Shown piece by piece: positions 1-64,000 of a stretch of DNA of 64,000 nucleotides. The notes below the pieces were generated by a model. The model was not told the DNA's origin. It saw only the letters and a list, made by a program, of their open reading frames with translations, and did no database searches. How positions within the stretch are numbered: the stretch's first letter is position 1; each line of letters opens with the position of its first letter. This stretch comes from SAR86 cluster bacterium AG-390-O18 (GTDB lineage Bacteria; Pseudomonadota; Gammaproteobacteria; Magnimaribacterales; AG-339-G14), in assembly GCA_003279605.1 (NCBI GenBank), contig QCHF01000001.1, positions 276,075 through 340,074 on the forward strand. The letters run 5' to 3'. The translations under genes were made by a program, and so were the position numbers.

Positions 1-384
1 TCTAAGAGGGTTCTCATTACTTAATGTAACAATATCATCTACATTGGTTTGAAATAAAAAAACTCCTTTGCCATCTATTACTTCTTTATTAAAAGTCTTT
101 ATTACAAATGGCTTGTCTTCAACTTTAAGTTGAATTTTTTCGACGGGAGTTACGAGGTAATAAAAACCATCATCATCAAATCTAATAACGGTACTGAAAA
201 GCTTAACCATTTTTTCCCTTCCTATTGGAGAGTTTTTAAAAAACCATTTTCCGTCTCTTGTAATCTTCATATCAACATTTTCACAAAGAGGCGGATTCCA
301 TTTTTCTACTGGTGGCAATTCATTATTTTTTTGAGCCTCTAAAATGGATTGAAATAAGGAACTGGTATTTATTTCTTTAGTCAT
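1..384 (-). CDS. DUF1285 family protein (partial, runs off window start)
   Basis: My own - strand translation from ATG at 384: MTKEINTSSLFQSILEAQKNNELPPVEKWNPPLCENVDMKITRDGKWFFKNSPIGREKMVKLFSTVIRFDDDGFYYLVTPVEKI..., matching the DUF1285 pattern. Missing from the ORF track because it is truncated. Confidence 0.8.
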   Translation of the reverse strand, partial: MTKEINTSSLFQSILEAQKNNELPPVEKWNPPLCENVDMKITRDGKWFFKNSPIGREKMVKLFSTVIRFDDDGFYYLVTPVEKIQLKVEDKPFVIKTFNKEVIDGKGVFLFQTNVDDIVTLSNENPLR

Positions 385-1370
385 AAAATTATTGTAGGTT
401 CTTCTTCCAACCTAATATTGTATTTAGTCAAAACTATAGTCTTTATTTTATTCTTTAACTTTAAGATTGAATTTGGCTTTTTATCTTCGTTGATTAACAC
501 TAAAGAATGTTTTTTTGAGACTCGTGCTTTATTAAGTTGCAATCCTTTAAGATTACATCTTTCAATAAGCCATGCAGCAGAAACTTTTATTAATGCGTTA
601 TGTTTATAAAATTTTATATCAGCCTCCTTTGCAATAAGTCTTTTTAAATCTTTTTTCTCGATTAATGGATTTTTAAAGAAACTTCCCACATTTGGCTTTG
701 TTAGATAGTTTTCTAATTTCTGGTTACGAATTTTTAAAACAATTTCTCTTAGTTCAGATGCTTTCTTAAACCTATAAACTTTTAAATCTTGATATGAATT
801 ATTTGCGATAAATTTATTTTTTAATTTAAAAAAGACATTTTTAATAAATAAATGTTTATTTTTTTTAAAAACTGAATTTCTATAATCAAAATTACAATTT
901 ATTTTATTTAGAGTTTCAACATTTCCCGTCCTAAAATTAAAAACTTCAATGTGTTCGATATAATTAGAAATTTCTTCTCCATAAGCGCCAATATTTTGAA
1001 TTGGACCAGCTCCAACGGTTCCAGGTATACCTGATAGATTTTCTAAACCATAAAGAGAATTTTTGATACAAAACGAAACAAACCTATCCCATTTGTAGCC
1101 ACTGGAAACTTTTACTTTATTTTTATATATCTTTTTTTCTTTTTTATATAAATTTTTAATGATGAGCCCATCAAAAGGTTTTGTAAAAACAACATTAGTT
1201 CCCTCCCCCAATATTAGGAATTTAATTTTGTTTTTCTTTATAAATTGAAAAGCTTCTTTTATATCAGAATCTGTTTTGCATTCTATGTAGTATTTTGCTT
1301 TTACAGATATCTGTAGAGAATTAAACTTACTAAGATTTTTATTTGTAACTACTTTTTTTTGCAATTTCAT
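381..1370 (-). CDS. murB: UDP-N-acetylenolpyruvoylglucosamine reductase
   Basis: FAD-binding GEGTNVVF, GLENLSGIPGTVGAGPIQNIGAYG, NPNVGSFFKNP-type motifs. Confidence 0.95.
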   Translation of the reverse strand: MKLQKKVVTNKNLSKFNSLQISVKAKYYIECKTDSDIKEAFQFIKKNKIKFLILGEGTNVVFTKPFDGLIIKNLYKKEKKIYKNKVKVSSGYKWDRFVSFCIKNSLYGLENLSGIPGTVGAGPIQNIGAYGEEISNYIEHIEVFNFRTGNVETLNKINCNFDYRNSVFKKNKHLFIKNVFFKLKNKFIANNSYQDLKVYRFKKASELREIVLKIRNQKLENYLTKPNVGSFFKNPLIEKKDLKRLIAKEADIKFYKHNALIKVSAAWLIERCNLKGLQLNKARVSKKHSLVLINEDKKPNSILKLKNKIKTIVLTKYNIRLEEEPTIIL

Positions 1371-2052
1371 TAGCTTTTTTTAGATCATCTTCTGTGTCAA
1401 CACCCAAATGAATTTTTGATACTGATTTGATTGCATTTATCGTTATTCCATTATCTAAGGCTCTAAACTGTTCTAGTTTATATTTCTTTTCATTATCGGT
1501 TGGCTTCCAAGATACAAAACTTTTCAAAGTCTTATATTTGAATGCGTAAATTCCTTGATGAATAAATATATTATCCTCAAGAGATGTTTCTCTAAAAAAG
1601 TTTAATGCAATTCCATCATTAACCAATATTTTTACTTTATTTGAATCTTCTAATTCACCTAAAGATTTGAGATCGCTGTAAAGAGTTGCCATTGTTATTT
1701 TTTCATTGGAAACTAAATCAAAAAGGTTGTTTATATCCTCTGGATTAATAAAAGGTTCATCGCCCTGAACATTAATGATTACATCATTATCACTCAAATC
1801 AATCTTTGAAACAGCCTCATTCACTCTATCGGTGCCAGAATGATGATCTGAAGAGGTCATAACTACATTATCGTTTGAAAATAAGTCATAAATTTTCTTT
1901 GAATCTGTAGCTACTTGAACTATATCTGCTGATGTTTTTAATCCGGCTTCAAAAGTCCAATTAATCATCGGCTTGTTCAATATCAACCTCAGGGGCTTCT
2001 CAGGTAATCTTTCAGATTGAATCCTTGCAGGAATTATTACAATTTTTTTCAA
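1339..2052 (-). CDS. kdsB: 3-deoxy-manno-octulosonate cytidylyltransferase
   Basis: IIPARIQSERLPEKPL, DVIINVQGDEPFI, HQGIYAFKYKTL motifs. Confidence 0.95.
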   Translation of the reverse strand: MKKIVIIPARIQSERLPEKPLRLILNKPMINWTFEAGLKTSADIVQVATDSKKIYDLFSNDNVVMTSSDHHSGTDRVNEAVSKIDLSDNDVIINVQGDEPFINPEDINNLFDLVSNEKITMATLYSDLKSLGELEDSNKVKILVNDGIALNFFRETSLEDNIFIHQGIYAFKYKTLKSFVSWKPTDNEKKYKLEQFRALDNGITINAIKSVSKIHLGVDTEDDLKKANEIAKKSSYK

Positions 2053-4814
2053 ATTATTTTTTTAAACAAATCAGTTTTAAAATCTTCATTAATGACAGGT
2101 TCAATTTTTAAATACCAACAATTAGGATTTTTTAAAAACTTACATTTTATTGCATCTTTTTCTGTCATTACGATGGGTAGATCATCCATCTCAAAGAAAT
2201 CTGTATCTATGAATTCATGATGATCCGGAAATACTTTTTCAACCACTTGAAAATCAAGGCTTCTTAAAAGAGAAAAGAAACTGCTAGGATTTCCAATGCC
2301 TGCTATCCCATAAACAATTCTATCTTTACTCCAATCGTATACATCAATTGATTCTTGAGTAAATAGGTTAACCCAAGATATAGGTTTATAAGTCATCAAA
2401 AAGTTATTATCTTTGGATTCCGCATCCTTTGAATAAAAAGTATTTGTATTGATAACATAGTCGACCTGATCTAATTTTTTAATTGGCTCTCTTAAGGGTC
2501 CAGCAGGAAGTAAAAGATTATTGCCAAATTTCCTCATTCCATCAATCATTGCAATTTCTATATCCCTTCCGAGTTTAAAATGTTGAAGACCATCATCGCT
2601 TATCAAAACATTGCATTGTCTATTTTGTATTAAAAATTTTGCAGCTTTTACTCTGTCTGTTCCTACTACTACTGGACAATTAGTATTATTAAAAATAATT
2701 AATGGCTCATCTCCCACCTCACTAGGATTGGAAGATTGAGTTATCAATACGGGATCTTTATTGGATGTACTCTTGTACCCTCTTGATACAATTCCAGGAT
2801 ATAAACCTTCTTTTTTGAGCTCATTAGCTAGCCAAATAACCAGTGGAGTTTTTCCTGTGCCTCCAACTGTTAGATTGCCAATAACGATTGTCTTAAATTC
2901 AGGTTTCCATGCAGAAGCTAGATCTCTTCTTCGCAATAATTTAAATAAAAATCTATAAATCCAAGAAAATGGAATAAGTATTTTTATCCAATTTTTATTT
3001 TCATACCAAGCTTGTTCAATAAAGTTGCTAGTTTTTTTCTCCGTTAAAGCGAATTGAGATTTTAGAATAGGAAGCTTTTTCTTAAATGGTTCAGCTTCAT
3101 CTTTAAATTGATTTTTATAAAGATCAAAGTAAGCTTTTTCAAGAATGATTAAATCGTCATGCGTACCGCTTTCTACAATTTTACCGTTTTTTAATACAAT
3201 AATTTTTTCAGCATTCTCTACGGTAGACAGTCTATGAGCAATAACAATAGTAGTCTTGCCTATTTTTAAGTTATCTATTGCCTGTTGGATTTGATTTTCC
3301 GATTCGGAATCTAATGCTGAAGTTGCTTCATCTAAAATTATTATTGGAGCATCCTTTAATAACGCCCTAGCAATAGCAATCCTTTGTCTTTGACCGCCTG
3401 AAAGTAAGGTCCCGTCATCACCAACAATTGTTTCATATCCATTTGGAAGACTCTCTATAAACTCATGAGCATTTGCATTTTTTGCGGCCTTAAAAATTTC
3501 TTCATCAGATGCCGTGGGCATGGCGTAACTAATATTATTCTTAATAGAATCATTAAATAAAACTGTATTTTGACCAACTATTGAAATAAAGCTTCTAAGA
3601 TTATCAAGCTTTATTTCTTTGATGTTGTAGCTATCTATTTCAATTCTTCCCTCTAAGATTTCATAAAATCTTGGTATTAGATTTACCATTGTGCTTTTTC
3701 CAGAACCGGATTGACCAACAATTGCTAGGGTGTTGCCCTTTGAAATAGAAAAAGATACGTCATCAAGTGTTTTTTCATTTTCGCTATAAGAAAAATTTAC
3801 ATTTTTAAAAGAAATATTTCCTTTGATGTCAGATATTTCTTTTGTGCCATCATCTATCTCAGGTTTTAAATCCATCTGATTAAAAATAACTTCTGCAGCA
3901 GCAAGGCCCTTTTGAATCATTGAATTTGTCATTGATAGTTGTCTGATTGGTCTTGGTAGCATTGCGGCAGCGCCAAAAAAAGCAATAAATGTACCAGGAG
4001 ACATTCTTTCAAAAAAAGAAGAATCCAATGCGACCCAAGTAATAATTGCCAAAGCTATAGCTAAGAATATTTGAATAATTGGAGACTGAAGAGAATTAGT
4101 TGTTTCCAGTTTTAAATTTTGGATTCTATTGTTTGAATTTACAGAGTTAAATTTATCTATCTCACTCTTTTGCTGGCCAAAAATTTTAACCTCTTTATTA
4201 GCATTAATTGATTCAGAACTAACTTGAGTTACATCCCCCATCGAGTTTTGAATTCTTGCGCTAACTCTTTTCATTCTTTTCCCAGCGATTGAGACGACCA
4301 AAAGAATAAAAGGCGACGCTAGAAATAAAAAAGCTGTTAATTGCCAATTTAGGTAAATTAAATAACCTAATAAACCAAAAACAATAAATCCTTCTCTTAT
4401 TAGAATAGTTATAGCAGCTGTTCCTGCTTCATTGATTTGTGCGACATTAAAAGTAATTCTTGAAAGAAGATGACCGCTGTTATTAGAATCATAAAAACTA
4501 GATGGAAGATAAATTAAAGACCTAAATAAATCTTTTCTTAAATCAAAAACCAACCTGGTTGAGACGAGCGCCATAAAAAAATTTCCAATGAAATAACCAA
4601 TTCCCCTGCCAACAGCCAAGATCAATAAAAGAATTGGCAAATAAAGATTTAAAGATGAATCTGGCTGTGAAATGTAATCAACAATTTGTCTAAACCAATC
4701 TGCAATCCCAACTTGGGATATGGCAAAAAGGAAATAACCCAGAGAACTTAAAAGAAAGAATCCTAAATTTGGAAGGACATAAGATATTATCCTTGAATAG
4801 GGGCTCATTTTCAT
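2049..4814 (-). CDS. msbA-lpxK: MsbA (lipid A ABC exporter) fused to LpxK (tetraacyldisaccharide 4'-kinase), 921 aa
   Basis: N-terminal ABC TM domain plus NBD (GQSGSGKST, LSGGQRQRIAIARALL, IIILDEATSALD), then a complete LpxK (WKPEFKTIVIGNLTVGGTGKTPLVIWLANEL, SRGYKS, LISDDGLQHFKLGRDIEIAMIDG) in the same uninterrupted frame. Confidence 0.93.
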   Translation of the reverse strand: MKMSPYSRIISYVLPNLGFFLLSSLGYFLFAISQVGIADWFRQIVDYISQPDSSLNLYLPILLLILAVGRGIGYFIGNFFMALVSTRLVFDLRKDLFRSLIYLPSSFYDSNNSGHLLSRITFNVAQINEAGTAAITILIREGFIVFGLLGYLIYLNWQLTAFLFLASPFILLVVSIAGKRMKRVSARIQNSMGDVTQVSSESINANKEVKIFGQQKSEIDKFNSVNSNNRIQNLKLETTNSLQSPIIQIFLAIALAIITWVALDSSFFERMSPGTFIAFFGAAAMLPRPIRQLSMTNSMIQKGLAAAEVIFNQMDLKPEIDDGTKEISDIKGNISFKNVNFSYSENEKTLDDVSFSISKGNTLAIVGQSGSGKSTMVNLIPRFYEILEGRIEIDSYNIKEIKLDNLRSFISIVGQNTVLFNDSIKNNISYAMPTASDEEIFKAAKNANAHEFIESLPNGYETIVGDDGTLLSGGQRQRIAIARALLKDAPIIILDEATSALDSESENQIQQAIDNLKIGKTTIVIAHRLSTVENAEKIIVLKNGKIVESGTHDDLIILEKAYFDLYKNQFKDEAEPFKKKLPILKSQFALTEKKTSNFIEQAWYENKNWIKILIPFSWIYRFLFKLLRRRDLASAWKPEFKTIVIGNLTVGGTGKTPLVIWLANELKKEGLYPGIVSRGYKSTSNKDPVLITQSSNPSEVGDEPLIIFNNTNCPVVVGTDRVKAAKFLIQNRQCNVLISDDGLQHFKLGRDIEIAMIDGMRKFGNNLLLPAGPLREPIKKLDQVDYVINTNTFYSKDAESKDNNFLMTYKPISWVNLFTQESIDVYDWSKDRIVYGIAGIGNPSSFFSLLRSLDFQVVEKVFPDHHEFIDTDFFEMDDLPIVMTEKDAIKCKFLKNPNCWYLKIEPVINEDFKTDLFKKII

Positions 4815-4826
4815 TGAAAGCTTATT

Positions 4827-5495
4827 TTAAACGAAAACGCCTGAATCCATGGTAAGAATTTTATCGCTAAAATTTCTAAATTCAGGATCATGAGAAGCAA
4901 CAATTATTGAAGATTTAAACTCGTCAGCTAAATGATTTAAATAACTTATTACTTCTTTAGAGGTATCTTTGTCTAAATTTCCTGTTGGCTCGTCTAAAAA
5001 AATAAGTTCAGGTTTGTTGATTAATGCTCTTGCCATTGCCACTCTTTGTTTTTCGCCTCCCGAAAGCTGATTAGGGAAATGATGTAATCTTTCAGACAAA
5101 CCAAATTTATCTAAAATATTAGATGCTTTTATTAAAGATTTTTTTTTATTTCCTCCTAAGATCATGGCACTTAGTGCTACATTTTCAACAGAAGTAAATT
5201 CTTTGAGCAAATAATGAAACTGATATACAAAACCCATACTCTCTTTTCTCAATTGAGTTAACTTTTTATGCTGGTTGTCATATCTATAATTTTTGTATGA
5301 AATTTCTCCATGAGAATAAGCATCTAAACCACTCAATAAATTCAATAGTGTAGATTTTCCAGATCCGGATCTGCCATAAATGACTATTTTTTCATTTTCT
5401 TTAATAACAAAGTCTATATTATTTACAGCTTTAATTTCTTCATCACCTTCTTTGAAAAATTTAGATAAATTTTTTGCTTCCAATAAATTATTCAT
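4827..5495 (-). CDS. lolD: Lipoprotein-releasing system ATP-binding protein
   Basis: ABC NBD of the LolD/MacB type: [45 protein letters not shown]; adjacent to lolC. Confidence 0.93.
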   Translation of the reverse strand: MNNLLEAKNLSKFFKEGDEEIKAVNNIDFVIKENEKIVIYGRSGSGKSTLLNLLSGLDAYSHGEISYKNYRYDNQHKKLTQLRKESMGFVYQFHYLLKEFTSVENVALSAMILGGNKKKSLIKASNILDKFGLSERLHHFPNQLSGGEKQRVAMARALINKPELIFLDEPTGNLDKDTSKEVISYLNHLADEFKSSIIVASHDPEFRNFSDKILTMDSGVFV

Positions 5496-6735
5496 TTCTT
5501 AAAATCTCAATTGGATGAAGCTTACTCGCTGTTCTAGCTGGAAAAATTACTGAAAGTATTGTAATTAATAAACTTACCGCAATGATTATTAGAACAGTAT
5601 CAATACGGATATCGTACGGAAAATAAGATATAAAATAGGCGCCAAAGTATTCCATCAATGAAGTGAGTTGAGCTTCAAACATTGAAGATCCAATTAGAAA
5701 AGTAATACTTAGCCCAAATATTAGGCCTAAAAATGTACCAATGACAGCAATCAATGTGCCTAAATATAAAAATATTTTAAATATTTCTTTATTCTCCATG
5801 CCCATAGTTTGAAGAATGGCAATTGCCCCTCTTTTTTCATTAATCATTGTCATAAGCATCGAAACTATATTGAAAGCTGCAACAACAATTATTAGTGTTA
5901 ATAATAGAAACACTAAACTTTTTTCCAGCATGATTGCTTCAAATAAAGGACCATATGTATAAGACCAATCTTCAGCATTAAGTAAGACTTTAGAATTTTG
6001 TTCTGCAAAAATTAACGATTGCCAAACCAAATATGGAGCTTCGAATAAATCATCAAACTTCAATCGAAAACCATGTATTTGATTATTTAAACCAGTAAGG
6101 ATGGAAGCATTTTCAAGAGAAATGTAAGCAAGAGTTTCATCGATATCTTTCGATCCTATATTAAAAATACCTGATATGTTAAAAACTTTTGATCTGGGAA
6201 AATATCCTGCAAAAGATGAATTCGCATCAGGAAGCATTAAAGATATTTTATCTCCAATATCGACATTTAATTTTCTTGCAAGCAGTCTTCCTAAAACAAT
6301 ATTGTTATCTTTTTGAATATTTTTAAATTCTCCAGCCTGCATAAATTCATGTATGACAGAGACGGATTGATCTTTAGAGGCTATAACGCCATTAACCAAT
6401 ACTCCTGCAACAGCAGATTTACTTTTTATAAGAGCTTCAGTTTCTATATAAGGAGAGATACCTTTTATATTGGTATCATCTTTTAAATTAAATTCTATAC
6501 TCTCCCAATCATCGATTGGATTTAAACCATAAATTGAAGCATGCGGAATGACATTCAGAACTCTATCTTTGAGTTCTTTTTCAAAGCCATTCATGACTGA
6601 TGAAACAATAATTAATACTGCAACACCAAGAGATGTTGAAATGAATGCAAGTGCTGAGATAAAAGAAAGAAAGCCAGACTTTCTACCTTTCAAATATCTC
6701 AAAGCTATATATAAAGGCGTATAGTTTTGAGACAT
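5488..6735 (-). CDS. lolC: Lipoprotein-releasing ABC transporter permease (LolC/E family)
   Basis: 415 aa, N-terminal YIALRYLKGRKSGFLSFISALAFISTSLGVAVLI and C-terminal FtsX-like TM segments; overlaps lolD. Confidence 0.9.
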   Translation of the reverse strand: MSQNYTPLYIALRYLKGRKSGFLSFISALAFISTSLGVAVLIIVSSVMNGFEKELKDRVLNVIPHASIYGLNPIDDWESIEFNLKDDTNIKGISPYIETEALIKSKSAVAGVLVNGVIASKDQSVSVIHEFMQAGEFKNIQKDNNIVLGRLLARKLNVDIGDKISLMLPDANSSFAGYFPRSKVFNISGIFNIGSKDIDETLAYISLENASILTGLNNQIHGFRLKFDDLFEAPYLVWQSLIFAEQNSKVLLNAEDWSYTYGPLFEAIMLEKSLVFLLLTLIIVVAAFNIVSMLMTMINEKRGAIAILQTMGMENKEIFKIFLYLGTLIAVIGTFLGLIFGLSITFLIGSSMFEAQLTSLMEYFGAYFISYFPYDIRIDTVLIIIAVSLLITILSVIFPARTASKLHPIEILRNE

Positions 6736-6751
6736 TTTTTAAGTTTCAAAA

Positions 6752-8203
6752 CTATTTCTTAATTTGATTTTTCATGGATTCAAACATTTTGCCTTTGTAG
6801 GGTGGCATCATCTGAGCCATAAGATCTGCTGAAAATTGCTTATATACTGCTTTGGCATGACTAAATTCTTTAAAACCATCGTGACCATGGTAAGAACCTG
6901 TCCCGCTAGGACCAACTCCTCCAAAGGGAAGTTCTTCTTGTCCAATATGCCAAATAACATCGTTTAAAGTAACTCCACCAGAAGTAGTATTATCAAGAAC
7001 TTTCTTCTCTTTATTTTTATCTTTGCTAAAAAGGTAAAGTCCTAAAGGTCTATCTTTAGAGTTAACATAATTAACTGTCTCATCAAAGTCTTCATATTCT
7101 TTGACAGGCAATACTGGGCCGAAAATTTCTTCTTGCATAATTTTCATTTCATCAGTTGGGTTTAAAACCAATGTTGGAGGAATTTTATGTAACTCTTGTT
7201 GTTCAAAATCTTCTTCTGCAGGATTTATTTGGATGACTTCTGCTCCTTTTTCTTTTGCATCTGAAACCAATTCATTAATTCTTTCATAATGTCTTTCGTT
7301 AATTACAGAAGTATAGTCTTCGTTATATTTAAGATCTGCAAACATTTCACTTACTGCTTCATTTGAAGCCTTTGCAAATTCTTCACTTTTACCTTTAGGA
7401 AGCATCAAATAATCAGGAGCTAAACAAATTTGTCCGGCATTCATAGTCTTTCCTCGCATGACTTTCTTAGCGACTTCTGATAAATCTGCATTTTCATCAA
7501 CAATAACTGGAGATTTACCACCTAGCTCTAAAGTTACTGGAACCAAGTTATCCGAAGCTGCTTTCATAACTTTTTTACCTATTTGTGTTCCACCTGTGAA
7601 AAGTAAGTGATCAAATGGAAGAGCGCTAAATGCAGCACCAACCTCAGCATCTCCAGTAAATACAGCTGCTTCAGACTTATCAAAATAAGCTTCGAACATT
7701 TTTTTGGTTACTTCACTTGTTACTGGAGTTAATTCAGAAGGCTTGATCATTGCTCTATTTCCGGCAGCAAAAATTCCACCTAAAGGAGCTAAAATTAAAT
7801 TAACTGGAAAGTTCCAAGGACTAATAACACCAACCGTCCCCAGGGGTTGATACTTTATGTAAGATTTAGACCCTAAGAAACCCATCAACATTCTTATAAA
7901 GAATGGTCTATCAACATTTGATGGTCTTTTTTCATCCTTTGTCCACTTATCAACATTTTTTATAGCATGTTCCAAAACTCCTATAGTTGAAGCTATTTCA
8001 GTTAAAAAACTTGATTTTGGATCTCTGTTACCGAAGTCTTTTTGTAGAGCATCAATTATTTCATCGCTGTATTCTTTGATCATTTTGATACAACGATTCA
8101 ATCTATCTTTTCTAAGCTCTATGCTCGCGGGGCCTTCTTCAATGTGAAGCTTTTTTTGCAGCTTCAAAATACTTTCCATTTCTTGTAAAGTTTCTGTACT
8201 CAT
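6752..8203 (-). CDS. Aldehyde dehydrogenase (coniferyl-aldehyde-dehydrogenase-like)
   Basis: VISPWNFPVNLILAPLGGIFAAGNRAMIKPSE, VTLELGGKSPVIVDE, NAGQICLAPDY motifs. Confidence 0.93.
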   Translation of the reverse strand: MSTETLQEMESILKLQKKLHIEEGPASIELRKDRLNRCIKMIKEYSDEIIDALQKDFGNRDPKSSFLTEIASTIGVLEHAIKNVDKWTKDEKRPSNVDRPFFIRMLMGFLGSKSYIKYQPLGTVGVISPWNFPVNLILAPLGGIFAAGNRAMIKPSELTPVTSEVTKKMFEAYFDKSEAAVFTGDAEVGAAFSALPFDHLLFTGGTQIGKKVMKAASDNLVPVTLELGGKSPVIVDENADLSEVAKKVMRGKTMNAGQICLAPDYLMLPKGKSEEFAKASNEAVSEMFADLKYNEDYTSVINERHYERINELVSDAKEKGAEVIQINPAEEDFEQQELHKIPPTLVLNPTDEMKIMQEEIFGPVLPVKEYEDFDETVNYVNSKDRPLGLYLFSKDKNKEKKVLDNTTSGGVTLNDVIWHIGQEELPFGGVGPSGTGSYHGHDGFKEFSHAKAVYKQFSADLMAQMMPPYKGKMFESMKNQIKK

Positions 8204-8223
8204 AATCTTCTCCCTTTTATGTA

Positions 8224-9123
8224 TTAAACTGATCTTTGTTTTTTATCTTCCTCGTTAGATTTTTTAATTGTATTTCTAATGTTATCCCAATCTTCATCGG
8301 AAAGGCTATTTAGATTAGCAAAAGTTCCTGAAGAAGATAAATATTGTGCACCGTCAATTGCTATAGTTTGACCAGTAAGATATTCACATCCATCTGCCAT
8401 TAAAAATGTAGCAAGGTTTCCCAGCTCTTCCATTTCTCCTGCTCTTTGCAAAGGAATATTCATGTATTGTCCGGTTACTTTTTCATCTTTTTTACTATCG
8501 CCAGTCTGGGGCATTAATCTTGACCAAGCACCTTCTGTTGGAAATGGTCCGGGTGCAATAGCATTCAATCTAATGCCATACTGACCCCATTCCACTGCCA
8601 GAGATTTTGTCATTGCATTAATTCCTGATTTAGACATCGCTGAGGGAATAACAAATGGAGATCCTGTCCATACCCAAGTTGCCAAAATAGATACAACACT
8701 TCCCTTTTGTTTATTTTCAATCCATCTCTTTCCAACTGCGTTAGTAATGTAGAAAGTTCCGTGAAATACAATGCTTGCAATAGCATTAAATCCATTTGGA
8801 GATAAATCTTTTGTTCTGCTGATGAAATTACCTGCAGCATTATTAATTAATCCTGTTATAGGTTTTTCTGCAAATAATTCTTCAACGGCAGACTCTATTG
8901 CCAAAGAATCCCTTATGTCTAAAGCAAAACAAGAAATATTTCCACCAGTTTCATCCGTTAACTCCTTAACTGTATCTTCTAAAACTGATTCTCTCCTTCC
9001 ACAAATAACAACTTCAGATCCATGTTTGAGAAAATGCCTAGACATTTCTTTACCCAATCCAGAACCACCGCCAGTAACAAGAATTCTTTGTCCTTTTAAA
9101 GCATCTTTACTAAACATCTTCAC
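8224..9123 (-). CDS. SDR family oxidoreductase
   Basis: TGGGSGLGKEMSRHFLKHG, NNAAGNF, RLNAIAPGPFPTEGA; 2,4-dienoyl-CoA-reductase-like. Confidence 0.88.
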   Translation of the reverse strand: MKMFSKDALKGQRILVTGGGSGLGKEMSRHFLKHGSEVVICGRRESVLEDTVKELTDETGGNISCFALDIRDSLAIESAVEELFAEKPITGLINNAAGNFISRTKDLSPNGFNAIASIVFHGTFYITNAVGKRWIENKQKGSVVSILATWVWTGSPFVIPSAMSKSGINAMTKSLAVEWGQYGIRLNAIAPGPFPTEGAWSRLMPQTGDSKKDEKVTGQYMNIPLQRAGEMEELGNLATFLMADGCEYLTGQTIAIDGAQYLSSSGTFANLNSLSDEDWDNIRNTIKKSNEEDKKQRSV

Positions 9124-10354
9124 TCACTCCTGTTTTAATGAATTTAAAAAATAGTTTTTGATTATAGAACATATATAAGACAAGAAATAACCCTAAAATA
9201 GAAATTAATAGGTATGGATAGCTTGGATTTAACATGTACAAAGGCATTATGGAAAAAGGTGTTAATAAATGACCCAGAGGGAAAACTGTACCCATTAGGC
9301 CTGAAGCCGAACCTTGTTCATGTTTATCAATTGATAAAGATAAAATTGAAACATTACCTGGTCTAGCTAATCCTCCACCAAAACCTAAAATAGCCAAAAG
9401 TATATAAAATGAAAATAAATCATTTATCCCAGATAAAAAATAATAAACAATCGACATAAGAAACAATCCTATAAAAACCAGACTTTTAGGATTTAAAGAA
9501 TATTTATCAACGATAAATAGCTGAGTAAGTAATCCTGTTAAGGCAACTATGGCAAAACCAATTGAAACAAAAAAATATAAATCTTCAGGAGATTTTAAAA
9601 TGACATCATTCATAAATAATGAAGATGTTAAAACAATACAGCCATTAGACACTCCTAAAAAAGATGCAATAACTAGTGATGGAAAAACTCTTTTATCTGT
9701 AACTTTTAGAGATACACCCTCTTCATTTTGAATGAAAGTCGAGTCATCTTTCATAAGGAGTTTAAAATTTAAAAAACCTATTATGAGTCCTAACAAACTA
9801 AGAAAAATAAAAGGCATCAAAATGTTATTACCTGAAAATAACATGATTAATCCTACTGCTACAGGACCCAATACCACTCCAAATTGCCAACCCGCATCTA
9901 ATCTTGCAAATCCAGATGTTCTGTTAGTTATATCTGTGATATCTGCAATTCTCCCTCCAGCAGAGGGTCTTACTGCACTTCCTAAAAGGCCGTTTATTAA
10001 TCTTGCTCCAACTAGCAAAATAAAAAGCAACGAAAATGAAATTGGATAGAGTTGAGCAAATTTAATAATTGCAGCAAATAAAAATACAGAAATAGCAAAG
10101 CCAATGATACCTAGCATGAAAACTCTACTTCTTCCTATTCGATCACTTAATCTTCCCCAAAATGGACTAAAAAAAATCCAAGCAAGAGCTGAAATAGAAA
10201 AAATAAGACCGATTTGAAATTCATTAAATCCTAGCAATCTAATTTCCTGAGGGAGGAGAATAAAAATTGTTGATTGCCCGGCCCCGATGCAAGCTAATGC
10301 TGCAGATAAAAGCCATATGGAACTTGGAGTTTTATTTTTTTTAGTCATATGCAA
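9110..10354 (-). CDS. MFS transporter (TetA/drug-efflux-like)
   Basis: 12-TM-like hydrophobic profile; FSPFWGRLSDRIGRSRVF motif A. Confidence 0.85.
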   Translation of the reverse strand: MHMTKKNKTPSSIWLLSAALACIGAGQSTIFILLPQEIRLLGFNEFQIGLIFSISALAWIFFSPFWGRLSDRIGRSRVFMLGIIGFAISVFLFAAIIKFAQLYPISFSLLFILLVGARLINGLLGSAVRPSAGGRIADITDITNRTSGFARLDAGWQFGVVLGPVAVGLIMLFSGNNILMPFIFLSLLGLIIGFLNFKLLMKDDSTFIQNEEGVSLKVTDKRVFPSLVIASFLGVSNGCIVLTSSLFMNDVILKSPEDLYFFVSIGFAIVALTGLLTQLFIVDKYSLNPKSLVFIGLFLMSIVYYFLSGINDLFSFYILLAILGFGGGLARPGNVSILSLSIDKHEQGSASGLMGTVFPLGHLLTPFSIMPLYMLNPSYPYLLISILGLFLVLYMFYNQKLFFKFIKTGVSEDV

Positions 10355-10895
10355 GCAACAGACTAAAAATGTTATTTGATGAATTATTCAAAAGCAGAAA
10401 TTCATAATATTCAGTTAATGCATGTGTCCATTCATGTTCAAATTTCTTTGGCTCTTTAGAAAATTCTTTTTTCAAGATAAAAAAACTAGTTTCTTTTTTT
10501 GTCATTAATTCAATTTTTTCCATAAAAGTATTTGAACGATCATTGGTAATTAACGGAGTGTCCTTTCGATCCTTGTGGATAATCTGAAAAACAGAGTCAA
10601 AAAAAATAGGTTTATCAATTTTTTTATAGTCGGTGAATTTTAAGAGGCTGCTTTTAAAAGGACCGTGAAAGCCTTTAGCTTTGTTAAACATAAAATCTGT
10701 TAATTGAAAATCAAGCACTCCTTTTTTCAATATCTGTTTAATTAAAAATGAATTTTCAATAGAGTTTATTTTTTCGTCAAAAGATAAATGAACAAAGATA
10801 GCTTGACCATGATCATGTAATCTCAGCGTATCGATTCCAGAAAGTTTTATATTCAAACTATCTGGAAAAGAAAGTATATTTTTTTTTCCGGTCAT
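10341..10895 (-). CDS. Hypothetical protein, 184 aa
   Basis: Intact ORF overlapping the flanking genes by a few nt on both sides; no family recognised. Confidence 0.7.
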   Translation of the reverse strand: MTGKKNILSFPDSLNIKLSGIDTLRLHDHGQAIFVHLSFDEKINSIENSFLIKQILKKGVLDFQLTDFMFNKAKGFHGPFKSSLLKFTDYKKIDKPIFFDSVFQIIHKDRKDTPLITNDRSNTFMEKIELMTKKETSFFILKKEFSKEPKKFEHEWTHALTEYYEFLLLNNSSNNIFSLLLAYD

Positions 10896-11875
10896 AAAGA
10901 CCTAATACCTACTAATGTTCTTATTTTCTCAAGATTTTTAGATGCAATTTTTTGGGCTTTAGACTCTCCATGAACCAATAACTTCTCAACTTTTGTTGGA
11001 TTGTTCATGAGATCGAAATATTTATCTCTTACTGGAGCTAATTCATTATTGATTATTATAAAGAGCTCTTTTTTTAAATCTCCCCAGCCCATTCCTTCAT
11101 TAAAATAACTATCAATCTTTTCAATCTCCTTATCACTAACAAAGCAATTAAAATATTTATACAAAGTTGAGTCTTTAGGTTTTTTTTCTCCTGGTTCTAA
11201 AGAGTCAGTTTTAATTTGATTTATTTGCTTTTGTAATTTTTTTTCATTGGAAAAAAGATCGATGTAATTCAAATAACTTTTAGACATTTTAAGTCCATCT
11301 AAACCTGGTAAAAAAGATGTTGTTTCATCAATCATTGGTTCTGGAAGATTAAAAAAATTTCCATAAGTTAAATTAAATTTATTAGCGATGTCTCTAGTCA
11401 TTTCAATATGTTGCTTTTGATCACTGCCTACTGGAATTAAATCAGCATTGAAAAGTAAAATATCGGACGACATTAAAATGGGATAGTTGAATAGGCCCAT
11501 TTGAACGTTTTTGTCTTTATCTTTGCCAGAAGTTGCATCTTGCATTGCTTTGTAAGCGTGAGCCCTGTTCATTAGTCCCTTAGGAGTAATAGAAGTAAGT
11601 ATCCAATTTAATTCCATGATTTGAGGAATACTTGATTGTCTATAGAAGATCGTATTTTTAAGATCTAAACCGCATGCAATCCAAGCAGCTGCTATCGAAA
11701 GGGTAGATTGATGGGTTAGCTTTGGATCCTGCTGCTTTATCAATGAATGATAATCAGCTAGAAAAATAAAAGATTTTGATTTTTTAGATAATTCTATCGC
11801 CGGACGCATAGCCCCAACATAATTTCCTAAATGAGGAGAACCATTTGTCGTAATACCGGTTAAAACAGAAGACAT
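10892..11875 (-). CDS. trpS: Tryptophan-tRNA ligase
   Basis: GITTNGSPHLGNYVGAMRP (HIGH variant), VGSDQKQHIEMTRDIA, LKMSKS (KMSKS). Confidence 0.96.
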   Translation of the reverse strand: MSSVLTGITTNGSPHLGNYVGAMRPAIELSKKSKSFIFLADYHSLIKQQDPKLTHQSTLSIAAAWIACGLDLKNTIFYRQSSIPQIMELNWILTSITPKGLMNRAHAYKAMQDATSGKDKDKNVQMGLFNYPILMSSDILLFNADLIPVGSDQKQHIEMTRDIANKFNLTYGNFFNLPEPMIDETTSFLPGLDGLKMSKSYLNYIDLFSNEKKLQKQINQIKTDSLEPGEKKPKDSTLYKYFNCFVSDKEIEKIDSYFNEGMGWGDLKKELFIIINNELAPVRDKYFDLMNNPTKVEKLLVHGESKAQKIASKNLEKIRTLVGIRSL

Positions 11876-11886
11876 TTCATTAGTAT

Positions 11887-11917
11887 AAAAAAAAACACCA
11901 ACGAAGTGGTGTTTTTT
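11887..11917 (-). terminator. Rho-independent terminator, T-tract on both sides; in the leader of trpS
   Basis: - strand AACACCA-CTTCGT-TGGTGTT followed by about 9 T; + strand side has 6 T. Confidence 0.8.
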
Positions 11918-12060
11918 ATCCGAAGTTAAAGGGGTCTAGTGGGTTGACTAGCGCAGGCGAAAAACCCTTCTCCCTGCAGGTGGCGTAATTTCTTACGTCT
12001 TCTCACCCTTTTCCTTCTATTCTCTAGCTTCCCTTCTACCGTCTCGAGTTAGTAAATTTT
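11887..12060 (-). ncRNA. Candidate structured RNA (trpS leader/attenuator or independent sRNA), family unidentified
   Basis: Closing helix 11928-11935/12005-12012 enclosing hairpins CTAGT-N6-ACTAG (11936-11951), GCAGG...CCTGC (11953-11977) and CGTAA-GAAA-TTACG (11984-11997, GNRA loop on - strand), followed by the terminator. Confidence 0.6.
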
Positions 12061-12196
12061 TCACTAAAGCTTGTAATTAATTTTATGTAATTAAGATTTA
12101 ATTGCAATAGCCAAAATTACTCTTTTAAGACTATGTTTTTATAAAAAAAGATTCTTTTATCTCTTTAGATTATGAAAACACTTTTTTGAAAAAATA

Positions 12197-12288
12197 TGGC
12201 GGAGGGGGTGGGATTCGAACCCACGAGGCCATTGCTGACCTGCCGGTTTTCAAGACCGGTGCATTCAACCAAGCTCTGCCACCCCTCC
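12197..12288 (-). tRNA. tRNA-Ser (anticodon TGA)
   Basis: - strand GGAGGGGTGGCAGAG...CTTGAAA...GGTTCGAATCCCACCCCCTCCGCCA; class II variable arm; CCA encoded. Confidence 0.95.
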
Positions 12289-12299
12289 ATTAAACTTTG

Positions 12300-12430
12300 G
12301 ATTATACATATCTCCGTAAGATATTGAATAAAGATCCTTCAGGAAACTTCGTAAGAGCAGCCTACTCTGTAAGAGTTAATTAAAATGATAAGATCGCTAT
12401 GTCGACCTAGTTCGGCATAGTGGTTTTTAT
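12300..12430 (+). ncRNA. Candidate small RNA ending at a rho-independent terminator
   Basis: Three repeats TCCGTAAGAT (12313), TTCGTAAGAG (12348), TCTGTAAGAG (12366), then a terminator on + strand. No ORF or upstream + strand gene explains it. Confidence 0.4.
12395..12428 (+). terminator. Rho-independent terminator
   Basis: CGCTATGTCG-ACCTAGTT-CGGCATAGTG stem (10 bp with G-U pairs) followed by GTTTTT on + strand. Confidence 0.7.
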
Positions 12431-13008
12431 TTCATCCATCCCAATGGAACTAGTTCATCTTCTACGAAATCCCCTGGTATTTTTTCAATTTCCGTTCCAA
12501 AGGTATCGTTCCATCGATTTAAAAATCCAAAAAGGGATATTACAGAGACAATCATGGTTATCTGCGAAGAAGTAAAATATTTATTAAGATCATCAAAGTG
12601 TTTTTTAGTTGCCTGATTGGGAACTTTACCCGAAGCAAATGCTAAGTTAAGAATGCTTTTTTCCTGATCAGAGAAGTAGTCACTGTTTTCATAGTCAAGG
12701 ATTGCTGAGATCTTTTTAACTGATACGCCCGTTCTTTCTGCGCCATGAGAAGTATGTGACTGACAATACTTACACCCCGAGCTCAAACTAGATGCAAGAG
12801 CTATAAGCTGTTTGGTTTGATTATCGATTTCGCTTGAACCAAAAACTGAATTAGTTAAACCTGAAAAAGCAGTTAATAAATCGGAATTCTCTGCCATCAA
12901 TAGATAAGAATGAGGAAGATATCCCATATATTTTTCAATGAAACTAAACATTTGCTCATGCTCAGGAAAGTCCGTTCTTTTTTTTGTTTTGATAAATGCT
13001 ATCGCCAT
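12427..13008 (-). CDS. AhpD/carboxymuconolactone decarboxylase family protein
   Basis: ALASSLSSGCKYCQSHTSHGAERTGVS: CxxC-H AhpD motif. Confidence 0.88.
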   Translation of the reverse strand: MAIAFIKTKKRTDFPEHEQMFSFIEKYMGYLPHSYLLMAENSDLLTAFSGLTNSVFGSSEIDNQTKQLIALASSLSSGCKYCQSHTSHGAERTGVSVKKISAILDYENSDYFSDQEKSILNLAFASGKVPNQATKKHFDDLNKYFTSSQITMIVSVISLFGFLNRWNDTFGTEIEKIPGDFVEDELVPLGWMK

Positions 13009-13052
13009 AATTAAAAAAAATTTATTTTTATAGTTATTATTGAAATGATTTT

Positions 13053-14618
13053 TTAATTTCCTGAAACTTTTCTATCTATACCTTCCCAGTAAGGGTCTCT
13101 TAATTCACGTCTAAGAATTTTTCCTGAAGGGTTTCGTGGTAATTCTTTAATGAATTCAATAGACTTTGGGCATTTGTAGGCAGCGATTTGAGTTCTTGTA
13201 TAACTAATAATCTCATCTTCAGATAATGAAGTATTTTCTGCAACAACTACAAAACCTTTTACTGATTCACCCCATTTTTCGTCAGGAACACCCACAACTG
13301 CAGCATCTAGAATCACATCATGGCTCATCAAAGCATTTTCTACTTCTGCTGGATAAATGTTTTCACCGCCAGAAACAATCATGTCTTTGACTCTGTCATG
13401 GATAAATAAATATCCTTCGTCGTCAAAAAAACCTGCGTCTCCTGAATAAAACCATCCATCCACTATAGATTCTTTAGTAGCATCTGATTTATTCCAATAA
13501 CCTTTCATGTTTAAATCAGACTTAGAGATAACTTCTCCGATTTCGCCAGTTTTTAAATCGTTTCCATCTTCATCTACGACTTTAAGTTCTACGCCTTTGA
13601 GAGCTTTTCCACAAGATCTTAGTTTACCTCTCTCTGGATCATGATCTTCTGGCATCATAATTGTAATTGCGCCGGTAGTTTCGGTTAGGCCGTAAACTTG
13701 ATACAAATCACACTGCATAATTTCCTTGGCTTTGATTATAGTGTCATCAGCAATTGGTGATGCACCATAAAGAACAAAATTGAGGGATGAAAAATCCGTT
13801 GTTTCAGCATTAGGATGGCTGATCAAAAATAAAATTACTGCGGGAACAAAAAGAGTTGACCTAATTTTTTCTTGCTCAATAAGTTCTAAAATTAATCCTG
13901 GATCGATATCAGCAATGATTATATTTCTGCAGCCAAAGATATAGCCCCAAATTCCCCAATTAGTTCCAGCAACATGATATCCAGGCATACATACTAAATT
14001 CGTGGTTCCTTCTTCAAATGGAACAATTCCGTCTATAGATTCATTAGCTGCAGCGAAATTTCTATTGGTTAACTGTACGCCTTTTGGATGTCCTGTTGTT
14101 CCAGATGTATACAATTGAAGAATGTCATCTTGATTTGAAGATTTGAGACCAGTTTTAGAAGATCCTTGAGAATTTCGCCAAGACAAATAATCTTCATATT
14201 CATCATGTCCTCCATCAACAGCAATAACTTTTTTAATGTCTGGCGAATCTTTAAGAATTTCATCTATAACAGGATAAAATTCTTCTCCAACAAATAAAAC
14301 TTCGCTTTTCGAATCATTCAAAACATAACTTACTTCAGGAGGAGCTAATCTCCAATTCACACCTACTGCAACTGTATTGGATTTCAATGTTCCAATTAAA
14401 AATTCAAAAAAATAATCAGAATTTTTTCCGTAATAAGCTATTCTTGAATCAGGTTTACATCCGAGATTTATTAAGCCATTTGCTATTTGATTTGAATATA
14501 TATCTAACTCCTCATAAGTAGTTTCACGGTCTAGAAATTTATGGGCAATCGATTTAGGAGTTTTATCAAAGCGCCACTCAAACAATTCTTGTACTGTTTT
14601 ATTTTCAGGTATTTTCAT
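13053..14618 (-). CDS. Acyl-CoA synthetase (AMP-forming)
   Basis: LYTSGTTGHPKGVQLTNRN, YGLTETTG, YSGDAGFFDDEGYLFIHDRVKDMIVSGGENIYPAEVE, PRNPSGKILRRELR. Confidence 0.94.
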   Translation of the reverse strand: MKIPENKTVQELFEWRFDKTPKSIAHKFLDRETTYEELDIYSNQIANGLINLGCKPDSRIAYYGKNSDYFFEFLIGTLKSNTVAVGVNWRLAPPEVSYVLNDSKSEVLFVGEEFYPVIDEILKDSPDIKKVIAVDGGHDEYEDYLSWRNSQGSSKTGLKSSNQDDILQLYTSGTTGHPKGVQLTNRNFAAANESIDGIVPFEEGTTNLVCMPGYHVAGTNWGIWGYIFGCRNIIIADIDPGLILELIEQEKIRSTLFVPAVILFLISHPNAETTDFSSLNFVLYGASPIADDTIIKAKEIMQCDLYQVYGLTETTGAITIMMPEDHDPERGKLRSCGKALKGVELKVVDEDGNDLKTGEIGEVISKSDLNMKGYWNKSDATKESIVDGWFYSGDAGFFDDEGYLFIHDRVKDMIVSGGENIYPAEVENALMSHDVILDAAVVGVPDEKWGESVKGFVVVAENTSLSEDEIISYTRTQIAAYKCPKSIEFIKELPRNPSGKILRRELRDPYWEGIDRKVSGN

Positions 14619-14707
14619 TTTTATACTTGTGTTATTTCTAAATTAGATTTCTGTAAAAAAGATTAGTTTGACAGAAAATAAGTTTGATAGTAACGAAAAA
14701 ATTTTTA

Positions 14708-14742
14708 AAATTGAAGCTTCAATTTCCCTATGTTTTTATAGG
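14708..14742 (+). promoter_or_regulatory. Palindrome AAATTGAAGCTTCAATTT plus adjacent hairpin CCTAT-N6-ATAGG upstream of a small membrane-protein gene
   Basis: 18-nt perfect palindrome at 14708-14725 and hairpin at 14727-14742, between a TTGACA box (about 14668) and the ribosome-binding site. Confidence 0.5.
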
Positions 14743-14777
14743 AACAGCTAAATCACATATATATGGGGAGGTACCTT

Positions 14778-14999
14778 ATGGATAAAGCGTTCGATATGAT
14801 TAGAGACTTAGTTACCGGTTTAACCGGAATCTTAGTCGGTGTAATCGGTCTTGGTGTTGTTGCCGGTATTGTTTTTGATAACAATGCGTGGTTCTTCGGC
14901 GGAGTTCTTGGCAATCTTCTAGGGGTCATCCAACAATTGGGTGATGCAGGGATTGTAGGTCTTCTAGCTGCAGCACTTCTTTATAAATTACTTAAGTAA
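14778..14999 (+). CDS. Small hydrophobic membrane protein (73 aa), copy 1
   Basis: ATG at 14778 preceded by GGGGAGGTACCTT; two Gly/Val-rich TM-like segments. ORF track start is 14763. Confidence 0.8.
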   Translation: MDKAFDMIRDLVTGLTGILVGVIGLGVVAGIVFDNNAWFFGGVLGNLLGVIQQLGDAGIVGLLAAALLYKLLK

Positions 15000-15009
15000 T
15001 TTTAGCTTT

Positions 15010-15032
15010 GAGCCGGAGTTTTACTCCGGCTC
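15010..15032 (+). terminator. Strong intergenic hairpin (partial terminator/attenuator) between the paralogous small genes
   Basis: GAGCCGGAGT-TTT-ACTCCGGCTC perfect 10-bp stem followed by ATTTTAAG. Confidence 0.65.
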
Positions 15033-15048
15033 ATTTTAAGAGGTATAA

Positions 15049-15276
15049 ATGGAAATATTTAAATTTAAAAAAATCAGGAAATTTCTCTACAAGTCTACCG
15101 AAGTCCTAGGTTTATTTATTGCTATATCTTTATTAATAGGACTTATCTTTGGGCCTGAAACTCCTGTATTTGGAAATGTTTTATCAAACTTTTCTGAGGT
15201 AATGAATCTTTTTGGGGAAAATGGTCTTTTAGCTCTTGTTTCTTTGATAATAATTTTTGCAATCTTAAAAAAATAG
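15049..15276 (+). CDS. Small hydrophobic membrane protein (75 aa), copy 2, paralogous to copy 1
   Basis: AAGAGGTATAA ribosome-binding site; shares pattern G..F......FG.VL.N...V....G..G...L......LK with the upstream gene. Confidence 0.75.
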   Translation: MEIFKFKKIRKFLYKSTEVLGLFIAISLLIGLIFGPETPVFGNVLSNFSEVMNLFGENGLLALVSLIIIFAILKK

Positions 15277-15304
15277 CTTGGAAAAATAATCTTTCAGATT
15301 CTAA

Positions 15305-16321
15305 TCACCTATATTTATTTTTACTAAAGAAAGTTTCTAGAGAAGAAATTATTCTTGTTAACGTACTTGAAATAAAAAAGCTCAATTTATCTTGAAGATT
15401 TTGTTTTGTTATGTAAGAAATTTCAAATATTTCATGTTTCTTCGATAAATTTAATAGGTACTCATCGCTTGTTGAAATTTCATCGACCAATCCAACTTCA
15501 AGAGCTTTTATTCCCTCCCAAGTTTCGCCGGTAGCAATTTTTTTCATATCTAAAGATGGTCTAAATTTTTTGATGTGATCTTTGAAAAGGACATGTATAT
15601 CCTCCAAATGCTCTTTGAACTTTTTCCTTCCTGCGGGAGTAGTTTCTCCAAACATGGTGATAGTTCTTTTATATTCTCCTGCAGTATGAAGTTCATAATC
15701 CACATTATTCTTCTTAAGTACTTTATGAAAATTTGGAATAGCTGCAACTACTCCTATAGATCCAATAATTGCAAAGGGAGATGAAACTATTTTATTGCAT
15801 ACACACGCCATCATATATCCACCTGATGCTGCTACTTTATCTACACAAGCTGTTACTTTGATTCCTGCATCTCTCAATCTTTGTAATTGAGCAGCGCATA
15901 AACCATAACCTATAACAGTCCCGCCAGGACTTTCTAATCTCAAAACTAGCTCTTGGCATTTAGTTTCGCTTTTTAATATAGCTGTTATCTCTTCTTTAAG
16001 ATTCTCAACGCTTGAGGCCTCAATATCCCCATTAAAATTCAAAACAAAAACTGGCTTTGGAATGGATTTATTTTTTTTAGCCTTTAGATTTTTTTTCTTT
16101 TCTTTTAAAAGCTTTTTTCTTTCATTTTTATCTAATGTCAAAGACTTAACTGCTCCTGCCATATTATCTAACTTGTCAGATAAATTTGTAATTTTTAATG
16201 AGCCAGATAACGAAGCATCTTTCCCTTTTGAAGAAAACAAAATAAAAAAAGGTATTGAGATAATGATAATAAGAGAGATGGTCTTAAGTAAAAAAGACCC
16301 ATAATCAAATAAAAATTCCAT
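15305..16321 (-). CDS. sohB: Peptidase S49 family, probable protease SohB
   Basis: VLRLESPGGTVIGYGLCAAQLQRLRDAGIKVTACVDKVAASGGYMMACV with catalytic Ser/Lys region; N-terminal TM. Confidence 0.9.
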   Translation of the reverse strand: MEFLFDYGSFLLKTISLIIIISIPFFILFSSKGKDASLSGSLKITNLSDKLDNMAGAVKSLTLDKNERKKLLKEKKKNLKAKKNKSIPKPVFVLNFNGDIEASSVENLKEEITAILKSETKCQELVLRLESPGGTVIGYGLCAAQLQRLRDAGIKVTACVDKVAASGGYMMACVCNKIVSSPFAIIGSIGVVAAIPNFHKVLKKNNVDYELHTAGEYKRTITMFGETTPAGRKKFKEHLEDIHVLFKDHIKKFRPSLDMKKIATGETWEGIKALEVGLVDEISTSDEYLLNLSKKHEIFEISYITKQNLQDKLSFFISSTLTRIISSLETFFSKNKYR

Positions 16322-16352
16322 AAGGCGTGAGAGTTTATCAAAAAAAATATAT

Positions 16353-17621
16353 TTATCTAGACAGATTCAATTCTTTTATCCCGCCCATATAATCAACTAA
16401 TACTTCTGGAATAATAACTGAACCTTTCTCAGTTTGATTATTCTCTAAAATAGCAGCCAATGTTCTACCAATTGCTAGTCCTGAACCATTGATGGTATGA
16501 CAAAGAATATTTTTTTTTGATTGTTTGATTCTAATTTTCATCCTTCTACTTTGAAAATCTCCAAAATTTGAACAAGATGATATTTCTCTATATTTACCTT
16601 GACTTGGAAACCAAACTTCTAGATCAAAAGTTTTCGATGATGCAAAGCCTGTATCACCGCTACACAAAATAACTTTTCTATAAGGTAAATTTAAGCTATT
16701 CAAAATATTCTCGGCATCTTTTGTTAAATTTTCAAATTCTGATTCAGAATCCTCAGGATGAACAAATTTAACAAGTTCAACTTTATCAAATTGATGCTGT
16801 CGGATTATTCCTTTTGTATCTTTTCCATAACTCCCAGCTTCGCTTCTAAAGCATGGAGTATGAGCAACATAATTAATAGGCAATTCCTCTGAATTTAAAA
16901 TTTTATTTCTGTAAATGTTTGATACAGGAACTTCAGCAGTTGGTATAAGATACATTTCCTCTTTAGATATTTTAAATAAATCTTCTTCAAATTTTGGTAA
17001 CTGTCCTGTCCCTTCCAATGAATTTTTATTAACAAGGTATGGAACATAAATCTCTTCATAACCCTTATCTACATGAATATCTAGCATGTATTGAGCTAGT
17101 GCCCTATGTAACTTAGCCATTTCTTTTCTTAAAACCATAAATCTAGATTTTGCAATGGTTACAGATTCCTCAAAATTTATTCCATTAGATAACTCTCCTA
17201 ATTCCTGATGGTCTTTAATTTTGAAAGAAAATTCTGGAATAGTTCCTTTTTCATAAATGACTATATTGTCCTCTTCAGATTTACCTTCTGGAACATCCTC
17301 TGATAGGACATTTGGCATTTCCAATAGAAAGTTGTTTAAATCTTTTAAAGCTGTATCAAGTTTTGTCTTAATTTCTTTTAAATTATTTGATATTTTTTTT
17401 GCATCTTTGAGTTTATGATTTTTTGTATTCTTATTTTTTTCTTGTGCAACTTCCTTAGCAAGAATATTAGATCTTTCTTGAAGAGATTCTGTTTCGACCT
17501 GGAGTTTTTTTCTTTCTGAATCTAGTCTTTCGAAAGTCTTTACATCTATTACAAACCCTCTTTTTTGCAGATTGTTTTTTATTTCTTTCAGGTTATTTCT
17601 TAAGAGATTAATATCAAGCAT
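16353..17621 (-). CDS. serS: Serine-tRNA ligase
   Basis: MLDINLLRNNLKEIKNNLQKRGF start; class II motifs FRSEAGSYGKDTKGIIRQHQF and NGSGLAIGRTLAAILEN. ORF track start is 17663; ATG at 17621 is more likely. Confidence 0.95.
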   Translation of the reverse strand: MLDINLLRNNLKEIKNNLQKRGFVIDVKTFERLDSERKKLQVETESLQERSNILAKEVAQEKNKNTKNHKLKDAKKISNNLKEIKTKLDTALKDLNNFLLEMPNVLSEDVPEGKSEEDNIVIYEKGTIPEFSFKIKDHQELGELSNGINFEESVTIAKSRFMVLRKEMAKLHRALAQYMLDIHVDKGYEEIYVPYLVNKNSLEGTGQLPKFEEDLFKISKEEMYLIPTAEVPVSNIYRNKILNSEELPINYVAHTPCFRSEAGSYGKDTKGIIRQHQFDKVELVKFVHPEDSESEFENLTKDAENILNSLNLPYRKVILCSGDTGFASSKTFDLEVWFPSQGKYREISSCSNFGDFQSRRMKIRIKQSKKNILCHTINGSGLAIGRTLAAILENNQTEKGSVIIPEVLVDYMGGIKELNLSR

Positions 17622-17622
17622 G

Positions 17623-18166
17623 TCAGTTGAGAATAAAGAGATTTGTTTCCTTATTATAGTCAAATATTTTCCTATCTAGTTCCTCATTTAATTTGACATT
17701 ATTGAAATTTATTTGTGTATTAGCTCCGAACTGATCTTTATATGTAATTTTTTTTAAACTTTTATTTTTAGTAATGAAATTCACTTCAGATATGAATTCA
17801 GACTTTTCAGAATTTTTTAAAAAACTACAAACCTTTTTCTTAGATTTTAATAACAATAAAGCAGGAATTTGCGATTCAATATTTCTTAGCTTGTATTTGA
17901 TTGTTTCATTAAGTTCATAATCTGTCCTATAAACATCTTGATTATTTACAATCAACTCAGTTTTGGAAGGTTTTGAAGTTATTATTTTAAATAAATTTGG
18001 TTTTTCAAAAAAAACCTGTCCTTTGATATTAGATTTATTTTTCCCTTCAAAAGATTGAATATAATGTAAAGATATTGTCCTAGTATCTTGACCATAAACA
18101 TTAAGATTATTTAGCTCTGGGCAAGAAAAAATAACAAACGGAAGAAATAAAAATATCAAATAAAGC

Positions 18167-18177
<11 letters not shown>
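17623..18177 (-). CDS. lolA: Outer-membrane lipoprotein carrier protein LolA
   Basis: N-terminal signal; Y-x-Q-S-F-x-GK...GQVFFEKPNLFKI pattern; position between ftsK and serS. Confidence 0.82.
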
Positions 18178-21494
<3,317 letters not shown>

Positions 21495-21521
21495 TAACAT
21501 TTTTTTATTTTCTATAAATAT

Positions 21522-22241
21522 ATGAAATTTCTTAAACTGGAAAAAAGAAATAAAATTGCTTATGTTTCGTTTACAAGAAAAAAATCATTAAATGCACTAA
21601 ATAGCCAAACCCTTAAAGAGTTAATTTATTTAAATAAGGAACTTGAAAGAAATTCAAAGATAAAAGTTATTGTATATCTCTCTGAAGGAAAAGATTTCTC
21701 TGCTGGCGCAGATATTAAAGAGAGGCAAAATAAATTATCTAAATTAGAAATTTGGAAATCAAATTTAGGTAAAGAAGCTATAGAATCAATTTTAAAAATA
21801 AATCAAATCACAATAGCTTCATTGAGAGGATACTGTTTAGGAGGAGCCGCATGTATTGCATCAGCCTGCGATTTTAGAGTTGCTTCCGATACAACTTTAG
21901 TTGCTTATCCAGAAATAGATCTTGGAATGAATCTTAATTGGTTTGGCCTCCCATTGCTTTTAAGGCTCATAGGTCCCTCTAAAACTAAGAAAATGGTAAT
22001 AAGCGGTGAAATGGAAAATGCTGATGAGCTTTTTAAGTGGGGTTTTATAGATGAGTTATTTAAAGATGAAGATTTAGAAAAAATGACTACTGACTTTGCT
22101 AAAAAATATGCTTCTAAACCTGCATTACCTGCACAAATGATAAAAAGAAGTGTTAATGCTTTAACCTATCAAAGCGACCAATCTGTAATGCATATGGACT
22201 ACGATCAATTTCTCTTATCCAGAGAGTTTTATAAAGATTAA
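21522..22241 (+). CDS. Enoyl-CoA hydratase/isomerase family protein
   Basis: SLNALNSQTLKEL-like, DFSAGADIKE, LRGYCLGGAACIASACDFRVAS. Confidence 0.9.
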   Translation: MKFLKLEKRNKIAYVSFTRKKSLNALNSQTLKELIYLNKELERNSKIKVIVYLSEGKDFSAGADIKERQNKLSKLEIWKSNLGKEAIESILKINQITIASLRGYCLGGAACIASACDFRVASDTTLVAYPEIDLGMNLNWFGLPLLLRLIGPSKTKKMVISGEMENADELFKWGFIDELFKDEDLEKMTTDFAKKYASKPALPAQMIKRSVNALTYQSDQSVMHMDYDQFLLSREFYKD

Positions 22242-22242
22242 A

Positions 22243-23217
22243 TTAACTAATTTTATTCAGTCTTTCTTTTGATGATTGATATTCAGAAACTAATTTATCA
22301 ACAGTGTCCTTTACAGAGGTTATTTCTTTTATAGATCCAATTCCTTGACCAGATCCCCAAATATCTTTCCAAGCTTTTTTTGAATTATCACCTGAAAGGC
22401 CTGAACTGCCAAAGTTCATATCGTTCTTATCTGCATGGGGAAGATTATCTGGATCCAATCCAGCATTTACTACACTAGGTTTTAAATAATTTCCATTAAC
22501 ACCAGTAAAAGTGGGGCTGTACATGATGTCGTTGGCAGCACTATCAACTATCATTTGCTTATACCCAGGAGAAGCATTAGCTTCCTTTGTAGCAATAAAT
22601 CGTGTTCCAATGTAAGCATAATCTGCACCTAAAGCTTGAGCAGATAATACTGAAGAACCTTCAGAGATACTTCCAGACAAAGCAATTGGGCCATCAAAAA
22701 ACTCTCTTACTTCTCTTACTAATGCAAATGGACTTAATGTTCCGGCATGACCTCCGGCTCCAGCACAGACTAAGATTAATCCATCTGCGCCTTCATCTAC
22801 AGCTTTCTTTGCATGCCTAACATTTATAACGTCATGCATTACAACGCCTCCATAACTATGAATAGAATCAACAACAAATTTGGGGGCTCTTAGACTAGTT
22901 ATAACCATTGGCACTTTATGTTTTACGCAAACATCTACATCATGTTCAAGCCTATCATTAGAACTATGGCATATTTGGTTAACAGCAAATGGAGAAACAA
23001 TTTCATTTGGATTATCTTTTTTAAATTGTTCTAATTCTGATGATATTTTAATAATCCATTTTTCAAGTTCTTCAGCCGGCCGTGCATTTAAAGCAGGAAA
23101 TGAACCTATTACACCAGCTTTGCATTGAGCAATTACAAGTTCTGGATATGAAATAATAAAAAGAGGTGCAGCCAATACCGGCAATCTAGTTTCTTTGAAA
23201 AGCTCTGAAACAGACAT
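22243..23217 (-). CDS. Nitronate monooxygenase family protein
   Basis: PVLAAPLFIISYPELVIAQCKAGVIGSFPALNARP, GAGGHAGTLSPFALV, GADYAYIGTRFIAT (NMO/2-nitropropane dioxygenase motifs). ATG at 23217. Confidence 0.9.
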   Translation of the reverse strand: MSVSELFKETRLPVLAAPLFIISYPELVIAQCKAGVIGSFPALNARPAEELEKWIIKISSELEQFKKDNPNEIVSPFAVNQICHSSNDRLEHDVDVCVKHKVPMVITSLRAPKFVVDSIHSYGGVVMHDVINVRHAKKAVDEGADGLILVCAGAGGHAGTLSPFALVREVREFFDGPIALSGSISEGSSVLSAQALGADYAYIGTRFIATKEANASPGYKQMIVDSAANDIMYSPTFTGVNGNYLKPSVVNAGLDPDNLPHADKNDMNFGSSGLSGDNSKKAWKDIWGSGQGIGSIKEITSVKDTVDKLVSEYQSSKERLNKIS

Positions 23218-23339
23218 TACTGTGTAGCCACCCAAAAGACTATAATTCCTGTAATTGCAAGAATAATCAAAACAGACATAAGTGAATCTAGCTTGCTATC
23301 TTCATTAGCTATTTTTTCGTTAAAATTATTTTCAGTCAT
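23217..23339 (-). CDS. Small single-TM protein, 40 aa
   Basis: Own translation: MTENNFNEKIANEDSKLDSLMSVLIILAITGIIVFWVATQ*; stop overlaps the start of the downstream nitronate monooxygenase gene. Confidence 0.55.
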   Translation of the reverse strand: MTENNFNEKIANEDSKLDSLMSVLIILAITGIIVFWVATQ

Positions 23340-24319
23340 ACACAATCCTCACTCTACCAATTTGATTTCCTTTTAATATTTTCTCTATTTCGTTCGGAAG
23401 TTCATCCAAAGAAATATCTTTTATGTTTTCATCAATTTTTTCTAGTTTCCATGAAGATGAAAAGTTACTCCATATTTCCTTTTTTACGTCTATTAAAGAT
23501 TCTGCAGAGTCTATACCGAAAAGACTTAATCCTCTAAGAATAAAAGGAAATATACTTGTATCTAAGGATAATCCGCCTACCATTCCACAACATGCAATAG
23601 CCGCTCTTTGGGATGTCGAGCAAATTAAATTTGCAAGGATTTTTCCACCTACAGCATCAATTCCTCCAGAATATATAGGTTTTTTGTAAAGGTGAAATTA
23701 GATCTAAATCTAGAGAATTTCTGTCGATTACTTGATTTGCACCCAAGTTTTTTAGAAATTCTTCTTGATCTAATTTTCCAGTTATTGCCGTCACATTGAA
23801 ACCTAATTTTTTAAACAGCATCAAGGCAATAATTCCTACTCCACCAGTAACTCCGGAAACAAAAACATCTCCATCCTCAGGCTTTAATCCATGCGCTAGA
23901 AGTTTTCTTAAACATAAGCCAGCTGTTAAACCTGCTGTTCCAAAAGCCATTGATTCAGAAAGAGATAGATTATCAGGTTTTTTAACAATCCATTCTTGAG
24001 GAACTTTTATATATTCTCCAAAACCTCCAAAAGTATTCATGCCCATGTCATAACCAGTAACAATAACTTCATCTCCTGATTTAAATTTATTTCCGGAAGT
24101 TTCTTCAATGATACCGGCTGCATCAATTCCAGGAGTATGAGGATATTTTCTAGTCACCCCCTTATTTCCAGAAGCAGAAAGTGCATCTTTATAATTTAAA
24201 GAAGAATATTTGACCTTTATTAGAGTGTCATTGTCGGGAAGATCTGTAATATCTTTTTTTTCAATTGAATTGATAAAAGTTTTATTGTCTTCAGATGTAA
24301 TTAGAGCTCGATAATCCAT
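23332..24319 (-). pseudogene. acuI: Acrylyl-CoA reductase / YhdH-family quinone oxidoreductase, frameshifted
   Basis: Two ORFs (23657-24319 N-term; 23332-23583 C-term) join into a full MDR protein if one A is dropped from a 6-A run (+ strand 23680-23685): ...SPLQK|PIYSGGIDAVGGKILANLI...AAIACCGMVGGLSLDTSIFPFILRG. Confidence 0.85.
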
Positions 24320-24549
24320 ATCAAAAAACTTATTTAAACATAGACAGAACCTCTTAAAAAGGTTTTATAAGATATTAAAAAACCTCATCAATAATTGTGC
24401 ACTGAAAATTACCATCAATTAATAGCTTTCTTTATAAAAAGCACTTTTATGTTACAAAAAGTAAGCTTTTGAAGAAAAGTACTGGCAGAAATCTCTAATT
24501 TTTACACTTGTATAATTATTTTTTTTTAAATTTTTAAAAAGGAGTATTC

Positions 24550-25179
24550 ATGAATATTTTAAAAAAAATGTTTTTTACTTTATTTCTTTCAATAAGTAGT
24601 TTTAGTTTTGCAGAAGTTTCCTTGTCTGGAAATATTGCATTAACTACTGATTATGTTTGGAGAGGAATGACACAAAATGCAGGTGACCCATCTGTAAGTG
24701 GTGGTTTTGATCTTGAAGATGATAGCGGGTTTTATTTTGGCGCTTGGGCAGCAAATGTTTTAGCTTCAGATGGCTCAGCTACAGGTTCTTTAGAACTTGA
24801 TGGTTATCTAGGATATACGGGTTCCTTAGGTGAAAATGCTGGATACGATGTAGGTTATATCGCTTATACATACCCTGGTGTAGATTCTTGGGATTTTGAA
24901 GAGGCATACATATCTTTTGATTTTTATGGTGTATATGTGATGTATGCTGCAGGAGAAGGCCCAGCAAACAATTATGCTGAGATTGGTTATTCAGTTGATG
25001 CTGGTCCTGGTAGTTTTTCAATTTCTTATGGAGATTACGAAAATACAGGAACTAACTATCTAGTTGGTTATGATTGGACTGTTGGTGACTTTACTTTAGG
25101 TTTTTACTACACAGACTTTAATCATGAAACTACCTCTGCATCTGACGAAGATGGTGGATATTTCACAATTAGTTACTAG
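24550..25179 (+). CDS. TorF family putative porin, copy 1
   Basis: Signal peptide, LSGNIALTTDYVWRGMTQNAGDPSVSGGFDLED..., alternating beta-strand pattern; GGAGTATT upstream. Confidence 0.85.
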   Translation: MNILKKMFFTLFLSISSFSFAEVSLSGNIALTTDYVWRGMTQNAGDPSVSGGFDLEDDSGFYFGAWAANVLASDGSATGSLELDGYLGYTGSLGENAGYDVGYIAYTYPGVDSWDFEEAYISFDFYGVYVMYAAGEGPANNYAEIGYSVDAGPGSFSISYGDYENTGTNYLVGYDWTVGDFTLGFYYTDFNHETTSASDEDGGYFTISY

Positions 25180-25276
25180 TCAAATATTTAAATCCTCCCA
25201 GTTGCTTACTGGGGGGTCCCAAAAAAACTGAATAGTACGTTTTATTCCCCTTTCTTAGAACTTACTTATCCGGTTT

Positions 25277-25328
25277 ACAAACCTCTTAAAATCTGATGTA
25301 TTTTAAGGGGTTTGTTTGTTTTTTATTA
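25277..25328 (+). terminator. Rho-independent terminator after porin copy 1
   Basis: AAACCTCTTAAAAT-loop-ATTTTAAGGGGTTT followed by GTTTGTTTTTT. Confidence 0.85.
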
Positions 25329-25433
25329 TCTTTTGTGTGTTTTTTAAACAAAAAAACTTAAAAAGTTCTTTTAACAGCCTTTTTTTTGATGTTTAATGCG
25401 TTTATCTTTTATAAATTTATAAACGGAGATGAT

Positions 25434-26069
25434 ATGAAAACAATAAAAATAGCTTTAACAAGCATGTTTTTAGTCTTGAGTTCTTATGCATCCGCAGTAG
25501 AAATTTCCGGAAATGTAGGCTTAAGTAGTGACTACATCTGGCGTGGAATGACTCAAACTAACGGTGACTTAGCAGTTAGCGGAGGATTTGATCTTTCTAC
25601 TGATATGGGTTTTTATCTAGGTACTTGGGCTTCAAATGCTAACGTTACAAACGCTAGTGGAACAGCCTCAATGGAATTAGATATCTATCTAGGTTTCTCT
25701 GGAGAAATGGCAGAAAACATGACTTATAACGTAGGTTATATTTCTGTAATTTATCCTGGAAGCGATGCTGCTGATTTTGAAGAAGCATATGTTGGTTTTG
25801 ATATTTATGGGTTAAGTATTCTTTACTCTGATGGTCAAAACAATGGACCTTCTTATAGCGAAATTGGATATTCTACTGAAGCTGGACCTGGTTCTTTTAG
25901 TATTTCATTTGGTGAATACGAAGATACTGGTGACAACACACTTGTAGGATATGATTGGGGCGTTGGTGACTTCACCATAGGCTTCTATTACTATGACTTT
26001 GAAGCTGATGCTGCTGGATCTATGTCTGATGACGATGGTGCCTATGTATCAATTGGAAGATCATTTTAA
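25434..26069 (+). CDS. TorF family putative porin, copy 2
   Basis: ATG at 25434 after GGAGATGAT; signal peptide; ISGNVGLSSDYIWRGMTQTNGDLAVSGGFDLS, closely similar to copy 1. ORF track start is 25386. Confidence 0.87.
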   Translation: MKTIKIALTSMFLVLSSYASAVEISGNVGLSSDYIWRGMTQTNGDLAVSGGFDLSTDMGFYLGTWASNANVTNASGTASMELDIYLGFSGEMAENMTYNVGYISVIYPGSDAADFEEAYVGFDIYGLSILYSDGQNNGPSYSEIGYSTEAGPGSFSISFGEYEDTGDNTLVGYDWGVGDFTIGFYYYDFEADAAGSMSDDDGAYVSIGRSF

Positions 26070-26090
26070 GAACTTTTTAAGTTAAAATTA

Positions 26091-26119
26091 AAGCCTCTCT
26101 TTGTGAGAGGCTTTTTTTT
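26091..26119 (+). terminator. Rho-independent terminator abutting the start codon of porin copy 3
   Basis: AAGCCTCTC-TTTGT-GAGAGGCTT then TTTTTT, directly followed by ATG at 26120. Confidence 0.85.
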
Positions 26120-26764
26120 ATGAAAACCTTTCGTATTTTTATCTTAATAATCTTTTCAAATTTATTGATTTCTGAAAGTGAAATCGAATTCTCACTAAAC
26201 AGTGATTCAATTTGGAGAGGTATTACACAAAACAATGGAAAGCCAACTGTTGGAGCTAATGTTTATTTTTCTCTGGAAAATGGTTTTTTTTCTGGGGCAT
26301 GGATTGAAAATTGTTGTTCAGAAAATTCGTCTTATCCAAATAGAGAAATAGGATATGAATTTGGATATCAAAAAAACTTAAATGAAGAAATATATTTTTC
26401 TGTGAATTATGTAGGAACGAATTATCCAAATTCTAAACTCAACAATTATGACGAAATTAAAACAAATATTGCTTTTTTTAATTTCTATATATCTTATTTC
26501 ATAGGCTTAAATAGTTTTCCTGATTATTATGAAATTTCATATAACTATGATTTTAAAAATATTTCACTTTATTTATCTTATGGTGATTTTGATTCTTATA
26601 AAAATGATTATTTTTCTAATGGATCAAACTATGCTTTTGGAATAAATACTCTACAGAAGGGTTTTTCTATATCGCTTGATTATTATTTTTATAATGCAAA
26701 AGCTTCTAGTGATTTAGATGATGACGGACTAGTATTTTCAATTTCTAAGAAGACATCCTTTTAA
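26120..26764 (+). CDS. TorF-like porin, divergent copy 3
   Basis: Signal peptide, FSLNSDSIWRGITQNNGKPTVGANVYFSLENGFFSGAWIEN; retains the WRG-TQ-NG motif and overall length but diverged. Confidence 0.75.
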   Translation: MKTFRIFILIIFSNLLISESEIEFSLNSDSIWRGITQNNGKPTVGANVYFSLENGFFSGAWIENCCSENSSYPNREIGYEFGYQKNLNEEIYFSVNYVGTNYPNSKLNNYDEIKTNIAFFNFYISYFIGLNSFPDYYEISYNYDFKNISLYLSYGDFDSYKNDYFSNGSNYAFGINTLQKGFSISLDYYFYNAKASSDLDDDGLVFSISKKTSF

Positions 26765-28145
26765 AAATTTTTTCACTTCCATAAGGTATTAGAATAAAAG
26801 TAAGAATATTTTCTTCAATATTACTTAAATCTTTAATTTTCAATTTATTGCAGTACTGTTTGAGATTTTCTTTAAAGTCTTCAAACTTTTCTTTAAGTAA
26901 ATCTGCAGGACGTTCAGTAATATTGTTTTTTTGTTCTAAAGCTTTTTTAAATAAATTTGTATTTATTTCCCCTGGAAGTTTTCCATAATAACCCAGAATA
27001 AGATCAATTATTTCTATTGATAATGTTTCATATCTTTCATTAAGGATATTGGAAAGAGCCTGTGCTCCTATGATTTGCGATGCTGGAGTTACCAGTGGAA
27101 CAAAGCCAACATCTTTTCGTACCTCATAAATCTCAGATACGACGTCATCTAGAAGCTCCTCCTTACCAAGATTTTTTAATTGTGTTTCTAAATTAGATAA
27201 CATTCCTCCTGGTACTTGATTGATAAGCATTTGCAAGTCTACGCCTTTCATACTACCTTCAAATTCCTTGTATTTATCTCTTATCGTTTTGAAATATTCT
27301 GAGATTTTTAACAAATCATTCAAATTAATATCCACATCAATATTTTTTTCATTTAGTAAATAAATCATGGTCTCTGTAGCGGAATGCCCATAACCCATAC
27401 TCATTGATGAAATAGAAGTATCGATATTATCAACCCCTGCTTCAACTGCCCTCATATTTGTTAAATTAGACATGCCGGTTGTAGCATGGGTATGAAGATG
27501 AACAGGAATTGATATTTCTTTTTTTAATTTAGAAATTAAATTATAAGCAAATTCAGGGCTTAAAATTCCTGACATATCCTTTATACATAGTGAATTACAA
27601 TCTAAATCCTCAATTTCTTTAGCTAAATCAACCCAAGTTTGAAGTGTGTGAACAGGACTTATTGTGTAAGCTATTGTACCCTGTGCATGCTTGCCGTTCT
27701 TTTTAACTATTTCTACGCTATGTTTTATATTTCTCAGATCATTAAGTGCATCAAAAATTCTAAAAATATCAATTCCATTGAGAACAGACTTTTCAATAAA
27801 TTTAGAGACTATCTCATCGCTATAATGTTTGTAACCAACTAAATTTTGCCCCCTTAAAAGCATTTGTTGTTTTGTTTTTGGCATAGCTTTTTTAAATTCT
27901 CTCAATCTTTCCCAAGGATCCTCATCCAAATAACGTACACAAGAATCAAAAATAGCCCCTCCCCAGCTCTCAATAGAGGAATAACCTATATCATCTAATT
28001 TAGAAGCAATAGGAATTATGTCTTCTAGCTTTAAACGAGTCGAAAGCAGAGATTGATTTCCATCTCTAAGAACAACCTCCGTAATACCTATTTTTTTATT
28101 CACTGTTTGAAAAATTTTGTAATTGTTGAGATAAAAATTTACCAA
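26745..28145 (-). CDS. Carboxyltransferase (OadA / pyruvate carboxylase subunit B family) lacking the biotinyl domain
   Basis: ITEVVLRDGNQSLLSTRLKLEDIIPIASKLD, LRGQNLVGYKHYSDE, SLCIKDMSGILSP, VHLHTHATTGMS; ends at 466 aa with no biotinyl MKM motif. True start probably GTG near 28103. Confidence 0.88.
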   Translation of the reverse strand: MVNFYLNNYKIFQTVNKKIGITEVVLRDGNQSLLSTRLKLEDIIPIASKLDDIGYSSIESWGGAIFDSCVRYLDEDPWERLREFKKAMPKTKQQMLLRGQNLVGYKHYSDEIVSKFIEKSVLNGIDIFRIFDALNDLRNIKHSVEIVKKNGKHAQGTIAYTISPVHTLQTWVDLAKEIEDLDCNSLCIKDMSGILSPEFAYNLISKLKKEISIPVHLHTHATTGMSNLTNMRAVEAGVDNIDTSISSMSMGYGHSATETMIYLLNEKNIDVDINLNDLLKISEYFKTIRDKYKEFEGSMKGVDLQMLINQVPGGMLSNLETQLKNLGKEELLDDVVSEIYEVRKDVGFVPLVTPASQIIGAQALSNILNERYETLSIEIIDLILGYYGKLPGEINTNLFKKALEQKNNITERPADLLKEKFEDFKENLKQYCNKLKIKDLSNIEENILTFILIPYGSEKIFKRMSS

Positions 28146-29067
28146 CTATGCTTGGTAATGCATAAGTTAAATCATGATGACCATTTTTAACTACTTTATA
28201 ATTTATCTCTGGATAATCAGATTTTAGATGACTCAAACCATCAAAGGGCACAATCTCATCTTCATCGCCCCAAATAACAGAGGAATCTATTTTTTTCTTT
28301 CCTAATTCTTGATACATCTTTTGAGTATTAAATAAATTGAAATTATTTGCCGTTGAAATAAGAGACCTTGTAAAGCCCTCATACTTCATCTGTTCTTTGT
28401 AAACCCTATTTAATTCTTCTTGAGATAGCCTATTCTCATCTTCATCAGTTGTTAGTTCGATGGATGAATTACCTCCATACATTAAAGATGGAAATACAAT
28501 AGAAATATATTTGCTGACAAACGGAAAATTTAGAATCTTAAGATAAAAATTTGATTGAGATTTTCTTTTAAACATATATCCAGCAGGAGCTATAAAATTA
28601 ATAGACTTAACTTTGTCTGGATTTTCATTAGCAAAATATCCAACAATTGGACCACCCATAGAATAACCAATGAGATGAACTTTCTGTTCTATCTTTAGAT
28701 AATCAATTAATTCTAAAAGTGTTGAGATGTAAAAATCTTTGGTGTAATCAACTTTTGGTCTTGACGAAAAACCCCTTCCATAATGATCATAAGTAACAAT
28801 GTCATACCCAGCATCAGTCAAATAAGGAATAATTCCCTTCCAAACAATACTCGGAGTGGAAAAACCATGTACCAAAACAACAATCTGTCCTATAGGATTA
28901 CTCGAAGAAAATTCTTGATAAAAAATATTCCCATTTTTTAATTCTGCAAATTTTCCATATTCAGGTTTAATAATTTTGGACGGATTTTTTAATTTAATTG
29001 ACGAATAGATATATGGAACAAAGATGATAAATAGAATTAAAAAAACAGAAAATAAAAAAAAATTCAC
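28096..29067 (-). CDS. Alpha/beta hydrolase
   Basis: VVLVHGFSTPSIVWKGIIPYL, GRGFSSRP, LIGYSMGGPIVGYFA nucleophile elbow, catalytic-His region NGHHDL. Confidence 0.9.
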   Translation of the reverse strand: MNFFLFSVFLILFIIFVPYIYSSIKLKNPSKIIKPEYGKFAELKNGNIFYQEFSSSNPIGQIVVLVHGFSTPSIVWKGIIPYLTDAGYDIVTYDHYGRGFSSRPKVDYTKDFYISTLLELIDYLKIEQKVHLIGYSMGGPIVGYFANENPDKVKSINFIAPAGYMFKRKSQSNFYLKILNFPFVSKYISIVFPSLMYGGNSSIELTTDEDENRLSQEELNRVYKEQMKYEGFTRSLISTANNFNLFNTQKMYQELGKKKIDSSVIWGDEDEIVPFDGLSHLKSDYPEINYKVVKNGHHDLTYALPSIVGKFLSQQLQNFSNSE

Positions 29068-29103
29068 CTATTCATCATAAATCCTAATATCATTTTTTTC
29101 TAT

Positions 29104-29841
29104 ATGAAAAATAGTTTTCAAAAAGATATTTTTATTGGCTTATCTCATAGGGGCAATTCTAAAAAATTTATTGAGAATAGCTTTGAAGCTTTTAATTCTG
29201 TCATTCAAATGGGTTATAAATACATAGAAACTGATTTAAGAATGACTCTAGATAGAGAAGTTATAGCTTTTCATGATCCAGATTTAAAGAGGTTATTCAA
29301 GCTTGACTTGCAGGTAAAAGATCTTACATTCAAGGAAATAGCTAATTTGTTTAGAGAAAAAAATTGTAGCTTACTTACTCTTGAGGATGCTTTGAAGAAA
29401 TTTCCTGACATATATTTTAATATTGATTTAAAAATTAAAGACGTAGTACAAGATAGTATTAAAGTTGTTGCAGATTTAAATGCATTCGAAAGAGTTTGCT
29501 TTGCTTCCTTTCATTCAAGTCACACTGAAAATGTATTACACCATAATCAAAACGCAATCGTTTCAATGGGTATGAAAGATGTAGCTCTATTTAAGTTTTT
29601 TAAACTCTATAATAAGAACATCAAAATTATACAAATCCCTCTTAGATGGAAAGGAATTAAAGTAATGACAAGAAATTTAATCCAAAAAGCAGATAAAAGT
29701 AACTTATTAGTCCACGTGTGGACAGTAAATGATAGAGACACAATTAATTACTTAATAGATGTTGGAGTTAATGGGATTGTTACTGATGAGCCAGAATTGC
29801 TAATGGAAGTAATGAAAGAAAGAGATCTAATCTCTGACTAA
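29104..29841 (+). CDS. Glycerophosphodiester phosphodiesterase family protein
   Basis: LSHRGNSKKFIENSFEAFNSVIQMGYKYIETDLRMTLDREVIAFHDPDLKR; VHVWTVND...GVNGIVTDEPELL. Confidence 0.93.
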   Translation: MKNSFQKDIFIGLSHRGNSKKFIENSFEAFNSVIQMGYKYIETDLRMTLDREVIAFHDPDLKRLFKLDLQVKDLTFKEIANLFREKNCSLLTLEDALKKFPDIYFNIDLKIKDVVQDSIKVVADLNAFERVCFASFHSSHTENVLHHNQNAIVSMGMKDVALFKFFKLYNKNIKIIQIPLRWKGIKVMTRNLIQKADKSNLLVHVWTVNDRDTINYLIDVGVNGIVTDEPELLMEVMKERDLISD

Positions 29842-31095
29842 ACTTGCTCTAGGTACATAGAATAAAATTAAGATTCCAGGAATGAATAGAATTAATAAAC
29901 TTATAATTCCAGCTTTAGGATTATTGAATATATAAGCCATCCAGCCTACTAAAGCTGGACCAACTACAACAGCAGATTTTCCAATCAAATTGTAAAAGCC
30001 AAAAAATTCAGTAGCCTTTTCTTGGGGTATTAATCTGCTAAATATTGTCCTGCTTACCGATTGAACGCCTCCTTGAACTAATCCAACAAGTCCAGCAAGA
30101 ATAAAAAAGTCCGTAGCACTCGTAATAAATAAACTGTAAATACAAATAAAAATATAAATCAAAATTCCAACTACTAGCATATTAAATAATCCAAATTTTT
30201 CCGCTAAATACCCATATGCGAAGGTTGCAGGAAAGCCAATAAATTGAGTAAAAATTAAAGCAATTATTAATTTAGAAGAATCAAACCCCAAGTCTGTTCC
30301 ATATGCAACAGCCATTCTCACAATAGTATCTATAGCATCAATGTAAAACCAATATGCTATTAAAAATATCAATACAGGTTTATATTTCTTAATTTCTTTA
30401 AAAGTATTAAAAACCCTTAAAAAAGATTCTTTAAAAGGATTTTTAAAATCCGTAATTTTTTCAAATTTTTGTTGTTTAACAAATAAAAATAAGGGAATTG
30501 AGAACACAAACCACCAGACAGCAACAGAGAGGAAAGAAAACAAAATACCTTCAGTTTGAGAATTTAAATTAAAAAATGAAGGATATAAATACATAGATAC
30601 ATTAATCAAAAATAGGATTCCTCCCCCTAAGTATCCTAGGGCATATCCCATTGAAGAGACGTAATTTCTATCTTCATTAGAGGAAACATCTATCAAAAGA
30701 GAATCATAAAAGATATTTGCTCCAGAAAAACCAATAATCGATAAGCCAAAAATTATTAAACTCCATTGCCAGAATCCATAGGAAATAAAGAAAAGAAAAC
30801 TTGTTGAAATGATTCCTAACAAAGCAAAAATTGACAAAAAAAGCTTTTTCTTACGAGATAAATCAGCCATTGCTCCTAGTAAAGGAGCAATCAAAACAAT
30901 AATTAGCCCTGCTACGGAACTTGCAGTTCCTAGTAAAGCAGTTGAGGTAGCATCATCAAGATCACCTGCCCAATAAGATTTAAAAAAAAGAGGAAAAAAG
31001 CCTGCCAAGACAGTAGTAGCAAAAACAGAATTTGCCCAATCATAAAGAGACCAAGAAAATTTTTCTCTAAAGGTATATCTTTTAGTGACAATCAT
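29827..31095 (-). CDS. MFS transporter, UMF1 (Atg22-like) family
   Basis: SWSLYDWANSVFATTVLAGFFPLFFKSYW and LVGLVQGGVQSVSRTIFSRLIPQEKATEFFGFYN. Confidence 0.9.
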   Translation of the reverse strand: MIVTKRYTFREKFSWSLYDWANSVFATTVLAGFFPLFFKSYWAGDLDDATSTALLGTASSVAGLIIVLIAPLLGAMADLSRKKKLFLSIFALLGIISTSFLFFISYGFWQWSLIIFGLSIIGFSGANIFYDSLLIDVSSNEDRNYVSSMGYALGYLGGGILFLINVSMYLYPSFFNLNSQTEGILFSFLSVAVWWFVFSIPLFLFVKQQKFEKITDFKNPFKESFLRVFNTFKEIKKYKPVLIFLIAYWFYIDAIDTIVRMAVAYGTDLGFDSSKLIIALIFTQFIGFPATFAYGYLAEKFGLFNMLVVGILIYIFICIYSLFITSATDFFILAGLVGLVQGGVQSVSRTIFSRLIPQEKATEFFGFYNLIGKSAVVVGPALVGWMAYIFNNPKAGIISLLILFIPGILILFYVPRASLVRD

Positions 31096-31130
31096 TCTTT
31101 CTAATAGGGATTTTTATGTATTATACCAGC

Positions 31131-31289
31131 ATGAATGATTCTGAAATTACCAAAAATCTAATCGTTTTTTTTCTTCTCATCGCTGGATTGACATTTCTAC
31201 TTGGCCTTCTTGGATACTTCATTCAAGAATCAGATTTCAGGCAGGAAATAGAAGAAGAAAGTAGAGCTAGTTATCTAGAATCTAAATAG
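31131..31289 (+). CDS. Small single-TM protein, 52 aa
   Basis: Own translation: MNDSEITKNLIVFFLLIAGLTFLLGLLGYFIQESDFRQEIEEESRASYLESK*; fills a gap between two convergent/divergent genes. Confidence 0.5.
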   Translation: MNDSEITKNLIVFFLLIAGLTFLLGLLGYFIQESDFRQEIEEESRASYLESK

Positions 31290-32724
31290 TCTTCAACAAA
31301 ATCTCCCTCATATCATTAAGAGATTCGGCCCAAGGTTGAGCCTGCTCTAATTGACCCGCTAAAGAAAATAATAAATTTTCATTTCCAAAAGCAGCAGAAA
31401 ACATAGACCCTACCGGAAGATTATCTTTCGTTCTAAATAAAGGAACAGACATTGAGGGTTGTCCAGACTGATTAAATATTCCTGTAAATGGAGAATACTT
31501 AGTGAGTCTCTCCACATAAGTCTTCATATCATTAGTGTTCATATCTATGGTTCCAATTTTTACCGGAGGTGATGCTAAAACTGGGGACAATAGAACATCA
31601 TACTTATCAAACATTTTTTCTAATTCTTGCCCTAATCTATGATTAATTTTAATTGCATTTACATAATCGCTAGCAGAAAAATTATTACCATTTTCTGCCA
31701 TTTGAAGAGTCACGTTTTCAAAATATTCATTTGAAATTTCTCTGCCAGTTTGATCAGACTGCGATTTAACCGTATAAGCTACATTAGAGGAGATAATTGT
31801 AATAATAGCTAAAGAAATTTCTTCCGAAGAAAAATTTATTTTTGTACTTTCAACTGAATGTCCCAGTTTTTGGCATAAACCTATTGTTGAATTCATCACT
31901 TCTTTAACGTCTTCATCAACTGAAATACTTGAATCTTCTAAATAACCAATCTTGAGATTTCCTGGCTCGATATTAATTTGCTCTAAAAAACTTTTTTCTT
32001 GATAGGCAGATCTATATGGCGCTCCCTTTTCAGGCCCTGAAGTAACATCCAAAAGAGCAGCAGAATCTCTTACAGAAACAGAAACACAATGAAAAATCGA
32101 TTGCCCTCCCCACCCTTCAAGAGATGCTGGACCCAGGGGTGTTCTGGCTCTAGTTGGTTTAAGTCCAAATAGTCCACAACAAGAAGCAGGAATTCTTATA
32201 GAACCTCCTCCATCACTAGCCTGAGCCATTGGAATTATTCCTGCAGAAACTGCAGATGAAGCTCCTCCGCTAGATCCTCCAGAGGATCTATCTAAATCCC
32301 AAGGATTTCTGGTTGGCCCATACAAGACTGGTTCTGTTGTAACAGTTAAGCCAAGTTCTGGTGAATTAGTTTTACCAAATATGTTTAATCCTGAGCCTAA
32401 TGTCCTTTTAACTAACTCGCTAGTATGGTCTGCAGGAATATTTTCTAAAACTCTAGATCCTCCAGAGGTTACTGTTCCTTTTAAATAATTATTAAGATCT
32501 TTTAATAAGAATGGAACACCATTAAATATTCCTGAATCGGTATTGTTTTTTAAATTTTCTCTTGCCAACTCAAAATGTTTAATTGGAACAGCATTTAATT
32601 TAGGGTCTAATTTTTCGGTCAAAGCTATAGCAACTTCTAGAAGCTCCGAAGATGATATTTGCTTTGTCCTTATTAGCTCAGCTAATCCAAGAGCATCATA
32701 AGAAAAATATTCTGAATTATTCAT
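31282..32724 (-). CDS. Amidase (amidase signature family)
   Basis: GVPFLLKDLNNYLKGTVTSGGSRVLE, DRSSGGSSGGASSAVSAGIIPMAQASDGGGSIRIPASCCGLFGLKPT. Confidence 0.93.
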   Translation of the reverse strand: MNNSEYFSYDALGLAELIRTKQISSSELLEVAIALTEKLDPKLNAVPIKHFELARENLKNNTDSGIFNGVPFLLKDLNNYLKGTVTSGGSRVLENIPADHTSELVKRTLGSGLNIFGKTNSPELGLTVTTEPVLYGPTRNPWDLDRSSGGSSGGASSAVSAGIIPMAQASDGGGSIRIPASCCGLFGLKPTRARTPLGPASLEGWGGQSIFHCVSVSVRDSAALLDVTSGPEKGAPYRSAYQEKSFLEQINIEPGNLKIGYLEDSSISVDEDVKEVMNSTIGLCQKLGHSVESTKINFSSEEISLAIITIISSNVAYTVKSQSDQTGREISNEYFENVTLQMAENGNNFSASDYVNAIKINHRLGQELEKMFDKYDVLLSPVLASPPVKIGTIDMNTNDMKTYVERLTKYSPFTGIFNQSGQPSMSVPLFRTKDNLPVGSMFSAAFGNENLLFSLAGQLEQAQPWAESLNDMREILLKTI

Positions 32725-34061
32725 TACCTATCAAATAATATTTGTTCTGCGGAAGAACTATCTCCGGTTAGCTTTCCATCTAATACAATAGGTTTCCCAT
32801 TTATGATTGTTCCTAAAACAGTGGAAGAAAATGTATGCCCGTCAAAAGGAGTCCATCCGCATTTTGTTTTTTCAGTCTCATTTGTCACAGGTGTTGTCTT
32901 TTCAAGGTCAAACATCATTAAGTCTGCCTTGTAGCCCTCCCTTATGTATCCTCTATCCTGAATAGAAAACCTATCTGCTACCTTGTGACTCATGTATGAA
33001 ATTACTTCGTTAAGAGAATAATGTCCTTGTTTATGAAGCTCTATCATCATATGAAATGAATGCTCAATCAAAGGAATGCCTGCAGGGGCTTTTCCATAGG
33101 GAAGTTTTTTATCTTCATAAGAGTGTGGAGCATGATCAGTAGCTACATAATCTATAAAACCATCCTTAAGAGCCTTTCTAAGAGCATTTCTGTCAGATAC
33201 TTTTTTTATAGCAGGATTACAGACTATAAAATTGCCTAATTTTTCATAATCACTTTCATCAAACCATAAATGGTGTACACAAACTTCACAGGTTATTTTT
33301 TTATTTTTTAAATCAATATTTTCAAAAAGCTTAATTTCTTTTTCAGTAGTTAAATGAAGTACGTGTAAATCTGATGAATATTTTTTTGCTAAATCAATAA
33401 CCTTAGATGATGATTTGTAACAACATAAATCGTCTCGAATGATAGGATGAAAACTTGCATTTAAAGTTTGATTTTGTGAATTAACTTTATCAGAATTATT
33501 TTTTATAGTTTCATTGTCTTCGCAATGAGTCACTATCGTTACTGGACAAAATTGAAAGATTTGCTCTAAAGCAAAATCATCTTCTACTAATAATGTTCCA
33601 GTAGAAGTTCCCATAAAAACTTTTAACCCACAAGTTTCTTTTGGGTTTAATTTTTTTATTTCTTCTAAATTTGTTTCTGTAGCTCCAAAATAATAAGAAT
33701 AGTTAGTCCAAGATTTATTTGCTCCAAGTAAATTTCTTTCGTTCAATAAATCAATAGTAGTTGTATTGGGATCGACATTTGGCATATCAAAGGTAGAGGT
33801 AACACCCGAAAAGACGGCTGCCAATGATTCTGAACGTATATCCCCTTTTTCAGTTAATCCTGGATCTCTAAAATGGACTTGATCATCAATTATCCCAGGC
33901 GCTACGTAATTTCCTTCAAGATCAATAATTTCATCAGAATCTGAGTTAATTTGGGTAGCTATTTTTTCTATTCTATCGCCTTTAATTCCTATATCAACTA
34001 CCTCAATAGAATCTTCATTGACTAAATTACAATTTTTCAAAACCAAAGAAAAGTTACTCAT
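32724..34061 (-). CDS. pyrC: Dihydroorotase
   Basis: DDQVHFRDPGLTEKGDI metal-binding motif; ATDHAPHSYEDK; PFDGHTFSSTVLGTIINGK. Confidence 0.9.
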   Translation of the reverse strand: MSNFSLVLKNCNLVNEDSIEVVDIGIKGDRIEKIATQINSDSDEIIDLEGNYVAPGIIDDQVHFRDPGLTEKGDIRSESLAAVFSGVTSTFDMPNVDPNTTTIDLLNERNLLGANKSWTNYSYYFGATETNLEEIKKLNPKETCGLKVFMGTSTGTLLVEDDFALEQIFQFCPVTIVTHCEDNETIKNNSDKVNSQNQTLNASFHPIIRDDLCCYKSSSKVIDLAKKYSSDLHVLHLTTEKEIKLFENIDLKNKKITCEVCVHHLWFDESDYEKLGNFIVCNPAIKKVSDRNALRKALKDGFIDYVATDHAPHSYEDKKLPYGKAPAGIPLIEHSFHMMIELHKQGHYSLNEVISYMSHKVADRFSIQDRGYIREGYKADLMMFDLEKTTPVTNETEKTKCGWTPFDGHTFSSTVLGTIINGKPIVLDGKLTGDSSSAEQILFDR

Positions 34062-34063
34062 TT

Positions 34064-34288
34064 TTAAACTGACCTCACCATAATAGTTCCATAATTATTG
34101 CCTGAACCTAATTCAAAACTTGATTTAATTTCGACAAGAACTTCTTCAACTAAAGATATCATTTTTTGACTATTTCCACAGATAATTAATATCGGACAAT
34201 CCTCTTGATTTAAATAAAGATAATTTTCTACTTCAATTTTTACATCTGCATGTTTAATCCCATGCAAATCAAGAGTATTAAACTTCAT
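34064..34288 (-). CDS. Stand-alone Smr-domain-like protein, 74 aa
   Basis: LDLHGIKHADVKIEVENYL...ILIICGNSQKM...GTIMVRSV: Smr-type LDLHG and C-terminal strand pattern. Confidence 0.6.
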   Translation of the reverse strand: MKFNTLDLHGIKHADVKIEVENYLYLNQEDCPILIICGNSQKMISLVEEVLVEIKSSFELGSGNNYGTIMVRSV

Positions 34289-35042
34289 TTATAAAAATTG
34301 ATATTTCCACGCCGTCAGGGTGTGATTTTGAATATTCTCTTTTAGCAGGAATGAATTTACTTGTGTATTTTGGAGATGATCTTACATAATCTAAATAATC
34401 TTCAAGATTAAATAGAATTACATTATCCGCAAAAATCCAGGCATTGTGCTCGATTAAATCGTTTTCTTCTAAAGATTTTAAATCTTTTAGATATAAATCT
34501 TTCCAATGATCTATAAAAATGAAATCATATTTTTCATTTAGATTAGGAATTACTTCGTTTGACTTTCCTATGATTAAATTATGCTTTTCTGATAATCCAG
34601 CGATATTTATAATTTCAGATGAAATTTCAGCAAATTTTTTGTTTGATTCAATTGATGTGAGCTTAGAATTATTATCTAAGTTTTTTAAAATTCTAATTGT
34701 CGAGTACCCTAAATAAACTCCCAACTCAAGTATGTTTTTTGCCTTTGATTCACTAATTGCATTTTCTAATAGAAGTCCCTTTTCATCTCCAATATTCATA
34801 AGAAAAGTTTTTTTATATGCATAATTATCAATTATGCTTAGAACAGAATTTGGATTATTAGACTCAGCCTTTAACCTCACACTAGATAGAACTTCTTCTT
34901 CTTTTGGCTTTTTGAATTTAAATTTTATAGATATAGATTCAATAAATTCTTGAGTAATCAAACTCAGTACTCCCAGAAAACTTTTTCTGTTAATCCTTAG
35001 GGGCATAGAACTTTTTTTTCTTTCCGATTGATTGTTTTTCAT
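34278..35042 (-). CDS. Class I SAM-dependent O-methyltransferase
   Basis: AKNILELGVYLGYSTIRILKNL, LTSIESNKKFAEIS, YDFIFIDHWKDLYLKDL, WIFADNVILF. Confidence 0.85.
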   Translation of the reverse strand: MKNNQSERKKSSMPLRINRKSFLGVLSLITQEFIESISIKFKFKKPKEEEVLSSVRLKAESNNPNSVLSIIDNYAYKKTFLMNIGDEKGLLLENAISESKAKNILELGVYLGYSTIRILKNLDNNSKLTSIESNKKFAEISSEIINIAGLSEKHNLIIGKSNEVIPNLNEKYDFIFIDHWKDLYLKDLKSLEENDLIEHNAWIFADNVILFNLEDYLDYVRSSPKYTSKFIPAKREYSKSHPDGVEISIFINEV

Positions 35043-35062
35043 TAACCTAAGATAATTTATTT

Positions 35063-37546
35063 TTGATTATGGTTTTATACAATTTACTATTTAGGATAGC
35101 TCTTATTGGATTTCTTTCAATATCTATTTTTGCCGATGAAGATATTAAAAAGGATGAAAAAGAAGATGGACTAGAAGCTTTTCTAAAAGACTTAAAACAT
35201 TTTCCAGGACTCATTGATGTTTATAGAAATGATGATGATGGGAAGGTTTATTTTTTAATAAAAAAAGATCAATTAGAAAAAGAATTTATTTATTTTGCTC
35301 ACATTTTAGATGGAATTGTAGAAGCTGGAACTTGGAGAGGTAATTATTTAGATAATGGTATCGTTAAATTCGTAAAGTATTTTGATCAGATTAGAATAGA
35401 TCGAATAAATACAGCATATGTATTTGATGAAACAAATCCTTTGTCAAAATCTAAAAATGCAAATGTATCTAATTCCTTAATCGATTCGCTAAAAATTGAA
35501 AAAACATCTGAATCAGAAGATAAATTCTTGATAGATGTGACTTCATTATTGCTTAGTGAGAATTTGTCTAAAATAACTGTTACTTCTTATAAGGACGATC
35601 CTAAGGATAATTTTAAAATTGGTTCAATATCTAAGAACAAGTCTAGTATCAACGCGGTATTAAATTATCCTGAAAATACTGACTTTGAAATTAACTTTGT
35701 TTTTTCGAACTCTTCTAACAAACCTATTGAAAATCAAGATTCAAGAAATAATTCAATATCTCTTAGATTCAGCTTTATTAATTATCCTGAAAACAATTTC
35801 GAAACTCGAATTGAAGATCAAAGAATTGGTTTTTTTTCTGAAAGAAAAACTAATTTAACTTCAACTGACATTACTCCTTATGAAGATTTGATAAATAAAT
35901 GGCATCTAGAAAAAAAAGACAAAGATCAAGAAAAATCTGTCCCAATAAAGCCTATTTTATTCTGGATAGAAAATACTACTCCTTATGAACTTAGGCCAAT
36001 AATAAAAAATGCAGTTTTAGCCTGGAATATTGCCTTTGAAGAGGCAGGTTTTATCGATGCAATAGAAGTTAAAATTCAACCTGATGATGCAGATTGGTCT
36101 GCTGGGGATATAAGGTATAACGTTCTTAGATGGACTTCATCTCCCAACCCTCCTTTCGGAGGATATGGTCCTAGTTTTACTAATCCTAGAACTGGAGAAA
36201 TTCTTGGAGCTGATATTATGCTTGAATGGATTTACCTAACAAATAGAGTTAGATATTCCGAAATTTTTGAAAATCAAGAAATTCATAACAAAGATTTTTG
36301 TCTTAATTCACTGATAAAACAAGAAAATAGAATGTTTGGAAAGTTAGCCGCTGAAGCGTTAGATTTAAAAGAAAATGATATAAGCAGATTATATGAGGAA
36401 GACTTATACCAATTAATCTTACATGAGGTTGGGCATACATTAGGACTTAATCATAATTTTGCTGCTTCAACACTTCATAATAATTCCGATATTCACAATC
36501 CTGAAATAACCTATAAAGAAGGTTTGAGTTCTTCTGTGATGGACTACCATGCCCTGAATATAGCTCCTCTTGGTGTAAAACAAGGTCAATATGCCGATAT
36601 AAAACCAGGCAATTATGATATTTTGGCCATCAGATATGGATATACTCCAGAACTTTCAAAAAAAGATTTAAATAAAATGCTAGATAAATATTCTTCGGAA
36701 GCATATTTGTTTGGTAACGATGGAGATGATATGAGATCTCCAGGAAAAGGGATAGATCCAAGAATTAATACAGGAGATATGACAAACAATCCTGTTGGAT
36801 ATGCCAAAGATAGAATTTTATTATCGCAAAATTTAATACCCAGTCTTTATGATACTTTAAAAGTTAAATCAGATAGCTGGGAAAGTATTTATCAAGGCTA
36901 CAGGATACTTTTGAGACAAATTCATACCTCTGCGGAAATAATTTCACGACAGGTAGGAGGAGTTTACATAAACAGAGGTTTTATGTCAGATCAAGGAAAA
37001 AACCCATATGAAGTTGTACCGTATGACATTCAAAAAGAATCTATAAATATCCTTACAGAATATTATTTTGATAGTGCTAAATTCTTTCTTCCTTCCAATG
37101 TTGTAAGCAAAATGCAACGAGAAAGAAGGAGTTTTGATTTTTTTGGAAAAACCGAAGATCCAAAAATTCACAAGATGATCTTAAATGGACAAAAGAAAGT
37201 ATTAAAACACTTTACTAATTCTAGAGTTCTGAAAAGACTTACAGATACGTCATTGTATGGAAACAAATATCTGCCAAACGAATTATTTAGAGATTTAACA
37301 TCGTCTATTTTTAATGAAAGTAAATCTCGGAAATTAAATGGTATAGATCAAAATCTTCAGAACTATTATCTTAAAAGACTAATAATGATATTTAAAAGCG
37401 GGAGTTTTGATTCTCCTTCAATATCTGCAAGTTTAGCTTCTATGGAGAAAATAAAAGCATATAGCTTTTCTTCTTCTCATGACGAAGCTACAGCAAATCA
37501 TAAAAAGTTGATTAGATGGAAGATAGAAAATCTACTCAATAATTAG
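35063..37546 (+). CDS. Zinc-dependent metalloprotease (DUF5117/DUF5118-like), 827 aa
   Basis: Signal peptide; LILHEVGHTLGLNHNFAAS zinc motif HExxHxxGxxHN; SSVMDYHALN Met-turn. Confidence 0.88.
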   Translation: MIMVLYNLLFRIALIGFLSISIFADEDIKKDEKEDGLEAFLKDLKHFPGLIDVYRNDDDGKVYFLIKKDQLEKEFIYFAHILDGIVEAGTWRGNYLDNGIVKFVKYFDQIRIDRINTAYVFDETNPLSKSKNANVSNSLIDSLKIEKTSESEDKFLIDVTSLLLSENLSKITVTSYKDDPKDNFKIGSISKNKSSINAVLNYPENTDFEINFVFSNSSNKPIENQDSRNNSISLRFSFINYPENNFETRIEDQRIGFFSERKTNLTSTDITPYEDLINKWHLEKKDKDQEKSVPIKPILFWIENTTPYELRPIIKNAVLAWNIAFEEAGFIDAIEVKIQPDDADWSAGDIRYNVLRWTSSPNPPFGGYGPSFTNPRTGEILGADIMLEWIYLTNRVRYSEIFENQEIHNKDFCLNSLIKQENRMFGKLAAEALDLKENDISRLYEEDLYQLILHEVGHTLGLNHNFAASTLHNNSDIHNPEITYKEGLSSSVMDYHALNIAPLGVKQGQYADIKPGNYDILAIRYGYTPELSKKDLNKMLDKYSSEAYLFGNDGDDMRSPGKGIDPRINTGDMTNNPVGYAKDRILLSQNLIPSLYDTLKVKSDSWESIYQGYRILLRQIHTSAEIISRQVGGVYINRGFMSDQGKNPYEVVPYDIQKESINILTEYYFDSAKFFLPSNVVSKMQRERRSFDFFGKTEDPKIHKMILNGQKKVLKHFTNSRVLKRLTDTSLYGNKYLPNELFRDLTSSIFNESKSRKLNGIDQNLQNYYLKRLIMIFKSGSFDSPSISASLASMEKIKAYSFSSSHDEATANHKKLIRWKIENLLNN

Positions 37547-38397
37547 CTGAAAATTACAGTTTTCGTTTTATTTATAAATATTCTTCTTTCTATATGATAT
37601 TTTACAGCTCTTGCTAAAGTAATAGATTCAAGATCTCTTCCTATCAATTCAAGGTCTTTTGGAGTTTTAGCGTGGTCTACTCTTTCAACGCTTTGATCAA
37701 TTATTGGACCTTCATCTAATTCTGAAGAAACATAATGGGCAGTTGCTCCTAAAATTTTTACTCCTTTTTCGTAAGCTTGATGGTATGGCTTTGCACCTTT
37801 AAAACTTGGTAAAAATGAATGGTGAATATTAATTATTTTTCCATAAAAATCTTTACACATTTTGTTGGATAATATTTGCATGTATCTAGCAAGGATCATC
37901 AAGTCTATTTCTAGTTCTTTGATAATTTTTCTTGTTTCTTGTTCTGACTTTTTTTTATTATTTTTATTTACTGGAATATAAAAGAAAGGAATGTCGTGCC
38001 AATTTGCTATTTTTTCATGATCTTTATGATTAGAAATAATGCAAGAAACATTCATAGGCAAAATTCCCGAATCAACTCTATACAATAAATCTTGTAAGCA
38101 ATGTCCATATTTTGAAACAAAAATTGCTGTATTAGGTTTATATCTTTCTTCTTTTATAGACCACTTCATCTTTAAGCTTTTACACTCTTTTTCAAAAAAA
38201 TTAGAAAATTTATTTAAATCTAATATTTTTTTTGAGTAAATTAATTTTGCCCGCATAAAGAATATTTTGTTTTCAGGATCTCCATAATGAGCAGAATCTA
38301 AAATAAAAAGATTTGCTTTATTGAGAGTAGAAGATACTTTTGCAACAATGCCATATTTATCAGGACATTGAACTCTTAAAATATATTGATTATTCAT
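37543..38397 (-). CDS. purU: Formyltetrahydrofolate deformylase
   Basis: N-terminal ACT (CPDKYGIVAKVSSTL), VSCIISNHKDHEKIA, DLMILARYMQILS, INIHHSFLPSFKGAKPYHQAYEKGVKILGATAHYVSSELDEGPII. Confidence 0.95.
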   Translation of the reverse strand: MNNQYILRVQCPDKYGIVAKVSSTLNKANLFILDSAHYGDPENKIFFMRAKLIYSKKILDLNKFSNFFEKECKSLKMKWSIKEERYKPNTAIFVSKYGHCLQDLLYRVDSGILPMNVSCIISNHKDHEKIANWHDIPFFYIPVNKNNKKKSEQETRKIIKELEIDLMILARYMQILSNKMCKDFYGKIINIHHSFLPSFKGAKPYHQAYEKGVKILGATAHYVSSELDEGPIIDQSVERVDHAKTPKDLELIGRDLESITLARAVKYHIERRIFINKTKTVIFS

Positions 38398-38398
38398 T

Positions 38399-39739
38399 TT
38401 AATCTGTACATAAATAATTAAATTTTACGGCTAGGCCTTCATTTGAACGAGAATATAACCCAACAGTACTTTTATTATTTGAAAAAGTAACTCCAAAATC
38501 TGCATTCCAGCATAAATCAAATATTTTAGTCACACCAAATCTAATGTTTAAGGATTTATCAGACCTAAGTCCTAAAAAAGGATCTTTTTCTTCATAATCC
38601 TTATATGAGTAACCAACATTTGTAGTAGCAAAAGTTGTTGAATTTAAAGCTCGTCTAGTACTTAAGTCAAATGATCTTTTTATGTAAGTTTCAATTGGTG
38701 AAGTTGCATAAAAATGTTCATAATTTGTTTTATAACTTAAAAAAACACCACTCTTAGGGAAAACTATACTTCTATTTAGGCCCACCCCAATAAAATCTCC
38801 TGTTTTATTTTGCGAACCAAGAAAATCTCTTTCATCAAGGTACACATTTAAGCCAAAAGATCCGGAATCTCTCAATGTTGCTTTCCAATCAACTTCAGCA
38901 CGATGAGATCGAAGTAGTTCAGAGCCCTGTAAAAAAACTTTAAATGCTGTAAATGATGGAGTAAAAGATTGATTTGTTAAACCAAGTTTTTCATCATCGA
39001 GCATATTAAACTCTCTATTAAAAGAAAATACACCTGTAGATGAATCAAAATTAGAAAAATCTCTATAAGCTTGCCTAGAAAGAGAAATGATATAATTTAG
39101 AGTGTCTCCTCTGGGATGTCTCAAATCTTGTGTAATTTGAGAGGAAAATGCAGTTGTATAATAAAGATCTGATTTTGGTTTGTTAGAAATCTGTAAGTCA
39201 ATTGCTCCTAAATCTCCCACTATGGTAACAACATCTGTATCAAGACCTGCATTTGCATTGCCTGAGATGCCCATTCCGAAAGATATAACTGATTGAGTTT
39301 TGAATAACTTTGTTTCGTTTTCTATTTGATTAAGAAATACTTCTACCTTTTCTTTGACTTCTTTTGGTGGATCGTAATTTTTAATATCATCTAAATAACG
39401 CTTAGCTGATGCAAAGGCTCCTAATCTAAAATATAAAACACCCAATTCCAATTTTATCCTTGGTAAATCTGGCTTATAAATTAACATTTGTTCAAAAACT
39501 CCAATTGCAGCCTCTAAGTCACCAACTAAAATTGACAAATTTGCATAATTAAATAAATTTTCTAGGTCAGTAGGATCATCTATTATTGAATCAAATACTT
39601 TTTCTCTTTCTATTTGTGTTGCTCTTAGTTCTTCAGGATCATTGATTGATGGTGGAACATTTTGAGCGAAAAGACTTATACTTAATACAAAGCATATAAA
39701 TAGGATTATTTTTTTAAATAAAAGCTGAAACTTTTTCAT
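38399..39739 (-). CDS. TPR-containing outer-membrane beta-barrel protein (DUF560/Slam-like)
   Basis: Signal peptide, TPR region (ILVGDLEAAIGVFEQMLIYKPDLPRIKLELGVLYFRLGAFASAKRYLDDI), then barrel-like C-terminal half. Confidence 0.65.
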   Translation of the reverse strand: MKKFQLLFKKIILFICFVLSISLFAQNVPPSINDPEELRATQIEREKVFDSIIDDPTDLENLFNYANLSILVGDLEAAIGVFEQMLIYKPDLPRIKLELGVLYFRLGAFASAKRYLDDIKNYDPPKEVKEKVEVFLNQIENETKLFKTQSVISFGMGISGNANAGLDTDVVTIVGDLGAIDLQISNKPKSDLYYTTAFSSQITQDLRHPRGDTLNYIISLSRQAYRDFSNFDSSTGVFSFNREFNMLDDEKLGLTNQSFTPSFTAFKVFLQGSELLRSHRAEVDWKATLRDSGSFGLNVYLDERDFLGSQNKTGDFIGVGLNRSIVFPKSGVFLSYKTNYEHFYATSPIETYIKRSFDLSTRRALNSTTFATTNVGYSYKDYEEKDPFLGLRSDKSLNIRFGVTKIFDLCWNADFGVTFSNNKSTVGLYSRSNEGLAVKFNYLCTD

Positions 39740-39811
39740 ATAAAAGATAATTTGAAAAAAGATTATATTAAAAATAAGACTAACATTGGATAAAAATAGA
39801 ATTTTATTAAC

Positions 39812-41992
39812 ATGAATTTCTCAAGAATTGGAAAATATCTTTTAATACCCTTCTCGCTCTTTGTTAGCATAATCCCAATTTTTGATCCACTAAATACTTT
39901 TTCCAGTCTTAGGAATACTGCCTTCGATTTATTCCAAAATATTTCTCCAAGAGAATCGATTTCTTCTGATAATGTGATAGTTCTTGATATTGATGAAAAA
40001 TCACTACAGAAAATAGGTCAATGGCCTTGGCCTAGAAGTGCACTTGGAAAATTGGTAGATAAAACTTATCAATCTTCTTCTTTAGGTTTTGACATTGTTT
40101 TTGCTGAATCCGATAGAACAGGTTCGAAAGAACTAAAAAAACAATACAAAGAAAATCTATCTCTTCAAAATATACTTAATAGAGTACCTGATAATGACGA
40201 TATATTTGCTGACTCAATAAAAAATCATGGAACAGTAGTTTTAGGATCAATACCCAGTAATTCTTTAAATAATTCATTTAAAAAAAAATTTGGCTTGATA
40301 GAACAAGGCGATAATCCTAGAAAATTTTTACAAAAATATTCAGGAATTCAAACTAACTTAAAAAAATTAGACACTGCTGCTCAAGGAATAGGAAGCATGA
40401 GTATTGGAAATAATGACTCGATAATAAGAAGACTTCCTCTTTTTGAAAATATAAATGGTTCATTAATGCCTTCTTTGGGGTTAGAAATTTTAAGAGTAGC
40501 AATTGGCGCATCAACATATCAGATAAAATCATCAAATGCTTCTGGAGAAACTGCTTTTGGAGAAGAAACTGGAATTAATCATGTCAAATTAGGAAATCTA
40601 ATCATCCCAACAAATGAAGATGGGTCTGTATGGATTCATTATTCTAAAAAACCTATAAAAACTATCCCTATATGGGAAGTGCTGAGTTCTAATTATTCAT
40701 CTGACTTTTTTGAAGGAAAAATTCTAATTGTTGGAACCAGTGCCCCAGGATTATTTGATCTAAGATCTACGCCTTTAGAAAATAATGTTCCTGGAGTGAA
40801 TATAATTGCTAATTTAACTGATCAAATTCTTTCAGGACAATTTCTTAAAAGACCTGATTGGATATTTGGTTTGGAACTGATTACTGGAATTATACTTGCT
40901 ATATTGATTACTTTTTTTATCCAATCTTTAGGACCTATAGGAGGTTTATCTGTCTTTGTTTTAGGGAACTGTATTTCAATTATAGGAAGTTACTATATTT
41001 TTAATAATTACAGTTATCTTGTAGATCCTATATCTCCACTGGTGATTTGTCTTATATGTTATTTGGTAGTTACCTTTTTTAATTTTCTCTTTACTGAATT
41101 AGAAAGAAGCAAAGTAAGAAATGCTTTTTCTCAGTATATGTCACCGGTAATGGTAGAAAAATTAGCAAAATCAAGTGCATCTCTCAAACTAGGAGGAGAA
41201 AGAAAAGAAATGACTTTTCTATTTTCTGATATAAGAGGTTTCACCTCAATTTCTGAAAAATATAAAGACGATCCAGAAGCCTTAACTGATTTAATAAATA
41301 ATTTATTAACTACTCTATCTAATGAAATATTAAGTTATCAAGGGACTATAGATAAATATATGGGTGATTGCATTATGGCATTTTGGAATGCTCCATCAGA
41401 AGATCCATTTCACAGAGAAAAATCTATTGATGCAGCCTTTGCAATGACTAAGGCTTTAGAGAAATTGAACATAGATTTAAATAGATCAAATGAAGATAAA
41501 TTATCTGTTGGAATTGGTATCAATACAGGTGAATGTATTGTTGGAAACATGGGTTCGGATAAAAGATTTGACTATACGGTGCTTGGAGATGCAGTTAACT
41601 TAGCTTCTCGCTTAGAAGGTCAATCAGGCAATTATGGAATGAAAATTATTCTTGGAGAAGGATCAATTAAGGGACTTTCAGAAGAAAAATATATAATTTT
41701 TGAACTTGATTCAATTGCAGTAAAAGGTAAATCAGAACCCGTAACTATTTACACAGTATTTGATAAAAAAGAAATAAATACAGAGAATACTTTCTTAGCA
41801 GACCATCAAAATTTTTTAGTTAATTATAGAAATCAAAATTGGAATGAAGCCAAAGAACATATTGATAAATATAGGTTTTCTAAACCAGAATTTACTTTAT
41901 ACTACACGCTCTTTTTAGAAAGGATTGATGAATTATCCAAACAAAATTTGCCTGAAGACTGGACTGGAGTCTTTGTTGCAGAAACGAAGTAA
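39812..41992 (+). CDS. CHASE2-domain adenylate/guanylate cyclase
   Basis: N-terminal CHASE2, 3 TM, C-terminal class III cyclase: MTFLFSDIRGFTSISEKY, GTIDKYMGDCIMAFWNAP, FDYTVLGDAVNLASRLEG. Confidence 0.92.
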   Translation: MNFSRIGKYLLIPFSLFVSIIPIFDPLNTFSSLRNTAFDLFQNISPRESISSDNVIVLDIDEKSLQKIGQWPWPRSALGKLVDKTYQSSSLGFDIVFAESDRTGSKELKKQYKENLSLQNILNRVPDNDDIFADSIKNHGTVVLGSIPSNSLNNSFKKKFGLIEQGDNPRKFLQKYSGIQTNLKKLDTAAQGIGSMSIGNNDSIIRRLPLFENINGSLMPSLGLEILRVAIGASTYQIKSSNASGETAFGEETGINHVKLGNLIIPTNEDGSVWIHYSKKPIKTIPIWEVLSSNYSSDFFEGKILIVGTSAPGLFDLRSTPLENNVPGVNIIANLTDQILSGQFLKRPDWIFGLELITGIILAILITFFIQSLGPIGGLSVFVLGNCISIIGSYYIFNNYSYLVDPISPLVICLICYLVVTFFNFLFTELERSKVRNAFSQYMSPVMVEKLAKSSASLKLGGERKEMTFLFSDIRGFTSISEKYKDDPEALTDLINNLLTTLSNEILSYQGTIDKYMGDCIMAFWNAPSEDPFHREKSIDAAFAMTKALEKLNIDLNRSNEDKLSVGIGINTGECIVGNMGSDKRFDYTVLGDAVNLASRLEGQSGNYGMKIILGEGSIKGLSEEKYIIFELDSIAVKGKSEPVTIYTVFDKKEINTENTFLADHQNFLVNYRNQNWNEAKEHIDKYRFSKPEFTLYYTLFLERIDELSKQNLPEDWTGVFVAETK

Positions 41993-42719
41993 GTTATTTC
42001 TGCTTATTTTCTTTTTAATTCCCTCTTTTATATATTCAGAAGCTATTGTAAATATTGAAGATCTTAGAAGAGATGGCGAAAAAGGTTTTTTTGCAAATAT
42101 TTCAGGTTCCCTGAGTTTTTCTAGAGGAAATAGAAATAGAGACAGTTTTTCTATTCAATCCTCTTTAGACTACAACATAGAAAATTTAGAAACTTTTTTT
42201 GTTGTAAAAAGATCACAAAAGAAAATAAACAAAAGTAATTATGACTCTGCAACATTAGCTCATCTAAGACTTAATTTTTTATTTGATAAAGATCCAAGTT
42301 TAGAGGCATTTATACAGTATTCTAAGAATCCTTTTAGAAAATTTAATAAAAGGGAATTGATTGGTTTAGGTGCAAGATTTAATTTAGAAAATAACTTTAA
42401 AGCAGGAATAGGAATAATGAATGAAAATGAGGAAGATCTATCAGCGATATCAAATAACACGCTTAGATTGTCTTCTTATATACACAGTGAATTTTTAATT
42501 GATGAAAACATAGTATTTGATTTATCTGCATTTTTGCAGCCTGAATTAAGTTCATTTAGTGACTATAAAGCAACGTTGATAGGACAATTTGATTTTCACG
42601 TAAATGAAAATTTTAAAATTTCACTTCAATACAATACATTTTATGATTCAAAACCCCCTTCAAATGCAGTAAAAAAAGAAGAGGGATTTGCTACAGTATT
42701 TTCGTATAATTTTAACTAG
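41925..42719 (+). CDS. DUF481-like outer-membrane protein
   Basis: Signal-like KLFLLIFFLIPSFIYSEA; GFFANISGSLSFSRGNRNRDSFSIQSSLDYNIENLETFFVVKRSQ...; the actual start may be a TTG near 41976, as the ORF overlaps the cyclase end. Confidence 0.65.
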   Translation: MMNYPNKICLKTGLESLLQKRSKLFLLIFFLIPSFIYSEAIVNIEDLRRDGEKGFFANISGSLSFSRGNRNRDSFSIQSSLDYNIENLETFFVVKRSQKKINKSNYDSATLAHLRLNFLFDKDPSLEAFIQYSKNPFRKFNKRELIGLGARFNLENNFKAGIGIMNENEEDLSAISNNTLRLSSYIHSEFLIDENIVFDLSAFLQPELSSFSDYKATLIGQFDFHVNENFKISLQYNTFYDSKPPSNAVKKEEGFATVFSYNFN

Positions 42720-42724
42720 TTATT

Positions 42725-43822
42725 ATGGACGGCTTCTTTAATTTAATCTCAGATGTATGGAATCAGGATTTCCTTGGAATTTCTATTGGAAACGTTGTCA
42801 TTTCTATTGTGATTATAGTTTTCTCCTTAGTTATGAGAGCTTTGATTATCTCTAGGGTTTTTAGATTTTTAGAAAATTTAGCAAAAGAAACAGAAACAGA
42901 AGCAGATGATATTCTTCTTGAAACTCTTGAAAAACCTATTGGTAATGTGCCCCTGGCATTAGGAGTTTATCTAATAATAGAGTTATTGCCTTTATCTGGT
43001 ATTGCAGATGTTTTTTTAACTAATACTGTTAAAGCCTTAATTGCTTATACAATATTTAGTGTTCTTACAAAAGCTATCGGACCAATCTTTGAGCTTCTCT
43101 CTGTAAAATCTTGGGTAACCGCAGCTTTGTCTATGTGGTTAGAAAGATTTACAAGAGTTCTAATTTGGATTTTAGCAATTGCAATTATTTTAGATATATT
43201 TGGAGTTGAAATAGGGCCTATTATTGCTGGATTAGGACTTTTTTCTGTAGCCGTAGCTTTAGGAGCTCAAGATTTATTTAAAAATCTTATTTCAGGAATT
43301 CTTATTATTGCAGAAAATAGATTTCAGCCTGGAGATAGAATTGAAGTTGATGGGAAATTACACGGAATTGTAGAAACTATTGGTTTTAGATCAACTATGA
43401 TAAGACTTTTTAATACTTCGCCAATGATAATTCCTAATAAAGATCTTTCAGACGTCAATGTAACTAACCATGGAGAGTTAAGATATAGAAGAATAAAATG
43501 GCAGATTAATCTTTTATACTCAACTTCAGTGGAGCAACTGAAATTAATTTGTGATCAAATTGGTGAATACATCAGTGATGACAAGGAAGGATTTGCTATA
43601 AATCCTGGGCAAGAATCTTTTGCAAAGGCTGTTGAGTTTGGAGCAAGTTCAATTGATGTTGAAATTTTATGCTATTCAGCCGAACGAGATTATTCACATT
43701 ACACTGATTTAAAGCAAAAACTTGTATACAAAGTAATGGAAATTGTTAGAGAAAATGGTTCTGACTTCGCTTTCCCATCTAGATCGGTGTATGTCGAATC
43801 TAGCCACGAAACAGAATCCTAA
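42725..43822 (+). CDS. MscS-family mechanosensitive channel
   Basis: AGLGLFSVAVALGAQDLFKNLISGILIIAENRFQPGDRIEVDGKLHGIVETIGFRSTMIRLFNTSPMIIPNKDLSDVNVTNHG. Confidence 0.93.
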   Translation: MDGFFNLISDVWNQDFLGISIGNVVISIVIIVFSLVMRALIISRVFRFLENLAKETETEADDILLETLEKPIGNVPLALGVYLIIELLPLSGIADVFLTNTVKALIAYTIFSVLTKAIGPIFELLSVKSWVTAALSMWLERFTRVLIWILAIAIILDIFGVEIGPIIAGLGLFSVAVALGAQDLFKNLISGILIIAENRFQPGDRIEVDGKLHGIVETIGFRSTMIRLFNTSPMIIPNKDLSDVNVTNHGELRYRRIKWQINLLYSTSVEQLKLICDQIGEYISDDKEGFAINPGQESFAKAVEFGASSIDVEILCYSAERDYSHYTDLKQKLVYKVMEIVRENGSDFAFPSRSVYVESSHETES

Positions 43823-43823
43823 T

Positions 43824-44852
43824 TTATCCGGTCCTATCTGCAGCAGTTTGCTTTAAATCTTCAAACAAAGTCGGATAAACTTCAGTTAATTCATCTAAAG
43901 ATTCTTTTGAAAGCTTTAATAGCTTAACCTCTTCTAATACTGATATAGTTGCATTTCTTTCTGCTTCGCTAATTAACCCAGTTTCTCCAAAATAATCGCC
44001 AGACCCCAATACAACAGGAGTTTCAATTTCTACTTGTACACTGCCGAATTCAATTATGTATAGAGAATCTGCAATATCGCCCTTTTCAAAAATAATTTGT
44101 TTTGCTGGTAAAACTAATGGCTCAAGTTTTGAATTAATTTTAGTTATAGCCCCTATGGGAAGATTTGAAAATAAATTTATTTCTGTAATCGCCTCAAGGG
44201 AAACTAAAAAATTTCTTTTTTGAATATCTTCATAATAAGCTGAAGCAAGAATTGCTGCAGGCAAAGCAAACATAGCAATTCCTAAAAACATTGCAAAACT
44301 AGAAATAAGTTTACCTAAATCAGAAGCAGGAGTGACATCACCATAACCGACAGTGGTGAGAGTAGCTATTCCATACCACATTGAGTCTAATATATTTCCA
44401 AATTCTTCTGGCTGAAGATCTTTTTCAAGAAAATGAATAATTACTGAAAAAATTAAAAGCAGAGAAAAGACAACAATTTGTGTTCCCAAAATAGAAAGTC
44501 TTTGTTTCCATATTGTTTTTAACAAAGTATTCGTTGGAAGTAGAACTCTTAATTGACTAAAAATCGAATAAGCTCTAAAAATTCTAAAAATTCTTAAATC
44601 GATGATACTAATAAATAGATAATTAAAAATAACAGTGATATCAATAAGAAGTAAGGTTGAAAATTTTCTCTCTTTATAAATTCTAAAAATTGCTTCAAAA
44701 ATATAAATACTAAAAGAAAATAAAATAAAGTTTTCTGATAAAGTTAGTAGGCTGTCGGATAATGAATATCCAGAAATTAGTATTTGATGGATAACATTCA
44801 AAATAATTAAATATCCAATGAAATCATCAAAATACTTTTCAAAAAGTTTCAT
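43824..44852 (-). CDS. Cyclic-nucleotide-binding-domain potassium channel (6TM)
   Basis: Selectivity filter GIATLTTVGYGDVTPAS; S4-like LRIFRIFRAYSIFSQLRVLL; CNBD phosphate-binding cassette GDYFGETGLISEAERNATISV. Confidence 0.92.
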   Translation of the reverse strand: MKLFEKYFDDFIGYLIILNVIHQILISGYSLSDSLLTLSENFILFSFSIYIFEAIFRIYKERKFSTLLLIDITVIFNYLFISIIDLRIFRIFRAYSIFSQLRVLLPTNTLLKTIWKQRLSILGTQIVVFSLLLIFSVIIHFLEKDLQPEEFGNILDSMWYGIATLTTVGYGDVTPASDLGKLISSFAMFLGIAMFALPAAILASAYYEDIQKRNFLVSLEAITEINLFSNLPIGAITKINSKLEPLVLPAKQIIFEKGDIADSLYIIEFGSVQVEIETPVVLGSGDYFGETGLISEAERNATISVLEEVKLLKLSKESLDELTEVYPTLFEDLKQTAADRTG

Positions 44853-44933
44853 ATTGGGGATTGATTCTATTAGAAAATTTACATAGAGTGAAATTTATAT
44901 ATAAATTTTTTAATTGAGATATAGGAGAGAAAA

Positions 44934-45248
44934 TTGTTTGAAATATATAAAGATAAATCTAAAAAATTTAGATTTAGATTAAAAGCTAAAAATGGGGAAA
45001 TAATATGTGCCAGCCAGTCTTATACTACAAAAAGTGCATGCGCTAAAGGAGCAAGATCCTTAATATTAAATTCTAAAAAGAAAAAATCTTTTAAAGTTCT
45101 AAAAAATAAGGCAGGAAAATTTTTCTTTAATGTTGTCGCCGGAAACAACAAGATAATAGCTACTAGCCAAGGATATAAATCTGAGAGTTCTTTAAATAAA
45201 GGAATAGAAAGCGTTCAAAAAAACGCAACTAAAAAGAACTTATCTTAA
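44934..45248 (+). CDS. YegP-family DUF1508 protein, two repeats
   Basis: FEIYKDKSKKFRFRLKAKNGEIICASQSYTTKSACAKGARSL... and FKVLKNKAGKFFFNVVAGNNKIIATSQGYKSESSLNKGIESV; TTG start after AGGAGAG. Confidence 0.88.
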   Translation: MFEIYKDKSKKFRFRLKAKNGEIICASQSYTTKSACAKGARSLILNSKKKKSFKVLKNKAGKFFFNVVAGNNKIIATSQGYKSESSLNKGIESVQKNATKKNLS

Positions 45249-45251
45249 AAA

Positions 45252-47018
45252 TTAACCCCAATATAAGATTATTGCGGGAACGCTTATCAGGATAATAAGA
45301 ATTTCCAAGGGTAATCCTACTTTCCAATAATCACCAAATTTATAGTTCCCAGGAGCCATAACCAAGGTATTACATTGATGTCCTATAGGCGATAAGAATG
45401 CACAACTTGCTCCAATGGCTACTGCCATCAAGAAAGGTTCAATTGGTTGATTTATTTTTTCAGCGAGAGATACAGCAAGAGGAGCCATTATCACGGCTGT
45501 TGCAGCATTGTTAATAATATCTGATAAAAACATTGTAATAATCATTATCAGAACTACCAGCCAAACATAATCCACAGCTGTAGATAGATCAGCTAAATAA
45601 GAAGAAACAGAATCAGTAATTCCATAGGAAATTAAAGTATTGCCAATTGGAATCATTGCTGCCAACAAAATAACAACAGGCCAGTCTATATGTCTATATA
45701 CTCCCTCTCCAGTTAATAACTTCGAACTAACAAATCCAATAACACAAATTAGAAAAGCTACTACGATAGGTACATAGTTAAAGATCACTAATAATAAACA
45801 TATTACAAATAATCCAAATGCAATAAATATTTTAGTTGGATCTCTTGCAACGTCGAATTCTCTTTGCCATAACGGCATCAAACCTGCCAGTTCGAGTTTT
45901 TCTGAAATATTGTTTTTTTCACCTCTATTGGCAATTAACAAAACATCGCCTACTTTAAATATTTCATTTGATAATCTAAATCTAAATTTTAAACCTCTTC
46001 GCCATAAACCTAGCAAAGACAAATCTCTGCCAATAAGTCGCTTAAAATATTGATATTTACGCCCAATCAATCTTGATTTTGGAACAATAATGGCTTCAAT
46101 ACCGCCTAAATCTTCTATAGAAGTAAGGTCATTTTCAGAATCAATGTCTAAACCAAATTCTTGTTGAATATCTGCAACCATATCAGGATTAATTTTCATA
46201 ATTAGAATTTGGCCTTCATGTAGTTTTTGATTTCCATGTATTTCTATTTTTTTTCCATTTTCATCAATTTGACCCATAAGCGCTGTATCTGTATCTAATT
46301 CCTGACGAAAATCTAATGCTCTTTTGTCGATAAGCTTGCTATTTTTAGTAATTACCATTTCAACAAGATAGTCTTCAAGTTCTATCAGTGGATTATTTTC
46401 TGAATTTATTGGCCTAAGTTTTATTAATCTCCAACCAACAAGAACCATAAATAAAATTCCTAAGATACTTACAGGTACTCCTGCAAAAGAAAAATCAAAA
46501 AAAGCAAAATCTTTATCTACAAAATCATTTCTAAATTCAGAAATAATTATATTCGGGGGAGTACCAATTTTTGTATTCATCCCTCCTAGAATAGAAGCAA
46601 ATGATAGAGGAATTAAAAATTTTGATGGATTCCAGTTCATTTTTTGACAGATGCCAAGAGTGATTGGTAAAAGCATTGCCATAGCGCCAATATTATTCAT
46701 AAAAGATGAAAGAATTGCTGCAAAAAAAGTTATTGAAATCATAAATTGAATTTCACTATTTGCGTAAGCTTGTAATTTCCTTCCTATCACCGAAATAAAA
46801 CCTGATCTTTCTAAACCCTTACTAATCAATAATACTAAAGCAACTGTAATTACAGCCGGATGAGAGAATCCTCTAAAGGCATCTTCAGGTTGAATGTATC
46901 CAAGTAAAACAAAAATAGATAAGATCCCTAGAGAAATTGCATCGTAACGCCATCTACCCCATATAAAAAGTCCAACCATTAGGATTAAAAGACCTAATAT
47001 GATTATTTGATCAAACAT
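45252..47018 (-). CDS. SLC13-family anion permease with TrkA-C (RCK-C) domains
   Basis: NNIGAMAMLLPI, IGTPPNIIISEF, two RCK_C-like blocks (GLDIDSENDLTSIEDLGGIEAIIVPKSRLIGRK; GDVLLIANRGEKN), NNAATAVIMAPLAVSLAE. Confidence 0.92.
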   Translation of the reverse strand: MFDQIIILGLLILMVGLFIWGRWRYDAISLGILSIFVLLGYIQPEDAFRGFSHPAVITVALVLLISKGLERSGFISVIGRKLQAYANSEIQFMISITFFAAILSSFMNNIGAMAMLLPITLGICQKMNWNPSKFLIPLSFASILGGMNTKIGTPPNIIISEFRNDFVDKDFAFFDFSFAGVPVSILGILFMVLVGWRLIKLRPINSENNPLIELEDYLVEMVITKNSKLIDKRALDFRQELDTDTALMGQIDENGKKIEIHGNQKLHEGQILIMKINPDMVADIQQEFGLDIDSENDLTSIEDLGGIEAIIVPKSRLIGRKYQYFKRLIGRDLSLLGLWRRGLKFRFRLSNEIFKVGDVLLIANRGEKNNISEKLELAGLMPLWQREFDVARDPTKIFIAFGLFVICLLLVIFNYVPIVVAFLICVIGFVSSKLLTGEGVYRHIDWPVVILLAAMIPIGNTLISYGITDSVSSYLADLSTAVDYVWLVVLIMIITMFLSDIINNAATAVIMAPLAVSLAEKINQPIEPFLMAVAIGASCAFLSPIGHQCNTLVMAPGNYKFGDYWKVGLPLEILIILISVPAIILYWG

Positions 47019-47885
47019 TTATTTAAATAAAGAGGGAATTAAAGCAGGTGTTTTCTTCATATACTCCTGATAGTCCGGCCTTCTTTCAAGACTTCGATTA
47101 TCCATCATTGGTATCGATGCAAAAATAAACATGGCAAACATAGATAGAGGAAAAATTATAAGCCAAAAATTATCAAAGGACTGAGATAAAGAGAAACCAA
47201 ATAAACCAAACCAAAATAAAATTTCTCCTAAATAATTTGGATGACGACTGTATTTCCACAATCCCTTGTTCATGGTAAGTGAAGCATTTTTCTCATCAGC
47301 TTTAAATGAGTGCATTTGTTCATCAGAAACATGCTCAAGTAGAACGGCTAGAATTGTAAAAATACAAAAAAACCAATCTACAAAAGATACTGGCTGATCA
47401 TTTATCGTTATTGCAAAATATAATGGAAACAAACAAATATTTACCATTAAAGTTGGAAAAAGATGTATTCCAAAGAAATTTATAAATAGCTTAAATCGTC
47501 CAAAAGTTTGATAGAGATTAATGTAGCGAAAATCTTCTTTTTCTAGGCCCGGCCAGGTTTTTGACCAATTCCAGGTCAAACGAATCGCATAATAAGTAAC
47601 AGGAATACCTATTAAAAGGAACCTTAATTTAGAAGATTCATCAACTTCCGGATACATTATTAAATATATGAATATTGCAAGTGGAATAACAGACCAAAAA
47701 GGATCGTACAAACTTGAATTTTTATAAATAATGCTAAATGTAAATATGACTACTGTAGCTACAATATGAGCTAGCAGGATATCTAACCAAAGATGGCCTA
47801 AGTCAAAATATGCCAAAGAAAGATACCCAAGTAAAATTGAAAAAAAATAAGCAAAGAAACAAACAATTAGACTTTTTGTATACAT
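47019..47885 (-). CDS. DUF1295 / steroid 5-alpha-reductase-like membrane protein
   Basis: YDPFWSVIP, RLTWNWSKTWPGLEKEDFRYINL, GLWKYSRHPNYLGEILFWFGLFGFSL. Confidence 0.88.
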   Translation of the reverse strand: MYTKSLIVCFFAYFFSILLGYLSLAYFDLGHLWLDILLAHIVATVVIFTFSIIYKNSSLYDPFWSVIPLAIFIYLIMYPEVDESSKLRFLLIGIPVTYYAIRLTWNWSKTWPGLEKEDFRYINLYQTFGRFKLFINFFGIHLFPTLMVNICLFPLYFAITINDQPVSFVDWFFCIFTILAVLLEHVSDEQMHSFKADEKNASLTMNKGLWKYSRHPNYLGEILFWFGLFGFSLSQSFDNFWLIIFPLSMFAMFIFASIPMMDNRSLERRPDYQEYMKKTPALIPSLFK

Positions 47886-47890
47886 GAGAT

Positions 47891-49264
47891 TTATTTTTTA
47901 GGAGTAAAAGTAACAGGTAATTCCTGAATAGCATTTACAAAGTTATTTGGCGTATAAACAATATCGCCTGATTGAGTCATGTCTGGAAATCTTTCGAAAA
48001 TCTTTTCATAAACCACTTCTAGTTGCATATTAGCAGTATGTTTGCCTAAACAAAGATGTCTTCCGTAACCAAAAGATAAATGTTTTTTTGCATTTTCTCT
48101 TCTAATGTCATACTTATCAGGATTCTCAAAAATTTCAGGGTCTCTATTGGCGGCACCATACCATAGAGATATTTTTTCATTAGGTCCTATTTTTTGATCT
48201 CCGATTTGTGTATCAACCTTTGTAGTTCTTCTCATGTATGTAACAGGATTTGCTACCCTAATTGATTCATGAACCATATTAGGAATTAAAGAACGATCGT
48301 TTAATACAAGTTCTTTTTGATCTTGATTTTCTGAAAGTAGATTCATGGTGCCGCTTATAGAGTTTCTAGTTGTATCATTTCCTGCGAATATTATTAGAAG
48401 CCAAGATCCATCTAAATATTCATTAGGAAGTTTTTTTCCGTCTATTTCGATATTTGCAATAACAGAAAGCAAATCATCTTTTGGAGATTTTCTTCTTTCT
48501 TCTAGAATGTGTCTTCCATAAGAAAACATTTCATTAATCATATTTGTAAACATTTCTATTAAAGCAGGGTCAGGAGCTGCCTGATTTTGCTCCTCAGATA
48601 AACTAATTTCATTATTTTGAACTGCCTGTGTAGCAGCTATTACTTGTGCCATTTCTAAAAATTTCATCCACTCAATGATTTTTGGACGATCTGCTTCAGG
48701 TACTCCTAACATTTCACATAAAGTAAACATTGGAAGTTCTGCGGAAACACTTTCAACTAAATTACATTTTCCTAGAGGAGCTACTGAATCTAGTAATTGA
48801 TCAACTTTCAATTCAACTTTTTTTCTCAAAGAACTTACATATTTTGGATTAAAAAAAGCCATATGAGGATTTCTCATATTCAAGTGTAATAAACCATCTA
48901 AGCTCAACATATGATCCATAGTTGATCTATAAAGCGGAGAATCGTCCATTGCAGTGAAGCCATGAGTTAACGAGGTGCCGCCAGCTAGTTGTGAAGAAAA
49001 TATTTCCTGATTTTTTGAAACAAATTCGATATCTTTATATTTTGTTAGAACCCAAAAACCCGGTTCTGAATCTTCTGGTCCCGTTTTGTGAAAATAAACA
49101 GGCGCTTGTTTCCTTAATTCTGAAAATTTTTCATATGGCTGACCTTTTGTAAACATAAAAAGATCTGTCAAATCAAAATCTCGTTCATATAAATATACTT
49201 CCTCATACTTAGGAGAATTTATTTCTACAAAAGGTTGTGAATCGCTGTTTAACTTTAATGACAT
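47891..49264 (-). CDS. Cytochrome P450
   Basis: LLIIFAGNDTTRNSISG I-helix, ESIR ExxR, FGYGRHLCLGKHTANMQLEV heme-binding motif. Confidence 0.95.
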   Translation of the reverse strand: MSLKLNSDSQPFVEINSPKYEEVYLYERDFDLTDLFMFTKGQPYEKFSELRKQAPVYFHKTGPEDSEPGFWVLTKYKDIEFVSKNQEIFSSQLAGGTSLTHGFTAMDDSPLYRSTMDHMLSLDGLLHLNMRNPHMAFFNPKYVSSLRKKVELKVDQLLDSVAPLGKCNLVESVSAELPMFTLCEMLGVPEADRPKIIEWMKFLEMAQVIAATQAVQNNEISLSEEQNQAAPDPALIEMFTNMINEMFSYGRHILEERRKSPKDDLLSVIANIEIDGKKLPNEYLDGSWLLIIFAGNDTTRNSISGTMNLLSENQDQKELVLNDRSLIPNMVHESIRVANPVTYMRRTTKVDTQIGDQKIGPNEKISLWYGAANRDPEIFENPDKYDIRRENAKKHLSFGYGRHLCLGKHTANMQLEVVYEKIFERFPDMTQSGDIVYTPNNFVNAIQELPVTFTPKK

Positions 49265-49294
49265 ATTTTTTATTTTACTTAATTTTTAAAAAAA

Positions 49295-49371
49295 TGGCGC
49301 GCCCGGAAGGATTCGAACCTCCGACACCCTAGTTCGTAGCCAGGTGCTCTATCCAACTGAGCTACGGGCGC
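49295..49371 (-). tRNA. tRNA-Arg (anticodon ACG)
   Basis: - strand GCGCCCGTAGCTCAGTTGGATAGAGCACCTGGCTACGAACTAGGGTGTCGGAGGTTCGAATCCTTCCGGGCGCGCCA. Confidence 0.96.
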
Positions 49372-49375
49372 TTTT

Positions 49376-49543
49376 TTAACTCTCTTCAATAACTTTAGCG
49401 TGGATTTCTCCTCTGTGAACCGGAACAGCTTTAGGAGCACTTATTCCTAAACGGACTTGACCTCCTTTAATTTCTAAAACTGTTACTTCTACATTATCGC
49501 CAATTACAAGAGTCTGATCTCTTCTTCGACTTAAAACTAACAA
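49376..49543 (-). CDS. csrA: Carbon storage regulator CsrA
   Basis: LLVLSRRRDQTLVIGDNVEVTVLEIKGGQVRLGISAPKAVPVHRGEIHAKVIEES; likely TTG start at 49543 (ORF track start 49585). Confidence 0.93.
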   Translation of the reverse strand: MLVLSRRRDQTLVIGDNVEVTVLEIKGGQVRLGISAPKAVPVHRGEIHAKVIEES

Positions 49544-49600
49544 ATTTTTTCCCCTTTCTAATAAGATAGCAAAAAAACCACCCATGCTAAAGGAATTTAA

Positions 49601-50455
49601 TTACAAATCTAATCCGTAAGGAGGAGCTTTAGAAATTTCAGGATTTAATAAATATGTTTTTGTCCTTAAATAGTCTGCTAGCTCATGATTTGATAATTTT
49701 GTATCAATATCTGAATACTTAAACGGCTCTCCAACAACAAACTTAAATTCACTTCCAATCCGTCTTTTTACTTCATTGAATAGCAATGAGGCTCTAAACA
49801 TATCACCAAGGTGGCTTGCCAATTGAAACTTTATAGAATTACATCCATAAAAATATATAGGAACAATTGATGGATCAGTTTGTTTTATAAGTCTCGATGT
49901 AAATTTTTTCCACTCTGGATCAAAAGCCATTTTCGTACTTTCATAAAACTTAGCTGTAGTAGATACAGTTCCTGAAGGAAATATTATTATTGATCCTCCA
50001 TTTGCAAGATGTTCTCTAGATTTTTTTCTGGTATCAAGATTTGTTATCAAAGCCTGTTTATCTCCAGTGAAATCTATTGGCAATAAATATCCTTTTGTCT
50101 CAGGCGCTCTCAATAATAGTGAGTGAGTTAACACCTTGAAATCATCTCTGTATTTTGAAACAAAATAACTAATTACCAATCCATCTAAAACTCCATAAGG
50201 ATGATTTGCGACAAAGATTGTTGGACCATCTTTTGGAATATTTATATTGGAATTGAAGTCTAATTTTAATTTGAGCTGATCTAAACACCCATGCCAAAAA
50301 CTATCCCAATTATTAGGGTTCTCCTGATATTCACGATACAGTTTAAATAGCGCCGGTTGACCTGCCATAGATTCAATGGTTCTTATGATCAACTTACGAT
50401 ACCAGGGGTCATCTGGATCCGCGTAGCTAAAATACTTTGACTCTATATAATCCAT
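49601..50455 (-). CDS. 1-acyl-sn-glycerol-3-phosphate acyltransferase family (PlsC-like)
   Basis: IFVANHPYGVLDGL (H-x-x-x-x-D variant), IIIFPSGTVSTTAK, SIVPIYFYG. Confidence 0.8.
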   Translation of the reverse strand: MDYIESKYFSYADPDDPWYRKLIIRTIESMAGQPALFKLYREYQENPNNWDSFWHGCLDQLKLKLDFNSNINIPKDGPTIFVANHPYGVLDGLVISYFVSKYRDDFKVLTHSLLLRAPETKGYLLPIDFTGDKQALITNLDTRKKSREHLANGGSIIIFPSGTVSTTAKFYESTKMAFDPEWKKFTSRLIKQTDPSIVPIYFYGCNSIKFQLASHLGDMFRASLLFNEVKRRIGSEFKFVVGEPFKYSDIDTKLSNHELADYLRTKTYLLNPEISKAPPYGLDL

Positions 50456-50463
50456 TAAATTAT

Positions 50464-50553
50464 TGGCGGAGAGAAAGGGATTCGAACCCTTGAAGGAGTT
50501 GCCCCCTTACCCGCTTTCCAAGCGAGCGCATTCGACCACTCTGCCATCTCTCC
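50464..50553 (-). tRNA. tRNA-Ser (anticodon GGA)
   Basis: - strand GGAGAGATGGCAGAGTGGTCGAATGCGCTCGCTTGGAAAGCGGGTAAGGGGGCAACTCCTTCAAGGGTTCGAATCCCTTTCTCTCCGCCA. Confidence 0.95.
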
Positions 50554-50556
50554 ATT

Positions 50557-51603
50557 TTATTTGATATAAAAGCTAGCAATTCTGTCTCCATGAAAAGTAC
50601 CTAACCAAATTTTATTTTTTTCTGGTAAGGCAACTGTAGCAGCTCCCATTTGTTTATTGATAAATTGATAACTATTGATTTCATTTAAATCCAATAATGA
50701 AAGTTGATGAATGGTAAAAGGTAAAGGACATTGAACTATTGATTCATCACATTGAAGTCCTTCTACACCTGAATAATTATGTGCTGCAACCCATAAGCCA
50801 GTGTCTGTAACTAAAAGATTATCTTTGCCTCCGCCAAGATGCTTGTAATCAATTGAGTTTTTAGAAAGATTAAATTTTACAGTTAATCCAGAAAACCAAT
50901 AATTAATGTAGAGAAATTTCTCGTCAAAAGATAAATCTATACCGTTTGGAAAAGAGCCGCTGGTATTTGATATAGCCTCAAAACCATTGTCTTTACGCCA
51001 ATAAAAAACTTCTCCTGTATTTGAAATAAATATGCTTGCAGAAACTAATGACCATTCAGAAATATCAGAATCAAACATACTTGTAACATAAAAAGAACCA
51101 TCTTTTTTTAAGGCAATATCATTAAAATATTTATTCTGTGGTGAATCGACACAACCTCTCCATATCAACTCCAAGGTATTTGTTTCTATTAGTTCAAATA
51201 ACTCTATTGTCTCTCGAGGAAGATGATTTACTACTGCGAGCATATATTTTCCGTCATCACGTTCAATAAGATCTATACCGTGAGGCGATATTCTCTTATC
51301 CTCTAGAATACAAGAAGTTTCTCCCCATTCATTAGATTCATATGAAATTGAAATTTCCTCTCTTTTATTTGTTTTTAAATCAAAATATACCAGGTCTCCA
51401 AATTTTGTATTTGGTGCAAGCGAACCAAATTCTGAAATTATTATTTTTGTCTTAGAAGGAGAAAGATATAAATCTTCAGGATTCTGAAATCCACATACCA
51501 CTTCAAATACTTCGTCATCATTACAAGTAGAAATTTCATTAAATTCGCTAAAACCAAAAGAAGATAAAAAGAATACAATTGTTAAAAAAAGGTCGTATAG
51601 CAT
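50557..51603 (-). CDS. SMP-30/arylesterase-like beta-propeller protein, secreted
   Basis: Signal peptide; PEDLYLSPSKTKIIISEFGS, RISPHGIDLIERDDGKYMLAVVNH, FPNGIDLSFDEKFLYINYW. Confidence 0.65.
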   Translation of the reverse strand: MLYDLFLTIVFFLSSFGFSEFNEISTCNDDEVFEVVCGFQNPEDLYLSPSKTKIIISEFGSLAPNTKFGDLVYFDLKTNKREEISISYESNEWGETSCILEDKRISPHGIDLIERDDGKYMLAVVNHLPRETIELFELIETNTLELIWRGCVDSPQNKYFNDIALKKDGSFYVTSMFDSDISEWSLVSASIFISNTGEVFYWRKDNGFEAISNTSGSFPNGIDLSFDEKFLYINYWFSGLTVKFNLSKNSIDYKHLGGGKDNLLVTDTGLWVAAHNYSGVEGLQCDESIVQCPLPFTIHQLSLLDLNEINSYQFINKQMGAATVALPEKNKIWLGTFHGDRIASFYIK

Positions 51604-52376
51604 TAGGTCCTTATTCCATATCCTTTTTTAAGCAAATAATAAGCAAGTGCAAAAAAGATTAATATGAAAAAGGTTATCATCATCAATGCATATTGAACAT
51701 TGATATCGGATACGCCTATCATTCCATATCTAAATGCATTGACCATATAAAGCAAAGGATTTGCCTTTGAAACAATTTGCCAAGTATTTGATAAAAGATC
51801 AACAGAATAAAAAACTCCTCCTAAATAAATTAAGGGAGTAAGGATAAATGTAGGGACGATATTTATATCGTCAAAATTATCTGCAAATAAAGCGTTCAAA
51901 AAACCAGCTATTGAAAACAAAAAGGCAGTCATTACGACAACCAAAAGAGTTAAAGGAATGTTCTGGACAGTTATATCTGTGAATATCAAAGACGTAAGTA
52001 ATACAAGAAAACCTACGATTATTCCCCGAACTACGCCACCGAGAACAAAGCCAATCAGAATCAAATAAGTAGGCATAGGAGAAACAAGTAGTTCTTCAAT
52101 ACTTCTTTGAAACTTTACGCCAAAAAAAGATGAGACTACGTTTGAATAGGCATTTGTAATGACTGCCAACATTACTAATCCTGGCGCCATAAATTGCATG
52201 TAATCAAAACCTGACATTTTGCCAATTCTTTCGCCGATGAATGTACCAAATATCAAAAAATACAATATTGTTGTTAATACCGAAGGAATTAAAGTCTGGC
52301 TCCAAATTCTAAAAAATCTTAAAACTTCTTTTCTTAAAAGAATGAATAAAGATCTTAGTTGTTCATTAATGGTCAT
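51603..52376 (-). CDS. ABC-2 type transporter permease
   Basis: MAPGLVMLAVITNAYSNVVSSFFGVKFQRSIEELLVSPMPTYLILIGFVLGGVVRG; YadH-like; overlaps the ATPase gene. Confidence 0.9.
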   Translation of the reverse strand: MTINEQLRSLFILLRKEVLRFFRIWSQTLIPSVLTTILYFLIFGTFIGERIGKMSGFDYMQFMAPGLVMLAVITNAYSNVVSSFFGVKFQRSIEELLVSPMPTYLILIGFVLGGVVRGIIVGFLVLLTSLIFTDITVQNIPLTLLVVVMTAFLFSIAGFLNALFADNFDDINIVPTFILTPLIYLGGVFYSVDLLSNTWQIVSKANPLLYMVNAFRYGMIGVSDINVQYALMMITFFILIFFALAYYLLKKGYGIRT

Positions 52377-53280
52377 TATTAGTAAGTTTCAGAAATAATT
52401 CTTCAAGCCTATTAGTCTCATTTCTCATACTTAAAATTTCAATTCCTTCATGATCAAAGAAATCAAATATTAAGTTTAAATTAGTACCCTTGTTTGCTTG
52501 AACAGAAAAAGTTGAATCATTTATTTTTTTTATATCAAAATTTTCTGAATATAGGTTTTTGCTTGTTTTTTCTTTTAAATCAAAAATAAAAGTTTCTATT
52601 TCTATTTCTCTTAAGAAAGAATTCATGTCTGAATTTCTTACAATCTTTCCATGATCTATTATGGATATATTTTTACAAAGCCTTTCTGCTTCTTCTAAGT
52701 AGTGAGTTGTAAGAATTATAGTAGTTCCTTTTTTATTTATTTCTACTAAAAACTCCCATAATGATCTCCTTAATTCCGTATCTACTCCTGCAGTTGGTTC
52801 GTCTAATATAAGAAGGTCAGGATTATTTACCAAAGCTTTGGCAACCATTAATCTTCGTTTCATTCCCCCAGATAAATTCCTACCTTGCTCATTCCTTTTG
52901 CCCCATAGATCTAATCTTTTAAGATAAAACTCACAATTTTTTTTAATATCAGAAAATGGCATTCCAAAAAAACCTGCTTGGTGAAGCAGAATATTATGTA
53001 CTGTTTCAAATTGATTAAAATTTACTTCCTGACCAACGATGCCAATTCTCTTTTTTGCTTCAGAATGATGAGTATCTATATCTAACCCTAATATATTTAC
53101 TTTCCCTGAAGATTTATTTACCAATGAACTAATAATGCCAATCATAGTAGATTTACCTGCTCCATTTGGACCCAAAAGAGCGTAGAAGTCACCTTGTTCA
53201 ACTTCAAAGCTTATATCGTCTAGCGCAACTAAATTATTATCGTAAATCTTTGTAAGATTCTTGATTTCTAATGCTTTCAA
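52366..53280 (-). CDS. ABC transporter ATP-binding protein
   Basis: ALLGPNGAGKSTMIGIISSLV, NLSGGMKRRLMVAKAL, LLILDEPTAGVD; YadG-like. Confidence 0.93.
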   Translation of the reverse strand: MKALEIKNLTKIYDNNLVALDDISFEVEQGDFYALLGPNGAGKSTMIGIISSLVNKSSGKVNILGLDIDTHHSEAKKRIGIVGQEVNFNQFETVHNILLHQAGFFGMPFSDIKKNCEFYLKRLDLWGKRNEQGRNLSGGMKRRLMVAKALVNNPDLLILDEPTAGVDTELRRSLWEFLVEINKKGTTIILTTHYLEEAERLCKNISIIDHGKIVRNSDMNSFLREIEIETFIFDLKEKTSKNLYSENFDIKKINDSTFSVQANKGTNLNLIFDFFDHEGIEILSMRNETNRLEELFLKLTNNDH

Positions 53281-53281
53281 A

Positions 53282-54460
53282 TTATTTTTTTGATAGAAAT
53301 GACATGCCGTCTTCTAAACCCTTAAGCGTTAAAGGATACATACTGTCATCAATAAGGTGTCTTGAAATTTCAATTGAGGATGAGTAATCCCAATGCTCTT
53401 CTGGAACTGGATTTAACCAAATTAATTTATCATAAGTAGTCATGATTTTTTTCATCCAAACAGATCCTGCTTCTTCATTCCAATGTTCAATACTACCGCC
53501 AGGGTTAGTAATTTCATATGGAGCCATAGTTGCATCGCCAACAAAAATTATTTTGTAATCTGATGCGTATTTATGTATCACATCTTCGGTCTTAATCCTT
53601 TCATTATGTCTCCTTCTATTGTCTTTCCATACAGTTTCATAAATGAAATTATGAAAATAAAAATACTCTAAATTTTTAAACTCTGTTTTACATGCAGAAA
53701 ATAATTCTTCACAAATTTTAATATGAGGATCCATTGATCCACCAACATCAAAAAATACAAGAACTTTAACTGCATTAGTTTTTTCTGGAACCATTTTAAT
53801 ATCTAGCAAGCCAGCATTTTTAGCAGTACTTTTAATGGTATCGTCTAAATCAAGTTCTTCATTATTAGATTGTCTGATAAATTTTCTTAATCTTCTAAGA
53901 GCAACTTTGATATTTCTTGTACCTAGTTCAACAGAATCATCTAAATTCTTAAAGTCTCTTTGTTGCCAAACTTTAACTGCTTTATTTTGTTTTCCTTCTC
54001 CATCAACTCTAACACCTTCTGGATGAGACCCTGCATTTCCAAAAGGCGATGTACCACCAGTGCCAACCCATTTATCTCCTTTTTGATGCTTGCCTTTTTG
54101 CTCTTCTAATCTTTTTTTAAATTCTGAAAGAAGCTTCTCAAGACCGCCCATCGTTTCAATTTTTTTTAGTTCATCTTCTGTTAAAAACTTTTCAAATTCT
54201 TTCCTTAACCATTCTTCTGGAACCAAAGCTTGAAGGACGTCATCCAAAGTTTCTAGCCCTTTAAAGTAAATATCAAAAGCTCTGTCAAACTTATCGTAGT
54301 GTTTTTCATCTTTAACAAGAACCGATCTTGATAAATAGTAAAAATCATTGATATCAGCAAATATTACTTGTTTCTCTAGACCAGATATCAAATCTAGAAG
54401 TTCTCTTAGAGTGCAAGGTACTCCAACTTCTTTTAGAGTTTTAAAAAGATTAATTAACAT
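53282..54460 (-). CDS. VWA-domain CoxE-like protein
   Basis: KVLVFFDVGGSMDPHIKICEELFSACKTEFKNLEYFYFHNF, DATMAPYEI; adjacent MoxR-family AAA+. Confidence 0.85.
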   Translation of the reverse strand: MLINLFKTLKEVGVPCTLRELLDLISGLEKQVIFADINDFYYLSRSVLVKDEKHYDKFDRAFDIYFKGLETLDDVLQALVPEEWLRKEFEKFLTEDELKKIETMGGLEKLLSEFKKRLEEQKGKHQKGDKWVGTGGTSPFGNAGSHPEGVRVDGEGKQNKAVKVWQQRDFKNLDDSVELGTRNIKVALRRLRKFIRQSNNEELDLDDTIKSTAKNAGLLDIKMVPEKTNAVKVLVFFDVGGSMDPHIKICEELFSACKTEFKNLEYFYFHNFIYETVWKDNRRRHNERIKTEDVIHKYASDYKIIFVGDATMAPYEITNPGGSIEHWNEEAGSVWMKKIMTTYDKLIWLNPVPEEHWDYSSSIEISRHLIDDSMYPLTLKGLEDGMSFLSKK

Positions 54461-54464
54461 TCAA

Positions 54465-55319
54465 TTAATTTTGGTTGTTTCCTTCTCTTCTAGTCATAAA
54501 AGCTAATCTCTCAAGTAATTGAACATCTTGTTCATTTTTAACTAAAGCTCCGTACAAGGGAGGAATAGCTTTTGAAGGATCTCTATTCTTTAAGATTTCA
54601 TCAGGTAAATCATCTGCCATTAAAAGTTTTAACCAATCTACTAATTCAGAAGTAGATGGTTTCTTTTTCAATCCAGGGACTTTTCTGACATCAAAGAAGA
54701 TATCTAATGCCTCTTTGACAAGCTTTTCTTTAACTTTTGGATGATGTACTTTAATAATTTCTTTCATTGTTTCTCTATCTGGAAATGATATGTAATGAAA
54801 AAAACATCTTCTCAAGAATGCATCAGGCAATTCTTTTTCATTGTTACTTGAAATTATAACTATTGGCCTTGTTGTGGCCTTTATAGTCTCTTTTGTTTCA
54901 TAAACATAGAATTCCATTCTGTCTAATTCTTGTAAAAGATCGTTTGGAAATTCAATATCAGCTTTATCTATTTCATCAATTAGAAGAACTACTTGTTGTT
55001 CTGAAGTAAATGCCTCCCAGAGCTTTCCTTTTTGAATATAATTTGAAATATCTTTAACTCTTTCATCTCCTAATTGAGAATCTCTTAATCTTGTAACGGC
55101 ATCATATTCATATAGCCCTTGTTGGGCTTTAGTCGTAGATTTTATGTGCCATTCAATTAGCGGTAAGTCTAAAGATTTAGCCACTTCTAATGCAAGCATG
55201 GTTTTTCCTGTTCCCGGCTCTCCTTTAATCAATAATGGTCTTTCTAGAGCTATTGCTGCATTTACTGAAAGGCTTAGATCGTCTGTAGCAATATATGATT
55301 TTGTACCTGTAAATTTCAT
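54465..55319 (-). CDS. MoxR/CoxD-family AAA+ ATPase
   Basis: LLIKGEPGTGKTMLALEVAKSL, VVLLIDEIDKADIEFPNDLLQELDRMEF, DAFLRRCFFHYI. Confidence 0.93.
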   Translation of the reverse strand: MKFTGTKSYIATDDLSLSVNAAIALERPLLIKGEPGTGKTMLALEVAKSLDLPLIEWHIKSTTKAQQGLYEYDAVTRLRDSQLGDERVKDISNYIQKGKLWEAFTSEQQVVLLIDEIDKADIEFPNDLLQELDRMEFYVYETKETIKATTRPIVIISSNNEKELPDAFLRRCFFHYISFPDRETMKEIIKVHHPKVKEKLVKEALDIFFDVRKVPGLKKKPSTSELVDWLKLLMADDLPDEILKNRDPSKAIPPLYGALVKNEQDVQLLERLAFMTRREGNNQN

Positions 55320-55374
55320 GTATTTTCCTAATTTGAGTATTTTTTAAAAATCTATAATAACAATATTTTAAGTA

Positions 55375-56181
55375 TTATTTCTTAATTCTTAATTTTGCTA
55401 ATTGTTTTGATTGGCCTACTAAATTACCTTTCGAATCCCATATTTCTCTATCTTCTTCGATGTAGTTGTTTGTAATAAATTCTGTCTTAGCAATAACTTT
55501 TAAAGGTCCGGGTTCAGGTATATTTCTAATATGAGATGTTAACGTAAGCGTTGGAACCCATCCTACTGTGCCTAGTTTGTTATAGATTGGTGGAGTTGTT
55601 GCATCTAAAAATAGAATAAGGCTAAAGAGATCTATCGGTCCACTATCCTTCCATCCCATGTATAAGTTTAAAGTGGCTTTGTTATTTTTTTTTGGATTTT
55701 CCCACCATATTGAGTCTAAACAATATTTTTTTTCCAAATTTTTATCCAGTTTAGGACTAAAACCCTCTTTATAGGGAACTTGTATGCACGACTCATAATC
55801 ATCAAAATTAGGCGCACTTCTTAAATTTTCTTTAAGACCTTTCATTTTTGAAAAATCTGTAAAAGTAACAGTAGAAAAAATCTTCAAATTTCCTTTTTGC
55901 TTCAAAGAGACATATGCAGTTGAGGTACTTTTGGTAGAAGCTATTTTTGATACTGATATATCTGCAAGTCCAAAATCAACTCTATCTATGTAGTTTGCGG
56001 ATATTACCAAAGGATCCTTATGATCAAGGTACTCAGAACAAGCGTTTGCTAGCAAAGACATTGAATATCCGCCATTGGCAGTTTGCCCAATACTCCAGTT
56101 ATCTGAAATATTTGCTGTAAAATTACCATTTGAGGTTTCAATTACTTTTATAGCATCTTTGAAGTTCTTAGAAATACTCAT
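55375..56181 (-). CDS. Thioesterase-family (TesB-like double hotdog) protein
   Basis: NWSIGQTANGGYSMSLLANACSEYL and LFSLILFLDATTPPIYNKLGTVGWVPTLTLTSHI. Confidence 0.78.
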   Translation of the reverse strand: MSISKNFKDAIKVIETSNGNFTANISDNWSIGQTANGGYSMSLLANACSEYLDHKDPLVISANYIDRVDFGLADISVSKIASTKSTSTAYVSLKQKGNLKIFSTVTFTDFSKMKGLKENLRSAPNFDDYESCIQVPYKEGFSPKLDKNLEKKYCLDSIWWENPKKNNKATLNLYMGWKDSGPIDLFSLILFLDATTPPIYNKLGTVGWVPTLTLTSHIRNIPEPGPLKVIAKTEFITNNYIEEDREIWDSKGNLVGQSKQLAKLRIKK

Positions 56182-56205
56182 ATGAAGTTTTAATTATAAA
56201 TTTTA

Positions 56206-56991
56206 ATGAAACAAAATTCTTATTTTGACATAGGAGCCAACTTAACTCATGAATCTTTTGACAATGATTTCTTGACAGTTATTGAAGAGGCCAAATTAAA
56301 AAACGTAAAAAAAATCTGCATAACTAGCACTTCCATAGAAGATACAAAAGTGTCTTTAAAAATGGTGGAGAATGAACAAAATTTCTTCATAACAACTTGC
56401 GGTATACATCCGCATTATGCAGATACATTTGAAGAGTCTAATATTGAAGAGATAAAAAAATTAAGTGAAAATCCTGCTGTAAAAGCTATAGGAGAAACAG
56501 GATTAGATTTAAATAGAAATTACTCAAAGAAAGAAAATCAAATCTGTTGTTTTAAGTCACAAATAGAGGTTGCTCAGGAACTTAACCTACCTCTTTTCTT
56601 GCATCAAAGAGACGCTCATAAAGACTTTATGGATTGTTTTAATAACACAGATCTAAAAGTAGATGCAGTGGTTCATTGTTTTACAGGAGGCAAACAAGAA
56701 TTTTACGAATATCTTGATAAGGGTTTTTGGATTGGTTTTACAGGTTGGATTTGTGATCCCATTAGGGGGAAACACATGCTTGATTTAATATCTAATATGC
56801 CGTTAGACAGAATAATGATCGAAACGGATTCGCCTTATTTATTACCTAAAAATCTTAAGATAAAAGGAAGAAGGAACGAACCTCAGTTTATTGTTGAGGT
56901 TGCGAAGAAAATAGCTTGTTTACAAAATAAAAGTTTGGAGGAAATCTCACAAATATTTTTTGAAAACAGTCAAAGATTCTTTAATCTTTAA
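56206..56991 (+). CDS. tatD: TatD-family hydrolase
   Basis: YFDIGANLTH, TTCGIHPHYAD, AIGETGLDLNRNYS, LFLHQRDAHKDF, VVHCFTGGKQE, IMIETDSPYLLPKNLK. Confidence 0.95.
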   Translation: MKQNSYFDIGANLTHESFDNDFLTVIEEAKLKNVKKICITSTSIEDTKVSLKMVENEQNFFITTCGIHPHYADTFEESNIEEIKKLSENPAVKAIGETGLDLNRNYSKKENQICCFKSQIEVAQELNLPLFLHQRDAHKDFMDCFNNTDLKVDAVVHCFTGGKQEFYEYLDKGFWIGFTGWICDPIRGKHMLDLISNMPLDRIMIETDSPYLLPKNLKIKGRRNEPQFIVEVAKKIACLQNKSLEEISQIFFENSQRFFNL

Positions 56992-58121
56992 GCTTCGGAA
57001 ATTATTTCTTGAGAAATTAAATCAGTAAAATTTTCCTCTAATCCAAGAGAGGTTATGATTTCTTTGGTATGTGTCCCTACTTTAACAGGAGGGTGACTTA
57101 CTTCACTTTTTGAATAAGAAAATTTTGGTGCTGGAGAAGGCTGGATTACGTTATCCATATCAAAGAAAGAATTTCTTTCAACATTATGTTCGTGATTTAT
57201 AGCTTCATTCATAGAAAGAACAGGAGCAAAGCAAATATCAGTACCTTCCATTATTTGGCACCATTCGTCACGCGTCTTTTCTTTGAACCTCGTTTCTAAA
57301 TTTTCTCGTAAAATTGGCCATGAATTTTTATCCATTTGGTTATCAAAAATATCCTCATCAATTTTCATTTTTTCCCTTAATAATGAATAAAATTGCGGTT
57401 CTATTGAGCCTATAGAAATAAATTTTCCATCTTTACATTCATAACAGCCATAAAAATGTGCAGCGCCATCAAGCAGATTAGAGTCTCTAGAATCAGTCCA
57501 AATACCTGAATTCAGCATTCCATACATCATACTCATTAATAGAGCTGATCCTTCAGTCATAGCTGCATCAATGACTTGCCCTTTTCCTTCTTTATTGACT
57601 GTATTTAAAGCTGCGCATACTCCAAGAGCTAGTAACATGCCCCCTCCTCCAAAATCACCAATTAAATTTAATGGAGGTGGTGGTGGTGTGTCTTTCTTTC
57701 CAATTGCTCCAAGAACACCGCTTAAAGCAATGTAATTTATATCGTGTCCTGCAGCATTAGCTAATGGTCCACTTTGACCCCAACCGGTCATTCTCCCAAA
57801 AATTAACTTGGTGTTTATTTTTAGAAGTTCATCTGGCCCAAGATTATTCTTTTCCATAACTCCAGGTCTAAATCCTTCAATTAAAACATCTGCAGATTTA
57901 ACTAATTTTTTAATTATGTCTTGGCCTTCTGGTTTTCTAATATCTACTGATATTGATTTTTTTCCTCTGGAAGCAATATCTGCACTAGAACCTCTTCCTG
58001 CAGCTGTAATTCTTTCTACAGAAATAACTTCTGCCCCCATATCAGCCAAAATCATTCCACAGAATGGTGCTGGACCAATTCCAGCCATTTCAATAACTTT
58101 TATATCTTTAAGTGGACCCAT
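56988..58121 (-). CDS. CaiB/BaiF CoA-transferase family (alpha-methylacyl-CoA racemase-like)
   Basis: VIEMAGIGPAPFCGMILADMGAEVISVER, SADVLIEGFRPGVMEKNNLGPDEL, GRMTGWGQSGPLANAAGHDINYIALSGVL. Confidence 0.94.
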   Translation of the reverse strand: MGPLKDIKVIEMAGIGPAPFCGMILADMGAEVISVERITAAGRGSSADIASRGKKSISVDIRKPEGQDIIKKLVKSADVLIEGFRPGVMEKNNLGPDELLKINTKLIFGRMTGWGQSGPLANAAGHDINYIALSGVLGAIGKKDTPPPPPLNLIGDFGGGGMLLALGVCAALNTVNKEGKGQVIDAAMTEGSALLMSMMYGMLNSGIWTDSRDSNLLDGAAHFYGCYECKDGKFISIGSIEPQFYSLLREKMKIDEDIFDNQMDKNSWPILRENLETRFKEKTRDEWCQIMEGTDICFAPVLSMNEAINHEHNVERNSFFDMDNVIQPSPAPKFSYSKSEVSHPPVKVGTHTKEIITSLGLEENFTDLISQEIISEA

Positions 58122-60567
58122 TTATATTTCTCCCAAAAGGTTTTAGATGCCTGATTAAAACAGGCAATAACATTAATGCTGCTAATATCGCTACGATCAT
58201 TGAAAATGAAGTGAATATTCCAAAAAATACGCTGGGGTTAAAATTAGAGCTTACTAAAATCATAAAACCCAAGACTATAGTAAGAGAAGTGTAAAACATT
58301 GCCCTCCCGATTGTGGCATGACTGTTTTTTATAGCTATATCATAATTTTTTTGTAGTTCGTATTCTTTTAAGAATCTATGAACGTAGTGAATTGTATTAT
58401 CTACTCCAATTCCAATACTAATGGCTGCGACAGTTACCGTCATAATATCAAGAGGAATGCCAGACCACCCTATTATTCCAAGAACACTTGCAGCAGATAA
58501 TAAGTTAGGAATCATGGCTATAAGAGCCATATAAAGAGACCTGAATAAAATAATAAACATTAAGAAAATTGCACTAAATACTATTGTTAAGCTTCCAATT
58601 AAAGATTGAAATAAACTTTGAAGAAGGTTGTTATAAATTACAGAGATGCCAGATAAATAAAATTGTTCCTCACTGAGTTCATAGATCTGAATTAAATCAT
58701 TTTTAACTTCCTCAATAAGATTTTTTCTATTTAGTCCATCCATAGATTCGATAACTCTTGCAGATAATCTAACTTGATTATCATCCTCAGAAATATAAGA
58801 GCTAAGAAGTTGGTTATTAATATCCTCAGGAAGAACTTTTCTAAGTAGCGCAAGTTCAAGATCATCTAATTTTTCTCCTTTTGCTATTTCAGCTAATTTG
58901 ATTGCACTCGAAACAGAAAGGACTTTTCCAATTTCAGGTCTGCCTTCTAAATAGTCATGAATTTCTTCTAAACTAGATAAATTTTGGGAATTAAACCAGT
59001 AACCATTTTCTTCAGTCTCTATACCAAAATCATCAAAGTCTTCTTCAGACTCATCATTAGTTTTTGTATCACTTTCTGGAGCAGAAATTATAATGTCTAA
59101 AGGTGCGGTACCCCCTAGCTTCTTATCAATTAATGAAAGTCCTTGATAGATTTCAGTTGTAGGCTTGAAATAGTCAATAAATTTATTTTCAACACTTAGT
59201 TTATTAATACCAACTAATGCAAAAATAAAACCAATCAAGGAAATAAGCAGAATCACATTTTTAAATCTAACTACCAGAGAATTTATCCAAGTGGTAAATC
59301 CTGAAGAATAATCCACTTTAGTGTCTTTAATATTTTTATTCATTAACGAAGAAAGGGTACCAAAAAATATAAAAGATACTGTAAAGGCAATAAATATACT
59401 CAAGACCATTAATAATCCAAAATCAATTATTGGCCTTATGTCACTAATTATTAATGATGCAAAAGCGACCATTGTTGTAAGGGCTGTATAGAGACAAGGA
59501 AGAAACATCTGCGAAAGAGTTGTTTTTAAAGCCTCATTGTGAGAAAGGTCATTAAATCTTGAAGTAATTTCTCTATACCTAACAACCAAATGAACTGTTA
59601 GAGAAATTCCAATTATCATTAATAAAGCAATGAAATTAGCTGAAACCACTGTTACTTTCCAGCCCATCCAGCTTATAAGTCCAGTGGTAAAAAGCGCAGA
59701 CAAACTAGCAGAAAACAATGGAATGACAACCCATCTAAATTGTCTAAAAATAAGAGAAAGAATCAAGACAAACATAAAAAATACAGCTATACCAAAGGTC
59801 AGTAGGTCTTGTTGAATCATTTTTATGGTATCGTGGGCAATCATTGCTCCCCCACCTAAGAAAATTTCTCCTTTATCTATGTAACTTTTTGTAATGTCTC
59901 TTACTTCATTGATAAGAATTGCTTCATTAGACAAATTTATTTTTTTTTGTTCCTCAATTCTTAAATCAAGAATTTCTAGATTTGTTTTATAAATTTCCTC
60001 TTCTGAAGAATTCATTAGATCCAACAAATCGTATCTTTCTGAAATTAATTTTTGGTACTCTTTGTTTTGCTCTAAAGACATTTGAAGTGCAATAGTTTTT
60101 AAATCCTCACTTATTAATAACCCTCTATAAACTTCATTTGTTTCAAATTCATATTTGGCTTTGTTTAAATTGACATTTTCAGTTGACAAAGTAATGACGT
60201 TTTCGGCAAGTTCGCTTATAGATTGTTCTGAATACTTAAGGAGTGGTACGTCGAATAGACTTAAAACATTCTTGATACCATTGACTTTCTTAAGATCTTC
60301 GACGAGATTTTTTAAAAGAGAGATTGTTTCAATGGTAAAAATATCTTTAGTAGGTGTAAAGGCAATGACGAGAAAGTCACTAGAACCATATTTTCTAGAA
60401 TTTTCTCGATATGTTTTTAAATCAGGATCATTATCTAGAAGCAAAGTATCTGATGACGCATCTAGTTGAAACTTTGGAAGTCCTGCAAGACTTATAAAAG
60501 ATAATACAATTAAAAGAAAGATAAAAAATTTTGACTTATCTACTAAAAAATTAAAAAAAGTATTCAT
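58108..60567 (-). CDS. RND-superfamily (MMPL/HAE3-like) transporter
   Basis: Two 6-TM-like SSD blocks, ISIGIGVDNTIHYVHRFLKEYE, periplasmic loops; 819 aa. Confidence 0.9.
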   Translation of the reverse strand: MNTFFNFLVDKSKFFIFLLIVLSFISLAGLPKFQLDASSDTLLLDNDPDLKTYRENSRKYGSSDFLVIAFTPTKDIFTIETISLLKNLVEDLKKVNGIKNVLSLFDVPLLKYSEQSISELAENVITLSTENVNLNKAKYEFETNEVYRGLLISEDLKTIALQMSLEQNKEYQKLISERYDLLDLMNSSEEEIYKTNLEILDLRIEEQKKINLSNEAILINEVRDITKSYIDKGEIFLGGGAMIAHDTIKMIQQDLLTFGIAVFFMFVLILSLIFRQFRWVVIPLFSASLSALFTTGLISWMGWKVTVVSANFIALLMIIGISLTVHLVVRYREITSRFNDLSHNEALKTTLSQMFLPCLYTALTTMVAFASLIISDIRPIIDFGLLMVLSIFIAFTVSFIFFGTLSSLMNKNIKDTKVDYSSGFTTWINSLVVRFKNVILLISLIGFIFALVGINKLSVENKFIDYFKPTTEIYQGLSLIDKKLGGTAPLDIIISAPESDTKTNDESEEDFDDFGIETEENGYWFNSQNLSSLEEIHDYLEGRPEIGKVLSVSSAIKLAEIAKGEKLDDLELALLRKVLPEDINNQLLSSYISEDDNQVRLSARVIESMDGLNRKNLIEEVKNDLIQIYELSEEQFYLSGISVIYNNLLQSLFQSLIGSLTIVFSAIFLMFIILFRSLYMALIAMIPNLLSAASVLGIIGWSGIPLDIMTVTVAAISIGIGVDNTIHYVHRFLKEYELQKNYDIAIKNSHATIGRAMFYTSLTIVLGFMILVSSNFNPSVFFGIFTSFSMIVAILAALMLLPVLIRHLKPFGRNINGST

Positions 60568-61433
60568 GATTTTTTTATGTCAAATTGTTTTTGACGTTCT
60601 GCGTATCTAATTCTATCTGAATCGGATTTTTCAAAAAAACAATTATGACAAGAAATGCCTTTTTTATATTCGCTTCTTTTAAGATCATCTTCAGAGAGAG
60701 GTCTTCTGCAAGCATAGCATTGTTTAAAATCTCCAGGAGAGAGATCCTTAGTTACGGTTACTCTTTCATCAAAAACAAAACAGTCTCCTTGCCAAGATGA
60801 TTTATTCTTGGATTCTGATAGAAAATTTAATATCCCTCCTTGAAGTTGATAAATATCTGTCAATCCTTCTTCTTCAAAAGAACACAATGCTTTTTCGCAA
60901 CGTATCCCTCCAGTGCAAAAAATCCCAATTTTTTTATCCTTGAACTGCTTTTTATTTTTTTTTAGAAAAGATTTAAATTCTCTAAAATTCTTTGTGTCTG
61001 GAGAAATGGAATTTCGAAAAGTTCCTACTTTATTTTCGTAATCATTTCTCACATCGATGATAATGTTCTTAGAATCTTTTACAAAGTTATGCCATTCTGA
61101 TGGGTTTAGATATTTTCCCTTATGATTATAGGATTTTCCGTTAGTGCCCGATGGTACCAATTCTTTTCTAGTTTTAATTTTTAATCTTTTAAAAGGTGAT
61201 GTATTTGAAAAAGAAAATCGAAATACTACTTCGCCAACTAGGTTGTTAAAAAATAAATTAAGATCATCCAAGGCTTTTTCTTTATCAGAAGAAACAGTTG
61301 CATTAATTCCCTCTGGAGTAAGGATTATGGTTCCTTTTATTTGTCTTTTGGTGCAATGATCTCTTAAACCATCTTCTAATTCTTGATACTTAAGAAATTC
61401 AAAACATTTATAAAAAGTTCCAATCTTGAACAC
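60564..61433 (-). CDS. trhO: tRNA uridine(34) hydroxylase (rhodanese-like TrhO)
   Basis: GTIILTPEGINATVS, IIDVRNDYENKVGTF, GIFCTGGIRCEKA, LQGGILNFL, GDCFVFDERVTV, CYACRRPLS. Confidence 0.95.
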   Translation of the reverse strand: MFKIGTFYKCFEFLKYQELEDGLRDHCTKRQIKGTIILTPEGINATVSSDKEKALDDLNLFFNNLVGEVVFRFSFSNTSPFKRLKIKTRKELVPSGTNGKSYNHKGKYLNPSEWHNFVKDSKNIIIDVRNDYENKVGTFRNSISPDTKNFREFKSFLKKNKKQFKDKKIGIFCTGGIRCEKALCSFEEEGLTDIYQLQGGILNFLSESKNKSSWQGDCFVFDERVTVTKDLSPGDFKQCYACRRPLSEDDLKRSEYKKGISCHNCFFEKSDSDRIRYAERQKQFDIKKS

Positions 61434-61447
61434 GAGATATTCTTTTG

Positions 61448-61753
61448 TTAACTGGATCCACCTAAACAGTCAGGAGAATCTGCACTGGATTGATTGTTAC
61501 TATCCCATTCAATTTTAGTGAAAGGATGAATTGCTATTGCATGAATAAGTTTCATCTCTTCACTAAGTACTTTATATATTAATTGATGTCTTTGTACCGG
61601 TCTCATATTCTCAAATTCATCAGATACAACTGTTACCTTGAAATGTGATTCAGCTCCATCAGGAACATTATGATTAGGACTTTCATTAATAACTTCTATA
61701 AAAAGAGAAGATATTTCAGTTTTTAACTTTTCTTCTATTTTATCTTTAATCAT
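61448..61753 (-). CDS. bolA: BolA-family protein
   Basis: IEEKLKTEISSLFIEVINESPNHNVPDGAESHFKVTVVSDEFENMRPVQRHQLIYKVLSEEMKLIHAIAIHPFT. Confidence 0.93.
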   Translation of the reverse strand: MIKDKIEEKLKTEISSLFIEVINESPNHNVPDGAESHFKVTVVSDEFENMRPVQRHQLIYKVLSEEMKLIHAIAIHPFTKIEWDSNNQSSADSPDCLGGSS

Positions 61754-61755
61754 TA

Positions 61756-63183
61756 TTAGCCGGTATTATCTAGGTAGTTTAATTCATTTAATTTCTCTTC
61801 ATGACTTTCTTTGGTAGTTGTTACAAAAGAGATTGTAAATAATGATATTGCCCATAAAATTATTGAAGCAGTTACTGCTGTAAAGCCAAAGGTAAATAAA
61901 ACTTCAGGATCTACCTTGCCTGGGACTGCATTTTCTGGCCAAGCAGCAAAAGTCAAAATCATACCAGCTGCAAAAGCTCCTGCTCCACTCATACACTTTT
62001 GTGCAAATGATCGTGCTGCCAGAAGAGTTCCTTCCATTCGTCTTCCAGTTTTAATCTCAACTTCTTCCACTGTATCCCAAACCATTGAATTAAGAGTTGT
62101 AAAAGAAATTACAGAGGTAGCAACTCCAATAAAATGAAAAACTAAAACTCCAGCAAGAATAATAGGAGATCCATTTTCAGGTAGTAAACCTAGAAGCCTT
62201 AAAATAATTATTCCGTTTTCTACTGTTAGTGAAATTGCGAATAAAACTAGTGCCCCATTTTTCTTACCAAACTTGTTAGCTAAAAATGGAGATACCACAA
62301 TACCTACAAGAGGAGCTAAAAATAAGCTTAATCCGATTGTAAGAATATTTAGAGGGGTAAATTCCCAAAAGAAACTGTAGTAATAAAGAGTTAAATTGGT
62401 GCCAATACCGCCTGCTACTCCCATCATAATCATGGCAATAAATAAAATTATATAATTTCTACTGACAGTCATAGTTTCATATAACTCTCTAAGAATTATC
62501 CTTAAGGTTTTTCTTTCCATTTCCGGAGCATGAAGATCTTTTATATGTCTATGAGTACCTGTAGCAGTTACCACTATGGCAATGAACATTATTGGGCTGC
62601 AAACTAGACCGTAAGTTATCCAAGTATCAGCGACAAATCTTGCATCTTGAGTACCTGTAAGAGTGCTATAGACAACAAATATCCATAACGAGTTCCAAAC
62701 CGCTAAACCTCCCCACCAACCAAACCAATATCGATAAGATAAAAGAGAACTTCTTTCTACATAATCCTTTGAAAGTTCTGGTCCTAAAGCGTTACTTGGA
62801 ATTTCATAGATTGTAATTGCTGTTCTTATGAAAGCGCCTACAATCAACAAAAACCAAAATAATTCCATTTGACTTAGATTCTCTGGAGGATCCCAAATCA
62901 AAAAAAAGGATACTGCAACAGGAATTGCTGAACTATACATCCAAGGATGCCTTCGCCCCCATTTTGATTGAGTTTTGTCAGAGAAATATCCAATTAATGG
63001 GTCGGATATAGCATCAATCACAAGCATCAATAATATTGCTAATCCTGCTAGATTAGGTGCCAATCCAAAAACTTGAACGTATACAAATAATAAAAAATAA
63101 TTAAAAGCATTATCTTTAATTCCATAAGCTAAAGATCCAAATCCATAAAAAAACTTGGTTAGAAAAGGCAATTTCTCTCTCAT
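61756..63183 (-). CDS. MFS transporter, glycoside-pentoside-hexuronide (GPH) type
   Basis: LPFLTKFFYGFGSLAYGIKDNAFNYFLLFVYVQVFGL, DAISDPLIGYFSDKTQSKWGRRHPWM. Confidence 0.92.
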   Translation of the reverse strand: MREKLPFLTKFFYGFGSLAYGIKDNAFNYFLLFVYVQVFGLAPNLAGLAILLMLVIDAISDPLIGYFSDKTQSKWGRRHPWMYSSAIPVAVSFFLIWDPPENLSQMELFWFLLIVGAFIRTAITIYEIPSNALGPELSKDYVERSSLLSYRYWFGWWGGLAVWNSLWIFVVYSTLTGTQDARFVADTWITYGLVCSPIMFIAIVVTATGTHRHIKDLHAPEMERKTLRIILRELYETMTVSRNYIILFIAMIMMGVAGGIGTNLTLYYYSFFWEFTPLNILTIGLSLFLAPLVGIVVSPFLANKFGKKNGALVLFAISLTVENGIIILRLLGLLPENGSPIILAGVLVFHFIGVATSVISFTTLNSMVWDTVEEVEIKTGRRMEGTLLAARSFAQKCMSGAGAFAAGMILTFAAWPENAVPGKVDPEVLFTFGFTAVTASIILWAISLFTISFVTTTKESHEEKLNELNYLDNTG

Positions 63184-63268
63184 TTAATTGATCTAGCAAA
63201 TTAGGAAATAAGTATTACATACTTCTTCAGAATATTAACTGTTGACAGTGCCAAGTTTAATTTAAAAA

Positions 63269-64000
63269 TTATTGGTAGTTTACATATATTGGAGATGACC
63301 AAGCTCTTTCTTCAGACATCATCGTACAATTATCTTCTCTTGAAGTTTTATAATTGCCATAACAAATATTCACTTTTTTACAGTTACCCTCATCATCAAA
63401 ATCACATCTTAAGTTACCCGCATTTATTCTAAGTGAAGGTTCCTCAATTGCTCGGACGTAATAAACTGAATCTCTCTTATCTGAAGAATAATCCTCATCT
63501 GAGAAACGAACCCGACAACCATTTCCTTCTCTAGGACAGTCTATTGTTTTCCAAGGATCCATAATCAACTTATCAACATCTTCGTTATTTGAATTCTGGG
63601 GATTAATTTTTATTACTTCAATTCTGGTAATTATATTCCTTTCTTCTGAAGGGTTATAACATTCGTTTTTACATAAAGTTTTTATTTTTTCACTGGAAAG
63701 ATTTCCCAACTTATAATCAGGACATCCAGGTTTTTGCTTAAAAGATCCTATGGCTTTAACTTCAAAAACTGGGTTTTCTTTTTTTGAAGTTTCAGTTCCC
63801 ATAGGAAGAGATTCAGTTGTATCTATTAAGTTGAACCAGAGCAGAATTCTTGGTCCACTGGTAGCATAAGTTTCCCTTTTTTTGAAACTATCCCAAATCC
63901 CCTCTCTTGATCTATTTTCTACATGTACTGCAGCCAATCCACCTGTAGTAAAAAAAGATGATTGTCTTATTGGTTCCCATAAAGAAAATGGATCTGGGAT
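63269..64000 (-). CDS. DUF3604 family protein (partial, runs off window end)
   Basis: Open frame continues past 63937: ...PDPFSLWEPIRQSSFFTTGGLAAVHVENRSREGIWDSFKKRETYATSGPRILLWF; typical DUF3604 C-terminal half. Confidence 0.88.
   Translation of the reverse strand: MPDPFSLWEPIRQSSFFTTGGLAAVHVENRSREGIWDSFKKRETYATSGPRILLWFNLIDTTESLPMGTETSKKENPVFEVKAIGSFKQKPGCPDYKLGNLSSEKIKTLCKNECYNPSEERNIITRIEVIKINPQNSNNEDVDKLIMDPWKTIDCPREGNGCRVRFSDEDYSSDKRDSVYYVRAIEEPSLRINAGNLRCDFDDEGNCKKVNICYGNYKTSREDNCTMMSEERAWSSPIYVNYQ

Follow-up and report, generated by a model that had tools for sequence, protein, structure and literature searches.

The DNA considered here (the window, a stretch of 64,000 nucleotides from the SAR86 cluster bacterium AG-390-O18) carries on its minus strand a structured RNA that is a member of an already listed Rfam family, IMES-5, so far found solely in SAR86. 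This RNA is likely to be a free-standing, trans-acting sRNA with its own promoter, which does not appear to take part in the regulation of trpS and perhaps serves as a dimeric scaffold. In the mechanism that we propose from comparison of homologous sequences, an sRNA of ~150 nt plus terminator would be transcribed from its own sigma70-type promoter and, in the genus to which the window belongs, transcription would stop at an intrinsic terminator lying a short way ahead of trpS, the latter being transcribed separately, presumably as a leaderless mRNA. The 5' stem-loop of the sRNA would expose a palindromic loop, to be followed by a closed three-hairpin junction in which the second and third hairpins would kiss. 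Less surely, this compact scaffold would act by binding a protein, and two copies would probably be held together as a dimer through their CUCGAG loops. The RNA itself belongs to a known family; the novel part is the hypothesised CUCGAG-loop dimer. IMES-1, an RNA with no known function, is reportedly one of those found in greatest abundance in samples from the ocean, and the probable kinship of IMES-1 and IMES-5, taken together with the kissing contact and the palindromic loop, would yield a single structural model for a common ocean RNA.

Identity, extent and fold of the RNA

A preliminary description of the region could match the element to none of tmRNA, RNase P, SRP, 6S and the common riboswitches; it does, however, belong to a known family, as is seen from the Rfam scan (cmscan), in which IMES-5 is matched with 152 bits over the full length of the model (model positions 1-150; Table 1). 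Likewise, the 5' limit previously placed at 12060 truncates the 5' stem-loop, the real start of the RNA being at ~12072-12069, about 9 bases further out. Sequence, length and secondary structure are alike over the whole IMES-5 model; the kissing contact described below is absent from the model line printed by cmscan. The 1.28 Mb SAR86 genome contains a single copy.

The RNA of the window folds with -52.9 kcal/mol (z = -2.9), a value for which 1 of 200 shuffles was as good. Among 46 IMES-5 homologues, standard pairs occupy 84.8% of the pair cells, as against 70.2% in shuffles. Of the 47 pairs, 29 have changed on both sides, so that the secondary structure is conserved with compensatory changes, as befits an IMES-5 member. 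Several elements had been read correctly from the single sequence: the closing helix, in which AAAGGG (12011-12006) pairs with CCCUUU (11933-11928) and which we find lengthened by GAAG/CUUC, the three hairpins enclosed by it, and the GAAA tetraloop, which caps the first of these, P4.

Table 1. Features of the IMES-5 locus, in window coordinates
Feature	Position	Strand	Basis or remark
IMES-5 RNA (Rfam RF02995)	11921..12069	-	cmscan 152 bits, gathering score 96.1
5' stem-loop (P1 + P2), 10-nt apical loop AACUCGAGAC	12022..12069	-	11 of 13 pairs with double-sided changes
Palindromic CUCGAG hexamer of the apical loop, a candidate for symmetric kissing	12043..12048	-	hexamer tally
P3 closing helix, 5' strand (GAAG + AAAGGG)	12006..12017	-	99.8% of cells paired, mostly invariant
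P3 closing helix, 3' strand (CCCUUU + CUUC)	11922..11933	-	pair analysis of 46 homologues
Hairpin P4, GAAA tetraloop in the window genome	11984..11997	-	5 of 5 pairs with double-sided changes
Hairpin P5, loop with GGGUU (11967-11963)	11952..11978	-	model match and pair analysis
Hairpin P6, loop with AACCC (11945-11941)	11936..11951	-	model match and pair analysis
Putative kissing partner 1, GGGUU	11963..11967	-	would pair with 11945-11941
Putative kissing partner 2, AACCC	11941..11945	-	would pair with GGGUU of the P5 loop
Predicted sRNA promoter: -35 TTGCAA (12107-12102), 16-nt spacer, -10 TAAAAT (12085-12080)	12080..12107	-	
Intrinsic terminator, hairpin and U-tract	11887..11917	-	f1 homologues, part of f3
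TATACT box, likely -10 for leaderless transcription of trpS	11882..11887	-	6 nt from ATG
trpS (tryptophanyl-tRNA synthetase), downstream neighbour, outside the RNA	10892..11875	-	

Probable kinship, and distribution, of the IMES RNAs

IMES-5 and IMES-1 are probably homologous, that is, paralogues of one SAR86 RNA family, a relation proposed here for the first time and from sequence comparison; Rfam lists no clan for either. The IMES-1 model (RF02034) recognises the IMES-5 RNA of the window with 31.9 bits (E 3.7e-5) against a gathering score of 81 bits, which makes the RNA a relative of IMES-1 and no member, and that of a genome of SAR86 family f1 (G006) with 34.3 bits (E 1.1e-5), both matches lying far outside chance. 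The reverse match is weak, the IMES-5 model giving 20.9 bits (E 0.077) on IMES-1 of family f3. Conserved blocks follow one another in the same order in both RNAs, namely a 5' stem-loop with a palindromic loop, AAGGGUGAAAG, CCACC, the two kissing hairpins and a GAC-CC 3' side, and the loop AACUCGAGAC is common to IMES-5 and the f3 IMES-1 RNAs. IMES-1 differs in its greater length and far more extended first hairpin, in its kissing pairs (GAGA/UCUC) and its mostly CUGCAG loop, and in having other gene neighbours and often two copies per genome. Several f2 genomes have two IMES-1 copies close together, ~0.3-1.2 kb apart in the loci L040, L042 and L055.

IMES-5 occurs in 48 of 203 genomes of the order, all within two of the four SAR86 families (27 of 40 genomes in f1, 21 of 35 in f3). 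IMES-1 exceeds its cut-off in f2, f3 and f4 only (its 128 matches include four weak ones in f1, where the match in G006 is the IMES-5 RNA itself), so that the two RNAs taken together are found in all four families. When 27 f1 and f3 genomes were searched again with a dedicated model, IMES-5 was detected in none; trpS is also missing from all 21 tested f1 and f3 genomes without IMES-5, and because trpS is lacking too, we take the absence of the RNA from these assemblies to reflect missing sequence. Some of the assemblies in which trpS and IMES-5 are both missing (G026, G033, G039 and 18 others) are >90% complete, a pattern suggestive of assemblies breaking repeatedly at this locus. The families f1 and f3 are sister clades in an rpoB tree (support 100/99), and f3 genomes often possess both RNAs, at opposite ends of a ~14 kb syntenic block.

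A loose DNA pattern run on public genomes and viral contigs returned almost exclusively chance matches before rescoring; after it, the clear IMES-5 matches whose titles were seen belonged to SAR86 or to the marine gammaproteobacterium MED-G141. Under strict filters, no IMES-1 was found outside SAR86 in 369 genomes of the class. One contig of a viral collection (L363, IMGVR_UViG_3300019271_000590) ends within an IMES-1 and is likely a chimera or a host fragment.

Proposed loop contacts and the dimer hypothesis

The loops of the second and third enclosed hairpins appear to kiss in both IMES-5 and IMES-1, a contact that is new here and is suggested by the following comparisons. Across 46 IMES-5 sequences, the four core pairs between GGGU of the P5 loop and ACCC of the P6 loop are formed in 98.9% (the f3 count being alignment-based, as automatic hairpin picking chose the wrong stems there), compared with 25-75% in slid registers, and two double compensations were observed, AGGU/ACCU (L012) and GGUU/GACC (L030). 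The aligned loops of the second and third hairpins of IMES-1 read GAGA/UCUC, with matching variants GAGAA/UUCUC, GAGAU/AUCUC, GAAGA/UCUUC (L065) and AAGA/UCUU (G083), while nine f3 IMES-1 RNAs retain only 3 contiguous kissing pairs. In the IMES-1 alignment taken alone the kissing pairs do no better than shuffles (not significant), a result due in part to misaligned rows and to the invariance of most pairs; the case for IMES-1 is built on the matching variants and on the change between the families rather than on the shuffle test.

A second contact could involve the 5' stem-loop, the apical loop of which is palindromic over 6 nt in all but one of 141 IMES-5 and IMES-1 RNAs (140), the exception being CUAGAG in L069. 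The hexamer is CUCGAG in 45 of 46 IMES-5 and 27 of 27 f3 IMES-1 RNAs and CUGCAG in all 68 IMES-1 RNAs with a complete 5' end from f2 (54/54) and f4 (14/14), a change that amounts to one or few events. Elsewhere in the IMES-5 RNA the hexamer has no 5-nt partner; in f3 IMES-1 the 3' end (CUCGA) could instead pair with the loop. In a 2025 study of the OLE and GOLLD RNAs, palindrome switches including GC to CG were regarded as evidence for intermolecular bridges and homo-oligomers (PMC12286853). The loop palindromes of these RNAs alternate between self-complementary states as do those of the IMES RNAs, but OLE and GOLLD are much larger and have solved cryo-EM structures, and we found no sequence or structural homology between them and the IMES RNAs. 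By this analogy, two IMES-5 copies could plausibly pair through their CUCGAG loops to form a dimer.

The main alternative is that the sRNA is monomeric and binds a protein, in which case its conserved loop would recognise a protein or an mRNA and would not serve as a dimer contact. We consider this a real possibility, falling somewhat short of even, in that conservation extends over the entire loop AACUCGAGAC and not merely its palindrome; yet the loop is perfectly palindromic in either of its states, and recognition of a fixed target would not require this. The broadest form of the dimer hypothesis, in which IMES-1 and IMES-5 would constitute one SAR86 RNA superfamily acting as a kissing-loop dimer, is more tentative still, and we judge it rather unlikely as a whole; it would allow for heterodimers in f3, since both paralogues occur there and have the CUCGAG loop in common.

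The trpS gene, CsrA and the housekeeping RNAs

Control of trpS in cis, by an attenuator or a riboswitch, had been raised as one possibility; such a leader would end transcription ahead of the gene on sensing tryptophan, uncharged tRNA or some other ligand. In its favour, the RNA is the immediate upstream neighbour of trpS, the f1 homologues have their terminator right ahead of the ATG, and trpS synteny is maintained in f3. The strong terminator is indeed there (an 11-pair hairpin at 11917-11890 and a T-run that reaches 11887, 11 nt before the ATG at 11875), and no Shine-Dalgarno sequence separates the two, as had been remarked; several f3 genera have no clear terminator, which counts against the sRNA account. 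The RNA, however, has a conserved predicted promoter of its own: the best site in the 46 homologues scores 8.1 of 12 on average, as against 6.3 in shuffles, with the -10 end mostly 9-12 nt before the RNA, the score of the window promoter alone being within chance for one sequence. Moreover, a cis leader would be expected to share transcript and strand with trpS in the homologues, but in f3 (L061, L062, L066, L076) an opposite-strand ORF of ~190 aa lies between IMES-5 and trpS. A TATACT box, kept in f1 homologues, directly follows the U-tract, and the f2 genomes, in which IMES-5 was not detected, have similar TATAAT/TATACT-like boxes right ahead of the start of trpS. An alternative anti-terminator pairing was not noticed in an unsystematic look. 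Regulation of trpS in cis is accordingly left unsupported and seems highly improbable to us; the other option raised at the outset, an independent sRNA, is upheld by the promoter, by the terminator before trpS and by the intervening f3 gene. Most simply, trpS would be transcribed from a promoter of its own into a leaderless mRNA, and the missing Shine-Dalgarno sequence would thereby be explained. The upstream neighbour of the sRNA varies, being tRNA-Ser in the window, an RRM-like ORF in G006 and a LOG-like ORF in f3 (both ORFs named by eye). Upstream of the -35 element, at 12108-12135, a TCTTAAAAGAG-ATTTT-GCTATTG-like stretch is kept across f1 and is possibly an UP-element or a regulator site.

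A role in CsrA binding had also been put forward, on the grounds of three GGA-containing motifs (ANGGA) in this RNA and of a csrA gene in the same window, which we confirm at 49391-49540 (G000:C1:325465-325614). The RNA would then titrate CsrA in the manner of CsrB/RsmZ, which it resembles in being a small terminated RNA from a genome with CsrA, and the two families with IMES-5 are also those with CsrA (34 of 40 f1 and 29 of 35 f3 genomes). But this shared range may be a single event, because f1 and f3 are sister clades, and the related IMES-1 is present in f2 and f4, two families that yielded no CsrA. Unlike the multiple conserved GGA sites that define the CsrB/RsmZ type, those of IMES-5 are not enriched (3.65 per RNA, 4.40 in dinucleotide shuffles), and even the best-kept position is retained by no more than 26 of the 46 homologues; we regard the titration of CsrA as very unlikely.

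Least credible of all is that IMES-5 stands in for a housekeeping RNA (6S, RNase P or SRP) absent from SAR86: the small SRP RNA was not found in the window genome by model or 3-mismatch pattern and IMES RNAs occur in all four families, but 6S and RNase P each exist as RNAs of their own, and models for these two and for SRP give no match on IMES-5 at E values up to 10. The 6S model (RF00013) in particular gives no match on IMES-5 and matches elsewhere in the same genomes. The 4.5S SRP RNA sought in the window genome (RF00169 and a 3-mismatch core pattern) may be diverged or lie in the missing few percent of the assembly; in this genome RNase P RNA is clear, and the 6S match falls below its family cut-off.
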